Shown here in pieces: positions 1-33,410 of a stretch of 33,410 nucleotides of DNA. The stretch lies in NCBI GenBank assembly GCA_021838005.1, contig JAKCEK010000005.1, forward strand, positions 1-33,410, written 5' to 3'. Made by a program: the position numbers and the translations under genes. The number at the start of each line of letters is the position of its first letter. The first letter of the stretch is position 1. The notes under the pieces are model-generated. The model worked only from the letters and a program-made list of their open reading frames with translations. It ran no database searches and was not told where the DNA came from. This DNA is from Actinomycetes bacterium (lineage in GTDB: Bacteria; Actinomycetota; Acidimicrobiia; Acidimicrobiales; RAAP-2).

Positions 1-33
1 CCGGTATCGAGCGACGACGACGGAGAGATCCCA

Positions 34-1002
34 ATGAACAACGGAAGTGAGATGCGCCGCATCGTGACCGCCTGGGTCATCGTGTCGGTGATCGGTGACC
101 TGCTGTGGTGGTTCCTGGTCGGCCCGCACATCCCCCCGGGGAACATGACCACGTCGGCTCACTGGAACCAGTTCGACTTCAACATCCTCGCCGTCACGGC
201 CCTGCCGGTCGTGTTCATGGTGTGGATCTGGCTGGGCTACGCGATCGTGAAGTGGCGCGACAAGCCCGGGGTCCCGGACCCGATCGGCGGCGAAGCCGCC
301 AAGGCCAGCCGGGGCGTGCAGGCCGGCTGGATCACGATCACCTCGATCGTGGTGATCTCGGCCGCGATCTACGGCACGATCGCCCTTATTGGCGACCACG
401 GTTCGGGCGGCGGCGAGGGGCCGAACCCGGTGTGGGCGCCCGTGGGCGCGATCGCGGCCAACACCGCAGCCATCCAGGGCAAGGCCAGCTGGTCGCCCGC
501 GGGCAGCCAACCGCTCGTCGTCCAGGTGATCGCCCAGCAGTGGAAGTTCAGCTACCGGTACCCGGCCTTCGGCGGCATGGAGACCAACCGGCTCATCATC
601 CCGGTGCACACCGACGTCGTCTTTGACGTCACGTCGCTCGACGTGATCCACGACTTTTGGGCCTACCAGTTGAGCGTCAAGGCCGACGCCAACCCCGGGG
701 TGAACAACGTCGCCTTCGCCGACACCCGCCAGACCGGCCAGTTCATGGTCCGCTGCGACGAGCTCTGTGGCATCTGGCACGGCGCGATGTACAACAGCGG
801 GCGGGTCCTCTCCAAGACGGCCTTCATGGCCTGGGCGACCAAGACCGAGGCGCAGAACGCGCAGAACACCAAGTACCTGCCGCCCTTCGCCTGGACCTAC
901 ACCCCGGACGCCAACGGCGCGGCCGGTGGCCTCTACCCCGACGGCAACGTCACCCCCTACAGCCCGTACGACGTGTACGGCGCCAAGCAGCCGGCCTCGT
1001 GA
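34..1002 (+). CDS. ctaC: Cytochrome c oxidase subunit II (CuA subunit)
   Basis: Subunit II of an aa3-type heme-copper oxidase; it takes electrons from cytochrome c through a binuclear CuA centre and passes them to subunit I. The 322-residue product has hydrophobic segments near residues 10-30, 50-72 and 98-120, followed by an extracytoplasmic cupredoxin domain. The CuA ligand set is complete: H206 in VIHDFW, then C241, E243, C245, H249 and M252 in CDELCGIWHGAM. The QQWKFSYRYP stretch near 168-177 is also typical. Most family members have two membrane helices, so the first of the three may be an uncleaved or cleaved signal segment. The ATG at 34 follows GGAGAG at 21-26; a second in-frame ATG at 52 is possible. 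It is the first visible gene of the ctaC-ctaD-ctaE cluster. Confidence 0.96.
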   Translation: MNNGSEMRRIVTAWVIVSVIGDLLWWFLVGPHIPPGNMTTSAHWNQFDFNILAVTALPVVFMVWIWLGYAIVKWRDKPGVPDPIGGEAAKASRGVQAGWITITSIVVISAAIYGTIALIGDHGSGGGEGPNPVWAPVGAIAANTAAIQGKASWSPAGSQPLVVQVIAQQWKFSYRYPAFGGMETNRLIIPVHTDVVFDVTSLDVIHDFWAYQLSVKADANPGVNNVAFADTRQTGQFMVRCDELCGIWHGAMYNSGRVLSKTAFMAWATKTEAQNAQNTKYLPPFAWTYTPDANGAAGGLYPDGNVTPYSPYDVYGAKQPAS

Positions 1003-1060
1003 GCCGGGTCCGAGTAGTGCCCGTAATGCGTGATCACTGTCAAGAAATGGAGATGGTGCG

Positions 1061-3034
1061 ATGACAATTAGCGCCGAGCGACCCACCGAGGCGACGGCCG
1101 GCACGGCGAGCCCCGCAGGACCTCGATCGGGGACCTCGTGGACGAACCGGCCGGGCTGGATGAGCCAGCACCTCGGCACGGCCATCGTGCTGGGCTTCCT
1201 GGGCTACCTCTTCGGCCACTGGTGGGGCAACTACCTGGCGAGCGGGTACACCTACATCGCCAACAACGGGCAGAACGGCGTGGCGGACTTCCTCGGCCTC
1301 GCCTTCATGGTGCTGGGCTGGCTACTCGGGATCGGGGCGCTGAACTACCCGATCATGAAGCTCTTCGGGCGCGAGGCGCGCGAGGAGGCGCCGGTGCCGG
1401 GACTGAGCCGGTACTTCCGCTACACGCTCGACCACAAGGTGGTCGGCATGCAGTACGTGGTGGGCGTGCTCATGTTCCTCTTCACCGGCGGACTGCTCGC
1501 CATGGCCATTCGCACCGAGTTGCTCAACCCCACGGTCCACATCTTCAACCCGGGAACCTACATCGAGATCGTGTCGGAGCACGGGACGATCATGATGATG
1601 ATGGCGACCTCGATCGTGGTTGGCCCGCTCGGCAACTACCTGGTGCCGCTCATGATCGGGTCGCGACGGATGGCCTTCCCGCGCATTGAGGCGTTCAGTT
1701 TCTGGATCTTCACGGCCGGTTACCTGGTCATCTTCTCGGCGCTGTTCTACGGCGGCTTCCCGACGGGGTGGACGGGTTACGCCCCCCTGCAGAACCAGGC
1801 CGGACCGGGGATGATCTCCTACCTGTTCGGCTTCGCGGTGATCGGCATCGGAATGATCTGCGCGGGCTTCAACATCGCGGTCACCATCGTGAACTACCGG
1901 GCCCCGGGGATGACCTGGAGCCGGGTGCCCATGTTCGTGTGGTCCATCCTGGCGACGGCGTCGCTGCTGACGCTCGCCACGCCGGTCCTGTTCACCGCGG
2001 GCCTCTTTGGGATCCTCGACCACGTCGTGCTGACCTCGTTCTACGTGAACGAGCACGGTGGGAGCTCGTACCTGTGGGAGAACCTCTTCTGGTTCTTCGG
2101 CCACCCCGAGGTGTACATCATGGCCCTGCCGGGCTTTGGCATCGTGGCCGAGATCGTGCCCGTGTTCACCCGAAAGCCGCTCTTCGCCTACAAGGTGGCG
2201 GCCGCGGGCATGATGGGTGTGGCGCTGCTCTCGTTCTTCGTCTGGCAGCACCACCTCTTCCAGAGCGGCATAAACCCGGACATGCGGCCCCTGTTCATGC
2301 TCACCACGGAGTTGATCTCCATCCCGACCGGCTTTATCTACCTGGTCGGCATGGGCTCGCTCTACAAGGGCAAGATGCGCCTCGAGATCCCGATGCTCTT
2401 CTCGCTCGCCCTGTACTTCAACTTCCTGATCGGTGGTATCACGGGTGTGTTCCTCTCGGACGTCCCGGTGAACGTGACGGTGCACGGCAGCTTCTTCGTG
2501 CTCTCGCACTTCCACTACACGATCATGGGCGGCCTGATCTTCGCCTTCATGGCGGGCCTCTACTTCTGGCTGCCCAAGATGACGGGGCGCATGATGAACA
2601 AGAAGCTGGGACTCTGGCACTTCTGGACGATGTTCATCTTCTTCAACCTGACCTTCTTCCCGATGTTCATCATCGGCCTGCTCGGTCAGCCGCGCCGGGT
2701 CTTCGAGTACGCCCACAACCTGCAGGGCCTCAACGACTTCTCGTCGATTAGCGCCTTCTGCCTCGGGGCGTCGTTCCTGTTGTTCTTCTGGAACCTCATG
2801 TACTCGATGATCATCAACCCGCAGAAGGCGCCGGCGAACCCCTGGGAGTCGCTCGGCCTCGAGTGGCAGACGGCGAGCCCGGTCCCCGTGTACAACTTCG
2901 AGCGGATCCCGGTCATCGTCACCGAGCCCTACCGCTACAGCGAGCCCGGGGCCCCGGCCTACGCCGACTTCGGCGGCGGTGGCTCGGGCACGGGTTCTGG
3001 CTCGGGCACGGTCGGCAGTTCGGTCCAAGAGTAA
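1061..3034 (+). CDS. ctaD: Cytochrome c oxidase subunit I (heme a / a3-CuB)
   Basis: Catalytic subunit that reduces O2 to water. All metal ligands are present: heme a H174 (SEHGT) and H485, heme a3 H483 (LSHFHYT), CuB H348, H397 and H398, and the cross-linking Y352 in GHPEVY. E350 matches the conserved Glu of A-type oxidases. The standard domain starts near DHKVVGMQY (residue 124); about 120 extra residues precede it, with hydrophobic stretches near 37-60 and 76-98. Proton-path residues are unusual. The Asp at the D-channel mouth (GAPDM in the family) is R203 in GSRRM, and the K-channel Lys (PTGIK in the family) aligns with I426 in PTGFI. The C-terminal tail is Gly/Ser rich. GGAG at 1049-1052 supports the ATG at 1061. 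Confidence 0.97.
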   Translation: MTISAERPTEATAGTASPAGPRSGTSWTNRPGWMSQHLGTAIVLGFLGYLFGHWWGNYLASGYTYIANNGQNGVADFLGLAFMVLGWLLGIGALNYPIMKLFGREAREEAPVPGLSRYFRYTLDHKVVGMQYVVGVLMFLFTGGLLAMAIRTELLNPTVHIFNPGTYIEIVSEHGTIMMMMATSIVVGPLGNYLVPLMIGSRRMAFPRIEAFSFWIFTAGYLVIFSALFYGGFPTGWTGYAPLQNQAGPGMISYLFGFAVIGIGMICAGFNIAVTIVNYRAPGMTWSRVPMFVWSILATASLLTLATPVLFTAGLFGILDHVVLTSFYVNEHGGSSYLWENLFWFFGHPEVYIMALPGFGIVAEIVPVFTRKPLFAYKVAAAGMMGVALLSFFVWQHHLFQSGINPDMRPLFMLTTELISIPTGFIYLVGMGSLYKGKMRLEIPMLFSLALYFNFLIGGITGVFLSDVPVNVTVHGSFFVLSHFHYTIMGGLIFAFMAGLYFWLPKMTGRMMNKKLGLWHFWTMFIFFNLTFFPMFIIGLLGQPRRVFEYAHNLQGLNDFSSISAFCLGASFLLFFWNLMYSMIINPQKAPANPWESLGLEWQTASPVPVYNFERIPVIVTEPYRYSEPGAPAYADFGGGGSGTGSGSGTVGSSVQE

Positions 3035-3049
3035 GTGGAGAGCACTGAC

Positions 3050-3706
3050 ATGACAGACACCTACAAGGACTCGCTGGCGCCGAACGAGACGCCCGAGGAG
3101 CGCGAGTACGAGTTCCGCGCGCACATCGGCTCGCTCTGGACCGGTGGTCGCCTGGCGATCGGCATCTCGACGTTCCTCTACGCGTCGGAGGCCTTCGCGT
3201 ACTTCTACCTGAGGACGAGCAACAACTCCCACCTGTGGCGGCTCCCGGGTCAGCTCGCCCCGCTGTACTACGGCTGGACCGTGCTGATCTGCCTGCTGCT
3301 GATGTCGGGGCTCGCCATCTACGGCCAGTCGCGGCTGCGCAAGGGCTTCACCAACGACTTCCAGGTCACCGGGTGGACGGGCGTGGCGGCCGGACTGATC
3401 GCGCTCTTCTTCCAGTGCTGGGAGCTCGTGAAGCTGCCGTTCTACCCGGGCTCGAGTGGCTACTCGTCAACGTTCATGGGCTTTGTCGTGATGAACATCA
3501 TGACCATCGTCTTCGCCACCTTCTGGATGGAGACGACCGCGGCCCGAGCGCTGCGCATGCGCAAGGAGCTCGGCGGGACCACCCCCGAGTTGTCCTCGGC
3601 CCACACCGCGCGCTCGTTCCGGGCGAACGTGTCCTCGATGACCTACTACATGGGGTTCGTCGCTATCGTGAGCGTCATGTTCTTCTTGATGTTCTACGTG
3701 GCGTGA
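3050..3706 (+). CDS. ctaE: Cytochrome c oxidase subunit III
   Basis: Membrane subunit that stabilises subunit I of the oxidase. The 218-residue product has about five hydrophobic helices (near 29-54, 72-92, 108-127, 140-162 and 195-217), which fits the short five-helix form of subunit III. A conserved Glu lies in the first helix (SEAFAYFYL). An in-frame GTG at 3035 sits directly after the ctaD stop, but the ATG at 3050 is preferred because GGAG at 3037-3040 is 9 bases upstream of it. It follows ctaD with a 15-base gap and is surely co-transcribed with ctaC and ctaD. Confidence 0.92.
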   Translation: MTDTYKDSLAPNETPEEREYEFRAHIGSLWTGGRLAIGISTFLYASEAFAYFYLRTSNNSHLWRLPGQLAPLYYGWTVLICLLLMSGLAIYGQSRLRKGFTNDFQVTGWTGVAAGLIALFFQCWELVKLPFYPGSSGYSSTFMGFVVMNIMTIVFATFWMETTAARALRMRKELGGTTPELSSAHTARSFRANVSSMTYYMGFVAIVSVMFFLMFYVA

Positions 3707-3732
3707 GGATCGGAAGCTAAGGAGAGTTGGCT

Positions 3733-3846
3733 GTGGACATCTACATTGGCCCTCAGGTCCAGACGATGGTCGTGCTCCTCGGGGTTCTTTTCGGGGTGTG
3801 CATCTGGGGCTACTTCCAGTCCCATCACCACAACACTGAGAACTAG
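3733..3846 (+). CDS. 37-residue single-helix membrane protein in the oxidase cluster
   Basis: Short gene below usual calling cut-offs. It begins with GTG at 3733 after a perfect AAGGAG at 3719-3724 (8-base spacer) and ends with TAG at 3844-3846. The product starts MDIYIGPQVQ, has one hydrophobic helix from about residue 11 to 28, and ends in a soluble tail with three adjacent histidines (SHHHNTEN). Its position directly after ctaE, on the same strand and 26 bases downstream, suggests a small accessory subunit of the oxidase, comparable in size and topology to CcoQ or subunit IV-type peptides. I see no clear sequence relationship to those. Start, stop and ribosome site are seen directly; the role is inferred. 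Confidence 0.72.
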   Translation: MDIYIGPQVQTMVVLLGVLFGVCIWGYFQSHHHNTEN

Positions 3847-3861
3847 ACGCCAGCGGGCTCT

Positions 3862-4629
3862 ATGGCGTCTCGGGAGAGGTTGGTTCGCGACGCCGCACTG
3901 ATCTGCGGGGTGATCGTGTGGATCGCCTTCGTCGTGCCGCCGCTCGGCGGCTGGGCCGGTCGCTTCGAGTACGTCAACTCCTTGCAGTTCGGGGTCTTCG
4001 CGTACGGCGCACCGGCCCTGCTCGTCGTCGGGGCGCCGTGGCGCCTGACCCGGGCGGGCCGGTCGTTCCTCGCGGGTGAGCGCACCCCGACCTGGTTCAG
4101 CCGGTGGTTGGCCCGGCGCGAGTCGGACGGGCGAGAGCGGCGGGCGGTCGTCGCGACGATCGCCTTCGTGGTCCTGGAGATCGTCTGGCGGATCACCCCC
4201 GTGGTCGACGACGTGTCGGCCCACTCCTGGGGACGGCTGCTCGAGGGCCTGTCGTTCCTCGTCGCCGGCGGCGCGCTCTTCCTCTCACTCGTGGAGTCGC
4301 CGCCGCTCGCCCCGGGCACGAAGCGGGTGGCGCGGATCTTCATGGCCGCGGTCTCGATGTGGACGATCTGGATCATCGGCTACATGGACGGCATGACCGG
4401 GGCCGGGTGGTACCACGTCTTTCACCACGTGGCCGGGCGGGGTGTGTCGGTCATCGCGGACAAGGAGCTGAGCACCGGTGTGCTCTGGGTGACCTCGGCC
4501 GCGACCTTCATCCCGATCATCTTTTGGAACCTCATCCACTGGCTCCAGTCGGAGTCCACACCCGATGAGGAGATGTACGACCTGGTCCGCGAGGACCGGA
4601 CGAGGGGCTTCTTCGGCCCCGCGCGTTGA
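3862..4629 (+). CDS. CtaG-like multi-pass membrane protein lacking the conserved histidines
   Basis: A 255-residue protein with six or seven hydrophobic helices. It resembles the CtaG (caa3_CtaG) oxidase-assembly family and the canonical copy at 6642-7580. Shared features are a 24-residue block ending in GAPW (residues 37-60), a VAG-containing helix (131-143), and D(K/Q)x-x-x-G-x-LW near 200-209. Every membrane histidine of the canonical copy is replaced here: YVHMIEH becomes YVNSLQF, the WH pair becomes WR, and the HIVLMH pair becomes GRLLEG. Family assignment is therefore moderate. It lies 15 bases after the 37-residue gene and probably belongs to the oxidase operon. The ATG at 3862 has only a weak upstream ribosome site. 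Confidence 0.7.
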   Translation: MASRERLVRDAALICGVIVWIAFVVPPLGGWAGRFEYVNSLQFGVFAYGAPALLVVGAPWRLTRAGRSFLAGERTPTWFSRWLARRESDGRERRAVVATIAFVVLEIVWRITPVVDDVSAHSWGRLLEGLSFLVAGGALFLSLVESPPLAPGTKRVARIFMAAVSMWTIWIIGYMDGMTGAGWYHVFHHVAGRGVSVIADKELSTGVLWVTSAATFIPIIFWNLIHWLQSESTPDEEMYDLVREDRTRGFFGPAR

Positions 4630-5304
4630 TCAGCCGCGAGACGGCGGCGTCACGACCGGCAGGTTCGGGGTGATGAGGGTGGTCCCCAGGATGCGCTCGG
4701 CCTGGGCGATGTCGCCGAGGACGTGGAGCCGCTCGGTGTCGAGTTCGTGGGCCTGGTAGTCGAGGTTCGCCTTCAGGCCGGCGTTCGACGGGTCGTCGAT
4801 CAGCTGGCGGATGTCCTCGATGGCCTTGAGGGCGGTGCCGCTGATCCAGTGGTCGAGGGCGGTGTGGGCGGCGTCGACGTGATGGCCGGCGGCGGTCAGG
4901 GTGATCTGGATGTTGTTGGTCAGGTCGTAGACGGGCTCCCCGGCGAAAGAGCACGGCACCTCGTCCTCGGCGATGTAGGTCTTGGTCGTCGCGAGCTGGG
5001 ACGGGTTGAGGGTCCCGGCACTGAAACGCTGGTAGAGCTGGAAGCTCTCCTTGACGGCGAAGGCGCACTCGCGTGCGTCGCCCCTCATCTGGGTGAGCAC
5101 GGCGTTCTGGGCGGCGACGTCCTGGGGAACGGTGATCCGTCGGGGCAGGTCGGTCGCGACCGAGATCGCCGCGACGACCACCACGGCGCTGGTCACGAGG
5201 ATCCACGGTCTGCGGTACCACGGCGCTCGCTCGGTGGCGAGCGACGGGGCCGGCATCGTCGAGGGGTCGTACTCGTCGTGGGGTGCGTCGAGTCGTTCAC
5301 TCAC
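4630..5304 (-). CDS. Membrane-anchored protein of unknown function paired with SCO
   Basis: I do not recognise this family. The 224-residue product has an acidic cytoplasmic N-terminus, one membrane helix near residues 34-51, and a mostly helical extracytoplasmic domain with two cysteines (C80 in DARECAF and C118 in EVPCSF) that could form a disulfide. The C-terminus is proline rich. The start is GTG at 5304, overlapping the stop of the SCO gene in a GTGA, which indicates translational coupling. Its stop TGA abuts the stop of the convergent CtaG-like gene with no gap (TGATCA at 4627-4632). Context suggests a role at the cell surface in oxidase or copper assembly; this is inference only. Confidence 0.75.
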   Translation of the reverse strand: MSERLDAPHDEYDPSTMPAPSLATERAPWYRRPWILVTSAVVVVAAISVATDLPRRITVPQDVAAQNAVLTQMRGDARECAFAVKESFQLYQRFSAGTLNPSQLATTKTYIAEDEVPCSFAGEPVYDLTNNIQITLTAAGHHVDAAHTALDHWISGTALKAIEDIRQLIDDPSNAGLKANLDYQAHELDTERLHVLGDIAQAERILGTTLITPNLPVVTPPSRG

Positions 5305-6110
5305 GGGACGAGACTACCGGCGGTCTGGGCGATGCCCTCGGCCCAGCGGGCCGTTGCGGCGGCGCTCAGCGTGTAGCCGGCCGGGGTGGCGGTGGCGAAA
5401 GGAGACGCGAGGTCGACCAGGCCCCCGCCGGGACCGACGAAGTAGAGCAGGTTGTTGTGGGACACCTGGCTCACCTTCTTGCCGGTCGTGATGGTGATCC
5501 CGTAGGCCGACCACACGGCGTTGATCACCGAGAGGGGGCCGGTCAAGAAGCGCACGTTCGCGAGTCGGGCGAGACCGGTGCGGGCGAGCGCCGGGGGGTC
5601 GGCGGCGACCCCGAGATCGTGGGGGTCGGTGTTCACGACGGCGAAGACGACCGAGCGGGCCCTCGCCCCGAGGAGCTGGTCGGCGCGGCGGATCTCGGCG
5701 CCCAGCACGGGGCAGACGTCGGTGCAGGTCGCGTTGAAAAAGGCGAGCACCACGACCTTGCCGCGGCGCGCGCCGAGCGACCACCGCTCGCCCGCCTGGT
5801 CCGTGAGGGTGAAGCCCGGGGCGCGCGCGACGCCGATCGGGTGCAGGCGCATGAAGGCGTCGATCTCCGAGGTGAGCTTCTGCGTCGGGCCCGTCGACGG
5901 GGGCGTGGTCGTGACGGTCGGGGCCGGCGTCGTGCCCATCTGGCCGAAGTAGTAGTCCGCGGCGAGGCCGGTGATGCCGAGCAGGACCAGGCCGATCACG
6001 AAGCGGCTCACGTAGCGGCTCGACGCCTTGGGCGTCCCCTCGGCCAGGGCGCGGCGACGCTCCTCGTCGGTGAGCCCGGGGAACGCGCTGACGCGCTGAT
6101 CGTCGGACAT
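5301..6110 (-). CDS. SCO1/SenC family copper chaperone, membrane anchored
   Basis: Thioredoxin-fold protein of the SCO family, which delivers copper to or reduces the CuA site of oxidase subunit II outside the membrane. The 269-residue product has one membrane anchor near residues 34-52, a Thr/Pro-rich linker (60-76), the copper-binding CTDVC motif (C129, C133) and the distal ligand H218 in SHNNLLYFV. ATG at 6110 is chosen because it directly precedes a normal cytoplasmic tail; further upstream the frame is arginine rich and crosses the opposite gene's promoter. GGGAGG lies about 14 bases before the ATG, a long spacing. It overlaps the next reverse-strand gene by 4 bases. A CuA-bearing ctaC in the same window is the likely client. 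Confidence 0.92.
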   Translation of the reverse strand: MSDDQRVSAFPGLTDEERRRALAEGTPKASSRYVSRFVIGLVLLGITGLAADYYFGQMGTTPAPTVTTTPPSTGPTQKLTSEIDAFMRLHPIGVARAPGFTLTDQAGERWSLGARRGKVVVLAFFNATCTDVCPVLGAEIRRADQLLGARARSVVFAVVNTDPHDLGVAADPPALARTGLARLANVRFLTGPLSVINAVWSAYGITITTGKKVSQVSHNNLLYFVGPGGGLVDLASPFATATPAGYTLSAAATARWAEGIAQTAGSLVP

Positions 6111-6163
6111 CTCGGAGATCGGTGCCTCCCGTGCGCTCTCGCTCGGCGATGGTCGGTTGGCCC

Positions 6164-6169
6164 ACGCTA
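6164..6169 (-). promoter_or_regulatory. Candidate -10 (TAGCGT) for the SCO gene
   Basis: Reverse-strand TANNNT hexamer 53 bases upstream of the SCO start at 6110. The predicted leader would carry the GGGAGG ribosome site. No clear -35 is visible, so this rests on the hexamer and position alone. Confidence 0.4.
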
Positions 6170-6221
6170 GCACCGGCGCGTGCGCGGCGATCGGGGCGTT
6201 GAGTCGGCGAGGGTCGCGAAC

Positions 6222-6227
6222 TAGCCT
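6222..6227 (+). promoter_or_regulatory. Candidate -10 (TAGCCT) for a leaderless transcript
   Basis: TAGCCT ends 7 bases before the GTG at 6235. Transcription would begin at or next to the start codon. No Shine-Dalgarno sequence fits between, which supports leaderless expression. No -35 box is evident. Confidence 0.5.
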
Positions 6228-6234
6228 CGCCATC

Positions 6235-6645
6235 GTGAGCGAATCGCCTCGCGACACGGTCCCCGTCGGCTCGCCGTCGCGCCCGCGCGGCACGGAGGCC
6301 CTACGCCTGCACGTGACGCTGCTCGTCGGCCTCGCGCTGTGCGGGTTCGCCTTCTGGTTCGAGCTGCGCCGCGCCGAGGGTGGCAACGAGTTGAGCTGGG
6401 CCTACGTCTTTGAGTGGCCGCTGCTCGGGGCGTTCGCCGTCTACATGTGGTGGAAGTTCCTGCACCCCGACCGCGACGCCGCCCGCCAGGCGGCCCGGGC
6501 CCGCCGCCACCCGGCCAAGCCCGTCGTCGAGCCCCAGTACGAGGGCATGCTCGCCGCCTGGGAGGAGCACCAGCGCGACCTCGCGGCTCGCCAGAAGGCC
6601 GAGGACGCGACCGAGCGCCCGTGGCGCCCGGGGGGAACCCCGTGA
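6235..6645 (+). CDS. Two-helix membrane protein of unknown function
   Basis: A 136-residue product with a proline/arginine-rich N-terminus, two hydrophobic helices (about 25-43 and 54-76), and a charged C-terminal tail rich in Ala, Arg and Glu that may form a helix on the cytoplasmic side. I do not recognise the family. The GTG at 6235 is chosen over an in-frame ATG at 6157 because the latter would reach past the promoter of the divergent SCO gene and add a basic low-complexity stretch. The stop overlaps the start of ctaG (GTGA at 6642-6645), so the two are translationally coupled. A role with CtaG in oxidase assembly is plausible but inferred from context. Confidence 0.75.
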   Translation: MSESPRDTVPVGSPSRPRGTEALRLHVTLLVGLALCGFAFWFELRRAEGGNELSWAYVFEWPLLGAFAVYMWWKFLHPDRDAARQAARARRHPAKPVVEPQYEGMLAAWEEHQRDLAARQKAEDATERPWRPGGTP

Positions 6646-7580
6646 GGGCCCTCACCCAGGGGTGGAGCTTCGACCCGACGATCTACGCGCTGGCCCTCAC
6701 GGTCGTGGCCCACGAGCTGGGTCTGCACCGACTGGCCCAGCGCTCGTCTGAGAAGAACCGCCGGGCCCGCCGCCGGCGCGCGTGGGCGTTCTACGCGGGC
6801 CTGGCGCTCTTGCTCCTCACCATCGACTCGCCCATCGACTACTGGTCCGACCGTTACTTCTACGTCCACATGATCGAGCACATCATCTTGATGTTCTTCG
6901 TGCCGATCCTCGTGGTGTGGGGGGCGCCGTGGAACCCGCTCCTCTTCGCCCTCCCGGTGCGCTGGCGGCGGGCCACCGGGCGCTTCTTCTACCTGAGCCC
7001 CCGGGCGCGGGCGTACCGGGCGGTGGGGCGACTGGTGCGCAACCCGTGGTTCGCCCTGGCGCTCATGAACGTCGTGATGCTCGGCTGGCACGTGCCGCGC
7101 CTGTTCGATCTGGCCGAGACGAACACCGTCGTGCACATCGTCCTCATGCACGGCAGCTACGTCGTGGCGGGGACCCTCTTCTGGCTCCAGATCGTCCCCT
7201 CCTTCCCGATGACCCCGAAGAAGGGGTACGTCTGGCAGGGCAGCGCCATCTTGGTGACCAACCTGCTCATGACGTTGCTCGCGATCTCGATGAGCATCCT
7301 CACCTCGACCAGTTGGTACAGCGTGTACGACCACGTCCCCGGCGTGACGCTCTCGCCCTTCGCCGACCAGCAGATCGGCGCGGCGATCCTCTGGATCTGT
7401 GGGGACTTCTGGGCCCTGCCGGGGATCTCCTACGTCATCCGCAAGGCCATCCGCACCGAGGGGTCGGCCGGCGCGATCATCGACCGACTCACCGGACGGG
7501 CGTCGTCCCTCGAGGGTCCGGGCCACTGGCCGGTGGCCCGCGTCGAGGGCCCGGTCACGGTCACCTCCGAGACCGAGTAG
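6642..7580 (+). CDS. ctaG: Cytochrome c oxidase assembly protein CtaG (caa3_CtaG family)
   Basis: Multi-pass membrane protein of the CtaG family needed for assembly of caa3/aa3 oxidases. The 312-residue product has about seven hydrophobic helices and the family's conserved histidines: H76 and H80 in YVHMIEH, H150 in GWHVPR, and H165 and H170 in HIVLMHGSY. The GAPW motif is at 94-97, and ADQQIGAAILW near 241-251 is typical. The GTG at 6642 overlaps the preceding stop by 4 bases; upstream in the same frame the sequence is arginine/proline-rich and not membrane-like. The last about 45 residues are a soluble tail. The histidine-poor homologue at 3862-4629 is the natural comparison. Confidence 0.9.
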   Translation: MRALTQGWSFDPTIYALALTVVAHELGLHRLAQRSSEKNRRARRRRAWAFYAGLALLLLTIDSPIDYWSDRYFYVHMIEHIILMFFVPILVVWGAPWNPLLFALPVRWRRATGRFFYLSPRARAYRAVGRLVRNPWFALALMNVVMLGWHVPRLFDLAETNTVVHIVLMHGSYVVAGTLFWLQIVPSFPMTPKKGYVWQGSAILVTNLLMTLLAISMSILTSTSWYSVYDHVPGVTLSPFADQQIGAAILWICGDFWALPGISYVIRKAIRTEGSAGAIIDRLTGRASSLEGPGHWPVARVEGPVTVTSETE

Positions 7581-7591
7581 CGCCGTCCTGC

Positions 7592-7597
7592 TACCAT
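7592..7597 (+). promoter_or_regulatory. Candidate -10 (TACCAT) of the pyr operon
   Basis: TANNNT hexamer in the 70-base gap before pyrR. A start about 7 bases downstream would give a leader of roughly 45 bases that contains the PyrR-binding hairpin and the ribosome site. The -35 is not clear. Confidence 0.5.
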
Positions 7598-7616
7598 CGT
7601 CGCCGACGTCGTGAAG

Positions 7617-7634
7617 CGGGTCCCGTGAGGCCCG
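7617..7634 (+). promoter_or_regulatory. PyrR-binding hairpin in the pyr leader
   Basis: The 18 bases form a hairpin: CGGG (7617-7620) pairs with CCCG (7631-7634), and CC (7622-7623) pairs with GG (7629-7630). The apex reads UCCCGUGAGG, which matches the UCC-N-G-N-GAGG core of PyrR binding loops, including the CNGNGA apical loop. It ends 6 bases before GGAGG (7641-7645), the ribosome site of pyrR. No terminator hairpin is seen, so binding of PyrR with UMP most likely blocks translation, as described for Mycobacterium. The match and position are seen directly; the mechanism is inferred. Confidence 0.78.
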
Positions 7635-7650
7635 TACGACCGGAGGCGAT

Positions 7651-8193
7651 GTGACCGAGAGCACGGAGGGACCGCGCACCCCCCGCGGGACCGCGAGAAC
7701 CCTCCTGTCGTCGTCCGACGTGGCCCGGGCGCTGCGCCGCATGGCCCACGAGATCCTCGAGCGCAACCCCGAGGCGCCCCTGTGCGTCGTCGGCCTCCGG
7801 CGCGGTGGGGTGACCCTCGCCGACCGGCTCGCCACCGAGCTCGCCGAGATCGGCGCCGCCGGGGTCGAGGTCGGCCAGCTCGACGTCGCGTTCTTCCGTG
7901 ACGACCTGGCGGCGCGACCGGTCACCGGCGCCGGCGCCACGGCGCTGCCGGACCTCGAGGACCGGGTGGTGGTGCTCGTCGACGACGTCCTCTACACCGG
8001 GCGCACCGTGCGCGCCGCGCTGAACGCCCTCGCCGAGTGGGGCCGGCCGCGCGCGGTGCAGCTCGCGGTCCTCGTCGACCGCGGTCACCGGGAGCTGCCC
8101 ATCCGGGCCGACTTCGTGGGCAAGAACGTCCCCACGGCCCGCGAGGAGTCGGTGCGCGCCACCCTCGACGGCGTCTGGCTGGAGCGGTCGTGA
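7651..8193 (+). CDS. pyrR: Bifunctional pyr operon regulator / uracil phosphoribosyltransferase
   Basis: RNA-binding regulator of pyrimidine genes that can also convert uracil and PRPP to UMP. The 180-residue length is normal. The PRPP-binding motif is clear at residues 107-119 (VVLVDDVLYTGRT), and GLRRGG at 48-53 is typical of the family. The GTG at 7651 follows GGAGG at 7641-7645. It is the first gene of an operon in which every junction overlaps, so control at its leader could affect the whole set. A PyrR-binding hairpin sits directly upstream, consistent with autoregulation. Confidence 0.96.
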   Translation: MTESTEGPRTPRGTARTLLSSSDVARALRRMAHEILERNPEAPLCVVGLRRGGVTLADRLATELAEIGAAGVEVGQLDVAFFRDDLAARPVTGAGATALPDLEDRVVVLVDDVLYTGRTVRAALNALAEWGRPRAVQLAVLVDRGHRELPIRADFVGKNVPTAREESVRATLDGVWLERS

Positions 8194-9176
8194 GCGTCGA
8201 GTCGATCCGCGGGCGCAGCCTCCTCGGGCTCGAGGACCTGTCGCGCGAGGCCGTCCTCGAGGTCCTCGACACCGCCGAGACCTTCGTCGAGGTCCACAGC
8301 CGCGAGGTCAAGAAGGTGCCGGCGCTGCGCGGGCGGGTGGTCGCCTCGCTCTTCTACGAGGAGTCGACCCGAACCCGGCTCAGCTTCGAGACGGCGGCCA
8401 AGCGCCTGTCGGCCGACGTGCTCTCGCTGGCGGTGGCCTCGTCGAGCGTGAAGAAGGGGGAGTCGCTGCGCGACACGATCGCCACGATCGACGCCCTGGG
8501 CATCGACGCGGTCGTGATGCGCCACGCCGCCTCGGGCGCCGCGCAGGCCGTGAGCCGCTACGTGCCCCACGTGCGAGTGATCAACGCCGGTGACGGCCTC
8601 CACCAGCACCCGACCCAGGGGCTGCTCGACGCCTTCACCCTTCGCCAGGTGCTCGCCGAGCGAGCCGGGCTCGACGGCCCCGCGTCGGGGTCCTCGCTCT
8701 TTGAGGGGCTGAACGTCCTCATCGTCGGCGACATCCGCCACAGCCGGGTCGCGCGCAGCGACGTCGCGGTCTACACCACCCTCGGGGCCACGGTGCGCCT
8801 GGCCGCGCCCGGGACCCTCCTGCCCCCGGGGGTGGAGAGCTGGCCGGTCGAGGTGGTCGGCGACCTCGACGAGGCGCTGGGGCTGGCCGACGTGGTCTGT
8901 CTGCTGCGCCTGCAGCGCGAGCGCGGCAGCGGCACCTTCGTCCCGGGTCTCGCGGAGTTCACCCGGACCCACGGCCTCACGATCGAGCGCTACGCGCGGC
9001 TCAAGTCCACGGCGTTCGTGATGCACCCCGGCCCGATGATCCGCGGGGTGGAGATCGACTCGGCCGTCGCCGACGCCCCGAACGCGCTCGTCGAGCGACA
9101 GGTGGCCAACGGCGTGCCGGTGCGCATGGCCGTGCTGTACCTCACCGTCGCCGGGCTCGGACGGGAGGCGGTGTGA
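8190..9176 (+). CDS. pyrB: Aspartate carbamoyltransferase catalytic subunit
   Basis: Condenses carbamoyl phosphate and aspartate to N-carbamoyl-aspartate in UMP synthesis. The 328-residue product carries the carbamoyl-phosphate-binding STRTR at 59-63, the SSVKKGES lysine loop near 85-92, HPTQ at 140-143 and a C-terminal HPGPMIRG. The last is usually HPGPxNRG; here Ile takes the Asn place. No regulatory pyrI gene is present, so the enzyme is probably a simple trimer or a complex with dihydroorotase. The GTG at 8190 overlaps the pyrR stop as GTGA; the same frame extends upstream but only as pyrR shadow sequence. Confidence 0.96.
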   Translation: MSVESIRGRSLLGLEDLSREAVLEVLDTAETFVEVHSREVKKVPALRGRVVASLFYEESTRTRLSFETAAKRLSADVLSLAVASSSVKKGESLRDTIATIDALGIDAVVMRHAASGAAQAVSRYVPHVRVINAGDGLHQHPTQGLLDAFTLRQVLAERAGLDGPASGSSLFEGLNVLIVGDIRHSRVARSDVAVYTTLGATVRLAAPGTLLPPGVESWPVEVVGDLDEALGLADVVCLLRLQRERGSGTFVPGLAEFTRTHGLTIERYARLKSTAFVMHPGPMIRGVEIDSAVADAPNALVERQVANGVPVRMAVLYLTVAGLGREAV

Positions 9177-10483
9177 GGGTCGTCGTGCGCGGGGGCGAGG
9201 TCGTGGGCCCCGACGGTCCGGCCCGCGCCGACGTGGGGGTGGAAGACGGCCGGATCGTCATCGTCGGACCCGACCTCGAGGCGCCCGGCGACGCGAGGGT
9301 CGTCGACGCGTCGGGCTGCTGGGTCGGACCGGGCCTGGTCGACCTGCACACCCACCTGCGCGAGCCGGGTCACGAAGAGGCCGAGACGATCGAGAGCGGC
9401 GCGCGGGCCGCGGCCCGAGGCGGCTACAGCGCGGTCGTGGCGATGCCCAACACCGAGCCGGCGCTCGACACCGCGGCGATGGTGGCCTTCGTCCAGGCGC
9501 GCGGGCGCGACGCGCGCGTCGAGGTCGCCGTCGCCGGGGCCATCACCCAGGGCCGACGCGGCGAGCTGCTCGCCCCGATGGCCGAGATGGCCGCGCTCGG
9601 CGTGCGCCTGTTCACCGACGACGGACGGGGCGTCCAGGACCCCCTGGTGCTGCGCCGGGCGATGGAGTACGCGAGGGGCCTAGGCGTGCGCGTGGCCGAG
9701 CACTGCGAGGACGATCGCCTGGCCGCCGACGGCGTGATGCACGAGGGGGCCCTCTCGGGCCGCCTCGGCCTGGTCGGCCGTCCGGCCCTGGCCGAGGAGC
9801 TCATGGTGGCCCGTGACGTCGAGCTCGTGCGCCTCACCGGCTGCGCGTTGCACGTCATGCACCTGTCGAGCGCGCGCGCCCTCGCGATCGTCACCGCGGC
9901 CCGCGCCGAGGGGCTGCCGGTCACCTGCGAGGTGACCCCTCACCACCTCACCCTCGACGAGACCGCGGTCGAGGGCTACGACCCGTTGTTCAAGGTCTAC
10001 CCGCCGCTGCGTCCCCGAGCCGACGTCGAGGCACTCACCGCGGGTCTGGCCGGCGGGGCCATCGACGCGGTCGCAACCGACCACGCCCCCCACGCGCCCG
10101 AGACCAAGGACCGCACCTTCGACGAGGCGCCCCCCGGGATGCTCGGCCTGGAGCACGCCGCCGCCCTGACCCTGGAGGCCCTCGGGGGCGGCGACGAGGC
10201 CGCGGCGGCCTTCTTCGCGCTGCTCAGCCGTCGCCCGGCGCGCATCGCCGGGCTCGACCGCGCCGACGCGCGCTCGGGGCTCGGCGCGCACGGCGGCGCG
10301 CTCGTCGCGGGCGAGGACGCCAACCTCGTGGTCTTCGACCCGCGGCGCCACTGGCGCGCGAGCCGCGACGAGCTCGCGAGTCGCGCCCGCAACACCCCCT
10401 ACCACGGCCGGGCGCTCACCGGCCGAGCCCGGGCCCTGCTCGTGGCCGGCCGGGTCGTGCTCGACGGCGAGGAGCTGACGTGA
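9173..10483 (+). CDS. pyrC: Dihydroorotase (type I)
   Basis: Zinc amidohydrolase that cyclises carbamoyl-aspartate to dihydroorotate. The 436-residue length and motifs fit the type I bacterial family: HTHLREPG (metal ligands H59 and H61), MPNTEPALD, FTDDGRGVQ with the bridging Asp used in this family in place of a carboxylated Lys, HLSSARAL, and ATDHAPH with the catalytic Asp. The GTG at 9173 overlaps the pyrB stop by 4 bases and follows GGGAGG about 5 bases upstream. Co-expression with pyrB is typical, and the two proteins form complexes in some bacteria. Confidence 0.96.
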   Translation: MRVVVRGGEVVGPDGPARADVGVEDGRIVIVGPDLEAPGDARVVDASGCWVGPGLVDLHTHLREPGHEEAETIESGARAAARGGYSAVVAMPNTEPALDTAAMVAFVQARGRDARVEVAVAGAITQGRRGELLAPMAEMAALGVRLFTDDGRGVQDPLVLRRAMEYARGLGVRVAEHCEDDRLAADGVMHEGALSGRLGLVGRPALAEELMVARDVELVRLTGCALHVMHLSSARALAIVTAARAEGLPVTCEVTPHHLTLDETAVEGYDPLFKVYPPLRPRADVEALTAGLAGGAIDAVATDHAPHAPETKDRTFDEAPPGMLGLEHAAALTLEALGGGDEAAAAFFALLSRRPARIAGLDRADARSGLGAHGGALVAGEDANLVVFDPRRHWRASRDELASRARNTPYHGRALTGRARALLVAGRVVLDGEELT

Positions 10484-11567
10484 GGGAGCCGGCCCACCTC
10501 GTGCTGGCCGACGGCGCGGTGTTTTCCGGCGAGGCCGCCGGCTTCTCGCCGCGCGACGGACTCGCCACGGGGGAGTTCGTCTTCAACACCGCCCTCTCGG
10601 GCTACCAGGAGGTCATCACCGACCCCAGCTACGCCGGTCAGGTCGTCGCCTTCACCTACCCCCACGTGGGTAACTACGGGGTCACCCCCGCCGACGACGA
10701 GTCGGAGCGCCCCTGGTGCCGGGGGGTCGTCGTACGCGAGCTCAACCCCGTCCCGTCGAGCTGGCGCGCCCGAGAGGACCTCGAGGCGTTCCTCGTGCGC
10801 CACCGGGTGCCCGCGCTCGTCGGGGTCGACACCCGCCGGCTCACCCGGCACCTGCGCGCCCACGGCGCCCTGCCCGGCGCCTTCGGCACCGCGCCGCTGC
10901 CCACGCTGAAGGCGGTCGCGCGCGAGGCCCGCGGCACCGACGACACCGACTTCGTGACGACGGTCACCACGCGCGAGGCCTACCGGCGCGGGGACGTCGG
11001 GCGCCACGTCGTCGCCGTCGACTACGGCATCAAGCGGACGATGGTCGACCAGCTGGCCCGGCGCTTCCGGGTGAGCGTGGTGCCCGCGACCACGACGGCC
11101 GACGAGGTGCTCGCCCTCTCGCCCGACGGCGTCTTCCTCTCGAACGGTCCCGGCGACCCGGCGGCGCTCGACGGGCTCGCGGTCGAGCTCACCAGACTCC
11201 TCGGTCGGGTGCCGGTCTTTGGGATCTGCCTCGGCCACCAGCTCCTCGCCCGCGCCCTGGGTGGGCGGACCTACAAGCTGCCCTTCGGCCACCACGGCTC
11301 GAACCACCCGGTGAAGGACCTCGCCACGGGGCGCATCGAGATCACCGCGCAGAACCACAACTACGCCGTCGAGCCCGAGTCGCTCGAGCGGGCGGTCGTG
11401 AGCCACGTCGACCTCAACGACGGCGTCGTCGAGGGCCTCGCGCTGCGCGCGGAGCGGTGCTTCTCGGTCCAGTACCACCCCGAGGCCGGTCCGGGGCCCC
11501 ACGACGCGCGCTACTTGTTCGAGCGCTTCGCCCGACTCGTCGACACCGGCGAGTGGTGGGAGGGCTA

Positions 11568-11568
<1 letters not shown>
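10480..11568 (+). CDS. carA: Carbamoyl-phosphate synthase small (glutaminase) subunit
   Basis: Releases ammonia from glutamine and channels it to CarB. The 362-residue protein has the N-terminal CarA domain ([11 protein letters not shown]) and a C-terminal class I glutamine amidotransferase domain with the catalytic triad C250 (GICLGHQ), H333 and E335 ([11 protein letters not shown]). The GTG at 10480 overlaps pyrC by 4 bases. The stop TAA shares its last base with the carB ATG (TAATG). Confidence 0.97.
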
Positions 11569-14853
<3,285 letters not shown>

Positions 14854-14861
<8 letters not shown>

Positions 14862-15768
14862 CCTCTCCACGCGGGTCGGCTCGCTCGCGCTCGCCTGCGG
14901 GGTCCTCACCGCCTCGGGCACGGCCGGGGTCGGCGACGAGCTCGCCGGCTACGGGGAGCTCGACCGGCTCGGGGCGGTGGTCGTGAAGTCCCTCGCGGCC
15001 TTCGCCTGGCCCGGCAACCCGGCGCCCCGGCTCGCGACCTGGGGCCCCTCGATGGTCAACGCCGTCGGCCTCTCGGGGCCGGGGGTCGCGGCCTGGCGCG
15101 CCGACGGCCTCGTGCGGCTGCGTCGGCGCGGCGCGACGGTCGTCGCCTCGATCTGGGGGCGCAGCGTCGCGGAGTTCGAGGCCGCGGCCGCCGACCTCGC
15201 CGGCGCCGAGGTCGCGGCGGTGGAGGTGAACGCGAGCTGCCCCAACCTCGAGGGTCGCCGGGGGATCTTCGCCCACTCACCCGCCGCCACCGCGGCCGTC
15301 GTGGAGGCGGCCGCGGCCGCCGGCCTGCCGCGGTGGGTGAAGCTGAGCCCCAACACGCCCGAGCTCGTCGAGGTGGCCGGAGCTGCCCTGGCGGCCGGGG
15401 CCGAGGCCCTGGTCCTGGTGAACACCGTGCTCGGGATGGTGATCGACGTCGAGGCCCGACGCCCGGTGCTCGGCCACGGCGGCGGCGGGCTGAGCGGCAG
15501 TGCGATCGCCCCGATCGCGCTGCGCGCGGTCTACGAGTGCCGCGAGGCCTTCCCCGAGGCGTCGATCGTGGGCGTCGGCGGGATCGCCAGCGGCGAGGAC
15601 GCGGTGGCCATGGCGATGGCCGGCGCCCACGCGCTCGAGGTCGGCACCGCGACCTTCGCCGACCCGCGCGCGCCCTTTAGGGTGCGCGACGAGCTCGAGG
15701 GCTGGCTCGACCGGCACGGCGTCGCCTCCCTCGGCGAGATCGTGGGGGTGGCCCATGGCCGCGCGTGA
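14854..15768 (+). CDS. pyrD: Dihydroorotate dehydrogenase, class 1B-like
   Basis: FMN enzyme that oxidises dihydroorotate to orotate. The 304-residue product has NASCPN with the class 1 catalytic base C129, and a class 1B-like stretch NTVLGMVID followed by [14 protein letters not shown]. Class 1B enzymes normally pass electrons to a PyrK iron-sulfur/FAD subunit and NAD. No pyrK lies here: carB and pyrD overlap by 8 bases. The GTG at 14854 follows AGGAG at 14842-14846. Confidence 0.94.
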
Positions 15769-16588
15769 GACCTTCGGGGTGCGCCTGGCGGAGGCGATCG
15801 AGGTCCGGGGCCCGCTCTGCGTGGGGCTCGACCCGAGCGCCGCGACACTCGCCGCGTGGGGCCTCGACGACTCGGCCGACGGGGCGCGCTCCCTGGCCCT
15901 GACCACCATCGAGGCCGTGGCCGAGACGGCCGCCGCCGTCAAGGCCCAGGTGGCCTTCTTCGAGCGCTTCGGCTCGGCGGGCTTCGCCGCGCTCGAGCGG
16001 GTGGTCGAGGTCGCCCGTGAGGCGGGGGTGCTGCTCATCGCCGACGCCAAGCGCGGCGACATCGGCTCGACCAACGAGGGCTACGCCCAGGCCTGGGCGG
16101 GGGAGGGCTCGGCCCTGCGCGCCGACGCGGTGACCCTCCACCCCTACCTCGGGGTCGCCTCGCTCGCCCCGCTGCTCGCGGCGGCGCGCCACAGCGGCAC
16201 CGGGACCCTCGTGCTCGCGGCCACCTCGAACCCCGAGGGTCGGCGGATCCAAGAGGCCCTCTACGAGGGTCGCAGCGTCGAGGCCGGGGTGTGCGCCGCG
16301 GTCGCGGCCCTCAACGCGGTGGAGGGGTGGGGGTCGGTCGGGGTCGTGGTGGGCGCGACGCGGGCCCCCCTCGGGTTCGACCTGGCCTCCCTGGGCGGGC
16401 CGATCCTCGTCCCCGGCGTCGGGGCCCAAGGAGCCGGACCGCGGGAGGTGGCGGCGGTGGCGGCGGGTTGCTCGCGCGCGAGCGTCCTCGCGAGCGTCTC
16501 GCGCGGCGTCCTCGCGGCCGGCCCGTCGCGCCGGGCCCTGCGCCAGGCGGCCGAGCGCTGGCGCGACGACCTGGCTGAAGTCCTCTAG
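15755..16588 (+). CDS. pyrF: Orotidine 5'-phosphate decarboxylase (type 2)
   Basis: Final step of UMP synthesis. The 277-residue size and the DAKRGDIGST active-site segment (Asp and Lys of the catalytic tetrad) fit the longer type 2 family common in actinobacteria. Substrate-binding segments GLDPS and the C-terminal PGVGAQG are present. The ATG at 15755 lies 14 bases inside pyrD. Orotate phosphoribosyltransferase (pyrE) is not in the operon and must be elsewhere. The next gene has its own promoter, so pyrF probably ends the operon, although no terminator hairpin is visible. Confidence 0.95.
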   Translation: MAARETFGVRLAEAIEVRGPLCVGLDPSAATLAAWGLDDSADGARSLALTTIEAVAETAAAVKAQVAFFERFGSAGFAALERVVEVAREAGVLLIADAKRGDIGSTNEGYAQAWAGEGSALRADAVTLHPYLGVASLAPLLAAARHSGTGTLVLAATSNPEGRRIQEALYEGRSVEAGVCAAVAALNAVEGWGSVGVVVGATRAPLGFDLASLGGPILVPGVGAQGAGPREVAAVAAGCSRASVLASVSRGVLAAGPSRRALRQAAERWRDDLAEVL

Positions 16589-16608
16589 CCTGATCACCCG
16601 GCGCGCAG

Positions 16609-16614
16609 TAGTCT
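16609..16614 (+). promoter_or_regulatory. Candidate -10 (TAGTCT) for leaderless mihF
   Basis: TAGTCT is followed by exactly 6 bases and then the GTG at 16621. This places the transcription start at the start codon. No Shine-Dalgarno is present between. Another TANNNT (TAGCCT, made from the pyrF stop) lies at 16586-16591. Confidence 0.6.
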
Positions 16615-16620
16615 GAGCCC

Positions 16621-16941
16621 GTGGTCCCAACTCCTCCGTCCCTGACCCAGCAACAGCGCGTCGAGGCCTCGCGGCTCGCGGTCGCCAACCGTCGACGTCG
16701 GGCCGAGATCAAGCGCCTCGTCAAGACCGGCCAGCTCTCCTTGGAGGAGTTGTTCGAGCTCGCCGCGCGCGAGGAGTGCATCGCCCAGATGCGTGCCTAC
16801 GACCTCATCAGCGCCCTGCCGGCCATCGGCGAAGTGAAGGCCGAGCGCATCATGAAGGCCGCCCAGATCGCCAAGACCCGGCGCATCCGGGGGCTCGGGC
16901 CCAAGCAGCGCGCCGAGCTGTTCCGGGCCCTTGTCCGGTGA
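16621..16941 (+). CDS. mihF: Integration host factor, actinobacterial type
   Basis: Nucleoid-associated DNA-binding protein of the actinobacterial IHF family, unrelated to proteobacterial IHF. The 106-residue product has the basic helical N-terminal part (VANRRRRAEIKRL) and the conserved ALPAIGEVKAERIM then RRIRGLGPKQR, which form the helix-two-turn-helix-like DNA-binding fold. It is directly followed by gmk, rpoZ, coaBC and metK, the same order as around Rv1388 in mycobacteria. GTG at 16621 appears leaderless. The 3' end overlaps gmk by 11 bases. Confidence 0.95.
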   Translation: MVPTPPSLTQQQRVEASRLAVANRRRRAEIKRLVKTGQLSLEELFELAAREECIAQMRAYDLISALPAIGEVKAERIMKAAQIAKTRRIRGLGPKQRAELFRALVR

Positions 16942-17497
16942 GCCCCTCGTCGTCGTCCTGATCGGCCCGGGCGGCGTCGGTAAGGGCACCCTGGCGCGCC
17001 GCCTCGTGGAGCGAGACGGCCACCTCTGGCTCTCGCGCAGCTGGACGACCCGCCCGCCGCGGCCCCACGAGACCGACGCGGACTACGCCTTCGTGGGGCG
17101 CGAGGAGTTCGCCCACGCGATCGGCGAGGGCCGGTTCCTCGAGTGGGCCGAGTTCCACGGACAGCTCTACGGGACGCCCCGACCGACGCCCCCCGCGGGC
17201 AGCGACGTGCTGCTCGAGATCGACGTCCAGGGCGCCGAGCAGGTCCGGCGTGACTTCCCCGACGCCCTGGTCGTCCTGGTGACCGCGCCCACCGAGGTCG
17301 CGCTCGAGGAGCGCCTGCGCGGGCGCGGCGACGAGGACGCCCACGTGCGCGCGCGCCTGCGCAGCGCCCCCGAGGAGCTGGCCCGGGGGCGGCGCCTCGC
17401 CGACCGGGTGGTCGTCAACGACGACCCGGACCGGGCGGCCGGGGAGATCGTCTCTATACTGGAGGGGCTGCGTCGAGCCCGACGCACCCCCTCCTGA
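16931..17497 (+). CDS. gmk: Guanylate kinase
   Basis: Phosphorylates GMP to GDP. The 188-residue product has the P-loop IGPGGVGKGT near residues 11-20; the usual GPSG serine is Gly here. The GMP-binding elements SRSWTTRPPRPHE, YAFVGREEF and FLEWAEFHGQLYGT follow, then LLEIDVQGA. The start is TTG at 16931; it is the only start codon in frame before the P-loop strand and lies inside mihF. A GTG at 16938 is in another frame and is not usable. Rare-start initiation inside the upstream gene suggests dependence on mihF translation. Confidence 0.94.
   Translation: MSGEPLVVVLIGPGGVGKGTLARRLVERDGHLWLSRSWTTRPPRPHETDADYAFVGREEFAHAIGEGRFLEWAEFHGQLYGTPRPTPPAGSDVLLEIDVQGAEQVRRDFPDALVVLVTAPTEVALEERLRGRGDEDAHVRARLRSAPEELARGRRLADRVVVNDDPDRAAGEIVSILEGLRRARRTPS
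17455..17460 (+). promoter_or_regulatory. Candidate -10 (TATACT) for rpoZ
   Basis: TATACT inside the 3' end of gmk, close to the consensus TATAAT, in otherwise very GC-rich sequence. A start near 17467 would give a leader of about 45 bases before rpoZ. No matching -35 is evident. Confidence 0.5.
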
Positions 17498-17511
17498 GGA
17501 CAAGGACACCC

Positions 17512-17862
17512 ATGGCCGAGCGCCCCACCCTCGTCGACCCACCCATCGAGGACCTCCTCGCGAAGGTCGACGCGTCGCGCTTCACCCTGGTCGCGGTGGC
17601 CTCGATCCGGGCCCGGCAGATCAACGAGTACTACAACGGACTGGGCGCCGGCCACGGCGGGGTCATCCCGCCCCAGGTGACCAGCCTGTCGAACAAGTCG
17701 CTGTCGATCGCCATGGAGGAGCTCTTCGAGGGCAAGCTCGAGTATCGCCGGCCGACCCCCGAGGAGATCGAGGCGGAGCGCGAGGCCGCCGAGGCGGTCA
17801 GCGAGGACCGTGGGGACGCGCTCGACCTCGACGCGTTCAGCGATGCCCTTCGCGACTCCTGA
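17512..17862 (+). CDS. rpoZ: RNA polymerase omega subunit
   Basis: Small subunit that assists folding and assembly of the beta-prime subunit. The 116-residue protein has the family core: IEDLLAKVDASRFTLVAVASIRARQINEYY, then SNKSLSIAMEEL and EGKLEYRRP (read as separate blocks). The acidic C-terminal tail is not conserved. ATG at 17512 follows AAGGA about 7 bases upstream. The 3' end overlaps coaBC by 20 bases. Confidence 0.95.
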   Translation: MAERPTLVDPPIEDLLAKVDASRFTLVAVASIRARQINEYYNGLGAGHGGVIPPQVTSLSNKSLSIAMEELFEGKLEYRRPTPEEIEAEREAAEAVSEDRGDALDLDAFSDALRDS

Positions 17863-19071
17863 GCCTGAGCCCTACCGCATCGTCCTAGGCGTCGCCGGCG
17901 GCGTCGCCGCCTACAAGTCGGCCGAGTTGACTCGTCGGCTGCGCGCGCGCGGCTACGAGGTCCACCCCGTGCTCACCCGCGAGGCGCAGCGCTTCATCGG
18001 CTCGGCGACCCTCGCGGCGCTGGCCGGGCGTCCGGCGCACACCGAGCTGTTCGACGACCCCACGACCCCCATCCCGCACACCCGGCTCGGCCAGGGCGCC
18101 GACTGCGTCGTGGTGGCCCCGGCGACGGCCCACCTGATCGCTCGCTACGCCCTGGGCCTGGCCGACGACCTGCTCACCGCGACCCTGCTCGCGACCCGGG
18201 CCCCGGTCGTGCTCTGCCCGGCGATGCACACCGAGATGTGGGAGAACCCCGCGGTCGGTGAGAACCTGGCGACGCTGCGCCGGCGCGGCGTGCTGGTGCT
18301 CGGCCCCGACGAGGGCCCGCTCGCCGGCGGGGACGAGGGTCCGGGTCGCCTCGTCGAGCCCGAGGCGATCGCCGCGTTCGTCGCGCGCGTGCTCGAGGGC
18401 TACCGCGGCGCCCTCAGCGGGCGGCGGGTCCTCGTGAGCGCGGGGGGCACGCGCGAGGCGCTCGACCCCGTCCGGGTCCTCACGAATCGCTCCTCGGGCC
18501 GTCAGGGCGTCGCCCTGGCCGAGGCCGCGGCCCGCCTCGGGGCGGCGGTGACCCTGGTCACGGCCGGCGCCCACGAGGTCGCCCCGGACGTCGCGCGCCG
18601 GGTGGCGGTGGTGCGCGTGGAGAGCGCGGCCGAGATGCGCGACGCGCTCGCGCGCGCCTTCGACGACGCCGACGCGCTGGTCATGGCGGCGGCCGTCTCG
18701 GACTTCACCCTCGAGGCCCGACCCCAGAAGATCAAGCGCGGCGACGGCGCGCCGACCCTCGTGCTGCGCGACGCCCCCGACGTGCTGGCCGGGCTGGCGG
18801 CCGTTCGTCGGCCCGGCCAGGTGCTCGTGGGCTTCGCCGCCGAGACGACCGACGTCGAGGCCAACGCCGCGCGCAAACTCCGGGCCAAGGGCGTCGACCT
18901 GCTCGTCGTCAACGACGTCACCGCGCCCGGGGCGGGCTTCGACCACGAGACCAACGAGGTGGTCATCCTCTCGCGCGACGCGCCGCCCGAGCGGGTGCCA
19001 CTGACCTCGAAAGCGGCCGTCGCCGAGGTCATCTTGGCTAGGGTGGCTGCGTTGCTGGACCGAGGAGCCCG

Positions 19072-19075
<4 letters not shown>
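17843..19075 (+). CDS. coaBC: Bifunctional phosphopantothenoylcysteine decarboxylase / synthetase
   Basis: Two consecutive steps of coenzyme A synthesis. The CoaC half (residues 1 to about 180) has [11 protein letters not shown] for FMN binding, the catalytic His H79 in IPHTRLG and [12 protein letters not shown]. The usual ACG motif before GxGR is AGG here (G162 at the Cys position, in [12 protein letters not shown]). As I recall, mycobacterial CoaBC also lacks that Cys. The CoaB half has [28 protein letters not shown] and the KIKR lysines. The ATG at 17843 lies inside rpoZ and gives a 410-residue protein; an upstream in-frame ATG at 17810 adds only rpoZ-overlapping residues. Confidence 0.94.
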
Positions 19076-20267
<1,192 letters not shown>

Positions 20268-20268
<1 letters not shown>

Positions 20269-21965
20269 TGGCCGGGCTCGTCCGGGTCCTCACCGAGGTC
20301 GCCCCCCTCGAGCGGGGCTTCGACTACCTCGACGGCGGGCTCGACCTCGCCCTCGGCGACCGGGTGCGCGTGGTCCTGGGTCGCCGTTCGGTGCGGGGCT
20401 GGGTGATCGAGGTCGACGTCGCCGAGCCCGAGCGCGACGTCGACGGGCTGCGGGCGGTCACGGCGTCGCTCGGGCTCGGCCCGCCGCCCTCGGTGGTCGA
20501 GCTCGCGCGCTGGGCGGCCTGGCGCTGGTGCGCGCCCTGGAGCCGCTTCCTCTCGACCGCCACGCCGACCCGGATCGTGCGCGAGCTGCCGGTCGCCCCC
20601 CCCGCCGCCCCGGCGTCCCCGCGGGCGACCTGGGCGCCCGGGCTCTACCACCTGGCCCCCACCACCGACCCGCTCGACCTCGTGCTCTCGGCCTACGAGG
20701 CGACGCGCGCGCGCCCGGGGTCCCTGCTCGTGGTCGTGCCCCACGGGGGGTGGGCCACGCGCCTCGCCGCGCGCCTCGCGCGCCGGGGGGTCGCGGTGGC
20801 GCACGAGGACTGGGCGAGGGCTCGGGCCGGCTGGCCCGTCGTCGTGGGCACCCGCTCCGCGGCCTTCGCGCCCGTCGCGCGTCTCGCCGGGGCCGTCGTG
20901 CTCGACGCCGACGACGACGCGCTGCGCTCCAGCGCGGCCCCGACCTGGGACGCCCCGACGGTGGTGGCCGAGCGGTGCCGGCGCGACGGGGCCCCGCTGT
21001 GGGTCGGCGCGCTCTGGCCCGCGGCGGGCCTCGTCGGGCGGGGGGGCTACCGGCGCGACCCCGACCTCGTCGGCGGGTGGCCGCGGGTCGTCGTGGTGGA
21101 CCGGCGCGATCGCGATCCCCACGAGGGCGTGCTCGCCCCCGTCGTGCTCGAGGCCGCGCGCCGCGCGCTCGCGAGCGACGAGCTGGTGGCCCTGGCCGTC
21201 GTGCACCAGCGCCTCGGCACGGGCCGGCTGCTCGCCTGTGGTCGCTGCGGTGCACTGGCACTCTGTCCGGTCTGCGGCCAGGCCGACGCCGAGGCCGCCG
21301 ACGCGTTGCGCTGTCCCGACGGGCACGCCCGGGCGCGCTTTTGCACGGCGTGCGGCTCGACCGCGCTGCACCGCGTGCGCTCGGGCGTGACCACCCTCGC
21401 GCGCGAGGTCGCGGCCCAGCTCGGCGTGGCGGTCGCCGAGGTCACCGCGGCACGCCCCTACGACGACGTGGCGCGCGTGGTGGTGGGCACCGAGGCCCTC
21501 TTCGCCTCGGTGCGCCGGGCCGGGGCGGTCTGCGTCGCCGACGCGGACCAGTACCTGCTCGCCCCGCGCTCGACGGCCCGTCGCCAGTTCGTCCACGCGC
21601 TCGCGCGCGCGGGACGGCTGGTCGGCTCGCGGAGCGAGGGGCGCGCGGCGATCTACGTCCAGACCCGCCGCGGCGGCGACCCCGTCCTCGAAGCGGCGGT
21701 CGCGGCGCACTTCGAGGAGCTCGTCGCCGAGGAGGCCGCCGAGGCTGAGTTGCTGGGCCTCGCGCCCTTCGGGGGCGAGGCCCGCCTGTCGGGCGAGGGC
21801 GCGGCCGAGCTGGCGGCCGAGCTCGGGGCGCTCGGGGTGAGCGTGCGCGAGGGGTCGGGGGGCTTCGTCGCGCGCGCCCGCGACGTCGCGACGCTGTGTG
21901 ACGCACTGAGTGCGTGCGCGGCGCGACGGCGTTGTCGGGTCGCCGTCGCGGGGGGTGACGGGTAA
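20268..21965 (+). CDS. priA: PriA-like primosomal protein without helicase motifs
   Basis: Homologue of replication-restart protein PriA, 565 residues against about 730 in E. coli. The N-terminal DNA-binding domain (LERGFDYL, GDRVRVVLG) is present. In the helicase region VVVGTRSAAFAP (191-202) is recognisable, but no Walker A loop can be found and the DEEH box reads DADD (213-216). The zinc-binding cysteines remain: C324, C327, C333, C336, C349, C359 and C362. Loss of ATPase motifs is known for actinobacterial PriA. The protein probably keeps a structural or DNA-binding role. GTG at 20268 overlaps the metK stop (TAGTG). Confidence 0.85.
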
Positions 21966-21968
21966 CGT
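21963..21968 (+). promoter_or_regulatory. Candidate -10 (TAACGT) for leaderless def
   Basis: TAACGT overlaps the priA stop region and is followed by 6 bases and the GTG at 21975. No ribosome site fits in the 9-base intergenic gap, which supports leaderless initiation. Confidence 0.55.
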
Positions 21969-21974
21969 GGACCG

Positions 21975-22481
21975 GTGAGCCTGCTGCCGATTCGCGTCTT
22001 CCCCGACCCGGTCCTCACGACTCCCGCGACCCAGGTCACCGAGATCGACGGGGCGCTGGCCTCGCTGTGCGACTCGATGATCGAGACCATGTACGACGCG
22101 CCGGGCGTGGGGCTCGCGGCCAACCAGATCGGCGTCGCCCAGCGCTTCTTCGTCTACGACGCCGGGGACGGTCCGCGGGTCGTGATCAACCCGCGGATCG
22201 TCGAGACCTCAGGGGAGTGGGAGTACGACGAGGGGTGCCTCTCGGTGCCGGGGATGGGCTGGCCGATCACCCGGCCCGGGACCGTCCACCTGGTGGGCCT
22301 CGACCTTCAGGGCCACGAGCTCGACGTCGTGGCGACCGAGCTCGAGGCCCGGATCTTCCTGCACGAGACCGACCACCTCGACGGGCGCCTGCTGCTCGAC
22401 CGGCTAGACGACGACGAGCGCCGCGAGGCGCTGCGCGAGCTGCGCGGCCGGCGGCTGCGCCTCGGTCGGCGCGCCGACTAG
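21975..22481 (+). CDS. def: Peptide deformylase
   Basis: Removes the formyl group from nascent proteins. The 168-residue enzyme has all three signatures: GVGLAANQIG, EGCLSVPG with the metal-binding Cys, and HETDHLDG with two metal His and the catalytic Glu. The GTG at 21975 is immediately preceded by a -10-like element. The stop TAG abuts the ATG of fmt, the enzyme that adds the formyl group to initiator tRNA, a classic pairing. Confidence 0.96.
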   Translation: MSLLPIRVFPDPVLTTPATQVTEIDGALASLCDSMIETMYDAPGVGLAANQIGVAQRFFVYDAGDGPRVVINPRIVETSGEWEYDEGCLSVPGMGWPITRPGTVHLVGLDLQGHELDVVATELEARIFLHETDHLDGRLLLDRLDDDERREALRELRGRRLRLGRRAD

Positions 22482-23372
22482 ATGCGCCTCGCCTTCTGCG
22501 GCACGCCGCGCGCGGCGGTGCCGACCCTCGAGGCCCTGCTCGGCGCCGGCCACGAGGTGGCCCTCGTCGTCACCCGCCCCGACCGCCGACGCGCCCGGGG
22601 CGGGTCGCCCGAGCCGAGCGCGGTCAAGCGCGCCGCCCTCGAGCACGGCCTCGCGGTCACGAGCCGGCTCGCCGACGTCCTCGACGCCGGCGTCGAGCGC
22701 GGGGTCGTCGTCGCCTACGGCGCGCTCGTGCCGCCCGCGGTGCTCGCGGCGGTGCCGATGCTCAACGTCCACTTCTCGCTCCTGCCGCGCTGGCGCGGCG
22801 CCGCCCCGGTCGAGCGGGCCATCCTGGCCGGCGACGCGCGCACCGGGGTGAGCGTCATCACCCTCGACGAGGGCCTCGACACGGGGCCGGTCCACGCGCG
22901 CGCCGAGGTCGAGGTCGGCCAGAAGGACGCTCGCTCGCTCACCGACGAGCTCGCGGTGCTCGGGGCGCGCCTGCTCGTCGGAGTCCTGGACGACCCCGCG
23001 GCGCTGGCGCACGCGCGCCCCCAGGCGGGCGAGGCGACCTACGCGAAGAAGCTCGGCCCGGCCGAGCGGGCCCTCGACCCCTCGATGGCGGCGCACTACG
23101 CGGCGCGGGTGGTGCGCCTGGGCGGGGCCCACTTCGAGTGCGCCGGCCAGCGGGTGATCGTCGAGCGCGCCGCGCCGAGCGCGCGGCGCCTCGCGGCGGG
23201 CGCCGTCGATCTCGTCGAGGGAAGGGTCGTCGTCGGGTTCGCCGACGACGCGCTCGAGCTCGACGAGGTCCGCCCGGCCGGACGGGGCTCGATGGCGGCG
23301 TCGGCGTGGTGGCGCGGCCGTCGCGCGGGCGCGGCCCCGACGTGGTCGAGCGGCGCGGGCGACCCCCTCTAG
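22482..23372 (+). CDS. fmt: Methionyl-tRNA formyltransferase
   Basis: Formylates initiator Met-tRNA. The 296-residue product has the folate-binding N-terminal domain with NVHFSLLPRWRGAAPV (catalytic Asn and His) and LDTGPV (catalytic Asp), and a C-terminal OB-like domain from about residue 200. The ATG at 22482 follows the def stop without a gap. Its stop TAG (23370-23372) doubles as the start of the -10 hexamer of rpe. In mycobacteria an rsmB-type methyltransferase gene lies between fmt and rpe; it is absent here. Confidence 0.96.
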   Translation: MRLAFCGTPRAAVPTLEALLGAGHEVALVVTRPDRRRARGGSPEPSAVKRAALEHGLAVTSRLADVLDAGVERGVVVAYGALVPPAVLAAVPMLNVHFSLLPRWRGAAPVERAILAGDARTGVSVITLDEGLDTGPVHARAEVEVGQKDARSLTDELAVLGARLLVGVLDDPAALAHARPQAGEATYAKKLGPAERALDPSMAAHYAARVVRLGGAHFECAGQRVIVERAAPSARRLAAGAVDLVEGRVVVGFADDALELDEVRPAGRGSMAASAWWRGRRAGAAPTWSSGAGDPL

Positions 23373-23375
23373 GCT
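23370..23375 (+). promoter_or_regulatory. Candidate -10 (TAGGCT) built on the fmt stop codon
   Basis: The hexamer begins with the fmt TAG stop and ends exactly 6 bases before the GTG of rpe at 23382. This arrangement predicts a leaderless rpe transcript. No -35 box is clear. Confidence 0.55.
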
Positions 23376-23381
23376 GAGCGC

Positions 23382-24068
23382 GTGACGGCGCGCGACCCCG
23401 GTGAGGTCGGGGCGTTGCGCGTGGCGCCCTCGATCCTCTCGGCCGACTTCGGGCGCCTGGGCGCCTGCGTGGCCGAGGTCGACGCCGAGACCGACTGGCT
23501 CCACGTCGACGTGATGGACGGCCACTTCGTGCCCAACGTGAGCCTGGGGCCGCCCGTGGTGGCGTCGTTGCGGCGCTACAGCGAGCGGTTCTTCGACTGC
23601 CACCTCATGGTGAGCGAGCCCGGCCGGTTCCTCGAGGCCTTCGCGCGCGCCGGCGCCGACGGCTGCACCGTGCACGTCGAGGTCGGCGGCACCGACGCCC
23701 TCATCGACCAGATGCGCGGTCTCGGACTGCGCGTCGGGCTCGCGGCCAACCCCGACACGCCCTTCGCGGCGGTCGAGCCCTACCTCGCACGGATCGACCT
23801 GCTGCTCGTCATGACCGTCGTCCCGGGCTTCGGCGGGCAGTCCTTCATGGGCGAGGTGATGGACAAGGTGGCGGCGGCGCGCGCCGCGATCGACGCCGGC
23901 CGGCTCGCGCTCGACCTCGAGGTCGACGGCGGGATCGACCCGGTGACGGCGCCGCGGGCCGTGGCGGCCGGGGCCAACGTGCTGGTCGCGGGTTCGGCGA
24001 TCTTCTCGCGGCCCGACCCGCTCGGGGCGGCCGGGGCGCTGCGCGCCGCGGCCGCGGCGGCGCGATGA
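23382..24068 (+). CDS. rpe: Ribulose-phosphate 3-epimerase
   Basis: Interconverts ribulose 5-phosphate and xylulose 5-phosphate in the pentose phosphate pathway. The 228-residue TIM-barrel protein has APSILSADFGRLG, HVDVMDGHFVPN, DCHLMV, VMTVVPGFGGQSF and VDGGI, which carry the metal His/Asp ligands and the phosphate site. GTG at 23382 gives a short N-terminal extension before the first strand. It overlaps ribD by 4 bases, tying supply of ribulose 5-phosphate (a riboflavin precursor) to the rib genes. Confidence 0.96.
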   Translation: MTARDPGEVGALRVAPSILSADFGRLGACVAEVDAETDWLHVDVMDGHFVPNVSLGPPVVASLRRYSERFFDCHLMVSEPGRFLEAFARAGADGCTVHVEVGGTDALIDQMRGLGLRVGLAANPDTPFAAVEPYLARIDLLLVMTVVPGFGGQSFMGEVMDKVAAARAAIDAGRLALDLEVDGGIDPVTAPRAVAAGANVLVAGSAIFSRPDPLGAAGALRAAAAAAR

Positions 24069-25045
24069 TCGACCTCGAGGGGGCGATGGCCACGGCCGTC
24101 GCCACGGCCGCCACGGCCCGCCTCGAGGCGCCGCCCAACCCGTGGGTGGGAGCGGTGGTCGTCGACGACCTCGGCGAGGTGCTCGCCACCGGGGCGACGT
24201 CCCCGCCGGGCGGCCCCCACGCCGAGGTGGTCGCGCTGTCGGTGGCCGGCGCGCGCGCGAGGGGCGCGACGCTCGTGGTGACCCTCGAGCCCTGCGCCCA
24301 CACCGGGCGCACGCCGCCGTGCGTGGAGGCGATCGAGGCGGCCGGGGTCGCCCGGGTCGTGGTGGGGGTCACCGACCCCGACCCGCGGGTCGCCGGAGCG
24401 GGACTCGACCGGCTGCGCGCGGCCGGGATCGAGGTCGTCGAGGGCGTGGGCGCGCCGGTCGTGGCCGACCAGCTCGCCGCGTACCTCACCCACCGGCGCA
24501 CGGGCCGGCCCTACGTCGTGGGCAAGGTGGCGGCCACCCTCGACGGCGTGGTCGCCGCGGCCGACGGCACCAGCCAGTGGATCACCGGCGAGGCGGCCCG
24601 CGCCGACGCCCACCGACTGCGCGCCGAGAGCCAGGCGATCCTCGTGGGGGCGGGCACCGTGCGCGCCGACGACCCGCGCCTGCGCGCCCGGCTGGGTGAG
24701 CGGACCTTCGAGCCCCTGCGCGTGGTGCTCGGGCGGGCCCCGGCGTCGGCCCGGGTGCGCCCGTGCCTGGAGCGCTCGGGCGAGCTCGGCCCGATCCTCG
24801 ACGAGCTCGGCGCCCTCGACGTGCTCCAGTTGCTCGTCGAGGGCGGCCCCCACACGCTCAGCCGCTTCGTCGACGAGGGCCTCGTGGACCGGCTGGTGTG
24901 GTACGTCGCGCCGGCCCTCGCGGGCCCGGCGGGCCTCCCGGCCCTGGTCGGGCTGGCCACCCCTACGATGGAGTCCCTGAGGCGCGGCCGCCTGGTCGCC
25001 GTGACGCGCCTGGGCGAGGACGTGCGGCTCGACGTGGAGGTCTGA
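24065..25045 (+). CDS. ribD: Bifunctional riboflavin deaminase / reductase
   Basis: Deaminates and reduces the first pyrimidine intermediates of riboflavin synthesis. The 326-residue product has an N-terminal cytidine-deaminase-like domain with HAEVVAL and PCAHTGRTPPC (zinc ligands and catalytic Glu). The reductase domain starts with GKVAATLDGVVAAADG and includes QWITGEAARADAHRLR and LVGAGTVRADDP. ATG at 24065 overlaps the rpe stop as ATGA, and its stop shares a base with the ribBA start (TGATG). Confidence 0.96.
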   Translation: MIDLEGAMATAVATAATARLEAPPNPWVGAVVVDDLGEVLATGATSPPGGPHAEVVALSVAGARARGATLVVTLEPCAHTGRTPPCVEAIEAAGVARVVVGVTDPDPRVAGAGLDRLRAAGIEVVEGVGAPVVADQLAAYLTHRRTGRPYVVGKVAATLDGVVAAADGTSQWITGEAARADAHRLRAESQAILVGAGTVRADDPRLRARLGERTFEPLRVVLGRAPASARVRPCLERSGELGPILDELGALDVLQLLVEGGPHTLSRFVDEGLVDRLVWYVAPALAGPAGLPALVGLATPTMESLRRGRLVAVTRLGEDVRLDVEV

Positions 25046-26265
25046 TGGCGCTGGCGACGATCGACGAGGCGATAGCCCAGATCCGCGCGGGCGGGATCGT
25101 GGTGGTGGTCGACGACGAGGACCGCGAGAACGAGGGCGACCTCGTCATGGCGGCCGAGGACGTCACCGCCGAGTCGATGGCCTTCTTCCTCGAGCACACC
25201 TCAGGGGTCGTCTGCGCGCCGCTGGAGAGCGAGCGGGCCGACCAGCTCGACCTGCCGCTCATGGTGAGCGCCAACACCGAGAGCCAGCGCACGGCCTTCA
25301 CCGTGTCGGTCGACCTGCGCCACGGCACGACGACCGGCATCTCGGTCCACGACCGGGCGGCGACGGTGCGCGCCCTGGTCGACCCGGCGACCCGACCGGC
25401 CGACCTGAACCGCCCCGGCCACGTCTTCCCCCTGCGCTACCGCGAAGGCGGGGTCTTGAAGCGGGCCGGACACACCGAGGCCACCGTCGACCTCTGCCGG
25501 CTGGCCGGCAAGGCGCCGGTGGGCGTGCTCTGCGAGGTCGTGACGACCGACAAGTCCGACATGGCCCGCCTGCCCGACCTCGAGGCCTTCGCCGAGCGCC
25601 ACGGGCTGCCCCTCGTGACCATCGCCGACCTCATCCGCTACCGGCGCCGTCACGAGAAGCTGGTGCGCCGCGTGGCCGAGGCGACCCTGCCCACCGAGTA
25701 CGGCACGTTCAGCGCCCTGGTCTACGAGAGCGTGCTCGACCACGTGCAGCACATGGCCCTCGTCTACGGGGACCTCGCGAGCCGGCCCGACCCGCTGGTG
25801 CGGGTCCACTCGGAGTGTCTGACCGGTGACGCGCTCGGCTCGCTGCGCTGCGACTGCGGGCCCCAGCTGCACACGGCGCTGGCCAAGATCGCGGCGGAGG
25901 GCGCCGGGGTGGTGGTCTACCTGCGCGGCCACGAGGGTCGCGGGATCGGCCTCGGCCACAAGATCCGCGCCTACGCCCTCCAAGAAGAGGGGCGCGACAC
26001 CGTCGACGCCAACCTCGACCAGGGCCTGCCGGTGGACTCGCGCGAGTACGGGATCGGCGCCCAGATCCTCGAGGACCTCGGGGTGCGGGCCATGCGGCTC
26101 ATGACCAACAACCCCGCCAAGTACGGCGGCCTCGAGGGGTTCGGGCTGCGCATCGTCGAGCGCGTCGCCCTCGAGAGCCAGCCGACCCCCTTCAACATCG
26201 ACTACCTGCGCACCAAGCGCGAGCGGCTCGGACACCTCCTCGAGGGGCTCGATGAGCTCGAGTGA
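25045..26265 (+). CDS. ribBA: Bifunctional DHBP synthase / GTP cyclohydrolase II
   Basis: Supplies both precursors of riboflavin: dihydroxybutanone phosphate from ribulose 5-phosphate, and the pyrimidine from GTP. The 406-residue fusion has the RibB half (DDEDRENEGDLV, HTSGVVCAPL, RAGHTEA) and the RibA half (HSECLTGDALGSLRCDCG with zinc Cys, GHEGRGIGL, MTNNPAKYGGL). The ATG at 25045 is set by the TGATG junction with ribD. In the common actinobacterial order ribE lies between ribD and ribBA; it is missing here. Confidence 0.97.
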   Translation: MALATIDEAIAQIRAGGIVVVVDDEDRENEGDLVMAAEDVTAESMAFFLEHTSGVVCAPLESERADQLDLPLMVSANTESQRTAFTVSVDLRHGTTTGISVHDRAATVRALVDPATRPADLNRPGHVFPLRYREGGVLKRAGHTEATVDLCRLAGKAPVGVLCEVVTTDKSDMARLPDLEAFAERHGLPLVTIADLIRYRRRHEKLVRRVAEATLPTEYGTFSALVYESVLDHVQHMALVYGDLASRPDPLVRVHSECLTGDALGSLRCDCGPQLHTALAKIAAEGAGVVVYLRGHEGRGIGLGHKIRAYALQEEGRDTVDANLDQGLPVDSREYGIGAQILEDLGVRAMRLMTNNPAKYGGLEGFGLRIVERVALESQPTPFNIDYLRTKRERLGHLLEGLDELE

Positions 26266-26782
26266 CAAGACCCTCCTCGACCCCGCGGCGCTCGAGCGCC
26301 TCGCCGGGCGGGTCGGTCGGTTCCTCGACCCCGCCCCCGAGGGCCGGGGCCGCCGGGTCGCGATCGCCTGCGCCCGCTTCAACGGCGGGGTGACCACGCG
26401 CCTGCTCGAGGGCGCCCTCGAGGCGCTCGGCGAGCTCGGCGTCGATCCCCACGACGTGAGCGTCGCCTGGGCGCCCGGCGCGTTCGAGCTACCCCTGGTC
26501 GCCCGCGCGCTCGCGGCCGGCGCGCCCGACGCGGTGATCGCCCTCGGCGCGGTGATCCGCGGGGACACCGGGCACTACGACTTCGTGGCGGGCGAGTGCG
26601 CGCGCGGCCTCCAGGACGTGACCCTCTCGACCGGGGTGCCCGTCGTCTTCGGGGTGCTCACGACCGACACCGTCGACCAGGCGCTCGAGCGCTCGCGCCC
26701 CGGCGAGTCCAACAAGGGCCGCGAGGCCGCCCGCACCGCGCTCGCGATCGCGGCCCTCCTGCGCGCGATCGGCGCGCGATGA
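26252..26782 (+). CDS. ribH: 6,7-dimethyl-8-ribityllumazine synthase
   Basis: Joins the two riboflavin precursors to give lumazine. The 176-residue product has ARFN near the N-terminus, WAPGAFELP, GAVIRGDTGHYDFV with the catalytic His, and VPVVFGVLTTDT. An N-terminal extension of about 30 residues precedes the core, longer than usual. The ATG at 26252 lies 14 bases inside ribBA with GAGGGG upstream. It overlaps the small downstream gene by 4 bases. Confidence 0.95.
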   Translation: MSSSDKTLLDPAALERLAGRVGRFLDPAPEGRGRRVAIACARFNGGVTTRLLEGALEALGELGVDPHDVSVAWAPGAFELPLVARALAAGAPDAVIALGAVIRGDTGHYDFVAGECARGLQDVTLSTGVPVVFGVLTTDTVDQALERSRPGESNKGREAARTALAIAALLRAIGAR

Positions 26783-26982
26783 GGGTCGAGGGGGTCGTCA
26801 CCGCCTTCGACGAGGCGCGTGGCGACGGCGAGGTCACGACGCCGCGGGGCGAGCGGCTCTACCTGCACTGCGTCGCGATCGCCGACGGTAGCCGACGCGT
26901 CGCGGTGGGCGCGAGGGTCGTCGGGGAGCGCCGGGTCGGGCGCCTCGGGGCCGACGAGATCGGGTCGGTCGAGGCGCTCTAG
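26779..26982 (+). CDS. Mini cold-shock-domain protein
   Basis: A 67-residue protein with a pattern of the cold-shock OB fold: GVVTAFDEARGDGEV at the N-terminus, LYLHCVAIADGSR in the middle (matching the FHxxxI-DG segment of the family), and VAVGARVVGERRVGRLGADEI at the end (given as adjoining pieces). The aromatic nucleic-acid-binding residues are reduced compared with CspA. ATG at 26779 overlaps the ribH stop as ATGA, so it is coupled to the riboflavin operon. Function is probably RNA binding, inferred from the fold. Its stop shares a CTAG with the convergent gene. Confidence 0.8.
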   Translation: MRVEGVVTAFDEARGDGEVTTPRGERLYLHCVAIADGSRRVAVGARVVGERRVGRLGADEIGSVEAL

Positions 26983-27437
26983 GCGCCCTTTTTCAGCACG
27001 GGGGGCGGACCGAGGGTGACGAGCGCGGCCGAGCGCACCGTCGCGGCCTCGATGATGGCGGCCTGCATCACCTGGAGGGCGGCCGAGCGCTGGGCGGCGG
27101 AGTGCGCGCCGCGGGTCGAGTGGCGGAACTGGACCCGGGCCTGGGTCACGGCCTGGCGGAAGGCCGCGTCGATCTGGGCGGCCGCCTGGCGGTAGACCTT
27201 GAGTTCGCACTCGTAGAGCGTCTCGGCCGGGCTCTGGCTGTCGCCCTTGGCGTCGTTGGGGCGCGGCGCGGCGCCCGAGACGAGGGCGGTGCAGCTCGCG
27301 TACGCGCCGGTCGGCGGGGGGAGCGTGGTCGTGGTCGTGGAGTCCGCGTGGCCGTCGGCCTGGGCGACGGCCGGGGTCGCGAGGATGACGAGGCCGACCA
27401 CCAGGGCCAGGATCACCCGCACCACGACACGTCTCAC
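26979..27437 (-). CDS. Secreted protein of unknown function
   Basis: A 152-residue product with a typical signal peptide: basic VRRVVVR, hydrophobic core to about residue 20, and a likely cleavage after TPAVA near residue 25. A threonine/proline linker (residues 33-43) follows, then a mostly helical, Ala/Gln-rich domain with two cysteines (C49, C77). I do not recognise the family. GTG at 27437 is preceded by TACGTT at 7 bases, suggesting leaderless expression. It is divergent from the response regulator at 27567, which could control it. Its stop overlaps that of the cold-shock gene in CTAG. Confidence 0.8.
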   Translation of the reverse strand: MRRVVVRVILALVVGLVILATPAVAQADGHADSTTTTTLPPPTGAYASCTALVSGAAPRPNDAKGDSQSPAETLYECELKVYRQAAAQIDAAFRQAVTQARVQFRHSTRGAHSAAQRSAALQVMQAAIIEAATVRSAALVTLGPPPVLKKGA

Positions 27438-27444
27438 CTGGACC

Positions 27445-27450
27445 AACGTA
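27445..27450 (-). promoter_or_regulatory. Candidate -10 (TACGTT) for the leaderless secreted-protein gene
   Basis: On the reverse strand TACGTT is followed by 7 bases and the GTG at 27437. No ribosome site is visible between them. Confidence 0.5.
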
Positions 27451-27500
27451 GTGAGGCCCGTCTCAGAACGGGCTGTGAGGATCCTGGAAAATCGGTGAGA
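27451..27500 (+). promoter_or_regulatory. Candidate operator between divergent genes
   Basis: The region holds an inverted repeat GCCCGT (27456-27461) / ACGGGC (27468-27473), three GTGAG words (27451, 27475, 27495), and heptamers at exact 11-base steps: GCTGTGA (27472), CCTGGAA (27483) and GGTGAGA (27494). GCTGTGA is the complement of TCACAGC, the half-site reported for mycobacterial PhoP. Direct repeats at 11 bases are typical of OmpR/PhoB-family regulators, and one is encoded just downstream. Confidence 0.45.
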
Positions 27501-27540
27501 ATGGGGCGCCGCCCCGACGGGTCGTCGCGGCCCCGTCCGG

Positions 27541-27546
27541 TACGCT
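27541..27546 (+). promoter_or_regulatory. Candidate -10 (TACGCT) for the two-component operon
   Basis: TACGCT lies 20 bases before the ATG at 27567; a short leader would carry GGGGAGG at 27558-27564. The direct repeats lie about 40-70 bases upstream, a normal place for activator binding. Confidence 0.5.
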
Positions 27547-27566
27547 CGCACCGGGGAAGGGGAGGC

Positions 27567-28256
27567 ATGGCGACGATCCTGGTCGTGGACGACGAGCCCG
27601 GTGTGCGCGACGTCCTCCAGGACGCCCTCGAGGGGGCCGGCTACGACGTCGTGACGGCGGCCAACGGGGCCGAGGGGCTGGACCAGCTGCGTCGCCACCA
27701 CGCCGACCTGTGCGTGCTCGACATCAACATGCCCACCGTGAACGGCTTCGAGTTCGTCGAGCGGCTGCGCGAGTCGGGCACCACGACGCCGATCCTGATG
27801 CTCAGCGCGCGCGACTCCAGCGGCGACGTCGAGCGGGGGCTGCGCCTCGGGGCCGACGACTACGTGAAGAAGCCCTACAACCTCCAAGAGCTGCTGTTGC
27901 GAATCGCGGCGATCATGCGCCGGGTCGCCCACGAGGGCGAGGACGAACGGGTGATGACCTGCGGGTCGCTCGTGATGAACATCGACCGCCACGAGGTGAC
28001 CTACGCCGACGAGGCCGTCGACCTCTCGGCCACGGAGTTCCGACTGCTCCAGGTCCTGCTCGAGCACGCCGAGCGGGTCGTCACGCGCGAGCAGTTGCTG
28101 CGCGACGTGTGGAACATCGACTTCGACTCCGAGACCTCGGTGCTCGACACGTACATCTCCTACGTGCGGCGCAAGGTGCACCGAGACGGCTTCGCCCCGA
28201 TCACCACCGTGCGCGGCGTCGGCTTCAAGGTGGTGGAGCCCCCGGCGAACCCGTGA
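27567..28256 (+). CDS. OmpR/PhoB-family response regulator
   Basis: DNA-binding regulator, 229 residues. The receiver domain (1 to about 120) has acidic pocket D8 and D9, phospho-acceptor D52 (VLDINMP), S80 and K101. A winged-helix output domain (about 128-223) has LSATEFRLLQVLLEH, REQLLRDVW and DTYISYVRRKV, ending in RGVGFKV. ATG at 27567 follows GGGGAGG. It overlaps the kinase gene by 4 bases (GTGA), so it pairs with that kinase. The overall look is like MprA/TcrA/PrrA-type actinobacterial regulators. Confidence 0.95.
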   Translation: MATILVVDDEPGVRDVLQDALEGAGYDVVTAANGAEGLDQLRRHHADLCVLDINMPTVNGFEFVERLRESGTTTPILMLSARDSSGDVERGLRLGADDYVKKPYNLQELLLRIAAIMRRVAHEGEDERVMTCGSLVMNIDRHEVTYADEAVDLSATEFRLLQVLLEHAERVVTREQLLRDVWNIDFDSETSVLDTYISYVRRKVHRDGFAPITTVRGVGFKVVEPPANP

Positions 28257-29599
28257 GGATCGCCACCCGGCTGACCCTGCTCTTCGTCTCGGTCACGCTG
28301 GTCGTCGCGGTCGCGGTGGGGTGGCTGGCCCTCTCGGTGGCGAGCCACGCGCGCTACCAGACCCTCTACGACCAGATCAACGCCGTCGTCGACGCGGGGC
28401 TGCGCAACCCCTCGACGGCCCTCAATAACGCGCTGTACGTCAACCAGTACAACAACTTTGACCTGGCCCTCGTCGTGGTCTACCCCTCGGGCAAGACCTC
28501 GGAGGTGGCCGAGCCGTCGGTGCCGCTCCGGGTGGCCCCCACGATGGCCGACGTCGCGGCCTCGCGCGCCCAGGTGGTCGCGGCCCCCGGCCTGCCCGGC
28601 TTCGCGATCCGCTCGCTCGACATCGGCGGCGGCGACTACCTGGTGGTCGCGGGCTCGACCCGGGCCATCGCCCGCCAGACCGAGCACGAGGTGCTCGTCG
28701 TGGTCTTGGGCGCGTTCCTCATCGCGCTGGTGGCCGGGGCGCTCGCGCGCGTGGTGATGCGCCGGGACCTGCGCGCGATGGGCCGGCTGATCGACTACGC
28801 GGTGGCCGTCGCCGACGGGGCCGAGGTGGGCGAGGTTCCGCCCTCGACGGGCAGCCGGGACCTCGCGGACCTGCGCGACGCACTGGCGGTGATGGTGCGC
28901 GCGCTCGCCGAGCGCATCGAGATCGAGGCCCGCAGCGCCCGCACGATGCAGGAGTTCATCGACGACGCCTCCCACGAGCTGCGCACGCCGCTCACGGTCG
29001 TCAAGGGCTACACCGACCTCCTGGTCCAAGGGGGCCAGGGGGAGGCCCAGCGGGCCCGGGCCCTCGAGCGCATGGGCCGCGAGATCGCCCGGATGGAGTT
29101 GCTCGTGCGTGACCTCCTGCTCGTCGCCCAGCTGCGCGAAGCCCCCCACCACCCCGACGAGGAGGTCGACGTCACGGCCGTCGTGCGCGCCCGGGCCGAG
29201 GAGTTCGCCCTCGAGCACCCCGAGCGTGACGTCGAGGTCGTGGTCGACGACGGGGTCGTCGCCTCGACGCGTAGCGACTACCTCGAGCGCCTCCTCACCA
29301 ACGCCCTCACCAACGTCGAGCGCCACACCCCCGCGGACGCCCCCGTGCGCGTCGGACTCTCGGCCGCGGGCCCCCTCGCCCGGCTCGTCGTCGAAGACGG
29401 CGGCCCGGGCCTGCCCGTCTACGGCGAGCGGCCCCGGCGCTTCCAGCGCTTCGACGAGTCGCGCTCGCGCGACACCGGGGGCTCGGGGCTGGGCATGAGC
29501 ATCATGGCCGACATCGCCGAGTCGATGGGGGGGCGACTCGTGACCGCGCCGAGCGACCTCGGCGGGCTGCGGGTCGCCGTCGAGTTCCCGCGCGCCTAG
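28253..29599 (+). CDS. Sensor histidine kinase
   Basis: Membrane sensor, 448 residues. Helix 1 is near residues 7-29, an extracytoplasmic sensor domain spans about 32-145, and helix 2 is near 146-168. A HAMP-like linker precedes the H-box DASHELRTPLTVV with H241 as phospho-site. The N-box is LLTNALTNVERHTP (N350/N354), G1 is EDGGPGLP (381-388), and G2 is GGSGLGMSI (409-417). The sensor domain shows no recognised ligand motif. GTG at 28253 overlaps the regulator stop. The gene ends in a CTAG that also contains the stop of the convergent gene. Confidence 0.95.
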   Translation: MRIATRLTLLFVSVTLVVAVAVGWLALSVASHARYQTLYDQINAVVDAGLRNPSTALNNALYVNQYNNFDLALVVVYPSGKTSEVAEPSVPLRVAPTMADVAASRAQVVAAPGLPGFAIRSLDIGGGDYLVVAGSTRAIARQTEHEVLVVVLGAFLIALVAGALARVVMRRDLRAMGRLIDYAVAVADGAEVGEVPPSTGSRDLADLRDALAVMVRALAERIEIEARSARTMQEFIDDASHELRTPLTVVKGYTDLLVQGGQGEAQRARALERMGREIARMELLVRDLLLVAQLREAPHHPDEEVDVTAVVRARAEEFALEHPERDVEVVVDDGVVASTRSDYLERLLTNALTNVERHTPADAPVRVGLSAAGPLARLVVEDGGPGLPVYGERPRRFQRFDESRSRDTGGSGLGMSIMADIAESMGGRLVTAPSDLGGLRVAVEFPRA

Positions 29600-29901
29600 G
29601 CGGGCCGGGTCGCCGCGCGCACGTAGGCCTGCTGGAGCTCGGCCAGGGCACGGCGGTAGAGGTCGGCGTGCTCGCCGAGGCGCTCCCCACCGGCGCCGAC
29701 CACGGCGGCGACCGTGTCGATCACGAGCTGGGCCGCGTCGAGGCGCGGGGGCTCCTCAGCCAGGCGCAGCGCCGCCACCTGCAACAAGACGTAGAGGTGG
29801 TTGGCCAGGATCGTCTCGACCGGCGTGTCGCGCAGGTAGGCGGCCTCGTGGGCCACGGCCTCGTCCTCGGGGGTGGGGCCGGTCGCGGTCTCGTCGGTCA
29901 C
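29596..29901 (-). CDS. DUF1844-like small protein beside infC
   Basis: A 101-residue, mostly helical, soluble protein. The segment NHLYVLLQVAALRL followed by DAAQLVIDTVAAVVGAGGERL resembles the DUF1844 family, small proteins of unknown function that I recall being found next to infC in actinobacteria. The N-terminus is acidic and disordered-looking. GTG at 29901 is preceded by TACCGT and 6 bases, again a leaderless arrangement. It is divergent from infC across a 227-base gap. Confidence 0.72.
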   Translation of the reverse strand: MTDETATGPTPEDEAVAHEAAYLRDTPVETILANHLYVLLQVAALRLAEEPPRLDAAQLVIDTVAAVVGAGGERLGEHADLYRRALAELQQAYVRAATRPA

Positions 29902-29907
29902 GGCGCC

Positions 29908-29913
29908 ACGGTA
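29908..29913 (-). promoter_or_regulatory. Candidate -10 (TACCGT) for the leaderless DUF1844-like gene
   Basis: Reverse-strand TACCGT, then exactly 6 bases, then GTG at 29901. Same spacing as at mihF, def and rpe. Confidence 0.55.
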
Positions 29914-29989
29914 GCGGTCCGCACGACGCCGGTCTCAACCCGGGACGGACCCCGATCGCCCGGCCCGGCGAGTCGCCCCCGGCGTCTGC

Positions 29990-29995
29990 TAACCT
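29990..29995 (+). promoter_or_regulatory. Candidate -10 (TAACCT) of the infC operon
   Basis: TAACCT lies in the 227-base gap before infC. A start near 30002 would give a leader of about 127 bases. Confidence 0.5.
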
Positions 29996-30001
29996 GGTCC
30001 G

Positions 30002-30128
30002 ACAGTGCAGCAAGCGGGTCCGACGGGTTCGGGCCCCACCCGGCCACCGACGTGCGCCGTGGTACCGGTCCCCGAGTCCCGCAACCTGCGGCGGCGCCGA
30101 CGGCGTCGCGTCGAAGAAGGAGTGGGCT
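30002..30128 (+). promoter_or_regulatory. infC: Structured 5' leader of infC
   Basis: The octamer GGTCCGAC occurs at 29996-30003 and 30017-30024, a 21-base direct repeat. CGGGT/ACCCG can pair in the first half. A 5-bp stem CGACG (30098-30102)/CGTCG (30109-30113) with a 6-base loop ends 3 bases before the ribosome site AAGGAG (30117-30122). A regulatory role in IF3/L35/L20 control is possible. I cannot fold it reliably by eye. Confidence 0.4.
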
Positions 30129-30710
30129 ATCGCAACAACACCGGGAGACCGTCGCGTCAACGACCGCATCCGCGTGGACACCGTCCGGCTCATCGACAAC
30201 GAGGGCAATCAAAAGGGCGTGGTGTCGACCCGCGAGGCGCTGGCGTTGGCCCGCAGCCTGGACCTGGACCTCGTGGAGATCGCGCCGACGGCGCAGCCCC
30301 CGGTGGTGCGGATCATGGACTACGGCAAGTTCAAGTTCGACGAGGCCCAGCGGGCCAAGGAGTCGCGCCGCAAGTCCCAGAACGTGGGCATCAAGGAGAT
30401 GAAGTACCGGCCCAAGATCGGTGCCGGGGACTTCGAGACCAAGACGCGACTCGTCGAGAGGTTCCTCGGCGAGGGTCACAAGGTGAAGATCACGATCATG
30501 TTCCGCGGTCGCGAGTCGGCTCACCCCGAGCTCGGCAAGAGGATCCTCGACCGGATCGTCGAGCGACTGGCCGACGCGGCCCGGGTGGAGGCGGCGGCCA
30601 AGCTCGACGGGCGGAACATGACGATGGTGCTGGGTCCGGACAAGCGAACCCGGGCGAGAACGAGCGAGGACGCCACGACCGGCGCCGCGGACACGAGCGA
30701 GGAGGGCTGA
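30129..30710 (+). CDS. infC: Translation initiation factor IF-3, ATC start
   Basis: IF3 binds the 30S subunit, prevents early 50S joining and rejects non-canonical start codons. The conserved N-terminal motif RVNDRIR, the linker region after MDYGKF, and the C-terminal KITIMFRGRE domain are all present. No ATG, GTG or TTG lies in frame before that motif. The first GTG, at 30174, would cut it off. Instead ATC at 30129 has a perfect AAGGAG (30117-30122) with a 6-base spacer, giving 193 residues starting MATTPGDRR. Non-AUG starts (AUU in E. coli) are known for infC and allow IF3 to repress itself. The C-terminal tail is acidic and unconserved. Confidence 0.93.
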   Translation: MATTPGDRRVNDRIRVDTVRLIDNEGNQKGVVSTREALALARSLDLDLVEIAPTAQPPVVRIMDYGKFKFDEAQRAKESRRKSQNVGIKEMKYRPKIGAGDFETKTRLVERFLGEGHKVKITIMFRGRESAHPELGKRILDRIVERLADAARVEAAAKLDGRNMTMVLGPDKRTRARTSEDATTGAADTSEEG

Positions 30711-30711
30711 G

Positions 30712-30906
30712 ATGCCGAAGATGAAGACCGACACCGGCGCGAAGAAGCGCATCAAGATCACCGGCACCGGACGGCTGCGCCGGGGCAAGGCCTTCCGGGG
30801 CCACCTCATGGAGGGCAAGAGTTCGGTGCGCGCGCGGCGCCTCGGCCGCGAGGCCGACGTCGCGCCGGGCCAGGCCAAGCGCGTCAAGCGGATGATGGGC
30901 CTGTAG
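30712..30906 (+). CDS. rpmI: Ribosomal protein L35 (bL35)
   Basis: A 64-residue basic protein with the L35 signature [20 protein letters not shown] and later RAFRGH-like KAFRGHLM. It starts at ATG 30712, one base after the infC stop, with GAGGAGG just upstream. It is the middle gene of the classic infC-rpmI-rplT set. Confidence 0.96.
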
Positions 30907-30934
30907 GCGTCGAGACGAGGGAAGAGAGACTGAC

Positions 30935-31294
30935 ATGGCACGAGTGAAGAGGGCCGTCAACGCCAAGAAGCACCACAAGGCCGTCCTCGAGGAGGCCAAG
31001 GGCTACTACGGCGACCGCAGCCGGACGTTCCGCGCCGCCAACCAGGCCGTCCAGCACTCCGGGGTCTACGCCTTCCGGGACCGTCGGGCGCGCAAGGGCG
31101 AGATGCGCAAGCTCTGGATCCAGCGGATCAACGCCGGGGCCCGCGCCCACGGCCTGAGTTACAGCCGCTTCATCGCCGGGCTCAACGCGGCCGGCATCGA
31201 GGTCGACCGTCGCATGCTGGCCGACCTCGCGGTCACCGACGCCGCCGCCTTCGCCAAGATCGTGGCGCTGGCCGCCGACGCCCTGGCGAAGTAG
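30935..31294 (+). CDS. rplT: Ribosomal protein L20 (bL20)
   Basis: A 119-residue RNA-binding protein of the large subunit, needed early in assembly. It begins [15 protein letters not shown] and contains [13 protein letters not shown] and [20 protein letters not shown], the family signature. ATG at 30935 follows GAGGGAAGAGAG. L20 represses its own operon in other bacteria by binding the leader. The stop TAG at 31292-31294 sits in frame directly before the methyltransferase reading frame. Confidence 0.97.
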
Positions 31295-31300
31295 GCCGCG

Positions 31301-32110
31301 ATCGAGGCGCTGGGGGCCGGCCACCAGCGCGTCCGCCGGCTGCGGCGCCTCGCCGCCAAGCGGGCGCTGCGCTGGCGTGAGGGCGCGTGCGTCCTCGAGG
31401 GTCCCGACCTCGTCGAGGCGGCCCTCGCGGCCGGCGCCGAGCTCGAGGCGCTCTACGTCGACGCCGCCCGGGCGGACGACCCGCGACTCGAGGCGCTCGT
31501 GGCGCGCGCCCGAGACGCCGGCGTGCGAGCCTTCGCCCTCGCCCCCGGGGTGCTCGAGCGCGTGGCCGACGCGGTCACGCCCCAGGGGATCCTCGCCGCG
31601 GCCCGCCTGCCGGTGGCGACCCTCGAGGCGGTGCGCCCCGGCACGGTCCTGGTGCTGTGCGACCTGCGCGACCCGGGCAACGTGGGCACGCTTGTCCGCA
31701 CCGCCGACGCCACCGGCGCGGCCGCGGTGGTGCTCTGCGGCCCGGGCGTCGACCCGACCAACCCCAAGGCGCTGCGCGCGAGCGCGGGCTCGATCTTCCA
31801 CGTGCCGGTCGTGGTCGCCGAGCTCGACGACGCGCTCGCCGACCTGCGCGCCAAGGGCGCCCGGGTCCTCGCGAGCGTCGCGCGCGGCGGGGTCGACCCG
31901 TGCGCGTGCGATCTCACCGGGCCGTGCGCGCTGCTGATCGGCAACGAGGCGACCGGCCTCACCGAGGCGGACGTGGCGCGCTGTGACGGGTCGCTCACGA
32001 TCCCGATGGTCGGGCGCGCCGAGTCGCTCAACGCGGCGATGGCCGGGGCGATGCTCGCCTACGAGGCCATGGTCCAGCGCCGTCACGGGCGGGCCTCGCG
32101 CACCTTCTAG
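31301..32110 (+). CDS. TrmH/SpoU-family RNA 2'-O-methyltransferase, non-canonical start
   Basis: SAM-dependent methyltransferase with the knotted SPOUT fold, acting on rRNA or tRNA. Motifs are DLRDPGNVGTLVRTADA, LLIGNEATGLTE and IPMVGRAESLNAAMAGA. The substrate-binding N-terminal domain (HQRVRRLRRLAAKRALR, then VLEGPDLVEAAL) is clearly coding from about 31301 on. There is no ATG, GTG or TTG in this frame between the rplT stop and 31499, which would remove about 65 residues. ATC at 31301, with AGTAGG (31290-31295) 5 bases upstream, fits best; CTG at 31310 is the alternative. This gives 269 residues, a normal length. The end codon TAG starts the -10 element of pheS. Confidence 0.85.
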   Translation: MEALGAGHQRVRRLRRLAAKRALRWREGACVLEGPDLVEAALAAGAELEALYVDAARADDPRLEALVARARDAGVRAFALAPGVLERVADAVTPQGILAAARLPVATLEAVRPGTVLVLCDLRDPGNVGTLVRTADATGAAAVVLCGPGVDPTNPKALRASAGSIFHVPVVVAELDDALADLRAKGARVLASVARGGVDPCACDLTGPCALLIGNEATGLTEADVARCDGSLTIPMVGRAESLNAAMAGAMLAYEAMVQRRHGRASRTF

Positions 32111-32113
32111 CCT
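32108..32113 (+). promoter_or_regulatory. Candidate -10 (TAGCCT) built on the methyltransferase stop
   Basis: TAGCCT begins with the stop codon of the methyltransferase and ends 9 bases before the pheS ATG at 32123. It predicts a pheS mRNA with almost no leader. Confidence 0.45.
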
Positions 32114-32122
32114 GGGGGCCAC

Positions 32123-33193
32123 ATGTCCGACGACCGCCCCGACCTCGCGGCCCTGGCCGACGACCTGGTGAACCGGGTCAACGCGCTGGGGTCCCTCGAC
32201 GCCCTGCGCGAGGCCGAGGCCGGCCTCGTCGGGCGGCGCTCGCCCTTCGTCGAGGCCCAGCGCCGCCTCGGCGCCCTCGAGCCCGAGGAGCGTCGGCGCG
32301 TCGGCGCGGCCCTCCAGGAGGCCCGCCGGCGCGTGGAGGGCGCCTTCGAGGCTCGCCGCGGCGTGCTCGCCGCCGAGCAGCGCCGTCGGGCCCTCGAGGC
32401 GGATCGGCTCGACCTGGGTGACGTGGTGGACGCGACGGTGCGTCGGCCCGTCAGGGTCGGCCACGGCGGGCTCATCGCCGCGACCCAGCGCGAGCTCGAG
32501 GACGTCTTTGTCGCCATGGGCTTCACCGTCGAGGAGGGGCCCGAGGTCGAGAGCGACTGGTACAACTTCGAAGCCCTCAACATGCCTCCCGCCCACCCGG
32601 CGCGCGGGCTGTGGGACACCTTCTACGTCGATCTCGGCGCGCCCGAGACCGTGGTGCTGCGCACCCACACCAGCCCGACCCAGATCCACCTCATGGAGCG
32701 CGCCACCGCCGCGGGCACCCTGCCGATCCACTCGGTGATGCCCGGGCGCTGCTTTCGCCGCGACACCCCCGACGCGCGCCACCTGGTGGCCTTCCACCAG
32801 ATCGAGGGCCTCGTCGTCGACGAGGGGATCACCTTCGCCGACCTGGCGGGCACCATCGAGTCGTTCACCACCGCGTACTTCGGCCCGGCGATCACGTCCC
32901 GGCTGCGGCCGGGCTTCTTCCCCTTCACCGAGCCGTCGGCCGAGTTCGAGGTCACCTGCACGGTCTGTTCCGGTGGGGGCTGTCGGACCTGCTCGATGAC
33001 GGGCTGGGTCGAGCTCGGCGGATGCGGCATGGTCGACCCCGCGGTCCTGGCCGCGGTGGGGATCGATCCCGAGCGCTGCCACGGCTTCGCCTTCGGCTTC
33101 GGCATCGACCGGTGCGCCATGATGCGCTACGAGATCGCCGACCTGCGGGCCCTGACCGAGAACGACGTGCGTTTCGTGGAGCAGTTCTCGTGA
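32123..33193 (+). CDS. pheS: Phenylalanyl-tRNA synthetase alpha subunit
   Basis: Class II synthetase catalytic subunit, 356 residues. A coiled-coil N-terminal arm (about 1-100) precedes the catalytic core with motif 2 (MPGRCFRRDTPDARHLVAFHQIEG, in pieces) and motif 3 (FGFGIDRCAMM). FTEPSAEFEV is followed by four cysteines (CTVCSGGGCRTC) seen in many bacterial PheS. ATG at 32123 has a weak G-rich upstream stretch. It overlaps pheT by 4 bases. Confidence 0.96.
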   Translation: MSDDRPDLAALADDLVNRVNALGSLDALREAEAGLVGRRSPFVEAQRRLGALEPEERRRVGAALQEARRRVEGAFEARRGVLAAEQRRRALEADRLDLGDVVDATVRRPVRVGHGGLIAATQRELEDVFVAMGFTVEEGPEVESDWYNFEALNMPPAHPARGLWDTFYVDLGAPETVVLRTHTSPTQIHLMERATAAGTLPIHSVMPGRCFRRDTPDARHLVAFHQIEGLVVDEGITFADLAGTIESFTTAYFGPAITSRLRPGFFPFTEPSAEFEVTCTVCSGGGCRTCSMTGWVELGGCGMVDPAVLAAVGIDPERCHGFAFGFGIDRCAMMRYEIADLRALTENDVRFVEQFS

Positions 33194-33410
33194 GGATCTC
33201 GCTCGACTGGCTGGGGGACTTCGTCGACCTGCCCGAGTCGCCCGAGGAGCTGCGCGAGGTCCTCGACGACCTCGGCCTCGTGGTCGAGGGGATCGAGCGC
33301 GTCGGGGAGGGCCTCGAGGACGTCGTGGTGGCGCGCGTCGAGGAGATCGCGGCGATCCCCGGGGCCGACCGGATTCGTCGGGTCGTCGTCGAGGGGATCG
33401 GCAGGGTGCC
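33190..33410 (+). CDS. pheT: Phenylalanyl-tRNA synthetase beta subunit (5' part)
   Basis: The first 73 codons of PheT, running off the window. It begins VRISLDWLGDFVDLPES and reaches the N-terminal tRNA-binding (EMAP-II-like) domain, VVARVEEIAAIPGADRIRRV. The GTG at 33190 overlaps the pheS stop as GTGA. The remaining roughly 700 residues lie beyond the window end. Confidence 0.93.
   Translation, partial: MRISLDWLGDFVDLPESPEELREVLDDLGLVVEGIERVGEGLEDVVVARVEEIAAIPGADRIRRVVVEGIGRV

Follow-up and report, generated by a model that had tools for sequence, protein, structure and literature searches.

In the window, by which we mean the whole stretch of 33,410 nucleotides analyzed here, the gene of a SpoU-family rRNA methyltransferase that adjoins rplT in the IF3 operon has no usable canonical start codon. 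The comparison with related genomes indicates that translation most likely begins at a weak, non-canonical codon where rplT ends, and the phenomenon, judged from the same comparison, extends well beyond the window. What the letters of the compared genomes show directly is that a canonical start is missing, where this happens and how widely it is conserved.

Five genes follow one another in one direction in this part of the window: infC, rpmI, rplT, the methyltransferase gene and pheS. All coordinates given here refer to the forward strand. The infC gene (30129..30710), which encodes IF3 and is recognized by its Pfam IF3_N and IF3_C matches, itself starts with ATC at 30129, 6 nt behind the Shine-Dalgarno-like (SD-like) sequence AAGGAG (30117..30122). 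All 35 loci of the genus that were read with infC have an ATC aligned with this one, and the SD duplex has a median of -8.0 kcal/mol over 80 genus loci, a value biased towards strong duplexes because the ATH codon was chosen by the quality of its SD. In many of the order loci L038-L061 that were read, the infC start is ATA, not ATC. The next two genes are conventional: rpmI (L35, named by its operon position) is an ATG-started ORF at 30712..30906, and rplT (L20, Pfam Ribosomal_L20) runs from its ATG at 30935 to its TAG stop at 31292-31294 (30935..31294). The last of the five, pheS (32123..33193), is again an ATG-started ORF, with a name taken from the operon and not from a family-library search. 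The source genome of the window comprises 1.85 Mb in 213 contigs and is 95% complete.

The methyltransferase gene shares the frame of rplT, and this frame is open from 31295 to the TAG at 32108-32110, over 271 codons. No ATG, GTG or TTG lies in it between the rplT TAG and the GTG at 31499..31501, which comes 68 codons in; consequently, the initial annotation was right that a canonical start is missing and that the first such codon comes late, and only its count of about 65 codons needs correcting. A methyltransferase start inside rplT is impossible in the window, the frames being identical with the stop between them. Behind the TAG there is a gap of 6 nt and then ATC (31301..31303), the likeliest start codon, from which the gene would extend over 31301..32110; the junction thus has no stop-start overlap of the NTGA type. 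The sequence AGTAGG (31290..31295), a weak SD-like stretch across the rplT stop, ends 5 nt before the ATC, at the positions that the initial annotation had given for it. A second candidate is CTG at 31310..31312, whose aligned codon varies across the genus.

Could the unusual start be an error? A wrong base from sequencing or assembly, which the initial annotation had proposed to check for, is excluded at ATC 31301, because all seven genomes of the window clade (the window included) carry the same ATC; they also share the CTG at 31310. The region behind it evolves as coding DNA does: over the 64 codons from ATC 31301, the window differs from six relatives 12, 27 and 49 times at codon positions 1, 2 and 3, and of the codon differences 43 are synonymous and 39 non-synonymous. 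Among the named relatives of the gene, that of the Actinobacteria bacterium 21-73-9 MAG is 93% identical; those of the Actinomycetes bacterium isolates WH2, WY1, BP8, JA4 and JA6 are 86-89% identical, and those of two Acidimicrobiales MAGs 43%.

As for the protein, translation of the full frame gives matches above the curated cut-offs to PF00588 (125.1 bits, cut-off 29.7) and to PF22435 (44.8 bits, cut-off 27). The latter is an MRM3-like substrate-binding domain, at residues 11-101 of the full frame (31325..31597), which agrees with the earlier description of a coding frame with a recognizable substrate-binding N-terminus. The gene can consequently be described as that of an MRM3/RlmP-like, SpoU-family 2'-O-ribose rRNA methyltransferase. 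The solved structure closest by sequence is 7qiu (E 5.5e-35), reported as B. subtilis RlmP, which makes Gm2553 (PMC12123411). In its domain architecture and its match to 7qiu, the protein resembles the A-loop methyltransferases RlmP and MRM3 (Gm2553) and RlmR (Um2552), as these are described in the same source (PMC12123411); what ties the enzyme of the window to G2553 of the 23S A-loop is this sequence similarity to 7qiu. The thiostrepton-resistance equivalog NshR/TsnR (NF000477) was not reached, at 70.9 bits against a cut-off of 425, nor was the RlmB equivalog TIGR00186, at 101.6 against 160.15. Where the gene is called tsnR, the name is a label that carries no functional claim.

How far does this arrangement reach? 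After removal of identical junctions, the comparison covers 82 loci of the genus, 51 from the rest of the family, 72 of the order, 15 of the class and 53 of the phylum. The genus loci come from 84 genomes searched, of which 82 were read, and the family loci from 51 genomes fetched out of 73; those of order, class and phylum represent parts of the genomes searched at these levels. Left out of the counts were L002, which has no rplT, L129 (family, genus g42), whose position could not be anchored, four phylum loci and one each of order and class whose N-terminus did not align, and 13 phylum loci without a methyltransferase gene behind rplT; five loci of named relatives (L165-L169) were read and stand outside the counts. 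Positions are numbered from V, the Val that comes first in the conserved sequence HQRVRRLRRL, so that ATC 31301 is at V-10 and CTG 31310 at V-7. Each locus was scanned from V back to the nearest upstream stop in the same frame for any in-frame ATG, GTG or TTG, and a gene without one is called forced. All P values were computed without regard to shared ancestry.

By this test, the methyltransferase gene is forced in 39/82 genus, 30/50 family and 19/71 order loci, in none of 14 class loci and in 5/36 phylum loci. The infC gene lacks a canonical start in the same sense in 11/72 genus, 20/32 family and 42/63 order loci. None of the other genes does: rpmI has a canonical start in all of 81 genus loci (one more ran off its end), 50 family and 71 order loci, rplT in all of 82, 50 and 71, and pheS in all of 77, 30 and 22, as well as in 20 longer loci of the same family genomes. 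No RlmB-like SpoU paralogue without a canonical start was met in 30 family loci. Given these counts, infC and the methyltransferase gene are the two, among five operon genes tested, that lack a canonical start in many genomes, and the two non-canonical starts that the initial annotation had noticed in one IF3 operon are not a peculiarity of the window. A control over junctions in general, which scored those with no canonical codon from -60 to +75, found 4/95 among other junctions versus 3/8 for the methyltransferase, a sample too small to weigh and one in which the pheS starts are not cleanly aligned. The five forced phylum loci (L247, L250, L291, L295 and L306) offer ATC/ATA, CTGA or ATT as candidates, and these distant cases may reflect a repeated origin.

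Within the genus, rplT ends with TAG in 81 of the 82 loci, versus TGA in 50 of the 51 other family loci, and the sequence around it, AAGTAG(G), looks as though it also served as a weak SD. The codons behind it have a clear pattern. At V-11 there is CTG in 45 loci, TTG in 3 and GTG in 4; at V-10, ATC in 56, ATT in 3 and GTG in 3; and at V-7, TTG in 30, CTG in 25, CTC in 14, ATC in 7 and other codons in 6. Taken together, 78 of the 82 loci have CTG, TTG or GTG at V-11 or ATC, ATT or GTG at V-10. The preference for CTG at V-11 exceeds that of the surroundings (45 of 52 Leu codons, versus 37 of 177 nearby). SD duplexes point to the same place: the starts proposed for the genus have a median of -4.2 kcal/mol (68 loci), compared with +0.6 at the candidate further down and -2.2 at random places. 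Residue entropies from V-13 to V-7 are 1.77, 2.71, 1.80, 1.61, 0.76, 1.93 and 0.51 bits; conservation climbs around V-11 to V-9, and the lack of a sharp edge at V-11 counts against the proposed start. On balance it is most likely that the genus start lies just behind the rplT stop and is mostly CTG and/or ATC.

Some loci depart from the pattern. In the remaining four, L097-L100, which form one clade of the genus, neither CTG nor ATC is found at V-11 or V-10, and V-7 is ATC, or in L099 GTC, a codon reminiscent of the sigR start. From V-9 to V+6 the genus codons have a GC3 of 0.705, versus 0.782 in the remainder of the gene, with TCA and CGA commoner. A plain ATG at the aligned position in relatives had been named in the initial annotation as an observation that would speak against its reading, and some relatives do have a canonical codon there, which tells in part against it: such a codon stands at V-11 or V-10 in 10 of the 82 loci (GTG in seven, TTG in three). 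These loci mark the place of the start and do not make the ATC of the window canonical. In addition, an in-frame ATG, GTG or TTG lies at or behind the rplT stop in 39/82 loci, and inside rplT in four more. In 30 of the 39, it is a TTG at V-7, which lies three or four codons downstream of the start that we propose; since TTG is enriched there (30/74 Leu codons, versus 10/177 nearby), some genomes may simply use it.

For the window itself, AUC 31301 is the likeliest start on this comparative evidence and CUG 31310 comes second; either one would be non-canonical, in line with the pair of candidates first put forward. Three points favor the AUC. Six genus loci (L012, L015, L026, L032, L033 and L094) have ATC as the only start-like codon at V-11, V-10 and V-7; the weak SD duplex precedes the ATC, with -4.1 kcal/mol versus -2.4 for the CTG, as it does in the genus medians given above; and the relatives with GTG or TTG have it at V-11 or V-10. 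Counting against it is the frequency of NTG at V-7, found in 55/82 genus loci.

In the rest of the family the junction takes another form, one with a stop-start overlap. Here, in 49 of the 50 loci outside the genus, from 17 genera, a CTG overlaps the rplT TGA and lies in the methyltransferase frame, which continues through it. Unlike the window, these loci thus have the 4-nt NTGA overlap, in every case as CTGA. The distance from stop to V is 23, 29, 32 or 41 nt, always in one common frame, and the SD duplex at these CTGs has a median of -5.9. A start further up, inside rplT, was considered for these loci and rejected: 29 of the 49 are forced, their frame being free of canonical codons as far up as the in-frame stop, and in another 16 the nearest such codon lies 184-400 nt upstream. 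Of the remainder, three have TTG or ATG directly after the stop and one is open to the edge of the locus. The family also includes L125 (genus g42), in which none of ATG, GTG, TTG, CTG, ATC, ATT and ATA occurs between TAG and V, and ACG is the nearest start-like codon.

Is the CTG merely a by-product of the last codon of rplT? That codon ends in C in all 49 CTGA loci and is TCC in all 40 cases of Ser, where a change to TCG or TCA would be synonymous and would yield GTGA or ATGA; no other fourfold rplT column is all C (0/45, the highest at 0.89, with 45 of the 49 genomes aligned). The argument is weakened, because order, class and phylum loci without a frame overlap also have C before the rplT TGA in 28 of 34 cases (49/49 versus 28/34, Fisher p 0.004, with kinship ignored). 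A naive codon-usage argument (log10 P about -25) was dropped for the same reason, C before TGA being common anyway, as the 28/34 and the 78 of 139 ORFs in general illustrate. Counting the NTGA overlaps from open frames alone (CTGA 26, ATGA 12, GTGA 11, others 10) is uninformative, because open frames are not starts.

On a FastTree phylogeny of L20 plus the methyltransferase, the CTGA loci all lie on one side of a single branch with a support of 98. The same tree needs 10 changes for the CTG class, 8 for the ATC class and 4 for the canonical class, or at a minimum, counted by starred branches, 6, 5 and 1. Further out, 39 order loci have an NTGA in frame, 32 of them as CTGA and 7 as GTGA, with a canonical codon further down in 8/32 and 1/7, and among the class loci there are five TTGA, four CTGA and one GTGA. 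A canonical start is therefore tolerated in some lineages, as the canonical codons of the genus, the GTGA and TTGA of order and class, and the unforced class loci all indicate.

What would such a start do? The explanation that we consider best, and probable as a whole, combines a non-canonical start at the rplT stop, low-rate initiation coupled to rplT, and a predicted sensitivity to IF3. The window clade would start at AUC 31301, most of the genus at a CUG or an AUC, and nearly all other family loci read at the CUG overlapping the rplT UGA (CUGA). On reaching the end of rplT, ribosomes or 30S subunits would initiate on the methyltransferase gene, helped by the weak SD-like stretch over the stop, and the ordinary initiator tRNA with its CAU anticodon would start translation at a low rate. 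A special initiator that reads AUC was sought among the matches to an initiator anticodon-arm pattern and, within that scope, rejected. Of the three matches, only one lies within a tRNA; its anticodon is CAT, and it is the one initiator tRNA found in this 95% complete genome.

The part assigned to IF3 builds on published work. IF3 is reported to repress initiation at codons other than ATG, GTG and TTG in E. coli and in Streptomyces, where infC starts with ATT and ATC, respectively (PMC5472188), and excess IF3 is described as inhibiting SD-less re-initiation, even at AUG (PMC2268962). Because IF3 destabilizes initiation at such codons, the output of the methyltransferase gene is predicted to be low, and it would rise when IF3 is short, as for infC. 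The sequences, then, suggest that IF3 holds the output down, and that the IF3 level sets it, as the initial annotation had proposed, is predicted by analogy with this biology as these two sources present it (PMC5472188, PMC2268962). A bolder and more tentative version, which we are inclined to doubt, would see infC and an A-loop-type methyltransferase gene of these bacteria, probably Acidimicrobiales, as a two-gene IF3 regulon, in which the IF3:30S ratio sets the amount of this large-subunit methylating enzyme and selection acts on the non-canonical nature of the start, not on the identity of the codon.

The nearest competitor accepts the weak start and gives it another purpose. A catalytic enzyme whose gene sits between those of ribosomal proteins and pheS would have to be kept far below L20, so that the start would only set stoichiometry and its sensitivity to IF3 would be incidental; we give this an even chance of being right. 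It fits the same data, and it accounts for the canonical starts of rpmI, rplT and pheS as opposed to that of the enzyme gene, for the switching among CTG, ATC, GTG and TTG, and for the GTGA and TTGA of other lineages. It has more trouble with the persistence of CTGA through the 17 genera of the family, since a GTG with a weak SD would do equally well, and with the fact that infC, in the same operon, has the same class of start. Another view moves the genus start to the codon at 31310, as a canonical UUG that drifted to CUG in some lineages. The frequency of NTG there and the surplus of TTG among its Leu codons speak in its favor, yet the codon is CTC, ATC, TTA, CTA or GTC in 27/82 loci, the site has no SD duplex (the median of +0.6 given above), other early codons such as TCA and CGA are unusual too, and a Glu upstream of it, at V-9, is kept in 72/82 loci with GAG/GAA variation. 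We regard this view as unlikely, and the start of the window would be non-canonical even then.

The two remaining alternatives would dispense with a non-canonical start altogether, and both seem to us very improbable. Read-through of the rplT TAG into an L20-methyltransferase fusion, which the initial annotation had entertained, draws on the agreement of the two frames in the window and in 58 of the 82 genus loci in all; it founders on the other 24, in which the gene lies out of the rplT frame, as it does in the NTGA frame of 49/50 family loci, and on the variation, among relatives, of the two codons that separate the ATC from the stop. Translation only from GTG 31499 has the merit of using the first canonical start in frame, and it would produce a short SPOUT protein, in which the PF22435 domain is lost and the SpoU methylase domain alone is left. 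The residues upstream of this GTG are strongly conserved (His in 79/82 and four Arg in 82/82 loci), and we reject it as the start with the same firmness as the fusion.

The proposed non-canonical start beside the rplT stop, with its predicted low rate and sensitivity to IF3, has counterparts among known systems. The pcnB gene of E. coli is not known to lie in the IF3 operon. With its AUU it offers the parallel of a second chromosomal gene with an inefficient, output-limiting start, as reported in PMC1780047 and PMC9410913. The autoregulation of infC through AUU or AUC in E. coli and Streptomyces, as outlined in PMC5472188, shares with the present case the operon, the non-canonical start and the class of codons discriminated by IF3. 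Unlike infC, which encodes IF3 and has a clear SD here, the methyltransferase gene encodes an enzyme, lies further down the operon and has its weak SD beside a stop, and its start is often CUG. The GTC start of Streptomyces sigR, described in the same source as repressed by IF3, is likewise a lineage-conserved start of an actinobacterial gene other than infC (PMC5472188); in contrast to sigR, with its extensive SD and experimental proof, we deal with another gene and another codon, and with comparative evidence from 17 genera plus that of the window. The family CTGA loci further resemble the ATGA and GTGA junctions of termination-reinitiation in their 4-nt stop-start overlap (PMC10666635), except that the overlapping start is CUG and that the window has a 6-nt gap with no overlap. 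Common to the methyltransferase gene and to the class of infC, pcnB and sigR is that no ATG, GTG or TTG is able to start the full-length protein. If experiments bear this out, the gene would belong among those with IF3-discriminated starts.

The kind of phenomenon is thus already known from infC, pcnB and sigR; new are the gene itself and its deep conservation. Among open-licence PubMed Central titles and abstract openings, no report of the start codon of this gene or of its CTGA form was found. Start switches from AUG to CUG are reported as very rare, 2 of 61,358 (PMC5622118), and because of this rarity, as given in that source, it is unusual that so many species should have retained a CUG. 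A practical consequence is that gene finders restricted to ATG, GTG and TTG would be expected to truncate or extend the methyltransferase across the group.

Very few genes beyond infC have been characterized as dependent on starts that IF3 rejects, according to the account in PMC5472188. If the reading given here is true, these bacteria would add another gene besides sigR and pcnB, one kept over 17 further genera and placed inside the IF3 operon itself, and they would make it possible to test directly whether a chosen set of genes is under IF3 control.
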